Below, one piece after another: positions 1 to 64,000 of a DNA stretch of 64,000 nt. The DNA lies in contig OW804095.1 in assembly GCA_942159475.1 (NCBI GenBank), forward strand, positions 150,340,808 through 150,404,807, written 5' to 3'. The notes beneath the pieces are model-generated. The model ran no database searches. It was given only the letters and a program-made list of their open reading frames with translations, and was not told the origin of the DNA. Positions within the stretch are counted from its first letter, which is position 1. The number at the start of each line of letters is the position of its first letter. This DNA comes from Sthenelais limicola. Taxonomy: Eukaryota; Annelida; Polychaeta; Phyllodocida; Sigalionidae. A program made the position numbers and the translations under genes.

Positions 1-151
1 CGAGTATGTCTGAGTATATTTGGTTTTGTGCGGGTTTAATATATTTGTTCCGTTATGTTAAACTGGATTTTGAACCTTATTTCTGTCTTAAATGTGGATT
101 ATTTGAGAGGATTGGTGAAGGTGAATTGTACATTTTCTGAAAATCTGACCC
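1..151 (+). mobile_element. Family A MITE, truncated by the window edge
   Basis: Right part of a copy, ending gaattgtacattttctgaaa then atctgaccc. Subfamily A1, by the word ccgttatgttaaac. Confidence 0.85.
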
Positions 152-797
152 ATGTAGGTATGTACTACTATAGGCCCTCCAGGCCTTGCTCCAGTAGGCG
201 CAGTGTTCCTGGAGGAAAAGGAGCCCCCTCTGATTTTAACACATGTTTTTCTTATTTAAATTGAAAACTTTGTCCTGGTAGGGGGCCATATATACCTCCT
301 GGACATCTCATTCAGTGTCGGTAGGTAGGTCGTTTTCTTGCTCTAAAGAAGGCACTAAAATAATAATGAGCCTTTTCACATTACCTGCTCTGAAATAGAA
401 TCCTTTAGTTCATGTCGTCACCTTCGTATACTAGTTATGCCTTTTTCCCTCCCTGAAGGTAAAGGATAAATTCTAAGGTAATTGTGGAAAAGTGGAAGGG
501 AAAAAACACATCTTATCATTCATCACATAATAAAGAGTGCCTTCCAGTTGTAGAGTTATTTAACAGAGAAAGGGAATACGATACACATTCAAGATTGGAT
601 TTGGGAAAAATATGTATCAAGTTTGTCGTGTGAGATTACATTATGATATCAAAACTCTTCATCACAATATATATATAAATACTTATGTATGTTTGTAATG
701 ACAAGTGATTGCCAGGGCTGCTTCAGTGTGGCCCTCGCTGTCAACAACAACTGCAACAACTACCGTCAGAATGTTTAGGAGGAGAAGGAGAAGACGA

Positions 798-1034
798 GGG
801 TCAGATTTTTCAAAAAGTGTACAATTCGCTTTCACCAATCCTCTCAAATAACCCACATTTAAGACAAGAATGAGCTTCAATATGCAGTTTAACATAACAG
901 AACTGATAATATAAATCAATGCGATACCAAATATACACAGATATACCCAGTATTCATCATTTCTCAGGCTAATTTAGGAGAGATTCCTAAATGTGTAGAG
1001 CTGCCAATTGTACATTTTCTGAAAAATCTGACCC
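798..1034 (-). mobile_element. Family A MITE (A1)
   Basis: Complete 237-bp copy in reverse orientation, with inverted ends gggtcagattttt...aaaaatctgaccc. The interior has aacataacagaactgata, diagnostic of A1. Confidence 0.88.
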
Positions 1035-1258
1035 ACAAAAGGTTTGTGATTTACCACCCAGACTTCTCTCTGCCCTCGGGTACAGGTAATTGTGAAAGTC
1101 TGGCATAAAACGGGAGCTGCGTCCTGCCTCCTGCCTACCACAACCACAAGTGACACTAATTAGACGCACCAATAACTTAATGTGAATATATTAGCTGTAA
1201 TGCAGTCAGGATGCACCTTATCTAAATGCTATCTCCATGTTGTTTTCTACCTACCAAG

Positions 1259-1384
1259 ACGAATACAGGGGTGTGTGGCCAGGGAATGGCTACTGCTTGC
1301 TATTTACGGTCTGATTGGGACAAAAATCCAGTTCAACCTCCTGCTGGTGCTTTGTATTACAATCCCTCAGTGGATCAAGTCTAT
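1259..1384 (+). CDS. Isolated candidate exon, 42 codons, phase 0
   Basis: Acceptor tgttttctacctaccaag, donor ctat|gtaagt. The open frame reads TNTGVCGQGMATACYLRSDW then DKNPVQPPAGALYYNPSVDQ. It is rich in Cys/Trp/Tyr/Pro, with strong splice sites and exact codon length, unlike the AT-driven noise around it. No family recognised and no partner exon found. It sits between two family A copies (798-1034, 1410-1643). It could be an exon of a gene extending left of the window or a stranded exon. Confidence 0.42.
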
Positions 1385-1409
1385 GTAAGTAAAGGCTGAG
1401 TGTATATAT

Positions 1410-1643
1410 GGGTCAGATTTTCAGAAATTGTATAATTTAACTTCGCCAATCTTCTCAAATAACCCGAATTTCGGACGGAAATAAAGTTCAAAATACAGTT
1501 CAACCTAACCAAACAGATTGCTAGAATCAATGCAATGCAAAATATTCTCGAATTTACTTAGTATTGACCAAATTGCAGCCTAATTTTGAGGAATTTACTA
1601 AATGTGTAAGCTGCTAATTGTACATTTTCAGAAAATCTGACCC
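1410..1643 (-). mobile_element. Family A MITE (A2)
   Basis: Complete copy flanked by tata on both sides. The ends mirror each other and the interior has aaccaaacagattgctagaa, diagnostic of A2. Confidence 0.9.
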
Positions 1644-1941
1644 ATATACGTACGCCCATAATGTGGAGCCTAAAGGTTGTGGTACAATGCTCAATTTACA
1701 GATCAAATCTTTAGGGGGATTTTGAATTGAATTAGATGGGTCACACTTCATAATTCAGTGGAATATACAAGGGTTCCTGTCAACATGCCTGTATGTTTAC
1801 CATTCAAGTGGAGGCACTTAAGATGTGGGTAATGTTGTGGCATACCAACAATAGCTAGGGTTGTAAGGAAAAGGCTTTGTTCGGAGTATGTTAACATCTG
1901 ACATAATCTAGTTCTTAGGACAAGACGCCCTTTTTAGATCC

Positions 1942-2037
1942 CAGTCTAGGCTCACAGCCTCCCAGATCAGATAAGAATGGTATGTCAGTGATTGGACGCC
2001 TACTGCACTAAAGGATGGGCATGGAACAGGCGACTTA
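1942..2037 (+). mobile_element. Family B MITE, left half of the interrupted copy
   Basis: Starts cagtctaggctcacagcctc, continues agatcagataagaatggtat, and matches other family B copies up to position 2037. There the 9.1-kb element begins. The right half is at 11167-11256. Confidence 0.75.
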
Positions 2038-2069
2038 CACTCTCCCGCGCAACGTATCCGCGCGATACG
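2038..2069 (+). repeat. Left terminal inverted repeat of the 9.1-kb element
   Basis: Begins CACTCTCCCGCGC and ends in a small internal palindrome around CGTATCCGCGCGATACG. It pairs with 11135-11166 on the other strand, with about four mismatches in 32. Confidence 0.75.
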
Positions 2070-2127
2070 AAAATGAATACGATTTTCTTGTACCCACTTT
2101 TGATACGATTTTTTTCGTCTCAGCGTA

Positions 2128-2208
2128 TTCGCGCGGCGTTTTTCGTATCGGAGATTCGCGCAGCGTTTTTCGTATCAGCGGTTCGCGCAGCGTTTTTCGT
2201 ATCAGCGA
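2128..2208 (+). repeat. 27-bp subterminal tandem repeat, three copies
   Basis: Units start at 2128, 2155 and 2182 and centre on gcgcagcgtttttcgtatca. Related words occur near the other end in inverted orientation (around 10967-11040). Tandem subterminal motifs are common transposase-binding sites in DNA transposons; that role here is inference. Confidence 0.75.
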
Positions 2209-3229
2209 TGCGTGCTCTCAGAAATCTATTTTTAGCACAGTGGTAGCGTGGTGGGCCAGGATTCAGGGGGGGACGGGGATGGTGAATTTCGCATGGGGGG
2301 CAGCAGGGTGAAAATGGAAAATATTCGCTTTAATTAATGGTTTGTTTCTATCCGATATTATATTGCAATTAATGTACTGTACTGTACCATGCTATATGAA
2401 AAAAGAGGCATTATTATCGGCAAAATTGAAGCAAGAGAAGACAAGACAATGGTTACATTATGTATATTTTACTCCTTTATTATCTATTTCACACTCCAGT
2501 CACATATTATATATATATCTTTCATTTGCATTTTACATATGTAAAATTCCCTCTGCTCTGGCTGGAATGAAAGAGAATTCATCTAAACCAATACATGACC
2601 GATTTTCATGACAAGTAGTCATTTGCACAAAATGCAGTGGAAAAAACCTCAAAATAGGATTTATTATATATTGCTGATTTTTCTAGTACATATTACCATG
2701 AAACCCCGCTGTAGTTCCCTGAATTTTGGCAGCTAAATATCTAGTAAAATTAGCATTCACTGGCCTGGCAAAGTTGTCCACCTCTACCATGCCATCATTG
2801 TACGTCACGCTGAATATTAAGATATTTAAAGTAGCATTTCATCCATGTGGTAGGTTCATTTTCTATTTTAAAAAACCAGTGTCAAATTCAATTGAGAATA
2901 TTAATGAACATTTTAAAACTGCTTATTTCACATGTAAAAAAAACACAATAAGGTAAAACCATGGAATAGACCAGCTAAATATGATCGCCATTCATTCCAA
3001 GGCAACCATTTTGAAAGGGATACCCCGCCCCCTTGCTGTCAAAAGCACAAAACTGTCAGTCGAAGATCAGAGAAATTCAAAATCCTCTTTGCCATAGGAT
3101 TAGTATGAGGAATCAGCTATGACGTCCCTATAACAACTAAATATTTTCAAGATGTTTGTAGCAAAATCCTGGGCACAATGCCTGTTGCGACCTATATTTG
3201 GTCACCCAGATACAAAAGATCTGGTTCAA
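2209..3229. other. AT-rich sequence inside the 9.1-kb element, no gene seen
   Basis: Short open frames only (such as 2342-2611 and 2726-2956), AT-driven and without domains or paired splice sites. Confidence 0.5.
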
Positions 3230-5125
3230 AAACCTCTTAAAACTTCAATCTAAAATCGATCGGAAAAATGTCTTTTTGACTGCCTCTGTAATTATGATAA
3301 AACAGGAAAAGTGTTAATCAAATTAATCATTTCCAAGACCGCCTGGACGTCCCTTAAATTACCAATTTTGAGTGTAAAGATACTTGCTATTTCTTGGCAT
3401 AATAGCAGATTGGGCACTTCCAGAAATTTTGTCCTATAGTTCTATAACCTGCATGGCGTTAATAACCTATTTTTGTCCCCAAAATGGTGCATAAATTTCC
3501 TCTGACGGGTCTCGGAAAACATGTCTAACCTTGTATGTAAAAACACAAAAATCAATTAGAAATGTTTCCGCAGTTTTCTGACATTAAAAACGGGTCACAA
3601 AAACACCCTGAATTGACGCCCATAATGACTAGAAATGTCCATATATACCTGCTGTATAAAACCTTATTATGAGGTAAATATTTCACCTTAACCCTCGTAT
3701 ATATAGGCATTGACAAACCTGACTCCAAAAACGCTTAAAATTATATATCATAACAGCGTTATAGAATCCCTCAACTATCCACATATATAATTGAACAAAA
3801 ATATAATGCAATATCATGCATCTAAGACTGAACAGAAACTTGCGGTTAACCTACGGATAACATAAATGATGTTAATAGCCAACATACAATTTTTAAATGG
3901 CGTTGGCCATGTCCTAGAACCAATGTCCAACTTGAGTGAACAGCAATACACAATGTATTTCTGTCTTTGAGTGATATAAGCACTGAAATCTTGAGAAGTA
4001 CTCTAACCTTATTAAACATTAATCAAGCTTAATATTTAAAATAACCCATTCGTTGGTAGTAGAAATCTATATTTTCAAGGAATAAAGATACAATAATATC
4101 ATGGGTAACGCTGCCTGAGATTCATAACAGCTCAGGATGAAACACACTTGTCCAATAGATCACATAAACCTTGTTACACAATGTTGAAGAACTATTGAAT
4201 TTGGCCGGCCCTGCGTGCCTACTACTTCCTAAGACCTTGGAAAAACACAGAACTGAAAGGACCTAAAATTATTATATATAACTTATAATTATACCTCTAA
4301 GGATTACTTTTGACTTATTAAAATTGTGACCATCTATGTGCTCTGCTGTCGTTAAACCATGCTTATTAGGATCTCAAATTGTATACTGAGAATGCCTATG
4401 TCATAGAGGCAAACCCCAAAATTAACCTATGACCATGATCACCCTAACTATTAGGCTTACATTTCATGATAAATACGTGTCAGAAAATACTGTTTGTATG
4501 AAATAAATTGCCGAAATAGAATTAAAAAATAGCGTTGGTGATGTTCAAGGGGACCATCACCCAAACTGAATGAGCAACACAGTGTATTTCTCTCTTTGAG
4601 TCATGTAAACACCATAACTTTCTGAAAAATACCTTAACCATATCTATGATATCAATATTAAACAGAAATATAACATGAAATAGAAAATATTCCATTTGTT
4701 GCTAGCAGAAATTATTTCTATTCCATTTAAACCTCACATTTTCAAATGAAATAAAGGGTTGGAGACACTCAGACCTATACCTCATAGCTTATAAATGCCT
4801 AACAGATCAAACCAGAAAGAAAATGGTCATCTGTTTGATTTTAAACTAAATATTAATAATTTGTACTTCTATGATATATCATATAATAATTATCATCTCT
4901 GTTTAAAATAAGGCTTCAAAATTCATTCTAGATGTATACCTTCAAACCATTTTTTGTTCTCAGAATGAGAGAAATCACATTGCGTTGCCCTATATAATCA
5001 TGGTTTTTTATTTACAGTTCCATTTGCATTTTGCATCAATACACTAGATTGAGAAGGACAACCCTAATGATCCTTATTAGAGTGGAATATTCTTTCTAGG
5101 GGCAGGCTCACAATCATAGTGGCGG
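3230..5125. other. AT-rich interior of the 9.1-kb element with diverged internal duplications
   Basis: No gene seen. 3885-4090 resembles 4510-4760 (shared order: gcgttgg, tgagcaacac-like, gtatttctctctttgagt, catttgttgctagcagaaat). The exon delta border (5256-5315) is repeated at about 3276-3332. This suggests old tandem duplication with a period near 630 bases. Confidence 0.6.
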
Positions 5126-5269
5126 CTAACTGTTGTCGATTCTGGCATCCCTGGCCTGCTTGGCCCAGTAGTTTAATTTGGATCCAGCAGCCCACAGGTT
5201 GTTGCAAATAGCAATGGGTATCACCAAATCAATGTCCTTCTCTTCATTTCGCCTGGTGGACTTGACTGC
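5126..5269 (-). CDS. Candidate terminal exon (delta) inside the 9.1-kb element
   Basis: Minus strand: acceptor acaattacagag, 47 codons, stop TAG. The peptide contains STRRNEEKDIDLVIPIAICN and then NNLWAAGSKLNYWAKQARD, with no low complexity. It reads as a real protein C-terminus. Phase 0 entry matches gamma. An acceptor two bases earlier is also possible. I do not recognise the family. The intron/exon border is duplicated at about 3276-3332, where only the first codons survive. Confidence 0.5.
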   Translation of the reverse strand, partial: AVKSTRRNEEKDIDLVIPIAICNNLWAAGSKLNYWAKQARDARIDNS

Positions 5270-5757
5270 CTCTGTAATTGTGATGAAACAGGAAAAGTGT
5301 TAATCAAATTAAATATTTTCTTCACTAATTGTTACCCGTATATATACATATGGTATATCAATTTGTGACTAATATTTTTAATATTAATTTGATAATCATT
5401 TAAATCGTAAGATAAGGTGCACAGCACAAGGGCCTTGAATTCCTTGAAATTCATGGAATATTAATGCTGCTGCTATTAGACTTAGTAAGTCTCTGATTTT
5501 TGTTTTGTTTGCACACCCGCCTGTATATATACGTACACTTTTGTATGCCTTACTTGTACCTTATTCTTATTGTGTATTATGTAGTTTACTAGTCAACTGA
5601 TATCACCAATTGCCATTATTACTATTGTATCAGTATCTATTCCAAAACCGATGGGGTATTCGGAAGAGCTGTGACTATCACAGACAATATTCCTTTTCCC
5701 CCCTTCCCTCCCTTTTCTTCTTTTAATTTAACCTGTATGATTGTATATGTGAAATCT

Positions 5758-5791
<34 letters not shown>

Positions 5792-5793
5792 TA
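5758..5793. repeat. (TAA)n microsatellite
   Basis: About a dozen ata/aat triplets in a row, preceded by gtatatgtgaaatctta. It may be the tail of a retroelement. Confidence 0.9.
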
Positions 5794-5885
5794 AAGGTAA
5801 TTATGATAAATCTATTAGATTAGAGTCACTATAAATCTAATATATGTCCCTCTCCTATAGATTCCTCTAGTCAAGATGTACCTAC

Positions 5886-5945
5886 CTCTGTAGCAATACG
5901 ATCCTCTAAATAACAACGCTCATAGCATCCAACAGGTAAGATTTC
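5886..5945 (-). CDS. Candidate 60-nt exon (gamma) inside the 9.1-kb element
   Basis: Minus strand: acceptor with a good pyrimidine tract (tgctttcctccaag), 20 codons (EILPVGCYERCYLEDRIATE), donor acagag|gtaggt. It is phase 0 at both ends and so joins cleanly to the terminal exon at 5269-5126. No family recognised. A competing plus-strand reading (QYDPLNNNAHSIQQ, donor caacag|gtaaga at 5936) overlaps and cannot be excluded. Confidence 0.4.
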
Positions 5946-6811
5946 CTTGGAGGAAAGCAGTCAAATGGAAACTGTCGGCCAGGCATTTTCATGGAGCTGC
6001 CACTTCAAACAAACACATTAAATCATGTTAATCAAGGTCAATAGGCGAGGAAACCATTAATTGAACTAAGTGATGGCAAGAGGGACCTTTGCAAGAGTTT
6101 AAGACCTAAACTGGTCCATCATAGTAAGGTAATAAGTCTGATATACAAACCACTGGGCATTAAAATGAAATTACATTGGTTTTCTGGGAAACAGTAAAAA
6201 AATTCAATAAGTTTCCCAATCACAAAATGATGTATTATTTACCAAGGTCAAAAGCATATATACAGCAAACAGTGACAGACAGAGAAATAGGCAGACTGAT
6301 GGAGAGACAGACAGGCACAGACGTCAGAGACATACAGACAGCTAGATAGGGCTATAGACAGATGGATGGAGAGAGGCAGACACAGACACAGGACCTAAGA
6401 GTGATTAATAGTTCTGGGGTGGGGTGGGAGCATGTAAGCGCCTATAGAAACCCCAGATCAATGGCCTAGAAAATATATATATGACAAAGTATAAGATAAA
6501 TCACAATAGTGAATTAAAGACCTCCCACTTGATCTCCCCTGTTTCATCAGCTTTAGCCTCATATAGAATATGAAAACTAACCAACTGATACTCATTAGTC
6601 ATTAGTGTTGTAGGGGAGTCTTAGGGGAGAGCGAGGAGACTTGTCATATCTCAAGAGACATAATGAGATTTCAATGATCTCTAAAGTTCTCCCCACACAC
6701 ATCTCTACCCTCACCCACATCACTACCCAAACCCTGCCCCCTCCCCACCCCAACCCCCACTCCGACTCCCACCCCCACTTCCCTAACCCATACCCATACC
6801 CATGCAGTCAC
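5946..6811. other. Mostly non-coding; one weak coding-like patch
   Basis: Minus-strand 6563-6522 reads EAKADETGEIKWE with an acceptor-like tatatgag but only a poor donor (ggag|gtcttt). It could lie between exons beta and gamma but is not supported well enough to call. 6270-6380 is a degenerate (AGAC)n-like run. Confidence 0.3.
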
Positions 6812-8068
6812 TTCCAACCCTGTAACCTCTACCCCCTGTGCACCTCTACCCCTGTACACCTCTACCCCTGTGCACCTCTACCCCCTGTGCACCTCTACCC
6901 CCTGTGCACCTCTACCCCCCAGTGCACCTAAACCCCCAGTTACCTCAACCCCCTTGCACCTAAACCCCCAGTTACCTCTAACCCTGTGCACCTCTACCCC
7001 CAGTTACCTCTAACCCTGTGCACCTCTACCCCCAGTTACCTCTACCCCCTGTGCACCTCTACCCCCAGTTACCTCTACCCCCTGTGCACCTCTACCCCCA
7101 GTTACCTCTACCCCTGTGCACCTCTACCCCCAGTTACCTCTACCCCCAGTTACCTCTACCCCTGTGCACCTCTACCCCCAGTTACCTCTACCCCCTGTGC
7201 ACCTCTACCCCCAGTTACCTCTACCCCCTGTGCACCTCTACCCCCAGTTACCTCTACCCCTGTGCACCTCTACCCCCAGTTACCTCTAACCCTGTGCACC
7301 TCTACCCCCAGTTACCTCTAACCCTGTGCACCTCTACCCCTGTGCACCTCTACCCCCAGTTACCTCTAACCCTGTGCACCTCTACCCCCAGTTACCTCTA
7401 CCCCTGTGCACCTCTACCCCCAGTTACCTCTAACCCTGTGCACCTTAACCCCCAGTTACCTCTACCCCTGTGCACCTCTACCCCCAGTTACCTCTAACCC
7501 TGTGCACCTCTACCCCCAGTTACCTCTACCCCTGTGCACCTCTACCCCCAGTTACCTCTACCCCTGTGCACCTCTACCCCCAGTTACCTCTAACCCTGTG
7601 CACCTCTACCCCCAGTTACCTCTAACCCTGTGCACCTCTACCCCCAGTTACCTCTACCCCTGTGCACCTCTACCCCCTGTGCACCTCTACCCCCAGTTAC
7701 CTCTACCCCTGTGCACCTCTACCCCCAGTTACCTCTACCCCTGTGCACCTCTACCCCCAGTTACCTCTACCCCTGTGCACCTCTACCCCCAGTTACCTCT
7801 AACCCTGTGCACCTCTACCCCCAGTTACCTCTACCCCCGCCGACAGGTCCCGACGTATTGGGGAAATCTGTACTATCGGGAAAATGGCAATCGCAAGTGC
7901 CGCCAATATCGGGAGAGGGTATCGGGAGTGGTTAACCCAGTTACCTCTACGCCTGTTTGTTTCTACCCCCAGTTACCTCTACCTCTGTACCTCGCCCCCC
8001 CCCCCCCCACACGCACACCTCCACACTCCTCTACCCCTACATATCTCTACCCCCAGTTACCTCTACCA
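6812..8068. repeat. 32-bp C-rich minisatellite, about 35 units, interrupted once
   Basis: The unit is two 16-mers, acctctacccctgtgc and acctctacccccagtt. Alternation and local duplications vary along the array. A 102-base non-repeat stretch (7835-7936) interrupts it and a degraded tail continues to 8068. Both strands stay open in several frames only because the unit has few stops; it is not coding. The G-rich (minus) strand has GGGG runs that could fold into quadruplexes. Confidence 0.95.
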
Positions 8069-8154
8069 AACATGGAGAAACCTGCCAGACTGCGGCCCTT
8101 GACCTTGAAAAGACATGTGGGTCTGACTGTCTGGTTATATAAAATCAATACACA

Positions 8155-8570
8155 TATGTGATCCGTTTTAGGAAAATGAGTCATAAGTCACATAATATGG
8201 ATTTTTTTTATATTACCATATTTGAAAAGAGGAGATCAAGCCGATTCCAATGATAGTAAACACTAGGACAACTAATGAGTATTTCTATATTTTTAAGTTT
8301 GATATTTTTATTTTTGAAAAAAAAAGTTTGCAATGTTTCTGGATGGGTAATTACCAGTAAAGTAACTAAATATATTCCATACAAAGGCCTTCAAAACGCA
8401 AGGATATATTTAATACAATGTCCCGAAATTTGATAGATGGATTTATATGACTATAAGAGATAGACCGTCTAAAGATCAGAACATTTCAATACAGAGAACT
8501 TGTGAAAAGAACACTTGGAAAAATATCACTTTGGCGACCTGTGACTCATTTTCCTGAAACATATCACATA
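8155..8570. mobile_element. Family C MITE, copy 1
   Basis: Ends TATGTGAT and ATCACATA; inside these, ggaaaatgagtcataagtca at the left mirrors gacctgtgactcattttcct at the right. It aligns over its length with 13179-13589 and 38512-38929. Confidence 0.85.
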
Positions 8571-8586
8571 TAAAGATTGAACTCAC

Positions 8587-8666
8587 CTTATACTTGTAGA
8601 TTCTTCACCAGTAAACGGATTTATGCATGCTCCATCTTCATACAGCTTGCACCAACATGCAAACTT
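8587..8666 (-). CDS. Candidate internal exon (beta) inside the 9.1-kb element
   Basis: Minus-strand reading: acceptor cacaaaag (weak pyrimidine tract), 26 codons, then a strong donor aag|gtgagt. The peptide is Cys-rich, KFACWCKLYEDGACINPF then TGEESTSI. Composition and splice site look like real coding sequence, but I recognise no family. It ends in phase 2, so it does not join directly to the exon at 5945. It abuts the family C element (8155-8570), which lies in the intron just past its donor. Confidence 0.4.
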
Positions 8667-8840
8667 CTTTTGTGATCACAATCACATATTGTTGCTATTT
8701 TATTTATGATGATCATGTCCTGGGACTCTCTCAAAGTCAACACCGCCATCAGGATCTTTAAAATAAAATAAACATGGATGGATGATGGATAAGCATGGAT
8801 AAAGACATATCTGACGCAGTTGAACTGATATCTAGCTATA

Positions 8841-8943
8841 GATGTTAGTATTCTTGTAGAAAGGACAACGTATAACTTCATAAAATTTGGACATGTCCGA
8901 TTTTAATGAAGTTATAAGTTGTCCTTCCAAAAATACTAATATC
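8841..8943. repeat. Imperfect 50-bp inverted repeat around ggacatgtcc
   Basis: Left arm gatgttagtattcttgtaga...tataacttcat mirrors right arm atgaagttataagttgtcct...aatactaatatc, centred on the palindrome ggacatgtcc (8889-8898). Could be a short fold-back element or a structured RNA. Confidence 0.75.
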
Positions 8944-9584
8944 AATAACCCAAAATTACAAGCTAGCATTTATCATATCTTTTCCCGCCGTACTAGGCAT
9001 TTATTTCGCCATAAACAGTTAACAACTTTATGTGTATACAATTGGGAACGTAGAAATAGTAAATCAATGCTACCTTGCACTGGAATCCTAACTAAATCTG
9101 CATACTCATACCCACACACTGACCCATGACCAAGACATACTTTCACTTATGGAGGTTCGAATAAGATAATAGCACAATTACTGTAAAAAACACAAGAGAA
9201 GCTGGCTGAAGTGGGTTTATATTATAAGAGAGGTCGTTTGTCTGGCTTTAGACTTGGTTCACACACCCGTACTGGAGAGTAGATTTGATTCATTAACTAG
9301 AATGGAATGCAATGTAAAGAATTAAAAAAAGTGTCTTGAAAAAACTAAGAAAGTGCTATGGTTCATACCTTTCATCGCATTTTCTAGGTGTAAATTTTGT
9401 AAGATTAATTAATCCCTGTAAGGGCTTGATTTAAACTGTGAGTGATTATTGTGTGTAACATTCAATCTAATGAATGGGTTGAATCTATAACTTGTTGTAG
9501 AGTATCAAGGTGTAGGTTTACAATAGGGGGGGGGGGTTGTTGGCGGGGGAATGACCTAGAACCATTAAATATATCTATCTACTT

Positions 9585-10202
9585 CGAAGCTAATCCTATA
9601 GAGTATTTTAGCTACTTACCAACGATTGGAAATTGAGGTACACTTAATGGCTCAATACTCATATGGTATTAGGACAGTCAAATAAATATGTCGGGGTATT
9701 TAATACAATTTAAATTGTGTAAAAAGCTTAAATAGTTTTTGAGTAATGAGCAGAAATATTCGGACATAATTTTAGACATTATGTCGGCGAATAGCTCATC
9801 CTATAGATTATTTTAGCTACTTTACCAACGATTGGAAATAGAGGTACAAATAATTGCGCAATAATCATATAAAATTAGGAAAGTCAAATAGATATGTCGG
9901 GGTATTTAATACAATTTAAATTGTGTAAAATGCTTAAATAGTTTTTGAGCAATGAGCAGAAGTATTCGGACATAATTCTAGACATTATGTCGGCGAATAG
10001 CTCCTATAACTCCTATAGAGTATATTTTATAGATACTTTACCAACGATTGGAAATAGAGGTACAAATAATTGCGCAATAATCATATAAAATTAGGAAAGT
10101 CGAATAGATATGTTGGCGTATTTAATACAATTTAAATTGTGTCAAAAGCTTAAATACTTTTTGAGTAATGAGCAGAAGTATTCGGACATAATTTTAGACA
10201 TT
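9585..10202. repeat. Tandem satellite, three units of about 206-216 bp
   Basis: The word ccaacgattgg recurs at 9619, 9825 and 10041. Whole units align, including aatttaaattgtgt and ttattcggacataatt-like segments. Copies 2 and 3 are closer to each other than to copy 1. No open frame is conserved. Lies inside the 9.1-kb element. Confidence 0.92.
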
Positions 10203-11134
10203 ACCAACCTCGGTATTACCCATTGCGGTCTTCCATAAATTATACATTTCAAGGCGACCTGACTGATATTATAGCGTCGGGTAGTGGACCCCGTCGTTGG
10301 CTGCCACCGGGAAATGTAGCCTAACACCCCGTCACTTTACATGGTACCGCATAGCTCTGCATCGGGGGCCAGATCGGGGGCCTAACACATATATTTATGT
10401 TCAAAATTAATCAAGATTTTTTCTCAAATGCATTGGGTCGGAGGAATTGGGCAACTGTGCGAGGCTTGGTAGGTCTGCCTATAGCTTGTGGGCCTGGTTG
10501 GGGAGACTGTAGCCCTATATTGAACATAGGCATCTAGCCTAGATTGAATGAAAATGTCCGCATCGCCGGGCATCGCCACACTATAATTAAAAGGCACCAA
10601 TGATGCCTCTGGTGGATTTTAAATCCGTCTGTGTGCAATACCTCTTATGTAAACACATTTGTTATGCAAGGTTTACTTTGAAGTGTTGGGATGGGCATAA
10701 AACAAAGTAACTTGAGTCAACGGAAAGTTTCAAACTCACCTTTTCGAAATGGCCCAGCTGATGGAACCAGGATGTAGGCCTAAACTATACAGAGCTGCAC
10801 GTTACGCCATCTATTGTTCACATTAAAAGGTGGCATAGCACGGCGGTCGCCGCCTGAGTCTTTTGAGACCGTTGCTGACACCTCTCTCACACTGGCACCT
10901 CCATGTCGCTCACACTGCGGCAAGCTTGGTCCCCGGGGCTTGGTCACCTAACAAGCTTGTTAATACGAAAAACGCAGCGCAAATACGGAGCATATCATAT
11001 TTCGTCTCCGTGATTCAAATGACCGTTTTTCGTATCAGAAGTTCAGGCAATTTCGTCACCACTGTTCACCAGTAGCGCTCGCGGTGCTTGGTAGACAAAA
11101 ATCGTCTCACTGAAGACGAAAAAACTTGCCGCTC
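10203..11134. other. Right interior of the 9.1-kb element
   Basis: No gene seen. 10960-11134 carries the inverted relatives of the left subterminal motifs (aatacgaaaaacgcagcgca; accgtttttcgtatcagaag; aaaaatcgtctcactgaaga). Confidence 0.55.
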
Positions 11135-11166
11135 CGTATCGCCCGGGTACGGCGCGCGGGAGAGTG
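11135..11166 (-). repeat. Right terminal inverted repeat of the 9.1-kb element
   Basis: Read on the minus strand it begins CACTCTCCCGCGC, then CCGTACCCGGGCGATACG. The 13 outermost bases are identical to the left end. Confidence 0.75.
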
Positions 11167-11256
11167 TAATGGGATTGTAATAGCATTTTGCGGTTTGGAG
11201 CGAGAGACCTTCCCTCGGATTGGAGGGTACACATAGCTACACATCTGAGCCTAGTG
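11167..11256 (+). mobile_element. Family B MITE, right half of the interrupted copy
   Basis: Carries the family B right half (taatgggattgtaatagcat, ttttgcggtttggagcgaga) and ends near gagcctagtg. Orientation and breakpoint complement the left half at 1942-2037. Confidence 0.75.
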
Positions 11257-12553
11257 TGATCCTTACGTTAAATTACTGGGTTTCTTTTAACGTGATATGA
11301 CCTGAAAATATTCCTAAAATGTGATGTCAATCGTGTATCATTCATCTTAAGTACATGGCTACAATTCAACTCTTCCTGCGAGAAAACTATTTCAATTGCT
11401 CCTCCTTGAACATGTGTTAGCTGAACAGTCGTAGCCGTTCCCCTTACTAGCGTTCAACAATTTTATCTACATTATTCTGTCAATAATATAAAAAATGAAA
11501 AAAAAATGGACAAAAAAAATAATATGAAACAAGGGTCTGGTTCGAAGGCCCCTTTTTGAAAAAATGGATTTAATAACAGCAAGCCATATACAACATTCAA
11601 TAATACTTTAATACACAATATTCATATATGTATCCATAGATTCTCCCCTGTAGAATCTATGATGTATCCAACAAAGCGTACATGTACCTCGATCCAATTG
11701 TCCCCAGGTAGGGTATAATTAATTACCCCTATACCCCCTTTAACCGACAGGTGTGAATACCCTAAAAAGACTATTGCATGCAATTTGGCAATATCTATGT
11801 AGAAAGATTATAATTCCCGTAGATAATTCACACTTTATATTTGACATGGCCACAAGTTGCTCCTCCCAGTGTGTTATTAGTCAGAAATAGGTAACGATTT
11901 TGTATCGCTTGCACTCACCCTGCTCCTGCGACACCTACACTTATCGCAAATGAGATGCGACAGTTTGCATCATTTTCGTCCATAAAGACATATGTACATG
12001 ATGGTGTGTCTGAGATATAACTTGTATATATATATGATAAATCATGTTTTATAATTTTATGTAATTTGGCGAACATAGTGAGCTTCATATTATGGGAGTT
12101 GACTCTAAAAAGTGGATACTTTTTAATAAACTCTCTCTAGATCCAGGAATTCCCTTCATAATAGATGTCTGGCCATTTTCGTGCGAGCAGAGTGTATCAC
12201 CTCGATCAATAACTTAACTGATAAATGTAGGCAACGCGACAAGACATCGACAGGGTCGACACACGTCATTGTTAAAAAATTATAAATGTATTAACCTGTA
12301 TTTGTAATAATAATAATAAATGCTTCTGTACGGCAGATGCATACTTTACATAAAGTTTTATATTTGTTTAACAATTGATGACAATAATTCATTTATCTCT
12401 CTTGTGACCTACCAATATTTATATCAGTGGATGACGGACAGTATCCAACGAGTTTAAAACAGATACTTGTTGGTATAATCTAACCACAAAGAGAGTATCA
12501 TCTATGGGTGGACCAGAGTTTCTATAGACGACAAATATCTTTGATGAGTATAT
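11257..12553. other. No gene seen
   Basis: AT-rich spacer with a short hairpin (catagattct/agaatctatg near 11636-11662) and an (AATA) run near 12307. Nothing else recognised. Confidence 0.5.
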
Positions 12554-12788
12554 GGGTCAGAATTTCGGAAAATGTACAATTCAACTTCGCCAATCTTCTC
12601 AAATAACCCAAATTTCAGACGACAATAAACTTCAAAATACAGTTCAACCTAACCAAACAGATTGCTAGAATCAATACAATGCAAAATATACTTGAATTTA
12701 CCTAGTATTGGCCAAATAGAAGCCTATTTTAGCATAATTTACTAAATGTGTACAGCTGCCAATTGTACATTTTCTGAGAATCTGACCC
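12554..12788 (-). mobile_element. Family A MITE (A2)
   Basis: Complete 235-bp copy between gagtatat and gtatatg. Interior as A2 (aaccaaacagattgctagaa). Confidence 0.9.
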
Positions 12789-13178
12789 GTATATGTCCAT
12801 GAAGAATGATTCTTATCAGAAAAGGATCAGACATATTATTAAGATGTTTCTCACATCTCTTGTACGAAAATAATTTCATAATGTCATAATTTCGACATAT
12901 GGTTTTATCCGAGACCTTTGTATTTTCCTCTGATGACCTGGAATCAATAACTGGAGGAGCTCCACTTAATACAGAACTTTATCATTTTTCATTAGCTATT
13001 AGTGCTAGCAACTTTAAACGAATTTAGCAATTTTAAATGAATTTAAATCTGGTTGGTGCTAGGGGGCTAAACCTCCTGGACATATTATTCAGCGTCAGTA
13101 GGCAGGTCGTTTTCTATAATATTATTCCTGATTCACTTTTCTTTGGGGAGAGCACCGCCACCCCCTCCCACCTGTGAA

Positions 13179-13589
13179 TATGTGATGCGTTTTAGGAAAA
13201 TGAGTCACAAGTCACAAAAAATGGATTTTGAGGTACCACTATATTTGAAAGGAGGAGATCATGCCGATTCCAATGGTGGTAAACATTAAGGACATTAAAT
13301 TTTAATAAGTATTTCTATATTTTAAGTTCGATATTTTTATTTCTGAAAAGAAAGTTTGCAATATTATTGGGTGGACCATTACTAGTAAAGTAGGAAAATG
13401 TACTACATATTATAATCTTATAAATGCATGGATATTTGGTATATTCATTTGGTACATATATTCATACGACCTGACTGACTAGATACCTCAAAGATGAAAA
13501 CATTCCAATAAAGAGATCTTGTGCATAAATGACTTTGAAAAACATCAATTTCGCGACTTGTGACTTATTTTCCTGAAACACATCACATA
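13179..13589. mobile_element. Family C MITE, copy 2
   Basis: Same ends and interior as copy 1 (ggaggagatcatgccgattc; aagtttgcaatattattggg). 411 bp. Confidence 0.85.
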
Positions 13590-13788
13590 TATACGGTATT
13601 CTTGTTAACTTCTAACCATACCTCCAGCAGTAGTTTCTGTACATGACCCTACCAATAGTACCATACCTTAGTTATTGCTAACAATGATTGCCTTATACCA
13701 ACCCAACAGCGGCCCGCCTAAATTACCCTGTCCCATGTCTGACACCATGTTTCCTCAAAATGACAGCCATTTTGCTGTGCCACCTCAC

Positions 13789-13967
13789 TCCCTGACCAGG
13801 GACGCCAGGTAAAGTGCAAGTATTCATCAACTTGGCAAAGGTCCATTGAGGTCCAGGGATTGGCTGCTTGGCGGGGGGTCCTTAGGAGAGCGTTCGCTAG
13901 CCTCTGGTAGGCTTTGATGTTAGTTATCTGAGGATCAGCAGGTGAGATGTTGATGAAGAGGACAGAC
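13789..13967 (-). CDS. Isolated candidate exon, about 59 codons
   Basis: Minus strand: acceptor ctcccctcacctcaag after an enormous pyrimidine tract, donor ggga|gtgagg. It reads SVLFINISPADPQITNIKAY then QRLANALLRTPRQAANPWTS and MDLCQVDEYLHFTWRP. Varied, protein-like composition. The family is unknown to me. The plus strand also stays open for part of the span (MSDTMFPQNDSHFAVPPHSL with a donor-like ccag|gtaaag at 13810), so strand is not certain. Confidence 0.38.
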
Positions 13968-13974
13968 CTTGAGG

Positions 13975-14600
13975 TGAGGGGAGAGAGTGACAGGGGGGGG
14001 GGAGGAGAAAGTGTGTGGTGGGGGGAGGGAAAGAAAGTGTGTGGTGGGGAGGGGAGGGAGAGAGAAAGGGGGAGAGGTAGAAGGTGAGAGAGAGAGAAAG
14101 TGTGGAGGGGTTGAGAGGGAGAGAATGGGGTGTGGGGGAGAGAGAACGGGGCCGTGAGTAGGGGAAGGAAAGAGGGAAAGAAGGAAAGGGGCTAAGGGGA
14201 AAGGGGGCGTGAGGGGGAGTGTGAGAGAAAGGCATCGCGAAGGGGCAGATTGGATAGGGATAGAGAGAAAGGGGGATGAGATAAGGAAGTGAGAGAAAGG
14301 GGGGAATGAGGAGGGGTGAGAGAAAGGGGGGTGGGGTAGGGGATGGAGAGGGAGAGGGAGAGAGAAAGGGGGGGGAATGAGGTGGGGTGAGAGAAAGGGG
14401 GGTGGGGTAGGGGATGGAGAGGGAGAGGGAGAGAGAAAGGGGGGGGGGAATGAGGTGGGGTGAGAGAAAGGGGAAGGGGGTTGAGGTAGGGGAAGGAGAG
14501 GGAGAGAGAGAAAGGGGAGAATGAGCTGGGGTGAGAGAAAGGGGAAAGTATGAGAAAGGGATTGAAAGAAAGGGAGACAAAGACGACGTGTGAAAGAGAA
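13975..14600. repeat. Long purine (GGGGAGAGA/GAAAG) tract
   Basis: About 620 bases, almost all G or A on the + strand, with local duplications (14330-14390 and 14395-14455 are near copies). On the minus strand it is an unusually long pyrimidine tract ending 10 bases before the acceptor of the candidate exon 13967-13789. The 228-residue Ser/Pro/Leu frame here is low complexity, not a gene. Confidence 0.93.
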
Positions 14601-14814
14601 AGAGATACACGTCGTACAGTCAGTGGAAGCTATAGATATCCCAGTAGTAATTGAGAGGCTGTGAAGTGGATTAGGAACGAGAAGTACTAAGGAGGATAAC
14701 GGTTGGATAAAGAGGGATGTGGGAACAGAAGGAGAGGGAAAGGAGAGGCAATTAACGGCAGTAGCACAATACAGAGGGAGTGGAGAAGCAGACCGGCCAT
14801 GGGCTGATCATTTA

Positions 14815-14935
14815 TAGACCCACCCACACCCTACCACACACACACCACCCCCCGCCCCACCCCCGCCCATGGGATGATCCACCCCCCCCCCCCCCACCCC
14901 CCAACACACCCCACCCCACCACACACCCGTCTCCA
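14815..14935. repeat. C/CA-rich low-complexity tract
   Basis: cccacccacaccc-like runs with a C17 homopolymer near 14881. No gene. Confidence 0.85.
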
Positions 14936-15020
14936 CCAACTCCTGGAAATTATAAACATATTTCTAATTGGTATGTTCAGCTTGATCCTAGTTTGTTTTA
15001 TATGTAGGTTAAATTTAGCG

Positions 15021-15236
15021 ACAGTCTAGGTCCAAACCCTCAGATAAGATAAGAATTGTATGTCAGTGATTAGACGCCTACTCCGCCAATCGGTTTCCTG
15101 ACCTAGGACTCGGCGTTTAATTAGGAATATAATGAAATTTTGCGGTATTAATGGAATTATAATGGCACTTTGCGGTTTGAAGCGAGAGGCTTTCCCTCCG
15201 TTTGAAGGGGCTCTCTCAACTTTGGGCCTAGACTGT
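15021..15236 (+). mobile_element. Family B MITE, complete reference copy
   Basis: Perfect ends ACAGTCTAGG and CCTAGACTGT, 216 bp. The interior has agataagataagaattgtat, two related ttttgcgg segments and ctttccctccgtttgaagg. Confidence 0.88.
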
Positions 15237-17310
15237 GAATTTCATCTTTATATGAACAAATACAAGCAGGTGTATTGGACGATGATCTGTGAATGCGACT
15301 GAACGATTGAAGTAAGCGCATGGCAAATATAATTATTAATATATCTGTCGAGAATCGATTCTTGATAAATAAATACCTTCTTTATAATGATTAATGTTCT
15401 GTTAAATAGTTCTGAAGCTTTGATCTGTCACCGCTAGTTCCATCTTTTCGCACTAGGAGGAGTCTTAGCCTAGACCTATCAGCCATATGTTGTCCTATGA
15501 GACATGCATGGGGGCCGGGGGTGGGGGGCGGGTGGCGGGGGGGGGGGGGCGGTCAGTGCCTCAATCATAACGTGATAAATGTCCATATTCATATGTGGGT
15601 GGTAATTTTGAAGTGGTTTCATTTTCTAATTATCAACGTTGAAGTACAAATTGATGGATTTGGGCTTGTTGGCCCCGGAGCTTTCAGGTCCAAATGTCCA
15701 TACGAATACGCACTTGCATAGCAAATTGAAATAAATAAATAAATAAATAAATGAGGCCAAAGATATGTTATGTCAGGTTGTTTTCGATTACTTACATCAA
15801 TATATGGGTTTCAATGATTGCATGTCTCGATTGAAATAACGAAACATAATCGTTTAAGACTTTAATTCAAAGAGTACAAGGCGTCTTTATAAATGGTTTG
15901 GTTTTAAATGATGTCAATATAAGTGAAATATAGCATACCACGTCCGATTATCCGTCATTATTAATGTAATCAATTATTTGGCTAAAATGGAATAAATAAG
16001 ACTATTCTAAATTATTCAAATTCAAATTCAAAAATTCTTTTATTGCAATCGATGGTGTTGTTACAACTTGGTTGGTCAGGTGTGACTTTACAGCCAGGTC
16101 TTCCTGTGAATGCCGTCTTACTTGCATTTAGTCGTTACAATAATAGATGAGTTTGTTACATAGAGAAAACGAAAAAATAAAAATCTTAAGACTAACAGTG
16201 TTGGGTATGGTTATAAGATGAGAGCTACTATGTAGCAACGAATGGAAACAATGGACTAAAATGAGATAGTATGTGAAAAACTAGCTAGGAAATATTTCGA
16301 CCGATAAGATGAACATGTAGCAGATACTAGGCGCTATTAATATACAGTCAATCGATCAACTATTACAGATAGTATAGATATAGATATTTCAACCGAAAGA
16401 AAATTATGAACCTCTATTATTATTAGTATAGGCCTATTCACCAGCTTCACCTAAGTTCCCAGAAATGTACAAACTTAAAACAATTCAAAGTCAGGACAAA
16501 TTTCTATGTCGTGTAGCCTATCCAAGATATTCCCCGAGCTAAACATGATTTTGACATCTTTCTTGACATGTAGAAAATCAATATAATTCTATTGCGAACT
16601 CTTTCAGACGCCTTCAAACCAGTAACAATAGAGACTTTGGCTACTGCACCATCTGCCTAAACCTATCCATCACGTAAAGCCTATTTAGACTCAGTAGATC
16701 TGTATAGGGATATGTATAATTCCCCCTCTCATGTTTCCCTATGGACAAAACCTAGCAGCTAGCTTTTCACTCCCTCCACCAGATCTAGCTGACGTTTGTA
16801 ACAATGTAACTTAACGTGATCAGTCACTCTCCTCGTGTGTTCCATGCAATCCCATCCTCGGAGTGAAGTCCGTTCTAAAGATGGCCACTCGAGCTCACAA
16901 AGTGTGGCCTCAGGTCACTCGGTTAACTAACTCCAGGGACACCTTATTTGGTTAACTCCAGTTAACCCTGGTTGGTGACTTTATCATGAAACTGTGGTAC
17001 ATCTATATTTTATATTTTATTGTATTATCATTTTATTTTAATCCAGGTGTGCCATCGAGTCAAACCTAAGAAAATACCCAGACATTATATTTATCAGTTA
17101 TTTTAAAATAACTATTATTGACAAATATGTTTATAAATATACAATGAGCAGGATCAAATATTAAGAATGGAGTTACAAATTAGAATTCTAATCAATAGCT
17201 TTCTTAGTGAAGCATATTTTAATATCCCTATCTAGCTATTGAAATATTTGATAACTATTGTTAATATAGACATTTATACGTCGATATATTCCTTTCAGAT
17301 ATTAGAGGCA
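15237..17310. other. Spacer; homopolymer G and (AAAT)n
   Basis: G-rich run near 15505-15551, (AAAT)n at 15730-15752, and the retroelement-like tail at 16015. No gene seen. Confidence 0.5.
16015..16100 (-). mobile_element. Retroelement-like 3' tail, minus orientation
   Basis: Read on the minus strand: gattgcaataaaagaatttt followed by tgaatttgaatttgaat, i.e. an AATAAA signal then a short tandem tail, as in many LINE/SINE 3' ends. Extent of the body is unknown. Confidence 0.45.
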
Positions 17311-17524
17311 GGCGTCAGAAAATGCACGATTGGTAGCAGTTCTACACATTTCCGTAAACTTTGCTAAATTAGCCTAAACAAATAAATACTATACATCTGA
17401 ATACATTTGATATTGCGTTGATTAAAAAAAATCTGTTCAGTTAGGTTGAACTCATTTCCGTCTTAAATTCTGGTTATTTGAAAGGATTTGTGAAAGCGAA
17501 TTGTACATTTTCCGACACCCTAAC
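17311..17524 (+). mobile_element. Family A MITE, degraded (A2-like)
   Basis: Ends decayed, but gtcagaaaatgcacgattgg and gaattgtacattttccgaca remain at the two ends, with cagttaggttgaactc inside. Confidence 0.75.
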
Positions 17525-17826
17525 CAATTTAATAATAGAGCTGCCACTTTCAAATTTAAATTTAAATCTCAACTTGAATCTAGCGCACATTGCCAGTGAC
17601 AGTAACCCGTTATACCATGTATACATCGGACCTCATCCCTCAGACAACCAAGAACCATGGTTTAACATGTCAATCACATGACTGAACCTTAACATGTTAA
17701 CATAGCACTGTCCAGAGTAAACCCTTTGTGGCAAAAACTTGGGGGATATAGATTGATAGGATATGTTGTCCTATCAATCGGTTCCATTACTGAATGTGTT
17801 TGTGGTGGCGTTGGCCAGGCGTGTTT

Positions 17827-18061
17827 GGGTCAGAATTTCCGAAAATGTATAATTCGCCTTCACCAATCTTTTCAAATGACCCAAATTGAAGACAAAAATC
17901 TGGTTCAAAATACAGTTCAACACAACCAAACAGATTCATTGAATGAATACAATACAGAATATACTCAGATATACCTAGAATTCATCACTTTTCACTCTAA
18001 TTTAGCAGAATTTGATAGATGTGTAGAAGTGTAGATTGTGCATTTTCTGAAAATCTGACCC
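17827..18061 (-). mobile_element. Family A MITE (A2-like)
   Basis: Complete copy, gggtcagaatttccgaaaat to ttctgaaaatctgaccc. Confidence 0.87.
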
Positions 18062-19107
18062 GTTTACGTGCATGCCCCAATGGCACAGCAGCATGTATCA
18101 ATGTAGTTATCTACAATGCAATGATCGGGGCTAACGATGATGGAGTGGAGTGACTTTGAAGTGTAGAACATGGTTTAAACATATCAATTATTGTTGTCGT
18201 TTAACCAGGGTGCAACGTTAGATGGATTAATTTGTTTGGTACTGGTAGGTTGGGAATGGTTTCATAATTTCGACCAGGTGGAATTGCACTTATCAATGGA
18301 AAACAAAAATATGAATAATGGTTCAGACTGAATTTCAAATATCCGTCCTTATGTTTAAGATTCGGTTTATGAATCGGATCGATAGAGTGGTCTATCTATG
18401 AATTATATTTGTTTTATCTTGAAGACAAGAATATTTTATAACAAAATACTAGGAAGGATGATATGCTCCGGAAGACCTCTCAAAGGGGCAAGATCAATGT
18501 GTCTATTACCCAAAGGCAAGAGGATACAAAAAATAAGCTAAAATAAAGAAGAAATGATGACGAAATCGTGGAGGCGTATATCACTAGTGAGATACACTTT
18601 ATTGCCTAGATCTATGTATGGCAAAGGATAGATATAACCCGACAAATACTATTAGAGTATTTGATTTCCATTTAAGAAAAATAACCCCAACAATTTCACC
18701 ATTACAAAATCAAGTAATGCAATTGAAGACCATTACATTCTTAAATAAAATGTCTTTTCAAATGGCCTGAAATTTCCAGTGGCAATGATGATTAACCACT
18801 AGTATTTACGAGGACTCTAATTGTGAATAACGACCTGATTGCTTCCTTAATTAGTAGAATTTATATAAGATAAATGACTTACCTCCAGAGGTAATTAAAG
18901 CGTATAATTTGGCATTGGAACCACTACAGCAGCTGTCGTAAAGTTAACGTTTTGTCCTGAACGTAACAAACCCTGGACTAGTGACTTGGATCTTCACACT
19001 TTGCCTCCAGATCCAAAATCCACAAATTAGCAACCGCGACTATGTGCCAAACCCCCTTCTTTGATCCCTTTGGTCAACCCTAAATAAGGCCCCCATCGTC
19101 CGTTCAT

Positions 19108-19341
19108 GGGTCAGATTTTAAGAAAATGTACAATTGGCAGCTGTACACATTTAGTAAATTCTGCTAAATTAGGCTGAAAAATGGTCAATGCCAGGTAAAT
19201 TTGAGTGCATTTGGCATTGCATTGATTCTAGCAATCCGTTCGGTTAGGCTGAACTATATTTTGAACTTTATTTTCGTCTAAAATTGGACTTATTTGAGAA
19301 GATTGGCGAAGTTGAATTGTACATTTTTTAAAATCTTTCCC
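19108..19341 (+). mobile_element. Family A MITE (A2)
   Basis: Left end intact (gggtcagattttaagaaaat), right end decayed (aaaatctttccc). The interior has cggttaggctgaac-like A2 sequence. Confidence 0.85.
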
Positions 19342-19858
19342 TCAAGCGCTAAGAACAATACTCTAACCTTCCTAACACCTTCTGCAGTGGGAGTAAATGG
19401 CACAAGCCCCCTCCACAGTATCGCAACGAATATGTTGACATTTCTTCTTAACGAACTGGTGTTAAGCCACAATACGACTTGCATTAAGAGCTTAAAGGTG
19501 ATCCTGGAGCTCCTTATGCCCAAGGGAAATATTTGGTGCTAACTTTGTAGCTTTCAGAGTCAAGTTGCACTGGTTTGTTCTGTGAAACATGGAAATGCGC
19601 TTAGCCCAGTTTTCAGAGGGAGTATATTGGAAGGACAGGCTGGATCTTGTGGTAAGATCCAGGCTGTTTATTGGGATAAATTGATACTTGCCTTGTTCTG
19701 GGCGTCTGGGAATCTGGGGGAATTAGATTAGCAGACAGGGCGTGGGACAAGTCTGGCATGTGATTGGCGGCAATGGTAAACTTTGGGTGGGTTGATTGAG
19801 GAACCTCCTGGTCCTTGTTTACTGGTGGGTGGAGGGAGGGTATTGCACTTTCTCAGTC

Positions 19859-20077
19859 AGGGCCTCAGAAATGTACAATTCACCTTCACCAATCCACCCA
19901 AATAACCCAAATATAAGAGAAAAATGAGGTTCAAAATACAGTTCAATATAACCAAACAGATATGTTGAATCAATGCAATACCAAATATACTCAGATATTT
20001 CAAGTATTTATCAATTTCTTGGCAGGATTTACTAAATGTGTAGAGCTGAAGATTGTCCATTTGCTAACGTTCTGACT
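19859..20077 (-). mobile_element. Family A MITE, degraded
   Basis: Interior aligns well (aaataacccaaatataagag, aaccaaacagatatgttgaa) and both terminal repeats are damaged. Confidence 0.78.
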
Positions 20078-20243
20078 CTTCTCCAAACCTGGGTGAAGCA
20101 GAATAGGAGACAGGAGAGGCACATGAAACAATCAAGTCAACAAACACTTGTAGATTACTATTGAGATTTATTGGATGCGGGGGTGGGCGAGATTCCTCAG
20201 CTGGTGCTTGTATACACATGGAAGAGATACAGAATGCAACATT

Positions 20244-20280
20244 TAAATTCCAAAGGTTTTACTAAAACCTTTGGAATTTA
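20244..20280. repeat. Perfect 18-bp hairpin with a one-base centre
   Basis: taaattccaaaggtttta, one C, then its exact reverse complement. Lies 7 bases left of the larger hairpin. Confidence 0.93.
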
Positions 20281-20287
20281 ACTGTTT

Positions 20288-20358
20288 AATTAACAAATAC
20301 GACCGATTCCAGGCACTAAAAGACTTTTAGTGCCTGGAATCGGTCGTATTTGTTAATT
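20288..20358. repeat. Perfect 35-bp hairpin with a one-base centre
   Basis: Left arm 20288-20322 (aattaacaaatacgaccgat... to ...gcactaaaag), one A at 20323, right arm 20324-20358, an exact reverse complement. No mismatch in 35 bp. Confidence 0.96.
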
Positions 20359-20359
20359 G

Positions 20360-22328
20360 TAGCAAACTTAATTTAAGTCTATATTTATATGAATACCCAT
20401 GTAAGATGATCAATAAATAAAGTCCTGGGAGGGTTCCATGAAAGGCGTCACCCTGACGTTTTTTTAAAAATTTGTCTTGATCAAATTAAAATGCATGAAA
20501 AAAGGTTTTTAAAATTCTAAAAATGTTAGAAATGATCATACTGATCCAGTACAAGGATTCAGCATAAATCCAATAACTCTTAGTCTATATAAATCCCCAT
20601 AAACGTGTGTATGTCCTGTCCTCTTCTACTCTCACCTCGAACGAGTTATTATCAACCGAAATTTGAAGATTTAAGATTTTTTTTATTCTGGAAAACCTTA
20701 CATCGTCGATGCTATTCTCAGTAAATCTTGTTGGAAATTGGTTGTTATAATTCACATGCATTATGTTATAGACCAGGTATAATTATCAATATAATTATAA
20801 AGATGAGAAAATATTGTCTATATCGTTTTATATTTGTTTTTATCATAAAAAAATGCATGAATTGTGAATGTGTGAAAAGGTCCTGGGTAGATCTTTTAAT
20901 TAATAAGCAAAATTGATCTATCTTATAATATTTTATATGCAGAGAAATGTATTTTCTCATGATTAAGTACGTAGTAAGAATGGATATCTTGGAAACAAAT
21001 GTATTTAACGGTATAAAGGCTTTTCCGAATAATATAAGCATCTTCTGGGAATAGTGCTATTTTACCATATAATTATAATGTTTGGTAGGTACTTTCTTCC
21101 AGTGGGGAAGGGGGGGGGGAGGGCGGACGTCCACCAATCTGATTAAGTTTTGATCGTGTTATTTCTTTTAATTTTGAAAACTTATGGGGGTGGGGTCGGC
21201 GGGTCGGGAAGATGGATGAATCAGTCGTCCAGTTTCTATCAGTTATTTTTCGAATTATTAAAAGAAAGACATATCAGAGAATGAGGTACGAAACCAATTG
21301 GTGAACCAACCCCATGAGTAAGGTCTTGTCTCAGACTCTAAACATCTATTTGCCCAAGAAGTAATTAGACCCTTCCCTAGAAAAGGTATTCTTGGAGTGT
21401 TTGTTCACAGGTTGTTACCACCCAGATAATACCTGCCTCAAAGTGGCTACTTCCAGACAATACCCACAATCAGATGAAAGACGAAAGAGCGAAGAGTGTT
21501 TGCGGAACAGCTCGGAACAAGCCTCCACAGATCTTTGCCTTAAGACAATCGCTACTTTTATAACTCATTGTTTTAGCTGCAACAACATTTTCACTGCTTT
21601 TCCTTTCCTGTATAGTGATGCTGTTTCTTCGCCGCCCGGATTTTCCCACTTCTGAGGATTTGAAACGCAAAAAGGTGCGCGAGGAAATAAGAGATTTGTC
21701 CCAATGAAAATAATCTTAGCGAGCTCGTGCGAAGCCTTGCATTTCCAGGCGTTTTGTATTGAGAGCAAATTGCTTCTGTTTGAGGGAAAGTTTTTTTGAG
21801 GGGAAGGATACGTACAGGCTTTGGTCATTAGTCGAGTATGCATACATTCATTAGATGTATTGTAATCTGTCTTATGAAGGACTTTCCGTCACGAGAAGAA
21901 AGGAAATCATGAAATCTACACAGGTCTTCAATCTCCCAGGACCTTTCAATTCCATTCAAATATTCCTTATTCGTCACTGAAAGAGGTATAGGGAATAGAT
22001 CTGCATTACAAGTTTTCCAGTTATATTTAGGGCAATCTTCAATGACCTTTCAATTCTTGGTGTGAAAATAAATTACAAATATAAATGTCAATTTTGACAT
22101 ATATATACATTTCAGACATAAATTTGAATGGTCTTTTGTATGAAGGGGTGGGGCGACGGTATTTAAAAAGTATATGACATTTGTATTATATGTAAGACAT
22201 TGTGTCACCCTGTTGTTAACTAGCATATTATGCTATTGTAAATATGCTTGAGGGCTTTGAACGTTTGAACATCCATCGGCAAGGAAAAAAACAACCTCGC
22301 TCAATCTTCAGAGTACAACGGACATTTT
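20360..22328. other. No gene seen
   Basis: AT-rich spacer with scattered short frames on both strands that overlap one another and lack domains or paired splice sites. G-run near 21110. Confidence 0.45.
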
Positions 22329-22376
22329 TCATGTTGACAATGTGTCAAAATATTGATTTAAAATGGCTGAAGTTGA

Positions 22377-22614
22377 GACAAGATGGCGCCCAATTGTAAC
22401 CATATACAATTGTAGTAAGCTTCCTTCAGCGATGACTTCTGGTAGGTATAATTGATTCATGTCAGTGCACAAGGCTTGATGTGGAGGGAGAATGATCGAT
22501 CTTTCCATCGCATGTTTAGAGGCTTTTAGGTTAGATACAAGTATGGAAGCCTCCCCCACGAGTTCATGTTCATTGACCAACGGAGGAGGAGGAGGTGGAA
22601 GTGGTAGACCATAA
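22377..22614 (-). CDS. Open frame with poly-Pro then a charged segment; doubtful
   Basis: Minus strand stays open for over 80 codons: GLPLPPPPPPLVNEHELVGE, ASILVSNLKASKHAMERSII, LPPHQALCTDMNQLYLPEVI. Composition is moderately protein-like. There is no convincing donor (candidates near ctacaattg are weak) and the poly-Pro comes from a (GGA)n run. Unknown family. Confidence 0.18.
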
Positions 22615-23550
22615 CTTTTTACCAGCCAGTTACTGATATTTATAAATAAGTTCCTTTTAGTGTATCTTTAGATATATCTGTACAAATGTTGGGAGATTGT
22701 TTCCTTTATTATTTCATTTACTATTGGCCTGTTCAAATCAATAATTGTGGAGAAATGTGGAGACTTTTTTTTTAAATATTTGGTGTTATATTGGAAATTG
22801 ACCACGGGAACAAAATCAATTATAATTGATATTTACGAAATATTTATCTACATGAATAGATTAAAAGGAAAAATTCATTGTATTACTTATCTGTGTCGAG
22901 ATTGACTAAATTACTCATTCTCAATCAAGTGAACGTATGCCCATATTTTTAAAAATAAATTCCTCGAAATTTCCCATGGTTAGGGTAATTGTATCCACCC
23001 CCGAATCCACCCCCTAAGGTTGCTGACACGCTAATTAGGCTAAAATGATACAGGCTAATGAATCCCCGATATCTGGTATTAGCAACCTCAGCATGCAGCG
23101 ACATTAATGAATAATTAATACCAATCATCTTTTGTAAAGGGGTGTTACGCTGGTATGGCCAGGTTTTCACACCTCTGCCTGAAAATTGCTTCCCCTTTTT
23201 GCCGAGCTTTTTGTGTTTGGTGCTAATGGCTGTTCTCCATGGAAATATTGTGCTAAATGATTGATAATGTTTCAGTTAGGCAACTAATGCACCCAGAGGG
23301 AAATGGCAAAACGTATTCAAACCAAATTAACATAGATTTCATTATGATACCATGAGATAAACGGTGCAGTATTTTCACTCCATTTAGATCCCATTCAAAC
23401 GGGGAACCATGGAATATTTGGGGGTAAATGTAGACTTAAATTATTACTTCATCGTATAGCTTTGGGTAATCATTACTGAAATATAAAGCATTTTAGCAAC
23501 AATGTTTACCCAATTATAGAGTTATTTCTGTGTTTTTTAGTCCGATTTCT

Positions 23551-23696
23551 ACACTCTAGGTCCAAACCCTCAGATCAGATAAGAATGGTATCAGCCTACT
23601 TCGCTAATCGGTTTCCTGGCCGTTTTAATGGAAATATAATGACATTTTGCGGTCCCCTTCGTTTGAAGGGACTCTCTCATCTTTGGGCCTAGACTG
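23551..23696 (+). mobile_element. Family B MITE, internally deleted
   Basis: 146 bp. Left part to gacattttgcggt, then a jump to the right part ccttcgtttgaagggactct. Ends ctctagg/cctagactgt. Confidence 0.85.
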
Positions 23697-23855
23697 TCTA
23701 AGGATAACATGTAATGGGTGACGTCTTGGGTTTGATGTAGAAACCGATTTATTTATACCGGAAGTAATACCGCAGTAAATACCATAATGATAATAAATAG
23801 TTTGATATCAACCTGTCACCATGGCCCACGCTTGAATATACCTTGCCACACATAT

Positions 23856-24090
23856 GGCTCACATCGTCAGAAAATGTATAATTGGCAGCTCTACACATTG
23901 AGGGAGTTCTGCTAAATTAGGCTGAAAAATGATGAATACTGGGTATATCTGAGTATATTTGGTATCGCATTGATTTATAGTATCAGCTCTGTTATGTTAA
24001 ACTGCATTTTGAATCTCATTTTTGTCTTAAATGTGGGTTATTTGAGAGAATTAGTGAAGGCGAATTGTACATTTTCTGAAGATCTGACCC
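23856..24090 (+). mobile_element. Family A MITE (A1)
   Basis: Left end mutated (ggctcacatcgtcagaaaat), right end near intact (ttctgaagatctgaccc). The interior has cagctctgttatgttaaact, A1. Confidence 0.86.
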
Positions 24091-27000
24091 GTATATAACT
24101 CATTCAGCATCTGTTGTAGGATTATTGGTAGAATATTGCATGACTAAAGTAACAAAGGGTTGTTCTATATGAGTGTCCACACCAGGGCATCAGGAGTCAA
24201 GTAAAACACCTCTCTCTAATAACCCTGCAGTGCAGCACCCGACAAAATGCCTTCAATTATTGTTGGTTCTTTTCACACACCTGGGATGTGGGGGCAGGGC
24301 ATGCGATGTGTGCTTACTGTAGTAGACTACCGAAGGCTCTTTAATATTAGTGCAGGAAATTTGGCTAAAAAAGCCCTAAAAGGTGGACAAATTAGAACAG
24401 AATTGCGGTTTTCACCATCCATTCCCATAAGGTCCCTCTATGAAGAATTTACATACTAAAAATGTAAAAAGGGAGTTGGGAAATGGGGGGAAATTACCAT
24501 TTTCCGAAATGGCTGCTGTGGTGCTAGTGCTAAACAAAATATCAATGTGACATTTGAGAGAAACATACCAGGTAGATGGTAAGGTTTGAGAGAAACTTAG
24601 TTTTATGTTGGTGTCTATTCAGTATACACACATTGAATTGATTTATATAAATAGATAATCCTAAGAATTTTGCTATGTTGTAATTTCGTATTAAACAGTC
24701 TGTCCACTGGTATCATTTTATTATACTAATTAAAGCAGGAATACAAGTCTTCTTATTCTTTTGGTTGAATGTAAAGATACGATGGATACATTTGTCAAAG
24801 GACCATGAACATATTCAAGCATCCCTACCGTCTTAAGAAGATAAATATTAACTTAACGAATATCTGTACATAGATTGCTTTTGTAGATTAAAGAATTCAG
24901 TTTTTTCTTTTTTTCTTGCCTTGAAAACCATGAGCCGCCGAAAACCTTTGCTGAAGTGGTGTCACTTAATTATCGCTCACAAGAGTTCATTTTCTGTTGG
25001 TCGATTCGACTTCAAGTTCTTGTATAAACGTATAACATCAGTTAAATATTGATGACTCCAGTCCTATATGTCAAACAATCAGCAACTTTGGTAAGATTGA
25101 TTTTCTTGTAATAGGGCATGAGCATTAAGCAAACTTAGTAAACGTTACCTCACGATATTTTACTTACATTTGATCACAGAATAATGGATTATGATTCCCT
25201 CTATTAATGTCCAACAGTCCTACCACCTTGGAAAGTTGTTGAAATATTTCTATTCAGGCTTAAGCTTTTATTTTTTAACGATACAACAATATTACAAAAA
25301 AAAACATAAGAAAATATTTGAGAAAGTGAAACAATATCTTCAACCCGGATCTGCTATTATTTATATATAAAGTAATTGCATACATCACCTTGAAAGACCT
25401 CCTACACGTCTCCTCTTCCTATATGAGGTAAACCGACCCCTTGTTTAGCAGTGGGGCACACCTCAAATTGTCATGACATTCATGACGCCGGTCAATGGGG
25501 ATCAGTGACAGTGGGCAGGGTGCAATGTGACAGGGTGGTGACAGGGCATGAACAGCATGCAGCCATATGCCCGACTTAGAGCAAACCTACCATTGTTTAC
25601 TGGCATTTTTACTGACATGAATACATATACGGGTTCATGTCTATATCGTCTCAGTATTGGACTCAATACTGAGTGCCATTATTCTTTAATTCATGAGATT
25701 GTAGTTGCCAAAGCATGACAAATGCAAAATGAATATTCTAGGCATGGTTCAAATCATAGAGCATAATCGTTTAACGCCCTTTTGAAGCTGTATGCAAAAT
25801 CAATAAATTTGGTTACCTTGTAATTAAGAATAACCTGAGAAAGTAGTTTGAAAATATTATCAATTTTTAATTCCCCTTCACTCGAAAAGGGAAGGAACCC
25901 TATAATTAATGCTGCATTTATCGCTACAAAATCAAACGCTTCTTTTCACCATATTTTGCCCTCGGTGCAAAATGGTCTTTTATTGTCGACTGTTCAACAG
26001 TTTGTTCCACCTATAAAAATACTTCCTCCATAATTCAAGTTTAAGGGGAGGCTAGCGGGAGATAGATCCGCCAACGACTTGGGAAATTTGTGTTAAATTT
26101 ATAGAAAGTGGGTTATAGAGCTAGAACCTAGAAATGGTCAAATAAAGGCATTGAAGGTTGGCCGGGTTGTAATGGTGGGGGACACAAGTAAACAATCAGC
26201 AACGATGGACGTTAGATTAAAGGAAAACATCGAGTGCTTTCCAATTATATTCCAGAAATACAGCGCTGGGATGGAGATCAGTGGTATACTCCCAGTTACT
26301 CTTGTTGATTGATAGACAAGTATCTTGGTTCAAAAGGTCGTTAGGCTACGCTTTTATATTTTGAAGGCCACAATGCAAAGGCATTGCCACCATGCTTGAT
26401 TTTTTAAATGTATTTAGGCCTATGTGTTATTGATCAGAATTATAAGTGGCAGAACTGCTTAATGGAAAAAGTAAATGTTACCATTATACGGAAAGCATAG
26501 ACAATGACTCTATACAATTATGTTATCCATGATCCTGACCTTGGGAAAGAAAGGAAACAATTTAATGGGTCGTTTCTAGGGTTTGGGGAGTTAGCGGGAG
26601 GGGGGACTGCATGCATGCCAGTTGCAATGAAGGGTTTTCCATCTGCTCATAAAAACGGACACCGCTCATCGCTTACCCTCCTATATCTCAGTTTAATGCG
26701 AATTTCTCGTGTTGAAACCTGCAAATTTAAGCTCGGCAACACCCGCACTAAACTCACTGTTTGTCTTCGACTATTGCCTCTACAACTTCCAAGCCCTCGG
26801 GGCAAACCAAGCTCTTTCAATTAGTGAAATACAGGGACAGCCGAACGGGAGGCCAAAGGGCACATCAGATAGGGGGCTCGGGGGGCCATCCACCCCCGGG
26901 GGCTCGCTGGCAAACAGAGAGAGATGGGTGCAAACACTTTGCCTAAATACTGCGCCCTCGAGGCAATGTCAAAAAGCACATCAGACAACGTGCGGAGAGT

Positions 27001-28265
27001 TGAGCGATAATTCGGGAAGCGAACAACAAGCGGTGCAGGGCAGATAGAGATAGAGACGCCTTGCTAGCTGCAATGACCATGATTGATCATGGTAAGGAGA
27101 GGGCAAACTGGTTCATGTACATGTCTGCTGGCCTTGTAGAACTTGTTACCAGCTTGGGAAACATGTCTCGTACTAGGAAGTCTCCTGTGTTTATTTGTTC
27201 TCATATTAATAAATATGAGTAGGAGCTAGTAGGACTACAGCGCTGTGTACATGCATAAATCTATGTTACCCACCTCATAATACAATAGTCTGGTTTAAAG
27301 CACTGCAATATTTCAAAATGCTTTTGTCGCGACTCTTTTCCTGGTTTCCTGCAAACAAGGTAGTGAGAATTGTTCAAAAGTTACAAAATTTCACCCCAAA
27401 GTTAAATGGAGCAATAAAACATATATAGGCATATATATAAAATAATATATATTGAATTCGTGGCAAAAAGGAGACCCCATGCGCACCGTATACGCCTACC
27501 TTGGTTGAAGAAGACCAAAGTTTCCCCTGTTCCTGATATTCTCAGTATCGCCTTTAGACAAAAAGAACTTTCCACTTTTCCTTATTGATTTACTACAGAA
27601 TTTGTTCATTTTTTTAAAAACACGAGCCTGTAAATATGGATACATGCACCATGTATGTACACGCTCGTGATAGGCAATATTATAATAAGCTGAATCTGAT
27701 ATTGTTTCAGCTGTGAGAAAAAGGCAAGAAGAGGAAGCAGCCTTTTCACCTATAGATGTCACACATGTGCAGCAGGGTTATCTTTCTGACCCCTGACCAC
27801 CGCCGGCCCTGCCATATACCCCTCCCTTTCTCAGCCTTCAGCCCAAAATGGCGGCTGAAGACAAGACCATAATTATGATTGGCAAACAGGGGTTATCATG
27901 CTCACCACTAGGGGTCAGCCTTCAGGTGTGAGGAGTAACAGCTTATTATGGGATGGCATGAGAAATCGCAACACCTTTATGGGCGATAAGATGGAGGCGT
28001 TTGAAACGAGATCTTATCAAGAGTGCTTCAGTTAGTGGAATCGTTATCGAGTTTTAACATTTTGATTCTATCTAGTAAACCATCACACTGGATAATGATT
28101 GTGGGGGATATTGTGTGCCTCCTTGATCGACACGAAATCTTATTGTTCATTTTAACCAACGGTAGATAAAATAAAGATGACATTGAACTGATGTTTCAAC
28201 AGGATCATTATTTTCGGATCTGCCATTTTCGGATGAGTTTAATCCGATTGTATAACTCGTTGGGA
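24091..28265. other. No gene seen
   Basis: A few frames of 60-112 codons (for example 26504-27047) overlap in two frames without recognisable domains. AT microsatellite-like run near 27420-27450. Confidence 0.4.
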
Positions 28266-28287
28266 ATAATTGATTGATTGATTAAAG

Positions 28288-28476
28288 TTTTATGTGTATA
28301 CAAAAGTTATACTTTCAGTGTCAAGTGGGCATTAGGCCTAACTAGGTAGTGTGTTCTCTAGTACCCTCAATAGTGGTAGAGTTTATGTGTATACAAAAGT
28401 TATCATACTTTCAGTGTCAAGTGGACATTAGGCCTAACTAGGAAGTGTGTTCTCTAGTACCCTCAATAGTGTTAGA
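28288..28476. repeat. 93-97-bp tandem duplication
   Basis: Two near-identical units (28288-28380, 28381-28476), each with tatgtgtatacaaaagttat and cattaggcctaactagg. Preceded by (TTGA)n, the sort of tail seen on minus-strand retroelements. Confidence 0.92.
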
Positions 28477-30196
28477 ATTTCCAATAACCTATTATTAAAA
28501 CAATGAGCCATTTCCACAATTGTTCGATTACTTATAACGTTACATGTGTACAGTTATGAATAAGTCCATTTCTGTCCATTTCTTAAATTTGAACAGCGCA
28601 TTTGCAATAACTGCAAATGAATGTTAATTGTTGGTATACGTTGTTGTAATAAACATATTATGGTGTATTTTGATATTTTGATTTAGATGCACTGACAATA
28701 TTACAAATGTATGCCTGAATATACTGACTTCACTTTTAGTGACGTTAGTCCTATTATTGGAAAGAATGCTAGGACAATTACCTCCAATTTATACCAGCTC
28801 CGGCCCCAATAAAAATACCATTCTCCGGAGACATATCTTCATAACAATTGCTTCTCAGAATAAAATTTAACATGATGGGAATCACGAAGAGAAGCATTAT
28901 TTCACAACTTGACTTGCTCCTGTCAGGTTATAAATATATACCACCTCCTCCCCAGGCCTTTAATCATGGGATTCCCTCTGCACTTTCAGTGAGATTTTGA
29001 TAAATGTTCTGTTTGTTAGTGTGTCATGACAGAGGGCGATAAGGGGGTGTTCTACAGGACTGGTGGCATATGGTTCTCCATAATCAAACCTAACTAGACC
29101 AGGTAAATGACGTAATTCCCACCATGAGGTGAGATGATTGTGGTTTTTTTCTATCACGGAGGATGGAATGAAATGAGGGTTAAAATTATGGTATTCATGA
29201 CATATTTTCATTATTGTGGTCGGTTTTTTTCTAGCTTTTACCAGAACAATTTGTAATTTATGGTGCAATCATCCATCCTGTTCACCATTACCAACGTACG
29301 GATGGATAAATGGAATAAAATATTCAGCAGAAAGAAATTCCCACTAAATTTAATCAAAGTCAAATTTAGATCATTACCGGTAATTACCCTTACCACTTCA
29401 TATAGGGAACCTCTGAATCATATAACATGACAAATATCTATGAAGATATCTGTGTAAAACTTTTCACTTGTATTTTATTCGATCTAGTGGGCTAAATGAG
29501 TGTCAATAAAATACACCTGAAAACCATTTTAAACCTTAATGATACAATAATTAGAATTAATCGAGTTTCCCGGATAATAAAGCTAAGATGAGACCTAATC
29601 ACTTTTGCAACATGAATTAAAGGTAAATCTCTAAAATCGCTAAATCGACTTAAAAGCATATTTTTCCCAATTCTTCCAAGCATCCTTAGCACTGTCGACT
29701 GGAAGATTTTGAATAGAATAGAATATATTTATAGAATATTAACGCTTTGGGAGATTATGTTGTGTTGTACCAAGAGGAACAGAACCAAATCCTTTAATAT
29801 TCTATAGATATATGGATAACTTTCGGTTGAGTGTGAATAGACCACAGAAATAGAAAGTTTCAGTTTTTTTTCGCGGGAATCAGCAAGTAGCGCTACATTT
29901 CCGGATCAAAGCCAATCACACCAGTTACCAAGGAACTTCCATTTATACCACTTAATCCCATCCCTTTTGTCTCTGCATTTAACCTTGATGACTCTACAGG
30001 AGTTGTGCCCTTTTCTTCAGTATCCAATTTCAGTGTGTTTAGACACAGATTTAGTGAATCATTATCACCTGCAAAAGATCAAAGCTGTTTGATTAGAAGC
30101 TTTCTTATGTAGATGCATTTCTTACTGGCTTCCTATCCCGCAGAGACTGGTGGGTAATTGTCTCATTAAAACGCTTAAACAACAACTGCAATGAAT
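28477..30196. other. No gene called
   Basis: A 102-codon minus-strand frame (29268-28960) has fairly normal composition but no acceptor, donor or domain that I can defend. Confidence 0.35.
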
Positions 30197-30431
30197 GGGT
30201 CAGATTTTCAGAAAATGTACAATTGGCAGCTCTACACAATTAGGAAATTCTCCTAAATTAGGCTAACAAATAATGAATACCAGGTATATCTGTGTATATT
30301 TGGTGTCGCATTGATTTAAAGTATCAGTTCTGTTATGTTAAACTGCATTTTGAAGCTCATTTTTGTCTTACATGGGGGTTATTTGAGAGGATTGGTGAAG
30401 GCGAATTGTACATTTTCTGAAAATCCGACCC
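30197..30431 (+). mobile_element. Family A MITE (A1)
   Basis: Complete 235-bp copy, gggtcagattttcagaaaat to attttctgaaaatccgaccc, interior A1. Confidence 0.9.
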
Positions 30432-30792
30432 ATATACAAGAAGCAGTTAATGCCATCTACACATTTCCATCCTGTTTGTATTAGCAATAGGCTTATGTAA
30501 TGATGCTATCCAAAGAGGTATTGTTTGCTCCAAACAATGGAATCTCTAGAATTGTGCCGAGTTTTCGCTCATTCCAATATCTATGGAAATTTATGTAGAG
30601 CACCGTGTTAAGTGGTTTGTATATAGGAATGCATCGGTTAATCCAACGTATAGAATGTGGACTCGCTGTCAAACCAAATGTGAGTTATCCCTATTAACAT
30701 TTTGAGCACATGTATGCGTTAAATTCCCAGCTAATTCCCGTTAAAAAGTATGTTATCCGAAAGTCACCAAGATTTAAATATTCGGGCTTATT

Positions 30793-30950
30793 CAGTCTAT
30801 AGCTCAAAGCCTCTCAGATAAGGTAAGAATGGTATGTCAGTGATTGCTTCTCAGAATAAAAACCATCAAAATCTTAATGGGGTTTTGCGGATTGGAGCAA
30901 GAGACTTTCCCTCAGTTTGAAGGGACTCTCTCAACTTTGAGCCTAGACGT
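30793..30950 (+). mobile_element. Family B MITE
   Basis: 158 bp. cagtctatagctcaaagcct to ttgagcctagac; internal part shortened. Confidence 0.82.
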
Positions 30951-32285
30951 GTTCTTTGTGTAAAAACCAAAATCATCTTCTAATTTCCTCCCTTCGGCAT
31001 ACACCACGCGGAGTTCCGCTATTCATGTATTCTCCATATGGCTTCCCTTCATCTTCTTAATCTTTGGGAACATGGGATATTATATATTTGGGAATATTAA
31101 TCCGTTAAATATTGCCACTCTAAGTAGAATAGCAAAATACAAATATGATAAACATTTAGAGTAAAATCAATTAGCTCATGAAAAACGGAGGAAACACCAA
31201 TTTCTCTACATTTGCAGTATTCAAATCATAATTATGCAGTGCTAACAATCTAAGAAAGAAAGAATTGATAAAAATATGTCGTGACTATTTAGCTGGGAGT
31301 GTATCGTTAATTAAGGATATTTGTGACGATCATCGTACGTTCTAAGTGCTGTGCAATTATATTGTTCAGAAGATTTGCTGTTTAAAAATACTAAATAGTA
31401 GGAAGGTTGAATTATCTCGACCATGGAAGACGATGACAAAAATATAATATTGTCGATACATGGGGAAAGTAATGCGTCGGGGATACTGTTATCGAACAAT
31501 GCCACAGTTGTGGGCGAGTGGGGCCAGGGTCTTTATTTTAGATTAATTGTCACCCTGCGATTAGCAGGGCTTCAAAAATTGGTCTATAGACTCATTGTCA
31601 TGTTCCTCCCCACGGAAATCTTTAGTAAAAGGCGAAAGATTTATGCGTGGTGAAGAGAAACCAGAGTTGGTCTGTAACCGGCCCAGAGGGGATAGTAATA
31701 TTTTTGCACCGACTCAGGTCGCGGTGTCAGAAGAGGCCTATACGCAACATTTCGTTCTCGCTCAAAACTAAGACAATCTCCTTCCAGCCCTAATAATAAA
31801 AAATCTCAAACATATTTCATATATGAAATATATATTAGGTATATTTTTGTGTGTCCTCGGGACGATAATTATACACAAAGCAAATGATACAGAAGTACGA
31901 GCGTGAAGAGGTCGGCTTGAAGCACGACGCCACGCACGGAAAAACTAGGAACCATTATACACTGTGCTGGCTAGCCCGTACATACCGAGCCAGGTATGGC
32001 CGACCCATATATGGCCATAGTAAGCTATAGTAATTCCCATGTGTAATTCCATTCAGCGTTGTGCTGTGATCGCCCGAGTATTGAACATGTTTTAAATGAA
32101 GCAATTTACCGACAAATGTTTCACTGGTCAATTACATGTATATTTCTCATCCTGTCAATGACAAAACGACGTGAGCCTTTGTGCCAAATTTTAAAAGATT
32201 AACATTAATCAATACACATTTTAGTATTACTAGACTACACTCTATACGTCCAGTAGGCAGTAAACATCAAAGCACGCTAGGGTTA

Positions 32286-32476
32286 ACGCTAGGTCCAAAC
32301 CCTCAGATCAGATAAGAATGGTATGTCAGCCTACTTCGCTAATCCGTTTCCTGGCCGTTTTAATGGAAATATAATGACAGTTTGCGGTCTTCATGGAATT
32401 ATAATGGTACTTTGCGGTTTGAGGCAAGCGGCTTTCCCTTCGTTTGAAGGGACTCGCTCAGCTTTGGGCCTAGACC
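32286..32476 (+). mobile_element. Family B MITE
   Basis: About 190 bp. cgctaggtccaaaccctcag to gctttgggcctagacc. Shares gcctacttcgctaatc with the copy at 23551, forming a sub-group. Confidence 0.85.
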
Positions 32477-32872
32477 GAGTGGGAATTAAACATGGATATA
32501 GTCCCCCCCCCCCCCCCACCCCCAATCTAGTCCATAGAGAGCATACATTATTGTCATCTACACAAAGTAAAGAATAGAATATAGTTTCCCGGTACACCAT
32601 TCATAGCTATTCATTCCATCTGACATTTTTCACCTATGAACCTTTGACACCAAACAAATTGTAACGTCGGCTTCAGACCTTATTTTCCCGTTACCAAGGG
32701 AACATATTTTAATGATACTTGACATGTTCCTGGCATAATAAAGGTCTGCATATGGAGGGTCTGGCAGGGAGGATTGTAAGGCCCTCGCTAGTAAATGATA
32801 CGCTACTCTACAATCCGCTTCTTCCTTCGGACGAGGGATGATGTGGTCATGAAAGGCCCCCGTTTGTTATAT

Positions 32873-33096
32873 GGGTCAGATTTTCAGAAAATGTACAATT
32901 TGTCTTCACCAATCCTCTCAAATAGCCCACATTTAGACAAAAATGAGCTTCAAAATGCGGTTTAACATAACAGAACTGATACTATAAATCAATGCGATAC
33001 CAAATATAGTCAGTATTCTTCATTTCTCAGCCTAATTTAGCAGAATTTCCTAAATGTGTAGAGCTGCCAATTGTACATTTTCTGAAAATCTGACCC
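32873..33096 (-). mobile_element. Family A MITE (A1)
   Basis: Complete copy flanked by tat/atat. Interior aacataacagaactgatact; a deletion of about 10 bases near catagtcagtattcttc makes it 224 bp. Confidence 0.9.
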
Positions 33097-33356
33097 ATAT
33101 ATATATCTTCTCTAGACATGATACTCATCCACACTAATTAGCTCCAGACACGACCCCTGTATCTATTTTATCTCCAAATATTCCCAATACAAAAGGGGTG
33201 CAGTATTTAATGATGGGGTAAACAGAAACAGAATTGGACACAACAGAATGGTCATCTATAGGCAAACCTCAACCCATTCCACCACTGACCCCTGAGATGA
33301 TGAATTGATACATGACTTCCTTTCTCTCCATGTCATCCATCTGTCAATCTATATAT

Positions 33357-33585
33357 GGGTCAGATTTTCAAAAAATGTTCAATTCACCAATCCTCTCAAA
33401 TAACCCAAATTTCAGAAGAAATTAAAGTTCAAAATACAGTTCAACCTAACCAAACAGATTGCTAGAATCAATGCAATGCCGAATATACTCGAATTTACCT
33501 AATATTGACCAAATTGCAGCCTAATTTAGCAGAATTTACTAAATGTGTACAGCTGCCAATTGTACATTTTCTGAAAATCTGACCC
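33357..33585 (-). mobile_element. Family A MITE (A2)
   Basis: Complete copy flanked by tatat/atata. A2 interior. Only 260 bases from the previous A1 copy. Confidence 0.9.
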
Positions 33586-34861
33586 ATATACTCATGGATT
33601 TAACCCCAGAGATTATTCGAATCTGTATCAGTAAAAAAAATCTCTAGACGATCCTTTTGAAGTCTGAGGGATCGGCAAGAGGTAACTCCATTACCTAAAC
33701 GTGCTGAGAAACTGGATACTATGATTATGGGCTCAGGGAGTTTCACTTGAACGTCGAGGTATAGTCGATGTCTGATCTACGGCCAACGCGCTGATATAAA
33801 TCCTTGAAATATATTGCTCACGCACTGAAGAACTGATGCGTTGAAACGCTAATAGATTGTTGCTCTTGTCAAGGGCCTTGCGCCAACAAGAATATTAATT
33901 TCTAATTGATTATTTCATGTTAGGGTTAGGGTGTGTAGCACTATAAGTAGTTGGAAGGTATTTATTACTGTTACAACCTACTTTTACGACCTCGGAGAGG
34001 GATCGTTTATTATCAGTTCTCTGTTTCAGTAGTTCGATCAGGACGGCTAGGGAGCCTTTCACGGGATATAATCCCTAAACTATACGGTAGGTTTCTCTAT
34101 AAAACTAAATACATGTAAATAGGTAGACCAAATGTTCGCGGGTCAACGTTTATTTAACCATTTTGTAGATTGTTCTAGTGACTACTCAAATGATCCCAAT
34201 TATTAACAAGAATCCATAATTTTGTATTCTCGATGTGAATCGTCTATGAACCGTCTATGAAAGTTGTGATGATATATTGAATAAAAATCCGGTGTTGGAA
34301 AAAAAGAATTTATACTTAATATCGTTCAACTTCAGGCGGCTGTTTTCTCTCGGACGATTCGACTGCAAATTCTTGTATAAACATAGCGCAATATTGAGAA
34401 ATTCAGTCCCAATTTTAGTATAAATTAAGCCACTACTGGTTCTCCGAAATATAAAAGTTGACTTTTATTAAGCCTGTAGCAAAATCAACCGGACAAAATC
34501 CTCGAAAATATGGGTTAAATTACTTTTAGATGGGTTGGAACAGGAACAAAAAGCAGAAAATTTTATTTTTTTTAATTCAGAGAATATGCCAACTGAAAAA
34601 TGAAGTACTTCAAAACTAAGAACATAATAATTCCTGTCCATGAGTATTCATTACTCACAAGTTACCCTCTACCCTGGGGCCTGTTTGACATCTTTTTCAC
34701 CTGGGCGATGATCGGCCAGGTAGGTATACAGGTAGGTATAAGTTGGTATACAGGTGGATGCTAGCTTGGCACAACTCCCAGCAGACTCGGTGGTCCACAA
34801 ACCCACCAGGTGCCCGCAAGATTATACGCCTACATGTGTAGAGAAATAGCAGGAGGGTGAA

Positions 34862-35020
34862 GTTGTACAATTATTAGCCTTCACCAATCTTCTCAAATTA
34901 CCCAAATTTAATACAAAAGTGTGATTCAAAATACAGTTCAACATATTTTTAAAATCGCCTTGATACCAAATAAACTCAGATTTTTAGTATCTATAGCAAT
35001 TTTGCGGAATTTTAAATTCT
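34862..35020 (-). mobile_element. Family A MITE, truncated
   Basis: Starts at ttgtacaattattagccttc and runs through the interior to about ggaattttaaattc. The outermost terminal bases are missing on both sides. Confidence 0.7.
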
Positions 35021-36147
35021 TTCAGGGATTCATAATTACATGGGATTAAGAGACCTCTGAGGAACATTTAACTGAATAACCTACTAATAAAATTGACAGT
35101 TATGGTATCTAAATGTCGTACCATCATTTAGGGATTAAGTCCTTTTTGAGAATCCATTATACAAAGGCTGTAAGCTAAAGTGTAACATTTTAACACAAGA
35201 TATTATCTATCATTTCCAGCATTTTTCAAATATCAACACACGCATTTATAATCTAATTGGCACACTTTATACCTCATGTTTCATAGAGACAAATGCCGAA
35301 ACAATTCTGCAGCACAGGACTTGGCGAGGAAACCTCAAATGTTGATACAACACAACCTAAATAAACCCATTATATCGTTAGATGCCATTATCGCTTTATA
35401 TAGCTTTGATATATTTGCAAAATACATTAAGGAATGCTTGTGATTTCCGCGCCCATTCAATACTGCTTTGATTCCTTGCCACCTGACCATACAGACTCTA
35501 TATGTATCTAACGAACAGAAGACAAAGACAATGGCTTCCTCGCACCTGCAGACCAAAAATGTGCTCACAAAAGGTTTGCAAACAAAGGAGAAGTTTTAAA
35601 AGACAGTGGCCCCAGCGGCTGCATGGAAGCTGGCCTGTAAACGGTAACGCACACATTATACTCTCTACAATCATTGATCAGCATCCGACTAGATGAACCA
35701 TAAGGATTATAGAGAGAATATGATTTCATTCCCATTAATATATTATGTATAACTTTGTATATCTGTACCACCATTGTGTTTCGCAATTCAAAGTATCTAT
35801 TCCTTGTTAAATTGTAAGTTAAAAAATGACAACAAATTCTTCCTAGTCTAGTTGTTTCGGTATGAGTTTGCTTGGATTCCCATGAAATTATCATTGTATG
35901 AAAATGGTTCCAATAAAATTTATTAAAAACAACAACTTTAATTTAGCATACGGCCATGCTGTATAAACTGTATTGTCCAATAACGTTTTCATTGTAAGTG
36001 TGCAGTAAAACATTGAATTTGTTTTTTGATACTTGATGGGAAATGGGATTAAAAAGCAAAAGTTTATTTTTCAATATTGTTCTTTGGTAAGGGCGAATAA
36101 TAAATTGTTAGCGGACCTCGGAGCTGATAATTGAATATTTATTGTAT

Positions 36148-36327
36148 TCTAGCCTCATAGCCTCATATATATAAGAATGGTTTGTATGAATGCGAGGTCT
36201 ACTGTACTAATGGTTTTCCCGGCCCTGGAGTAGGCGTCCAAATGGGATTCTAATGTCATTTTGCAGTTTGGAGCGAGAAGTTTTCTCTCAGTTTGAAGGT
36301 ACTCTCTCAACTCTGATTGGGCGAGAT
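36148..36327 (+). mobile_element. Family B MITE, diverged
   Basis: Left end tctagcctcatagcctcata; interior ggccctggagtaggcgtcca and attttgcagtttggagcgag; right end decayed (tctgattgggcgag). Closest relative of the split copy at 1942/11167. Confidence 0.75.
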
Positions 36328-37198
36328 TGCAGAGTAACAGAGTCCAATTGCTTGTTAAATTATCAAGCATCCTCACGTTATATCTTGTCATATGATCGAA
36401 AAATTACAGAAATGAGTAAACCATGATCAATTTTGCGTGGTCATTTCAGTCCACACGTTGTAATTACATTGATTTATTACAACGAATTTAATTTACTCAA
36501 ATCGAGAAAGGGGGTCAATTTGAAAGGCAAATTGCGTAATTATTGAGCCTTTACCCCTCTAGAGAATTAAATGGAAGATGTAAGAAATGTCTGAAGAAAA
36601 GTTACGAGCTCATTAATTGGTTGGAATAATTACCAAGTAAGCATTATTTGACCCCATGTATTGCATACCCTCAGGCTTTAATAATCCCAGGTCTTATTTA
36701 TGATACCATGCATCGATTGTATGCTTTGTTTCGTGTGAGGTCGATCTTGTAAGGTCCTTATTAACAAATCTGGTTTCCTGAAAGAATAAACTATTTCCTA
36801 CATGCGTTTTACATCGTTTTTTATGTTTAAGATATATGATTCGTTTAAGGACTGACATATGTGCCCAAGCCAAGATAATCCAAATGTTCATCAAACCAAC
36901 GAGTATACATAAAGCCGACTAAACATTGTCATCAATTACAATCATCGATGATACACACTCAAACAAAGAGGAACCATGAAAAAATACCAAACTGCCATGA
37001 AGCGAACCTGTCTATAGATTTGATCATAATAAGTTAGAAAATGTAGAGAAACTGTATAAAAGAAGAAGTAGGTAAATATCAGGTTTAGTATTTAGCTTGG
37101 TACAGTATATGGTCAAGAAAATACAAATGTGTGGATTTCAGCTGACACATGACCACCAAAGTTAAGGCTTCACAAGAATGCCAAGTAGGGGGATTCAC

Positions 37199-37407
37199 CT
37201 GGAATCTTTCATTGTTCCCTGGGATGGACACCAGCTCTTAAGAACCTCCAAGAGAGACCTATAAAGTGGCGACGCATACCCTGGGATGTTTTTTGATACC
37301 CCCCTAAAGTGGTCAAGTGTCTCTGAGTATTGGAGGGCAGGTGGGTCATGGATTAAGCTGGTAATGTATTCACCTGTATTACAGGTGGGGGTGTCAAGAT
37401 ATAGCCT
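37199..37407 (-). CDS. Isolated candidate exon, 69 codons
   Basis: Minus strand: acceptor gcattcttgccag, donor ttccag|gtgaat, phase 0 in and phase 2 out. The peptide runs RLYLDTPTCNTGEYITSLIH, DPPALQYSETLDHF, RGVSKNIPGYASPLYRSLLE, VLKSWCPSQGTMKDS. No stop in 209 nt and balanced composition. I do not recognise the family. No other exon of the same gene was found nearby. Confidence 0.45.
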
Positions 37408-38141
37408 CTGGCAAGAATGCAATCCATCATTTAGTTAATTAGACCTAACAGCTAGGTGTATGCAGTGCTGCAAACATATTATCCACTTACAATTGAAAGA
37501 GGCTTGTCATGTGATTAGAAAATGTTCAGGTGGGTTGTAATTGTAATTTTAATTAACCCATGTAATTGATGCTATGATTGGTGATTTAACCCCAGCATTC
37601 AGTAATTTTGTGGATGGTAAGTGCCCTAACTGCAAAGAGAACACTCTTCTTGTCTTAACCCTCAGTCAAGAGGTTATTCTGTACAGTTCTTGTATAACAT
37701 AACTTAGATTCTTTATTTTTTGTATGAGAACAAAATGATAAATCAGGTTTCCGACACATAAGATTATGTCATGTAAATCTAGTAGTGGTTTCCTTTATTT
37801 CTCTCATATTTAATACCTGCAATAATGAGAGCATTATGATAAGAACATTATCATGATATGTTGACAGGTGATACGAAACGTGATATTTAATTAATTAACT
37901 GTTTCATCCATGTTGCACTGGGACGATCACGAAGAAGTGAAACAATTAGCCTTCTACTATTTCTGTCAGAAACCTGAGGTCCTCTCTTCCCACTGGGAGC
38001 CTATTCATGAAGCCAATTCTGCACCTCGACTTTTTTTCCTGAATACAGAATACAGACACCTCCTTTACATTTTCAATTGGTCATTTCGCAGAATGAATCT
38101 GCCCCTAATTGGCAGAAGAACAAGCCGTCTCCCTCTCACAT

Positions 38142-38427
38142 ATGTCAAACAATGATATACACAACCATCAACGGGTGCTTGAAGCGAAGACACTGACACC
38201 TACCGTCGTCCAGGCACACTTGTCGCTCCGTCCCCCTGTGGAGAGAATTATTGCATTTCCCACGAGCACAAAAGGCATCACTTTCCCTGACACGGGTCAA
38301 GTATTTACATTTGCTCCTCCCATTGTGGAAGAAAACAAATTAGCATATCTTGAGAGTGACTTGAGTGAATGTAAATGCGAGTTGAGGTTCAGATATAAGG
38401 GTGTCCAACCTATGGTTGATAGAGGGT
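38142..38427 (+). CDS. Candidate exon ending in a consensus donor
   Basis: An open frame from ATG 38142 (in-frame stop at 38106) reads MSNNDIHNHQRVLEAKTLTP, TVVQAHLSLRPPVERIIAFP, GITFPDTGQVFTFAPPIVEE and on to KGVQPMVDRG, where gagg|gtaagtac is a very good donor. Acceptor-like ttggcag at 38114 could start an internal exon instead. Family unknown; opposite strand to the candidate at 37199. Confidence 0.3.
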
Positions 38428-38511
38428 AAGTACATCGGAGGATTGTAGATGAAGTGGTGGGAGGGGCCCCGCCATACAGAATGCCATTCCAAAGGCTACA
38501 GATAGGAATTA

Positions 38512-38929
38512 TATGTGATGTGTGATGTGAAAATGAGTCCTAAGTCGCAAAATATGGATTTTGAGATATCATCATATTTGAAAAGATGACTTCAAGCAGA
38601 TTACAATGATAGTAAACAGTCTAATAATCTAATAAGTATTTCTAGATTTTAAGTTTGATATTTTGTATTTTTAAATACAAAAGTTAACAATATTTCAAGG
38701 GGCCAATAAAAAGTACACTAACTAAATATACTTCATAATTATGAGGACCTTTAAAACGAAAGGATATATTACAAAAACTGTCCGGAAATTTGATACATCG
38801 CTTGATATAACCATAAGTGATAAACCCCCCAAAATTAGAACATTCCGATGAAGTGATCTTGTGAAATAAAAATTTTAAAAAATATCATTTTTGCGACTTG
38901 TGACTCATTTTCCTGAAGCACATCACATA
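38512..38929. mobile_element. Family C MITE, copy 3
   Basis: Same inverted ends, with a small duplication of tgtgatg at the left end. The interior aligns with copies 1 and 2. Confidence 0.83.
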
Positions 38930-39543
38930 TTACAAGTGAAAGTGACAGAGCTTTATTTTCTGTGTAGACTAGCACTGAATCAGACTATTGATGTTTATTA
39001 GACATAATTCCAACTATATTGAACATATTTAATTAGGATTCACTTAAATTATATTAACATAACGTTATTTCATATTAGGGGAGGAGTGAGAGTGTTTAAT
39101 TAGGTTTATACTACAAAGAGAAAAGGTTGTGAACAAATGTCATTTTCGATACCTTTTGTGTGAGTTTTTGTCTTATGAGCAAATGTCAGCGCCCCACTAT
39201 ATGTTTCACTTCTGTCCTGTAACTAGGGTAATTATCCCCTACACTCTGTGATCACGTTTACTTACTTACTTCCCCCTTTTCCCTATTAATAATGAATATA
39301 TCAATTCAATAAGATTATCCTTAATGTCAACTTAATAAGATGATCCTTATTACTTCAAAGTAAGGTTGTCATTTGTATTGTATTTCTTAATGTGTATTCT
39401 TTAGTTGAAAGATAGTTCAGTCTTTATGATTATTATTGTATTTTATACTCCTAACAACTTAACATGAAAATATGAGTAATTCTTTATGGTCCGTGATGAA
39501 TTTAGGGGAAAAAAATTTCGGAATTTTGCTTGTACCCAAACAT

Positions 39544-39931
39544 CCAACCAATGCTGCTTCGCCTCCGTTATGAATATATCATTTCACTTTTCATGGTTGG
39601 AAGGTACTACTATGCAAATAATGTGCTGCTACCTACCAGCAAAGAGAGGAACTAGGATTATGCTCAGGAGACTATAGGTCGGATAGACGTGGGTAGGTGG
39701 AGCCACCAGCTACTAGTAGTTTATTCCCAGAGACATGTTCCTTGTACATAAATGACCATAGAGGTTGGATTAAACATGAGTATATTATAACCCTAATTCC
39801 TCATGCTCAAACCCTATAAGAACAAATAATACAGATGCTGGATAAAATGTATGATGGTACAAATCTGAATATCCTACAGTAAAATTACTAAAAGATGATA
39901 GTGGAGAAATCTCCAAATATGTAAATACTAT
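39544..39931. mobile_element. Interspersed repeat G, copy 1
   Basis: 388 bp aligning end to end with 60292-60663 (shared gtagctactagtagtttatt-like, cagagacatgttccttgtac, gatgctggataaaatgtatg). No inverted ends found and no tRNA-like head recognised. Confidence 0.75.
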
Positions 39932-40647
39932 TCAGGGATGCCACTCACTTATTTCAAACATAAAATCGACCATGATGAAAGTTCTAAATAATCTTAATAT
40001 CCCCCAAAAGGAATTTTCGTTCTGTGCGAATACTTTACCAGAAATTGTGTTAAGCTTTAAGGTTTGGGTTCTGAACTTTTCTTAAATACAGCATTTAGTT
40101 AGGCCCACTCACCATTCAAGGATTCATTTTAAAGTGGCAAAGATAGCTAAAACGAGTAGTCACAGAATCACATGAAACTTTTTCAGTGTAATCATATAGG
40201 ATATCTATGACAATTTTTAAAGTATAGAGCACCAACATTGAGTCCTCATTCAATAATCATTGAATAAGTGTAATGAATAGACCACATTTCAAATCACAGA
40301 GAAGATGGCTCCAGCACTGTAAAGTGCTGCCACTTGGGTAGAAATGTAACTAACTTTAACCTATGAGCCTATGGAGGATATTTGGTGGAGCCTGGCATTA
40401 TGTAACTTCAGATGTCAACCCAACTGCCACTTTGAAATTTCTGGTTGGCAAGCAAAAACGATTTTGCTCACTATATTTAGCAACAAGTGCCTTCGGCACT
40501 TGGATTGTAGAGGCAGTTGTGTTTCTACTTCTTATAGGAATCCAACAATTTACGGGACATTTATTTTAATTTGGAGATATTAATTTAATTGCCAAAAATG
40601 GCTAAAATCACAGGGGGCCTACATCAGGGTAGTAGGCCTAAGGTGTA

Positions 40648-40720
40648 GGAGGGAGAGAGAGAGAGAGAGAGGGACAGAGAGAGGGGGGGAGGAGAAGAGA
40701 GGGAGAGGAGAGAAAGTTTG
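40648..40720. repeat. (GA)n microsatellite, imperfect
   Basis: gggagagagagagagaga followed by GA-rich variants. Confidence 0.9.
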
Positions 40721-40758
40721 TCGTAAAAACAAAGTTAGTCGTAAAAAAAGTTGGTCAT

Positions 40759-40911
40759 GGGTCCAATATTTGAGGCTATGTACTGCCATTCATTATTTCA
40801 TTCTATAAAATTATGTTAAAAAAACATTTGATGTATGGGCCAGGGTGGGATGGGGGGGGGGGCACACTATTGGATCCAACATTTGAGGCTATGTACTGCC
40901 ATTCATTATTA
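40759..40911. repeat. Direct repeat pair, 113 bases apart
   Basis: atttgaggctatgtactgcc then attcattatt occurs in both 40759-40797 and 40872-40911. Confidence 0.85.
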
Positions 40912-40941
40912 TGAAACACCATGATTACCACCCGGAACTTG

Positions 40942-40942
<1 letters not shown>

Positions 40943-40982
<40 letters not shown>

Positions 40983-40993
40983 ACACACACACA
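40943..40993. repeat. (GA)n then (CA)n microsatellite
   Basis: About 38 bases of alternating GA followed by ccacacacacacag. Confidence 0.92.
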
Positions 40994-40999
40994 GACATT

Positions 41000-42450
41000 A
41001 TTTAGCTTCAATATTAATTATTCTAGTAGTTGCAATGTTTCCACCAATTAGCTGGTGAGGTTCAATAAGTCAATCCCCCAAATTAAAGAGATAAACCACT
41101 GTCATATGCACTGCTGCAGGCAGGAGTTCAAGGAACTAATGCATGAAAAATAAGGAGTGACAATAATTTTTTCAAACTTTGTCTTGAGAAAGAACATGGT
41201 TGGGGGATAACAAAAAGCAAAAAAAAATGGATCTCAGCATATTCTTTTTAATTCTAGAGACCATCAAAGTTTAGTATTTAAGTATGTGGGGAAAATGGAT
41301 ATTTTCTCAGTTTTTCCAAGATTTCAGACAGACAAATAACATTTTTCAGTTGAAATGACTTCTAAACATAGCCACTATACCAGTTTACCCTCATGCATGA
41401 AAGAACAGGGTATCAACATATTTTGAAAGATATTATTCAGCATTGAAAATCTTCAATATTTCTGTTTTTAACTCATCTGGATGCAGATTCAGTAGAATAA
41501 CTTTTTAAAAAAGTCAGTGACCCCCATTTTTTATTGCATGAGAGGGTAAAGGAATATGTTAGCTATGCCTATAGAGATTTTTAGGAAAAAGTTATTTTCA
41601 ATTATTTTTTTTATACTGAAAAAACGAAAAAAATTGTCCTTTTCTCATAGACTTCTATAGTGAACAACCATAAATTTCAGGGCTCCCTGAAATGAAAACT
41701 AACCCAGTGACATATTGTTTTTATTGGCTTTTTGAATTCACATAACCTTGTTCTTTCACGAGGCAAAGTTTAAACAAAATGTTATTTTCAGTTTTTTTCC
41801 CAGTTGAACTGTGGTTTATCTCTTTAAGGGGCCCCCTGGTCCCCCTAGCTACACAATGTGAACTTTTCTGTTCAAATCGGACTATTATTTCAAAAGTTAT
41901 AGCATTTGAGCTTGGCTAAATATTGGCTATGTTTACAAAGCATATATATGCTCCCCGAATGCAACCACTAAGGTCTGTATATTGGACCAGCAAGTATTTG
42001 CTTCCCGAATGCAACCACTGACAGCTTGGTAGTGTTACATAACACATGCATGCTTTACCCAGGTACCCGGCCAGCCCCTCTTAATTTCGACGGGTACCCT
42101 GTTACAAAGCCTGCTACCAAAACGAGGCCCACATCTGGGAGGTTGACCTCAATTTCCAGTGCCGTTTTCTATGTAGAGGTTAATATCTGATATAATATGA
42201 ATGTTAGAGTTTTGATATCCACAGGAGTTAGTTAGGTAGGGTAAGGTGCACCAAATACTAGAAAGGGAAGTAGAAATTCCGTTACTCGATAATCTACCCA
42301 AGAACAGCGAGAAGTGTCACTTTAAGAGTATCTAAATATTTTCCCTCTGTAGGAAACTTAGAATCTCCGAAAAATTCAAGGCCATTTAAAAGATTCCAGC
42401 AAGATTCAAGGCCATTTGATGATATTTTAGGACCTTCGACCTAGGCCTAG
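41000..42450. other. No gene seen
   Basis: AT-rich spacer. gctccccgaatgcaaccact / gcttcccgaatgcaaccact repeat 51 bases apart near 41950-42020. Confidence 0.45.
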
Positions 42451-43079
42451 GCCTATATAATGTTAATTTTCCAACCCTTGAATTTATTTCCCAAATCCCT
42501 ACGCTTTTCCACGCCCCATTATTGGAATGGAGCCGGGACCCAAGCGCCCCAGGATCGTAGTGCCCAGACCCTAGCGTCTAGCACCCAGACTCAAGCGCCT
42601 CGGTCTTGGATCAAAGCGCCCACGGCTTGGATCAAAGGGCCAAGACCGTTTACTAGTCAATTAATTATTTTTATTTGTCTATTTTTACTTGGAACAGTTC
42701 ACTACCCCCTTTACTGACTTAGGACCACCAATTTAAAGTTAGGTTTAGGGTTAGTTTCGGTTATTGTTCAGTGTTAACGGTCTGGGTGCTTTGATCCAGG
42801 CCTGGTCAAACTCTTTTATAATAACGGAACATAGGCTAATTAAAATAATATAGGCCTATAATTCTCAGTCCCTACAAATTACAATACATGTAATAAATTA
42901 ATAATAATTATATAATTCTCAATCCCTACAATAGGCTACATGTAATATTGGGGCTTTTAATTAATTCAATCCTTTAATTGATATCTGTTCTTGAGATCCT
43001 TTTTTTTAACGTGATCTGTTTTTCTGATGGAGGGGCTCAGCCGAAGGCTCTTGTATGAAGTTGAAATTTGCAGTGTAGA
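42451..43079. other. Spacer with degenerate aagcgcc/ggatcaaag repeats
   Basis: 42530-42650 contains several variants of cccaagcgcc and cttggatcaaagcgcc. gggtgctttgatccaggcc at about 42785 is an inverted relative. No gene seen. Confidence 0.45.
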
Positions 43080-43389
43080 AATGTCATCGGAAACGACGCC
43101 GACTTTGCGAAGATAAACAAAGATTGAAGTTGCCAAAACAGTGCAAAGTCATTTAAGACAGGGGAGCACATTACTTCTCTGTGTGGTTAGAAGTTGAAGA
43201 ATGACTGGTTAAGTATTGACGGTGGATGATGTAGATAAATAGGAGAAAACAACTTTTTTCTGTCTTGTACGAGTTCCGTTTGGGGATGCGCGAATTCAGG
43301 TATTGGCACGCCGAATCTCTTTGATTCAGGTCTCGCCATACTATTCCTCTCGCTTCGCTGTAGAGGACCCCATTCCCCGGAAGCAGTCG
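43080..43389 (+). promoter_or_regulatory. CpG-richer stretch, possible 5' UTR exon or promoter
   Basis: CpG dinucleotides are denser here than around it (for example cggaaacgacgccgac, gatgcgcgaattc, ctctcgcttcgctg). The stretch ends at a donor-like cagtcg|gtaggt. It lies 4.5 kb upstream of the arrestin coding start, whose first coding exon seems to begin after a UTR intron. The link is inference only. Confidence 0.22.
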
Positions 43390-44840
43390 GTAGGTCGCTT
43401 CTCGTTTACTATATTTTGTGTTGTTTATAGGTAAACAAGGGGTTAACTTGTAATTTAAACAATACTAGAGTGTCAATGAACCAGAATGCATCATAGCTTG
43501 AAGATTCTAGTGATGTCTTTGTGGTTCAAACTGTCAAATCTACATTACAAAGAATGGCCCAAGGGTTTGTTATCTTTAGCCTTTAGGCGCAGGGCAGATC
43601 TTCACATCTGGAGGGAGGATAGGATGGATGCAGCAGCCTTGGATGCAGCAGCCTCCGATAGCATACACAAATAATGACAGCTTGTTAAACATTATCATTC
43701 GACTCTGGACTGTCACTGGTTCATATGTTGAAAGGGTTTTAGGTAGTTCCAATAAGAGATAGTGTCAGATGTGTGTGTTGAGCCGTCCAATAAAAACATG
43801 ACAATCTAGGCACGCCCACATTCCATTCCTATATTTACTATAGGCCTGTATATATAGGTAATGCAGGCTATTTTATGTTTATCAGGCTATGCAGTTAACC
43901 CAGGAGGTTTCATGCAGACACATCGGATCGAATAGCCTACTTACCGTTAATGGCCTTGATTTAGGCCTACATTATTCAATCATGCTTTCCTGGGGTCACC
44001 GGTGTTATGCAACTTAATGTTGTGTGTTGTGTGTTGTGATGAGATATAAAGTTTTTTCTAGAATATGAAATGGTCAATACTCCTGTCAACATAATAGCAT
44101 TCATTTCTCCTCCGTGAATGCAGTTGTAAATTTACCTTGGTGTGTTTTTAACCGGGGTTTTTAATATCCCAGACTTTTGCATTCAAATAATAGGGATTTA
44201 AAAATCCCCCCCCCCCCTAAAAAATACCTAATAATTCTATCTCTGTTTAGTCTAAACAGGAAACTAACCCATACTCACTGTATAAACTTGCTAGCCTATA
44301 TTGCTTTGTAAGAGTTAGATGAGAACCCAATCATGTTCTTTAATACTTAATTTTACTAATTTGCATGATTTTAGAAGGTAGAAGCTTAGCAAAACAAAAC
44401 GTTTAATCACATTCGTTCATGGCTCTCAAGAATGCAGTTTGTTTGGTCTTTTTACTTTTATTTTACCATACTTTAACACAGTCAGTGTGTGGACGTATAC
44501 TATACACTCCAATGTTTATAATATATATTTTTATAGGTCAATGTTGAAGGCCAGAGTCACTGCATTATTAAGTGCTGCATTTTTCGATCATCATTTTTAT
44601 TACAATTACACACTTTAATTTCCGTCACACACACTAATTATTTAAAGTTAAAGAGTAAAGTTATTGAAACATGTAGATTGACTCTGAAATGGTTGGAAAT
44701 TGATCACGGTCAGTTAATATTAGTGAACAAATTGTCACCTGCTGACAACTGTAATATAAATCTATTTATTTAATAAGTGTTAACACAAAATCTTGATATC
44801 CAAAGCTAATATGTAGAGGTAATTATGAGGTAATGACACA

Positions 44841-45055
44841 GACATGGCGAAAACTTTAGAACTTTCACCAGATAGTCGGACCGGTGAAAAGGAACTTTCA
44901 CCGGTCCTCCAAAGGTTTCACTGGTCCTTCAAAGGTTTCTCTAACGTTTCATACAAATTTTTCACCGGAGAATCGGACCGGAGAAACTTTACTTTCACCA
45001 GTCCGACTTGTCTTTCAACGGTCAAGGACTGCGGTCCGGCAGGTTTCGCCATGTC
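44841..45055. mobile_element. Family F fold-back element with CACCGG motifs
   Basis: Ends gacatggcgaaaac and gtttcgccatgtc are inverted copies. Inside, ggaccggtgaaa and tttcaccggtcc form a perfect 12-bp stem, and several more cggaccgg/ccggtc words can pair. 215 bp. An open frame crosses the element but appears fortuitous. Confidence 0.72.
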
Positions 45056-46580
45056 TGATGACATGTCAGCTCGTGGGTTAATTATGATGAATGGTAATTG
45101 CCAGAAAGTTACTCATGTTCATTATTCCAAATTTTCAAAAAGAAAAAAAAAAGAAAATTATTCAATTGACAGTTCCTGACAATAACTGCGACTTGTCCAT
45201 CCTTTACATGTAACTGAAATCAATCCTTGTTTTCAATGCAAAAACAGATTCCTTAAATTATACTCACACCAGTCATCGTTTACTATAGAAACAACAACAA
45301 CAAAATGAATGTAGATAAAACTAATTCGGATCCTTTTGATTGTTCTTCTTGCTCGAATGATTGCTGCAAAATCTCCTCTTTAAATATCACAATAAACTAA
45401 ACATCAACATAAATTTCATAAAGAATATTCTTGTTTTTTGTGATGTGGTGTTTTGTGATGTGGCCATAGTAGGCATATCCACACAAACTCAGCAACAACA
45501 ATGTTTGCTCTGGTGGAACTGTCTTTCTTGAAGCTTATAAGTTCTTCAGTTGTTGTGGTGCAGTCAGCCACTGAGCGTGTCTCATGAACATTAGGCCTAC
45601 TACTCCTTGATTCATATGTATTTCTCGGTTGAATGCAGTAACTAATGCGTATTAATACCATTTGCAATTATGGATCAGGACCGTGAAATACAGACAAATG
45701 GGAATTTTAATTTCAGCAAAAAGGTAAATAATTCATTGAACTGGTCGAAAATTTAATTATCTATATTATACATTCTTAGCTTAAAGAATGATCTCAATGA
45801 ATTGAAATATTTCCAATACGCCACGAAAATTGCAAAATTTTGCAACGCTTAAAAACCAGTGCAGTGTGTCTGAATATACTCATATTGTATAGAGCTATAC
45901 CTGTACGTCCTTAAAATGAGCCCCCTCTCTTATCACCAGTCTACAAACAGTAATGTTTGGGCAGGCTGTGTAATAAGCGGCAAGCGATTGCAAAGTCTCG
46001 TCTCAGAAGTGGATTTAGGTTGGAAACACATATTGAAATATGGCATATTTACATCACTTTAAGTTATAAATATTATGATATTGTGAAAGGAATTTGTGTG
46101 CATTTGTTTTCTGGACGATTTGGAAGAACTACAAATGTTTGCAAATTATAGCCCATGCATTTTCCAGACCTGTAATGTACTCCTAGAATTGAGAATCAAA
46201 CTATCGTGAGCTAAAGAGGACTTATGCCAGGATTAGCAGTACAGAGCAAGAGACTCCAGAGATTGCTGACCAAAAAAAATAGAACAAACAAATACATCGT
46301 CAAACATGTATTGTGATTATTCTTTTTTTGAGTTAGGTGGTTCAGTTATTACAGCATCCAAAATTACGGTATCTTATTTACTAGAGGGTAATATGGAATG
46401 CCATAAGCTATAGCATTGGGGCCCATATCATGAACAATGTGTACATAGGCCTATTTATCAACTGATAACTGGAAGTGAGGATGTAAACACTGTGGGTGAG
46501 GTCGGAGGGGCTGCAGAGCCAGTGTGTCTCGTATTATTAATCTCTTATATCGATGTAAACAATGGAGTGTAAATGTATGA
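45056..46580. other. No gene seen
   Basis: AT-rich spacer upstream of the arrestin gene. Only the family E fragment (46386-46429) is recognisable. Confidence 0.45.
46386..46429. mobile_element. Family E fragment
   Basis: gggtaatatggaatgccata then agctatagcattggggccca matches the left 44 bases of the element at 59578. Confidence 0.6.
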
Positions 46581-46815
46581 GGGTCAGATTTTCAGCAAAT
46601 GTACAATTAGCAGCTGTATTCATTTAGCAAATTCTTCAAAATTAAGCTGCAATTTGGTCAATACTAGGTAAATTCGAGAATATTCGGCATTGCATTGATT
46701 CTAGCAATCGGTTTGGTTAGGTTGAACTCTATTTTGAACTTTATTTTCGTCTAACAGTTGGGTTATTTGAGAAGATTGGCGAAGTTGAATTGTACATTTT
46801 CTGAAATCCTGACCC
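46581..46815 (+). mobile_element. Family A MITE (A2)
   Basis: Complete copy, gggtcagattttcagcaaat to ttttctgaaatcctgaccc. A2 interior. Lies 1 kb upstream of the arrestin coding start. Confidence 0.89.
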
Positions 46816-47868
46816 ACATATCAGTGCTTGTGGATTCACCACTCATAATGATACGCATATATATATATGTTCACTCCTTGTATGACTGATACGCCATTTG
46901 TGAACCAATAATATTTTGGTCAACGAAAACTTTTTTTAAAATTCCATCTAAATATCATTTGTGTCGCTGTGCTTGTCCGTTACAGATTGGCATAGATTAA
47001 GACCACAGCTGACAAATAATTTGACAATTTAAAAAAGAAAATATTCAGGAAATTTACATCAATGAGATAAAAGCATTCTTTATATAGTGTTGTCACTGAA
47101 TACAAATCATTTGAACTTCAACTAAAAAGATTAATTGTAAATTGTATTATCATACACATAATATTTATATAACTTAGTTATAGACACACTTTAGTGGGTA
47201 TTCATTGTGTTTATACAACTTAGGAGAATCGTATATATCAATATAAAGGTTCTTTCATCTTTTTTTTAAAGAATTTTATATTCATATTTAACAGAAAAAG
47301 CAGATAGACACTTTGCTTAGGGTGATTAAAATTTGGTTGTCCGACATATATATCACAACATATGTGGTTGTTCGCTCACACTAAAGATAGATAAAAACTG
47401 GTTGTCCGGTGGACTCGCATTTATTCATTTCTGGTTGTCTGCAGGGCTGTGACATGGGTGGTGCAGACAACTGGGCCGCAGGATTTTTTCAACCCTGTAT
47501 TCAATCAACGAAAGACATTTAATATTAATAGTTGGAAAAGAATGTCATGTACATTATTAATTTCATAAGCGACTTGGTAGTAATTACACAAATTTCACAG
47601 TGTCCGCATGATGATTATGAAGAATGATAGTAGTTATGATGGAAAATGAAAAAAGGATGTTTCATTACTATAAGACAAAATACATTACTTGAGGATGCTC
47701 ATGATGCTCACTTACTTGTGAGCATAAATATTCCTTTAGTCTATTCTTGTTTAAATTATATTATAATTATGAATATTATAGATTGCAGAATACAAAAATT
47801 ATTTTAAATGAAGCAAACATCCAAGACTTGATAGTCTTGTAATTTTATTTATTACACCTTAATTGTAG

Positions 47869-48003
47869 GTTGTTGAGCCATAATCATGGGGAAGTTGACG
47901 ACGTTTGAGATTGTCTTGGCCAACCCACAGAATGTGTATTTTGCTGGCCAGTGGATCCAGGGCCATGTGACTGTAAATATTAGTGAGCCCCTGAAAATGC
48001 GAG
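47869..48003 (+). CDS. Alpha-arrestin exon 1 (first coding; short 5' UTR part)
   Basis: Coding starts at ATG 47886 and ends at donor gcgag|gtaggt. The 17 bases before the ATG follow a good acceptor (pyrimidine-rich run ending ttgtag at 47868), so an upstream non-coding exon and a 5' UTR intron are likely. It encodes the first beta strands of the arrestin N domain and leaves one base of a glycine codon. Confidence 0.88.
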
Positions 48004-51000
48004 GTAGGTTTTGTATTACAGTATATAGTGTCTGTATAATGCCGGTGTGTAAAAACATGATGGTGCAATTAAATATATAGTGCAGTGGGGTAAACACATA
48101 CCGTAGCGGCCCGTTTATAAGCTGGGACCTGTTTAAAATCTTATCCCAATGCAGGCCGGGGGTATGAGGGGCATGAAAAAATAAATTTAATTCTCAATTG
48201 CAAGCATTGACAACATTTTGCAAGGTCACTATATCCTCTGTTGAGGCTGACAAAAGGGACATAATAAAATATACGCATACAAAAACTGTTATTATCTAGT
48301 CTTTAACACACAATCTTCAATATATTATAGAAATTAGCATATTTTTAATAATAATAATAATAATAAACAACAAAACAACAAAATATAATGAAAACAACAA
48401 AATATAATCATATCTGTAATGATCATTGAATATCATATTGGCCTCTAATGAATAAAAACGAAGAGAAAAAGGTATTATAATCCATTCCCCTCTATTGTTT
48501 TATATTTTCAGGGATGACCCTGACCATGCTAGGTGCTGCTAACGTGCACTGGTCAGAGCGACACAGCACAGGCTCTGGTAAGAACAGAAGGACGACCACC
48601 AGACACTACAGGTCTAATGAGTGCTACTTTAATAATGAGGTCCTTCTGTTTGGCCGTAAGTCTTTGATCATGCTCATCTCTTTGTTAAGACAATAAGTGT
48701 ACTCCAGAGAGCACACAAATCAGCGTGCAAAATAGTCAATTGAAAGGCCATAGAAGTCAATATCAATCATAGCTGGAGTACCATTCTTTAAAGACATGGG
48801 CACACACTGCCTAAATAATCAATATTCCACAGATTCTGAGGCATAGCCTAAACAATGATAATTCTCCCTAGTTCTAATGTAGAAAAATGATTGTATTTCC
48901 TTTTTTCAACTGTGCAGATGGCGGCGGCATGTTTTCAGGCAGTACGCCTCACCCAGCTGGCAACTACTCCTATCCGTTCCAAATGCAGCTACCTCAACAT
49001 TTGCCTTCATCCTTTGAGGGTGCACATGGCAATGTCCGCTACTACATCAAGTGCACAATTGACAGGCCTTGGAAATTTGACCACAAAACGAAAGCAGTAT
49101 TTACTGTAATCGCCAATCTTGACCTCAACACGCTTGGGGCCATAATGGTAAATTTTTACAATACACTTGGTCTTTGCAGGGTACTGTGAGCCTTGAAAAG
49201 CATGGAATTTGGAAAAATACATTCAAGGCCTATGATAGTGATAGCTGCCCTGAAAATTGGCTGATGTGACTGCCTGGATTGGAAAAGTCTTGAATTTATT
49301 GTGATCTATACCACAAAGAGAGAATAGACATTTATTGGGTAAAGAGGAATTTAGCTTAACTCTGGCCTAGTGAGTGAAGGCATAAGGCCCTTCCCTTGTA
49401 TGTAAGCTTCCATTTCCTGTGTAAGAGTTTATGGTTCAATATACTCAAGATGGGCCCTACTATTTAGTCAAAATCTGACTCTAAATTCCAGACTCCAGAC
49501 TTTAATCCCAAACAGAGATATATATAATTGATTTGAGGTTATGATGGGTTAACCTGGATACTGTTGCCCTGCAACAACTCCAGGTTGCCACAACACTGTT
49601 ACCAGGTGAGCTAGGTGGAACGTTCTACTGAGCAGCGCATTTGCTCAGTTGTGGTAGCACAGTCAGTGAACGTATGCGTACGTTTTCCAATCTTTAGTCA
49701 AAATCTGATTTAACCAAAATATTCAGGTCATGTCCCAAAGTTCTAATACATGTACATTTAAGATAGATTGTAATTTTATAAGATGTTGTATGTATACCTG
49801 ATTCTTGAAGAAACTGAGCTGGTATTTCTTTCAAACTCTACTTGATACTACTCCCTCTAATTACTTCTGTGCTAAAGGTTTCTTTTACTCTTTTAGCGGC
49901 CACTGAGAGGAGAGAACTCCAAGACGTTGTGCTGTTTGTGCTGTGCCTCAGGCCCTATAGAAGCTTCTGTGTCGGTGGACAGAGGAGGCTTTGTCCCTGG
50001 TGAGAACATCCTTATCAACGCTGTCATCAACAATGGTTCCAGCCGCAGCATTAGCAGTACAAAGGCTGAGTTAGTCATGGTCAGTGGGTTTTTTTGTTTT
50101 TGCAAATTCCTGCCGTCTTGGCCTTCACAATTATGCTAAATCAAGTACATGTATTACTGGTTTTTATTTGTACTCTTACTGTATTTTATCAAACTAGTGT
50201 GAGAATGATCATGTATCTATGTATCCTCCCAGGTACTAGAGAAAAACCCCATTGTGGTGATCTAGTCCCGGTAAAAAAATACTTGTTATAGTATAAATCT
50301 GCAAATTTAATCCATTTCTTTCTTCTCTTTTGTAAGATCACCTCATTCCATGCGACGTCCAAGTCTAGATCGGCGTCCAAGATAGTGGCGGTGAGAAAGA
50401 GTGAGGAGATTGAGGGAGGCGGTAACTTGGTGTGGAACAACGAGCCTCTGCACATCCCTCCTGTGCCACCCTCTGACCTGGTGGGCTGCAGAATCATTGA
50501 CATCAGATACTACATCAATGTACGTAAAACATGAATGAGTGAATGGATGAATTAATAAAAGACAGTAACATGAACACCTGACACTGTGAGGCTGTCTGAA
50601 AAATGAACAAACAAAAAAATGTTGATTGCAAGTCATTTAGCAAATTACTGGGTTGTGGAAAGATTAACTAGAAGATATCCCCATAAGGGTTTGGGTGAAT
50701 CGCTTTATATAGAATATGTGTAATTATCAACTTATTTGTGTTGTAAAAATGTACATATTATTATTTACTGTACTTCAATTTTCTTTGACAGAATCTATGC
50801 TTAATATTTTAAAACGGTTAACTACTAATATGTGGCATAACCTCTCAATCTACCTGTAACTGTTTCTTGGATCTCGTCAGAATATAGATCATCGTCTAAA
50901 TTAAGTCCAAATAAAGTTATTTTAAAAAAAAACAGTTTGTAAATTGCTAGACACAGGTAGGCCTTTTGTTTTGAGGCAGACAATCCCTCCTGTGCACTCC

Positions 51001-53333
51001 AGTGTACCTAAATAATAATTGCAGGATTTGAGAAACTCTGAGTCTGAGGACAATGCTTGTAATATATATATATAGATTGAGACAATTCTTTTACTCTTTT
51101 ACTGGTTATAAATATTTGATAGATTATAGGTTATAAGAATTGCTTACTCAGACAGTACAAAGGCAGCAACTGTTTGCTTGCCTGTACTTATCCAACATAA
51201 AAGCCTATGAAGGACATTGTATGTCTGTGTATAAGCATTATAATGTCAGTATATTCTATGTCTGGTTACAGTTTGTAGTGGACCCATCCGGGCCAGCCAG
51301 AGACATGGAGATACAACTGCCCATCACTATTGGCACAATACCGCTACGCAACTACTTCCAGGACTACTCTGCAGCAGCTGCTGCTGCTGGATATACTCCT
51401 CCAGTGTCCTCCTATGTGTCTCCAACTGCACCAGTCCACCCACCTCCACCTGCAGGAGGATATCCTGGTGCAGATCCAGCCTACCCACCACCCGCTGCAC
51501 CTGGCCCTGCCTTCCCTGCACCTGGTGCACCTGGCTCTGCCTTCCCTGCACCTGGTGCACCTGGCCCTGCCTTCCCTGGTTATAGTGCACCTGGTATGCC
51601 TCCTTCTGCACCTCTTCTGCCTCCTGGTGCTCCTGCAGGTGCTCGTATGTATACCTTTCTACATTAGTCTTTTTTTAAAATTATATTTGGGAAAAAGGGT
51701 CCTACATCCATTATTTATTTATATAAGATAATTTGGGTGTAATTTCCAGGTGTGTTCTGACATCACACCTGGCAACAAGTGCACCACTGCCAGTCTATGA
51801 CGTCATAGGCCGTAGCGAGGTAAAAGAGACTGTCGCCAAGTGAGAGTTCCTTCTCTCATTACATAGTAGCAGTTTTGAAGGGAGCAGAGGTGTCTAGCTT
51901 TGTCCCATATACTTTCTACAGTATTGGGGATTTATTAGTATCATTCTAACTACTAATACTCATAGATATTAAATGCAGATACTTTTATACCATTGCACCC
52001 AACATCATACATGTACATGTTAAGCCCAGTATAACCATCATTGACAAATACATAGAAACTTAAACCTATGAACAAATACTTCCACTATATGTAACAACCT
52101 CGGTTAAGTAATTCTTAACTATTTGTTATAGGTGTACTAAATCAAGGTGATCTATTTTCCAACTACTGTTAACATTTCTGTTTTGTTAATCTCTTTTTAT
52201 TGTCTTTTTATTGTATTGGAAGACCTGAGTAATCAGAATTGGACAACCGATTTTGGAAACAAAATAAAGAATACAATCAATCATTGCATAAAATAGATGC
52301 ATGGTTAGCCTGAAGTGAATGCAATTTGGCTTTATCCCAACAGCCATTTTTTAGCTGGCAATGACAATTAAGCACAACAGCCACAGTGCCATTTAGGCGC
52401 TCCATAATCTATTCTAATCCTTTACTTTAAACTTACTTAAACTTTACTTGGCCTTAAATGGAATAAAAAAAAACCCAAAAAAAACCGTGTATTTGACTGA
52501 GCTTGTTCTACCGGATGTTTTAATCCAGAATATTTAGTCAGCGGGGAATATGTGATTTTAATCTAGCTATCCATCTCCTTTCCTCCTCATCTCTCATGTT
52601 TTGGCCCCTTGGGAGTCTGGGGTTTGATGTATGAAACTTAGAATAGAGATGGATATGTTTTCCCATTTCTGTGTGACAGGATGTATTGAGTGCAAGTGCC
52701 TCGCTACGGTTGTGTCATTGTTTTACCTGAAGTCTTTGTGGTATTTTCCAAACACAACAAATATTGTGTTTTTGGTCTGGCCCACATATTGGATTATACA
52801 AAGTGTGCATGTGATCACTGATGAGATTAAGTTTGAACTCTGTCAATTAACAAATTTATGACTGGGTATTTTTGGGGTTGGTTTCTAGGCACAGGATGTA
52901 TCCACTAGTGTTGATACAGGGGCAACACCTACAGCCATTTGGTCTGTTGCAGCCATGTGTATCCATCCTATGGGGGCGTTTCACTTGGGGGATGGTGGAT
53001 GCCCGTACTAGTGTGTCTTTTTGACTCTTGTTCCTGCGGAACCCAAATGTGAGATTGGCGTTCAGCAGGAATCTAGTGTTTTTTTGTTTTTTCCACATAT
53101 TGCCAATTCTCTTTTGACTACTGATTTTAGATCTGGGTTAATGCTTTACTTGTTATGTTACAGCACCACCCAGCTACCAGGAGTGTGTGTTTGGGCGGGT
53201 GGACACTCGGGAGGAGGATGAGAACGAGCACACGATGGGTAACAAGAGCTTTGCGCCCAGCTACACCTATTACAACTGGAACAACACCGGCTACACTCTG
53301 CCAGAACAGAAACCAGAAGCAGCTGAGAATTAA
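47886..53333 (+). CDS. ARRDC: Alpha-arrestin (arrestin domain-containing protein), seven coding exons
   Basis: Joined coding exons 47886-48003, 48512-48655, 48918-49147, 49897-50079, 50337-50519, 51272-51644 and 53164-53333 give 1401 nt, 466 residues plus TAA. All introns are GT-AG and the phases agree. Residues about 1-160 read as the arrestin N domain (PAGNYSYPFQMQLP, then LPSSFEGAHGNVRYYIKC and DRPWKFDHKTKAVFTV). Residues about 165-310 read as the C domain (KTLCCLCCASGPIEASVSVD). About 310-410 is a Pro/Ala/Gly-rich linker and PPSY falls near residues 412-415. Family knowledge: alpha-arrestins are adaptors on plasma and endosomal membranes that link receptors or transporters to NEDD4-family HECT ligases through PPxY motifs. 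Vertebrate ARRDC2-4 usually have two such motifs; I see one. Start: this ATG opens the conserved N-terminal beta strand (MGKLTTFEIVL) just after a likely UTR acceptor. Family assignment is firm; the orthologue is not resolved. Confidence 0.93.
48098..48205. mobile_element. Family D fragment in arrestin intron 1
   Basis: ataccgtagcggcccgttta, then ccgggggtatgaggggcatg, matching one side of the element at 58654-58836 in the reverse sense. The rest is missing. Confidence 0.65.
48512..48655 (+). CDS. Alpha-arrestin exon 2
   Basis: Acceptor tatattttcag, donor ggcc|gtaagt. Encodes GMTLTMLGAANVHWSERH, then a basic stretch (KNRRTTTRHYRS) and NEVLLFG. This matches the arrestin N-domain strand, charged loop and following strand typical of ARRDC proteins. 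Length 144 nt; it enters with two bases and leaves one. Confidence 0.92.
48918..49147 (+). CDS. Alpha-arrestin exon 3
   Basis: Acceptor caactgtgcag, donor aatg|gtaaat; 230 nt ending in phase 0. Carries the most diagnostic N-domain block: PAGNYSYPFQMQLP, LPSSFEG, GNVRYYIKCTIDRPWKFDHK and FTVIANLDLNTLG. Confidence 0.94.
49897..50079 (+). CDS. Alpha-arrestin exon 4
   Basis: Acceptor ttactcttttag, donor catg|gtcagt; exactly 61 codons. Encodes the start of the arrestin C domain, with the Cys-rich KTLCCLCCASGPI signature, then VDRGGFVPGENILINAVINN, which matches the family's 'R.GY.PGE.I...A.I.N' pattern. Confidence 0.93.
50337..50519 (+). CDS. Alpha-arrestin exon 5
   Basis: Acceptor ctcttttgtaag, donor caat|gtacgt; exactly 61 codons. 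C-domain continuation: a Ser/Lys-rich loop, VWNNEPLHIPPVPPSDLVGC, then RIIDIRYYIN. The IPP.PPS...C.II.I.Y block is characteristic of arrestin C domains. Confidence 0.93.
51272..51644 (+). CDS. Alpha-arrestin exon 6 with Pro/Ala/Gly-rich linker
   Basis: Acceptor tctggttacag. The first part finishes the C domain (DMEIQLPITIGTIPLRNYF). The rest is a low-complexity linker with a short poly-Ala run and three 10-residue repeats related to APGPAFPAPG. Two donors fit the reading phase: gctc|gtatgt (51644, chosen for its better intron side) and gcag|gtgctc (51638), which would drop two residues. Confidence 0.88.
51497..51580 (+). repeat. 30-bp coding tandem repeat in the arrestin linker
   Basis: Nearly three copies of a 30-nt unit (51497, 51527, 51557) encode APGPAFPAPG-like decapeptides. 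Period and frame keep the linker open, so copy number could vary between alleles without a frameshift. Confidence 0.85.
53164..53333 (+). CDS. Alpha-arrestin exon 7, terminal, PPSY motif
   Basis: Acceptor gttatgttacag at 53163; stop TAA 53331-53333. It opens with PPSYQECVFG, a PPxY WW-ligand, then an acidic stretch (DTREEDENEH) and an aromatic tail with NKSFAPSYTYYNW. Family tails usually place PPxY before an acidic patch, as here. Confidence 0.92.
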
Positions 53334-55286
53334 TTGCAGCCACCACATCAAAACATTGTTTAGTTGCCCGTTATGAGGCTGGATTGCTAAATTGGTATCT
53401 ACCTCCCGTGCCCAACCAACTGAACGAGCAGTCTCCATAATTAGATTGCATTGAATCCACTTCAATCACTCGTTGTACCTACACTATTAACAATTAATTT
53501 TGCCGTTTGTTTAATTGTCTGTTGATGTGCAGCTTTCATTTCAATCCTAGGAAGAGATTTCTGTACTAGCCATGGTGCCTTGCAATGGCTGCAAAATCCA
53601 CTTATCCCATTTAGACAGTAGACTATAATTCAGAGACATTCAAATAATTGCAGGGATGAGTTTTATGGCATGAAGTCACTCGTTCAGGTTTGGTCCAGTA
53701 TGTTTTACATGTGCCAGTTGCCTGGACAACTATGGTTGCCCTGGGTGCCATGTCACTTGATTTGGTATTCCCCCAGGTATTAAGGGACCTGGACATTTTA
53801 ATTACAATTTGTTGTACATGGGATTTCGCAAAGGATTTTTGTAGAAAACCTGGAAGATTCATCAGAATTGTTTTAACTGAGTGTTAGGTAGGAATTTTGC
53901 TGAAATGGCGCTGCTGTAAGTATTTAATTTACTTGATGTGGGAGAGAGGGTTACTATTTTTGCTATACTGAGGAAAAATATATCAGAAGGTAGTGTCCCT
54001 TTGAGTGGACAAGACATTTGCATATACATGTATATCCCTTAATATATATGTACTCTGATATTGAGAAACTTGAATAGTGACGAAACTTTGAAGAGGAATG
54101 TAGTTTTAGATGTTTTATGTTGCATGTGATGTTGATCACTGTATGAGTTATACAAGTAAAGGTGTCCCATATTGGCCATAGGGACAATGGGTGTCCATCT
54201 CCAGCTAGTATAGGGGCACAGAATATGAAAGGCAAAACCCATCCCTCACCTTTTGCTGCCTATTATCCTTTACTGATATGAAGCGGTTACCCATTCACTG
54301 CTGGGTGGACAAAGAGTTTTGCAGGGGCTCATGCTGGGGCTCGATCTGAACTGAAGTCAAGTGCTTAACCGCTTGGCTTTGTACCTCACTATATGACTCA
54401 TGATTTACGGTAAAAAGATCTATTACCTCCCTTAGTGTAGTTTTTTTTTTAAATAAATTTTATTTGCACTCATCATCGATACATTGATATTTTCAAGAGA
54501 TAATTAGATAGATAGGTGTAATGCTGCATGTGAATATTATATAAATTTATGTATGTAAATAGATATTGAAGCAGGTGTAAATTGTGCTTATGTGGACATG
54601 TGTGGATAAGGGTAACTGAACTGATGAATATTCAATCCAAAGTGCTGAATATTCAACAAAAATAACAAATATGTGCAGTGGCCTTGAGTAGAGGTCCTGA
54701 AAGTTCTCCTTGAGAGTGGTTTACACAACTTCATGGAAAGCAGGAGGCCCAGGTTCATTTTCTGGTTGAAGAGGACTGTTTTTCAGGGTTCATATAAATG
54801 TATTTAAAAAAAATATAAGCTGATTTAGGGTAAACAAAAATGCATTGTTGTCTTTAATGCTCCTCCAAGTCTCTTTAAATATGCCAAATGTTCAGTAACT
54901 ATGGTAAATTTTTGTTATGATTTTAAAGCAATGGTGTGACATGCTTATTACTCTATGTGTGTATCACTGCTTCTATGTGTTAAGGGCTGCACTAGTGCTG
55001 TTTAGTTGGAGTTGAGTAGAAATTATTGGGAATATTTCTTGCCGCTAATCAGGGATGCCGATGTAAACCTTTTCGGGTGAAGCCATTGATATTTTTTTTC
55101 ATTTTAAAGTGGACACAATGTTTAATGCTTGTGTGCCCCTTTTACAGTGCATGCTTGGATGAATTCAGTTAGCAAAATAGGTAGATTCACCAATAGTGTA
55201 GCTCATGTAAGTGTTCAGTGAAATCCAAATGCAAGATGGTAAAGATAAAGCCTTCAGTTATCATTTCATGACTTAAAAAGTGACAT

Positions 55287-55364
55287 GTTTAACATGGACT
55301 ATTTATGAAGGTTCTAATGTAAAAAGTTTTACATTAGAGCCTTCATAAATATTCCATGCTAAAC
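55287..55364. repeat. 38-bp hairpin with three mismatches and a two-base loop
   Basis: Left arm 55287-55324 starts gtttaacatggactatttat; right arm 55327-55364 ends ccatgctaaac. The arms differ at three positions. Lies in the arrestin 3' region. Could be a fold-back element or a transcribed hairpin. Confidence 0.9.
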
Positions 55365-57280
55365 ATACCACTCACATAATTCCATGCAAATTAAAATTTA
55401 AGATGACTTACATGTAAGTCCCCTGTTAGCTCTGAATTTCTCAGGTCGAATCATATCAAATGTTTGTCAAATTAGTCGGCCTCCCACTTGGGTCTCCCCC
55501 ACAACCTGCTACATAACATGGGTTTGAGGCATCTTTGCTTCTTGTTTGTTACGCTAACAAGGGCTAGTAATCGTTAATAACAATTAAGATGGGACAGACT
55601 CAAAGGCAGCATCGTTAGTCATAATTTTACAGCTAAATTCAATGTAGCTATAGATGGTGATATTTACAGCGGCAACACTTGCTTTAGCAATGTTATAATG
55701 ATGTGATTACGATTACGACCATCAACAGTACACATAATGATGCGATTATGAATGCTATAACTACCAGAACCATCACATAGGGCCGCATACCTACAATGTA
55801 GTTCAAACATCATTAAAGTAGGGTGGTACATATGTTGAATTGAAAGGAGCCATAAAAATTTATACATTTTTTTTAAAACATATTTTATTTCGACAAACAA
55901 TTCTACACAAGTGGTACATTTCAAGTCATCGAAACGACTAATATGAAAGAAACGGTTACAAAAAATACACAATTTCAGATAAGTCGATAAAAGCTAATTA
56001 CACAATAATTATACTAATTCAATAATCAAGAACATCCAGGCCTCGGCGAGGCTTATACAGAGATACAAAGCTAGTTTACGATTATTTTACCTCATCCAGT
56101 GATAGTCAATTATATACTTCACCAAGGGATAAAAAGACAAACAATTTTTTAGTATTTTTGGTCATCTAAAAAGTATGCATAGAATCTATCCACGATAATT
56201 AAACAACGAGGTTTTCATGCCTTATTAACCAGTTGGTTTCAGTGAATCGGACCTATGATAATATATACCATTATCTGTATAACAGATTAACAGACAAAAA
56301 TTCACAAATATTAGCAATAATAGTTACTAGTTCAGTTTACGTTCTTTAAATAATTTTTGATTTTCGGCCAATGTTTCACTCTGACATTATCAGCCAATTC
56401 TTCGATAGATATTTATTTTATTTTCGACGATGGTATCTCACCGTAATTTTGAAAAGAAATCCCTATTGCATCATAGCTGAAAGAAATAAATAGGTCAACT
56501 TTTTTACTACAAATTTTGAAAATATATAATATACAAGGTATATATATACTCATATATACACCACTCATTAAAGCTTAGATATATTTTTTGTCACTTTCCT
56601 TCGACTTTGGATGAGTATTTTGTAATTCTCCCCCAGACAATACTTGTATCCCTTTATGACACCTTGGAGAGGACCATGTTATATAATTGTAATTATGGGA
56701 AAGTCCCATCAGCCTATTAATTAGCCTGTGTAGCTCTTTTGTAGATGTCCCATGACCACAGCTATCAGATTCACTCCTTCCCATAGTATATAATATACAA
56801 TTATACATGATGTATACAATTGGACAGGCTCTGCTTCCATGGCAGACTTTGTTTTACAAATGAGGTATGGAGAGATATTTTATGGAATGTTTAACTATGT
56901 GCATGTTCATTGACACACTTTATTTTATCTATACATTTCAATACAATGACTTATTACATCATATTCTGGTCATTTCATTTGTATTACTTTTGCACTTTGC
57001 AGAAAGCCGTTTTGGCATAATCACCCATAACTTGCATCTGGGATTACCGTTTAATAGTATTTTTGATAGGTATGGAGAAATGAAGTTGTTGATGTTTTTT
57101 CTCTGGTTTATTGTGGTTGACTGACTAACTAATGAACATGGGTACATGTGAAATATATACATATATATATATATGTTGCATGTGAGCAATGTTGACACTT
57201 TGTGTGCTATTCTGCTTACTCTAAAAGTAAGCAATTCCCACTTGTAAGGACTGGTGATCGTCTCCTACAGCTGTATTGTG

Positions 57281-57454
57281 AGCATTTGTAGTGGCGTAAT
57301 GCTAATGGCTTTTCTGGCCCAGGAGTAGGCATCCTAATGGGATTATAATGGTATTTTGCAGTACTAATAGGATTATAATAGCATTTTGTTTTTTGTTTGG
57401 AGCGTGAGGCTTTGCCTCAGTTTGAAGGGACTCCAACTTTGAGCCTATAGACTG
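57281..57454 (+). mobile_element. Family B MITE, left end decayed
   Basis: Contains gcccaggagtaggcatccta, atgggattataatggtattt and ttgaagggactccaactttg, ending gagcctatagact. It preserves the site where the 9.1-kb element inserted in the split copy. Confidence 0.78.
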
Positions 57455-58653
57455 ATTGCTAGCTTCTTACTAGGTAGCTGATGAGCACTTTTAGATCTGG
57501 ACTCTATTGCATGTGGTAATTGCCTGCTTTTGTGAGCACTCATAACGGGAATATAGCTCAAATCTGTACTGTGATATATCCCATACTTGTTCTCAAACGT
57601 CTAAAACAATTGTGAGCAACAGTTAAAGTCACAGGCTGACATTCAGTTATAACCGTTAGATTATTTTGCACTGAAATTGTACTACTTGAGCAAATCTTTT
57701 TCTGCGAATTAATATTTTACCTTGCTGAACTAGAATTCATTCTTTTAGAGGATTGGTTGCTATATCATTTGTTTTTATACATTTATTTTCTTTATTTCCC
57801 TGTATTTTGTAGAAGATTATGTTTGTCCCATGGGCCCATCCATACACAACATTTATATTTTACCAGCTTAGTTGTCAACTGTGTAATAATGATCTGAAGT
57901 CCCTTTTGTATAATGTTTTTGTATGTTTTAATTTTAATGGAATTCTTTGACATTGCATGGAAATGTAGAGGTGCCTATTTTCCCTAAGTGCAGGGAGGTC
58001 GTGATATTAATAAGTACTTGACGTATAAGTTCCATTTTTAATATCCTTAACTTTATCCCAAGTTGTTGTCTTACTTACAGCTAAATAAACCATCAATAAT
58101 AATGTTTGAAAAAAAACCATGTTATTCTACGTAGTTATTTTAAGTTTCAATATGTGTAGGAGCATCTATGGGCGCTGTGGTGGAACTAAACCACAAAAAG
58201 TAGCATAGTAAATCAAACGGTAGTAAAAGTGATGCTATGTTGTAGTTATAACTGTTATTGACAAGAGTTAGGAAGTCCTAAAAATGTAAATCTAATCCTA
58301 AGAAAGGTAATACATTATGAAGTAAAAGATGTAGTAAATGTATGCCAACATTTATATCTTTATTTGACAATATAGTATTTTAATTCTTTAGATGTAGTCA
58401 CAATATGCCTTGACACTCTGGTAGAGCTGCATTTTTACAGTAGGGGTGAACCGTATGTAATATATATCCGATATTGTAACAGGTATAATGGGAATAAAGA
58501 TTTTTTTATATGCATTTGTCTATGTTGGTGAGGGTGTATTTGCTATGTGGTTAAATAATCCCAAAAAGTGAGAATTATGAAATAAATAATATCCAATACA
58601 TCAATATTTAAATTGATTTCATTGTATTATGACATCCTCTCAGCTTCCATCCA

Positions 58654-58836
58654 ATACTGTAGTGGCCCATTCATAAGCCCGGGTTTATATTTCTTTCGAC
58701 CCCCCTTTCAAGCCCCAGCTTTTAATTGACAATTAAATTTTAAACTATTTGATTCTTCATGGCCCTCATACCCCTGGCCTGCATTCAAGATAGGTTTGTA
58801 AACAGGTCCCGGCTTATAAACAGGCCACTACGGTAT
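58654..58836. mobile_element. Family D palindromic element
   Basis: Inverted ends atactgtagtggcccattca / ggccactacggtat and a second inner pair, ataagcccggg / cccggcttataa. 183 bp. Confidence 0.78.
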
Positions 58837-59095
58837 ATAAATATACTCATATATATGTCATGTTAAGCTTATTTTGTACTCTTGCCATACTATGTTCTTA
58901 ATCGTATTGAAGTGTATGATTACCATAGCAAACCTCATAGTCATGCTGATAGGTAATGTTTGCCTATGCGTAAATTAGACTGGTGGAAATCAATAGTTGA
59001 TTATGTAATTAATTAACTAAATGTTTAACCTGATTATATACCCAGTATTGATATCATGTACACCTACTAGCCTTTCTTAGTTCATCTTAAAAAAT

Positions 59096-59206
59096 ATGGA
59101 AGAACTGGGATTATCCCAGAAGTCTGTCGACCAATTTGTCATTTTCAATCTAAATGCTGCTATATTACTGACAAATAAAAGATTTTTCAATTCAATTCAA
59201 TACTTT
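59096..59206 (+). mobile_element. Retroelement-like 3' tail, plus orientation
   Basis: gctgctatattactgacaaa, then taaaagatttttcaattcaa and ttcaatac: a signal plus an (ATTCA)n tail, similar in logic to 16015-16100. Confidence 0.4.
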
Positions 59207-59577
59207 AGTATTCTTAACTTTGAAATCCCCAGGTGTGAGATGCAACATGCACATGCAACAAGAAAGGGATGCAATGGTTCTGAACTTCTCAGACATTGCA
59301 TCCCAATGACATGAAAGTGATGTACACTATGTGCCACTCCTGTATTTGAGGGGAAATCAGAAAGTAAAGGTTAACCCAAAGTTCAGCTAAAAATAACTTA
59401 TATATTGATTAGGAAATCTGCAGGGAAATAGCACAAAGAAATCAGTTTGACTGAAAATTCAGGTGTAAGTACTTTCCCCATATGTTCCTCGGCAGTTTGT
59501 TGTCATGTGCATTGTATATTTCGCACACAAATCACACCAGTGGAGTTACAGATTTAATCAAGTTACACGCTTAAAGT

Positions 59578-59768
59578 GGGTCATATGGAATGCCATAGGC
59601 TACAGCATTGGCACTCATACACGGTAGCACACAGTATCTGGAATTGATAATTTTGATATGCGTCACCATTAATTTCCATTGCATTTTCACTATTTTTTCC
59701 CATAAATATCAGAATAAATATAATAATACAAAATTACCTTCAGGCAAACTCCACATTCCATATTACCC
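59578..59768. mobile_element. Family E MITE-like element
   Basis: Ends gggtcatatggaatg and cattccatattaccc are inverted copies with one mismatch; 191 bp. The left part recurs at 46386. Confidence 0.72.
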
Positions 59769-60291
59769 ATGGGAGGAGAGCCATATTGTCGTCTGGCGCA
59801 TTTATTTCACTATGAATACAAGATGATTGAGTTTACTCCTTTAAATTGCCTAATATATATATATATATCAACTGTCCATATTATAGGGTTTGCAACTAGT
59901 TGCTGCAACAGTATTTTCCAGCCTCCAGACTTTATTTTTAGACTACATAAGTTTACAATGTTACATGTTGTATACAATGTATATTAAATGGAGATAATGA
60001 TATTCCTAATGTTTGTAAGTCCCAGCTAGGCCTGACATTTGTACTTTATTGTGAGTTACTTTCTCAGTATCACATTATCATACTTTCGTTGTTAATCATT
60101 ATTGCTTATATCATATCATACCTATATATAGATTGGCATTCATTGTGTCTGGAAATAAAGTCAGAAAAAGACTAGTTTTGTTCTCTTGTTGAAAACAAGC
60201 TGATAGACTCAAAGCAAGTTTTTAAAATCCAGTTGGCGGTCCTCCACCCAACCATTGTGTTCCAAATTATCTGGTGATCCCACAAGTAAAG

Positions 60292-60663
60292 CCAACCAAT
60301 GCTGCTTCACCCCCATTACTGGCATTTCACTTTTCAGGGTTGAAGGTATTCAAATAATGTGCTGCCACCTACCAGCAAAAAGAAGAACTAGGATCATCCA
60401 TGCTCAGGAGAGTATAGGTCAGATAGACGTGGGTAGGTGGAGCTACCAGCTACTAGTAGCTTATTCCCAGAGACATGTTCCTTGTACATACATGACCAAA
60501 GAGGTTGGATTAAACATGAGTATAACCCTAATTCCTCATGCTCATACCCAATAAGAACAAATTAATGATACCGATGCTGGATAAAATGTATGATGGTACA
60601 AATCTGAATACAGTAAATTACAAAAAGATGATGGTGGAGAAATCTCCGAACAAGTAAATACTC
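60292..60663. mobile_element. Interspersed repeat G, copy 2
   Basis: 372 bp, same orientation as copy 1. An open frame runs through the left half of both copies with similar peptides (CCHLPAKRRTRI versus CCYLPAKRGTRI), but start, stop and spacing differ. Confidence 0.75.
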
Positions 60664-61133
60664 CTGCAGAATTGGGCAAGTTTGACATTTATTAAACTCT
60701 GTGGGCGAATCCCATGCGTTTCAGTAATTAAAAATATTGCTAAAAAGTAAAAGTTGGTTATCATTACATGCATGCAGGTTCCATTATAATGATTAAGACC
60801 AAATTTAAAATGCCTTAGTTGTAATCTTTTTGTACCTAGTTTCTCCGAAGCCCATAAGGCTATTCCATTTTGCTATTGAGAGATATTGAAAGTGGGGTTA
60901 TAAGATAGGATCTGTGTGAGCTTCATATATCATGAACATCAGGATATACATGAGGAAAATGCCATTCTATTTTAGACAACAAACTAAAGAAAAATGGATA
61001 TGTAGAAAGTGATTTATTACTAGATTTTAGAACACTGTCATTCCTTCTTACAAATTCTTTCTCAACAGCGTCAACAAACTGGTGCTGTTGCGCACCTCAA
61101 CACCCCACTAAAATATAATAGAGAATCTGTCAA

Positions 61134-61255
61134 GGTTTTAAATCGATTGAGACGGAGGGTCAAATTTGACCCGACGTCGAGATTGATTTGAAACCGAACA
61201 GAGGGCCATTAGATATTTATTACATACATATTTATTGATTTATCGGAAGAGGAGC
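61134..61255. repeat. 122-bp direct repeat with 62-bp palindrome, copy 1
   Basis: Starts with an imperfect palindrome centred on gggtcaaatttgaccc (itself perfect), followed by gggccattagatatttatta and ggaagaggagc. Almost identical to 61438-61560. Confidence 0.9.
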
Positions 61256-61315
61256 TGAATCAAGATCCTTCAGCTAGCCCTTTCTCTTCATTATACAAAC
61301 TCCCTCTCTGTACAG

Positions 61316-61406
61316 AGCATGGCTACCAGGTAACCAACACTGACACCATCCAGGAAAAGGGTACAGGGATACAGTATATGAGCAAAAGGGTGTCTGAACA
61401 AATACG
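61316..61406 (+). CDS. Candidate exon between the two 122-bp repeats
   Basis: Acceptor tccctctctgtacag, donor atacg|gtaaga, 91 nt. It reads HGYQVTNTDTIQEKGTGIQY then MSKRVSEQI. Good splice sites on both sides and ordinary composition. It may belong to a + strand gene continuing to 62746-62820 and past the window. Phases between these pieces do not close, so an exon is missing or the call is wrong. Confidence 0.33.
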
Positions 61407-61437
61407 GTAAGATAATTATATCTAATGACCCAATGGA

Positions 61438-61560
61438 GGTTTCAAATCGATTGAGACGGAGGGTCAAATTTGACCCGACGTCGAGATTGATTTGAAACCG
61501 AACAGAGGGCCATTAGATATTTATTACATACATATTTATCGATTTATCGGAAGAGGAGCC
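61438..61560. repeat. 122-bp direct repeat with 62-bp palindrome, copy 2
   Basis: Same as copy 1, then a further 20-base tandem duplication of gatttatcggaagaggagcc (61541-61580). Just left of this copy, atatctaatgaccc (61419-61431) is the inverted form of gggccattagatat in the repeat. Confidence 0.9.
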
Positions 61561-61572
61561 GATTTATCGGAA

Positions 61573-61707
61573 GAGGAGCCCAATGGCCAACAAGTGGTGC
61601 TGACACAGAGCGAGGATAACAGTCCTGTTCTCACACTGCACAGCATATCACACATAGAGTTTTTATTCTGCAAAATCTATACAGAAATGGATATTTACCC
61701 CTGCTGA
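61573..61707 (+). CDS. Coding-like segment after the second repeat
   Basis: It reads EEPNGQQVVLTQSEDNSPVL then TLHSISHIEF before running into AT-rich sequence with a TGA at 61705. The strand pattern (V.L....SPVL.LHSIS.I.F) faintly resembles strands of a PTB/PID domain, but I would not assign it. No clear donor. The acceptor would have to lie inside the repeat (aagag or gaggag). Confidence 0.25.
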   Translation, partial: EEPNGQQVVLTQSEDNSPVLTLHSISHIEFLFCKIYTEMDIYPC

Positions 61708-62480
61708 GTATGTTGTAAGACAGATCGGTAAACAATAAGAAAATAAATAATATTAATCACATTTTTTGAGAATATTACCATAGATCTAGTTCTCAATATA
61801 GTACTATCCAGTTCTATTTGGATAGTATTATTACAGTGTTTAATTGATAGTCTTTATTAATTTACATAAAGTGTGGACTGATTGGCAGGTACAATGAGAC
61901 AGACACAGTATCATAAATATAACAGAATTACAAACAATGTGTTAGACAGATGATAGTCTGATTATTCTTACAGTGTAGGCCATCCCGTATATAATTTGGT
62001 CTCTACATTTCAATTTGGTCTCTGTACTGTACTGACTTACTTTGGTTTTAGAATTTTCAATTCAGGGTATGATCATAATTCTGTCATTTTACCTTTTAAT
62101 TAAGTCTTCAATTAATTCTTCAATTCAGTACATGTATCTAATAACTATATGGAACTGAATTTATTTATTCTGTCACTGCATCCATTTATTCCGTCTCAGT
62201 TTTAAAATAATTCTGTCTCTCTGTTCACAGAATTAAGCTTTACCAAGGCATTTATTCATCCCCTCTTTGTTTTGAAATGATTTTGCCTGTGTTCTGTCTC
62301 GCTAAGTAACAGAAAAGGTCAAAATAATGTAACACTTGGCACGTCATAGTTGCATCCACTTCTAACTCCCAGTGAGGAAAGATTGACAGGTAAAATAAAA
62401 CGCGAAGTGTCACGAAAATAACAGAATTACAAACAATATGTTGGACAGAAGATTTGTCTGGCAATTGCCTGGTCACTCTT

Positions 62481-62553
62481 GGGTCGGATCTTCAGAAAAT
62501 GTACAATTCACCTTCATTAATTCTCTCAAATTACCCACATTTTAAGACAAAGG
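62481..62553 (-). mobile_element. Family A MITE, 5' fragment
   Basis: gggtcggatcttcagaaaat then the A1-like left part, breaking off near ttaagacaaagg just before the 67-bp tandem repeat. Confidence 0.75.
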
Positions 62554-62563
62554 TACGGCACCA

Positions 62564-62715
62564 CCATGTATATAATACATAATGTAGGTAACACTTGGCA
62601 CCTCATAGTCGCATCCACTACTAGCTCCCACCATGTACATAATACATAATGTAGGTAACACTTGGCGCCTCATAGTTGCATCCACTACTAGCTCCCCCCA
62701 TGTATATGATACATA
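62564..62715. repeat. 67-bp tandem repeat, 2.3 copies
   Basis: Units start at 62564, 62631 and 62698 (ccatgtata/ccatgtaca...). A diverged relative of the unit's middle part (aacacttggcacgtcatagt) is at about 62331-62365. Confidence 0.92.
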
Positions 62716-62745
62716 GAGCAGCTCACTCTCCTCCCATCACTACAG

Positions 62746-62820
62746 TGAGCAGCATGGAGCAGTTGGGAGCAGTTGTAGATCTACTCAACATCCAGGCTAA
62801 CCTAGTCTACATCTCTGATG
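62746..62820 (+). CDS. Candidate 75-nt exon
   Basis: Acceptor cctcccatcactacag, donor gatg|gtaaat. It reads SSMEQLGAVVDLLNIQANLV then YISD. Two bases in, one base out, so phase 1 on both sides. A well-formed amphipathic pattern. Family unknown; probably the same + strand gene as 61316-61406. Confidence 0.38.
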
Positions 62821-64000
62821 GTAAATTTAGCAATGGTATAGAATAGAATAGGGGATTTGCATAGACGCCATTTTCAATCCTGGTTCGCATGGAATTATTG
62901 GACTAATGGTACAGTGTATAGCTTTTATAAATGATCTATGAAAACAAAATACATGATAGGAAAGATGAAGTATTATGTTATGAAAACATGCAATAACATA
63001 TGGATATTGACATTAGAACACTGACACTTTACAGTACTATTCTTCATTATTATATATGCACAAAATATGAATCATATTATTTAGAAATGCTTCATGAATA
63101 GATCATATAACTTACATGAATAACTATTATAATAATCCTCTAGAGACATTAATGTACTGCAAAGGGACCAAAACGCAAACTAAACTTCAAACCCTTCTCT
63201 AAATAACTGTTTCTTCTCTCTTGGAAGAAGTAGGCACATGGCTAGTAACAGTGTATATTTTCTCCATTGAAATTAAATCGTTTATTTATGGAAACCAGAT
63301 TATTATTATCTATAAACCTTTACAAACAAACAAAAACCACACAAAACTTCCAAACCTAATAAAGAGGCATGTGGAATTGGTGGTCCAACATTTAATACAG
63401 AGAAAAAATTCAGAGTGTGCTACTTAGAGTAGCACACTATCCGATGTATAGTCTTCTACCTACCTTTAGTCGCTATTTGTTGGGATGGCGGAGGCAGTTG
63501 TAGGCCTACAGACCAAGCCTACTAGTGTTGGACGTTGGCTTTCAGCCGACTGCTTACATCAACGAAAATAAAAAACAATATTTACTGCTCAAAACGGCAA
63601 GCTTATGGCTTTCCACTGGTTCATTTTGCTTTGAAATGATTTATAATTTGTTGTTAAAGATGCATTACCAGCTATGGAAGATCCTGAAATGAAATGACTA
63701 TCCTTGAGATAAAGACTCTAAAGCTATCATATGTCCTGGAGAAACGATTTAAATGAAGAAAAACTGATTAAAAGAACTGAACAAATTCGGTATCGGTTTT
63801 TGCTCTGCATACCACTGCATGAGTGGCCTGTAAACTTTATGCCCATTCAAGACAGCAGGGGTAATGGGGAACCCCTAGTCAAGTACATGCGTGTGCGCAG
63901 GGTCTAGATGTTCAATGTGTATGGGTCCAAAGAAGCAAGGTTTATAAAAATAGGCTTTACAGTTTCTAATAGGCAATCAAGTTATTGGTCACAGTTAGAA
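62821..64000. other. Right edge; possibly intron of a + strand gene
   Basis: Follows the donor at 62821. A short frame at 63485 (MAEAVVGLQTKPTSVGRWLS...) looks mildly protein-like but has no supporting signals. No gene called. Confidence 0.3.

Follow-up and report, generated by a model that had tools for sequence, protein, structure and literature searches.

A 9,129-bp insert spanning exactly positions 2038–11166 of a 64,000-nucleotide stretch of the Sthenelais limicola genome (hereafter, the window) is very probably a long non-autonomous transposon of the EnSpm/CACTA-like (CMC) kind, moved in a cut-and-paste manner by the transposase of full-size relatives. This placement follows from the ends, the 2-bp target-site duplication and the linked transposase. 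The insert lies with its left-type end first (+ strand) and is bounded by terminal inverted repeats at 2038–2069 (+ strand) and 11135–11166 (− strand), which start CACTCTCCCGCGC, one per strand, and agree in all of the first 13 bases and in 28 of 32 overall. Past these 32 bases the left-type and right-type ends diverge. TA abuts both ends, and flank comparison identifies the left (2036–2037) and right (11167–11168) copies of the target-site duplication. With up to two mismatches allowed, the terminal 13-mer occurs at two places in the window, which are the two ends themselves (0.12 expected), and none of 100 shuffled controls reaches two occurrences. The 9.1-kb unit with inverted ends and a TA duplication described in the original prediction is therefore as described.

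The insert interrupts a dispersed repeat, family B, the left part of which is found at 1945–2037 and the right part at 11167–11226 (both + strand), as defined by alignment and BLAST with other copies and by the match across the junction. When the insert is removed, the 46 bases over the junction match, without gaps, the family B copy at 36222 in 35 positions and the copy at 57317, the relative that had been named earlier at 57281, in 34 positions; the best match elsewhere in the window is 28/46. The other three family B copies give 29, 28 and 22, so that clear support for the restored site comes from two of the five other copies in the window, the remaining three being at or barely above background. 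In a gapped multiple alignment, three of the five display ~30 extra bases near the junction, which is consistent with an internal repeat of family B, and a BLAST alignment crosses the junction for one copy only (36148–36299, 72% over 156 columns). The rejoined site, matching the copies at 36222 and 57317, bears out both the splitting of family B by a single large insertion and the agreement with the named relative.

Inside the insert, the conserved left end (2038–2481, + strand) includes 3.6 copies of a subterminal 27-bp repeat (2111–2209, + strand), and a conserved right end occupies the last 205 bp (10962–11166, − strand). Between them lie a 16-bp minisatellite of 62.7 copies (6825–7838, + strand), a nested dispersed repeat of ~430 bp with inverted arms and no assigned strand (8154–8581; 75% and 77% to two other copies in the window) and 2.9 copies of a 206-bp tandem repeat (9588–10203, + strand), similar arrays of which are dispersed in the genome at ~90%. 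These two arrays are the satellites that had been noted in the insert. The search of all six frames of the insert against Pfam gave no family at E ≤ 0.1, in agreement with the earlier statement that there is no obvious transposase; the exon-like sequence reported alongside it was not recovered, as no exons were recognised by the same search.

The near-identical relative of the insert lies on another chromosome. Using window positions 2600–6300 as a genome query, we obtained a 99% match on chromosome C9, which turned out to belong to an element of 8,459 bp (C9:38323108–38331566) with both ends present and TA flanks. Outside the two arrays, this copy differs from the window insert by 31 mismatches in 7,481 aligned bases (99.6% identity), and its flanks are unrelated to those of the window insert. 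The length gap between the two resides mostly in the arrays, the 16-bp unit being present in 33.7 copies on C9, together with one 206-bp unit fewer, as estimated from overlapping matches. Since a near-identical copy occupies an unrelated TA site, the insert is mobile and has moved recently, presumably by transposition. The remaining genome matches to the insert are partial (69–98%). One of them, the element L070, matches the insert through its body in blocks of 82–98% but leaves the first 190 bp and the right 205 bp of the insert unmatched.

The ends define a family that is spread across the genome. In the 1.13-Gb assembly, the terminal 13-mer has 374 matches on one strand and 357 on the other; the same 13-mer written backwards, used as a control, has 48 and 47. 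Chromosome C1 has 99 exact places, and among neighbouring pairs less than 30 kb apart 25 face inward and 2 outward. A 35-base left-type pattern, allowed up to one mismatch, is found at 260 places genome-wide (control, 0). On C1, an exact 13-mer end of either type pointing inward is found within 30 kb of 34 of 39 left-type ends, and the number falls to 2 of 39 with the strand reversed; the other 5 have no partner inside this distance. The implied lengths on C1 range from 0.7 to 28 kb: 23 are under 3 kb, 2 at 3.5–6 kb and 9 over 7 kb. Other copies of the ends, sought genome-wide, thus exist as the original prediction had anticipated, both as the 260 left-type ends and as the 99.6% second copy.

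Long copies are united mainly by their ends. The left end of ~440–520 bp, with its 27-bp repeats, is common to the window insert and five of the six long copies compared; the sixth, L023, has ~165 bp of it and a further piece in common with the window. Right ends of long copies have 205 bp in common with the window and up to ~240 bp among one another. Their interiors are mostly unlike each other. L021 and L031/L032 are 98–99% alike except for an extra stretch in L031/L032, which reads like a nested LINE; L029 and L027/L028 have 812 bp in common at 92%, and the 26-kb element described below has ~1.1 kb in common with L027/L028 at 90%. Further, smaller interior pieces are common among long copies, and short copies have interiors in common with each other. 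No Pfam match was found in three + frames of L031, in one frame of L032 or in the inward frames next to the ends of L018 and L004, and the six frames of L021 gave one sub-cutoff zinc-finger match and nothing else. Likewise, when CACTA-type ORFs were compared by tblastn with the retrieved elements and the window, one chance-level match (E 0.8) resulted, located in the window outside the insert.

Common ends enclosing largely different interiors are also what would be expected of Pack-type elements, in which the interiors of long copies would be host genes captured between transposon ends. Such Pack-TIRs occur in animals (PMC8277862), and the present family resembles them, as described there, in that transposon ends enclose differing interiors. 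However, the window insert is without a recognised host gene (no Pfam family in any of the six frames), its interior at 2600–6300 and 8200–11166 matches many dispersed repeats, and no host-gene parent was seen for either interval, which makes host-gene capture very unlikely. A non-autonomous CMC transposon accommodates the varied interiors, since movement would require nothing but the ends and leave the interior unconstrained.

The ends are linked to a transposase gene. A 26,365-bp element on chromosome C1 (C1:23826832–23853196), which came to light through a lead from L018, carries a right-type end and a left-type end and is flanked by CA on both sides. It is 93% identical to the window insert over 448 columns of the left end and 93% over 205 of the right end; no common sequence was detected between the two interiors. 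The element contains an intact open frame for an 820-aa DDE protein, P0002, bearing the EnSpm/CACTA-Mirage-Chapaev-Transib signature DD(C2C)(H3H)E, with C(2)C and H(3–4)H between the second D and the E in all 72 aligned sequences. Pfam contains no transposase family that P0002 itself matches, Transposase_21 included, and a Transposase_21 match is found in 1 of 46 aligned members; a profile match (E 6e-23) leads to ORFs bearing Transposase_21 matches. The core of P0002 has a predicted fold like that of RAG1, the immune-system enzyme, the N-terminus contains a zinc-finger-like region and the C-terminus a possible BAH-like domain.

Searching the genome for the P0002 gene, with 55 of 250 candidates scored, gave at least 60 matches, at least three of them at 98% or more. 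Among the matches scored, all three copies at ≥98% lie ~5.5 kb from the same (left-type) end, those at C1 25.83 Mb and C4 58.80 Mb being 5.5–5.6 kb from a left-type end with a TA flank. One of the three sits between two located ends, and for the other two no right end was located. A partial copy at 90–95% (C1:20211742–20213230) is ~4 kb from the left-type end at C1:20207607, the nearest listed left-type end to a 95% fragment (C1:20191515–20192486) ~15 kb away, and a further copy in pieces (83–90%) is present at C9 64.84 Mb. Two full-length copies at 57% on C1 are near none of the 99 listed ends, consistent with separate families. By its linkage to the ends, P0002 is the likely enzyme for the family of the window insert and may be the enzyme that moved the insert itself. 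Transposase_21 (PF02992) genes, with 18 genome matches, were also considered as the partner and rejected: none of the five on C1 is near the 99 exact-end places, and no matching end pair was found for the copies L043 (C3) and L054 (C1 86.8 Mb), so that the copies examined give no sign of being the partner. Around these two copies, the end search did yield a single CACTA-like candidate, which lies upstream and is unpartnered.

The flanks were compared in 21 elements, comprising 19 of the 25 inward C1 pairs (the 26-kb element included), the window insert and the C9 copy. TA/TA was found in 18, CA/CA in 2, and TA and CA in one, L030, which carries right-type ends at both sides. The flanking 2 bp are equal in 20 of 21 elements and the flanking 3 bp in none. 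Because CA/CA sites also occur, the 2 bp represent a true duplication and not a part of the ends. TA is the mariner target, and Tc1/mariner duplications are TA only. The TA at both sides of 18 elements would thus suit a non-autonomous Tc1/mariner-type element with CA-starting ends, mobilised by an IS630/Tc1/mariner transposase, but the two CA/CA duplications depart from TA-only, and the end-linked protein is CMC/RAG1-like and not of the IS630 type, with all three near-identical genes by the same end; we regard such an origin as highly improbable. That unrelated sequence was joined at 2037/2038 and 11166/11167 by an assembly error has next to no probability, since no supporting point was found for it, both boundaries recur in the element at C9:38323108–38331566, and the boundary is repeated across the whole family of ends.

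By the features tested, with relatives compared through their published descriptions, we take the window unit to belong to the known EnSpm/CACTA-like (CMC) kind. It has 5′-CAC..GTG-3′ terminal inverted repeats, and its family has a short duplication within the 2–3 bp of EnSpm/CACTA-like elements (2 bp, 20 of 21 elements), subterminal repeats, which are a CACTA trait, and a linked DD(C2C)(H3H)E transposase. The C(2)C and H(3–4)H of CMC enzymes are found in the protein of the autonomous element; no transposase was recognised in the window unit itself. Of the two descriptions originally offered, non-autonomous stands, and undescribed needs qualification in view of this known kind, so that the earlier reading of the insert as a whole is partly supported. 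The ends start CACTC and are not strictly CACTA, and the duplication is 2 bp (TA/CA), whereas a paper that places EnSpm/CACTA in the CMCT clade lists 3 bp for EnSpm (PMC12730594). Animal CACTA-type elements with 2-bp duplications are in print (PMC1636069, PMC6004678, PMC4298943): TRC and ENS1_Cis are likewise from animal hosts with 2-bp duplications, and ENS1_Cis ends are CAC..GTG, whereas those of TRC start CCC, a comparison by description and not by transposase. ESTA, an EnSpm-like group, is similar by its published description in TA duplication, CMCT motifs and RAG1-likeness, but that account concerns fungi with TET/JBP genes (PMC12730594). ISL2EU has an AT duplication and ends that usually start GG (PMC4482050), unlike the TA/CA and CAC ends found here.

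Transposition of this CMC family would most likely proceed as follows. The 820-aa transposase encoded by full-size relatives, with its zinc-finger-like N-terminus, RAG1-like DDE core and possible BAH-like C-terminus, would act in trans on elements whose own enzyme gene was lost or replaced. It would recognise terminal and subterminal sequences of the ends, the 27-bp repeats being candidate binding sites, excise the element and insert it into a target, usually TA and occasionally CA, that is cut with a 2-bp stagger. Both the binding and the chemistry of catalysis are suggested here by sequence features.

An anonymous 9-kb insertion can thus be assigned to a family that is defined, has moved recently and has a candidate enzyme, and for which cargo size (0.7–28 kb between paired C1 ends) and target choice become testable. 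The family differs from RAG1, RAGL and Transib in its 2-bp duplication, in its ends and in the possible BAH-like C-terminal domain. Duplications of Transib and RAG are 5 bp, which the 21 elements do not display. The linked transposase is an animal CMC enzyme whose core is predicted to resemble RAG1 and which may contain a BAH-like domain, and it may be useful for relating CMC, Transib and RAG recombinases and for asking if transposases read chromatin. What might go beyond the known kind is the BAH-like domain. Tentatively, a RAG1-like core could be fused to its own BAH chromatin reader, so that a histone or nucleosome signal would steer insertion of large elements, an idea that we consider rather doubtful. 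RAG1 works with the PHD-bearing RAG2, and a fusion of this sort, if true, would be the single-protein counterpart of that pair. Among the papers listed by literature searches including BAH, some had no occurrence of BAH and the others did not look relevant by their abstracts. Relatives of P0002 occur in records from oyster, nemertean and echinoderm.

Of the 60 genome-wide matches listed for P0002, the 820-aa DDE transposase-like protein encoded in the 26,365-bp relative with the same ends (C1:23826832-23853196), 33 share only 27-30% identity with it. These lie in frames of 572-938 aa, one of which contains a stop, and identical scores are common among them. Such matches point to additional families of P0002-type transposase. 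At C1:66071335-66099641, a left-type end and an inward-facing 13-mer end are spaced 28.3 kb apart; none of the genome matches listed for P0002 falls within this interval. An open frame of 102 aa (L018:2563-2868, in a piece of C1 sequence) starts its inward reading on the right-end side of the 26-kb element; a Pfam search gave no match for it.

The body of a relative on C6, L070 (C6:17364300-17373299), aligns to the 9,129-bp window insert in blocks of 82-98% identity, the inner left end included. In the same comparison, the terminal 190 bp and the right 205 bp of the window insert have no match in L070, and ends may have been exchanged between related transposon families. L070 is flanked by frames which, by eye, resemble LINE reverse transcriptase.

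Nested in the long copy on C1 (L031/L032) is a 645-aa frame (L032:2926-4863) with a NADAR domain (PF08719, E 1.5e-30, Pfam). Since the neighbouring frames resemble, by eye, LINE endonuclease and reverse transcriptase, the NADAR frame may represent the first ORF of a LINE.

Counterparts of the 206-bp tandem array at window 9588-10203, roughly 600 bp long and with ~90% identity, are scattered over many places in the genome. Window 31552-31669 holds a minus-strand U5 snRNA gene (93.5 bits), and window 48878-49189 an Arrestin N-terminal domain exon (PF00339, E 3.4e-24).
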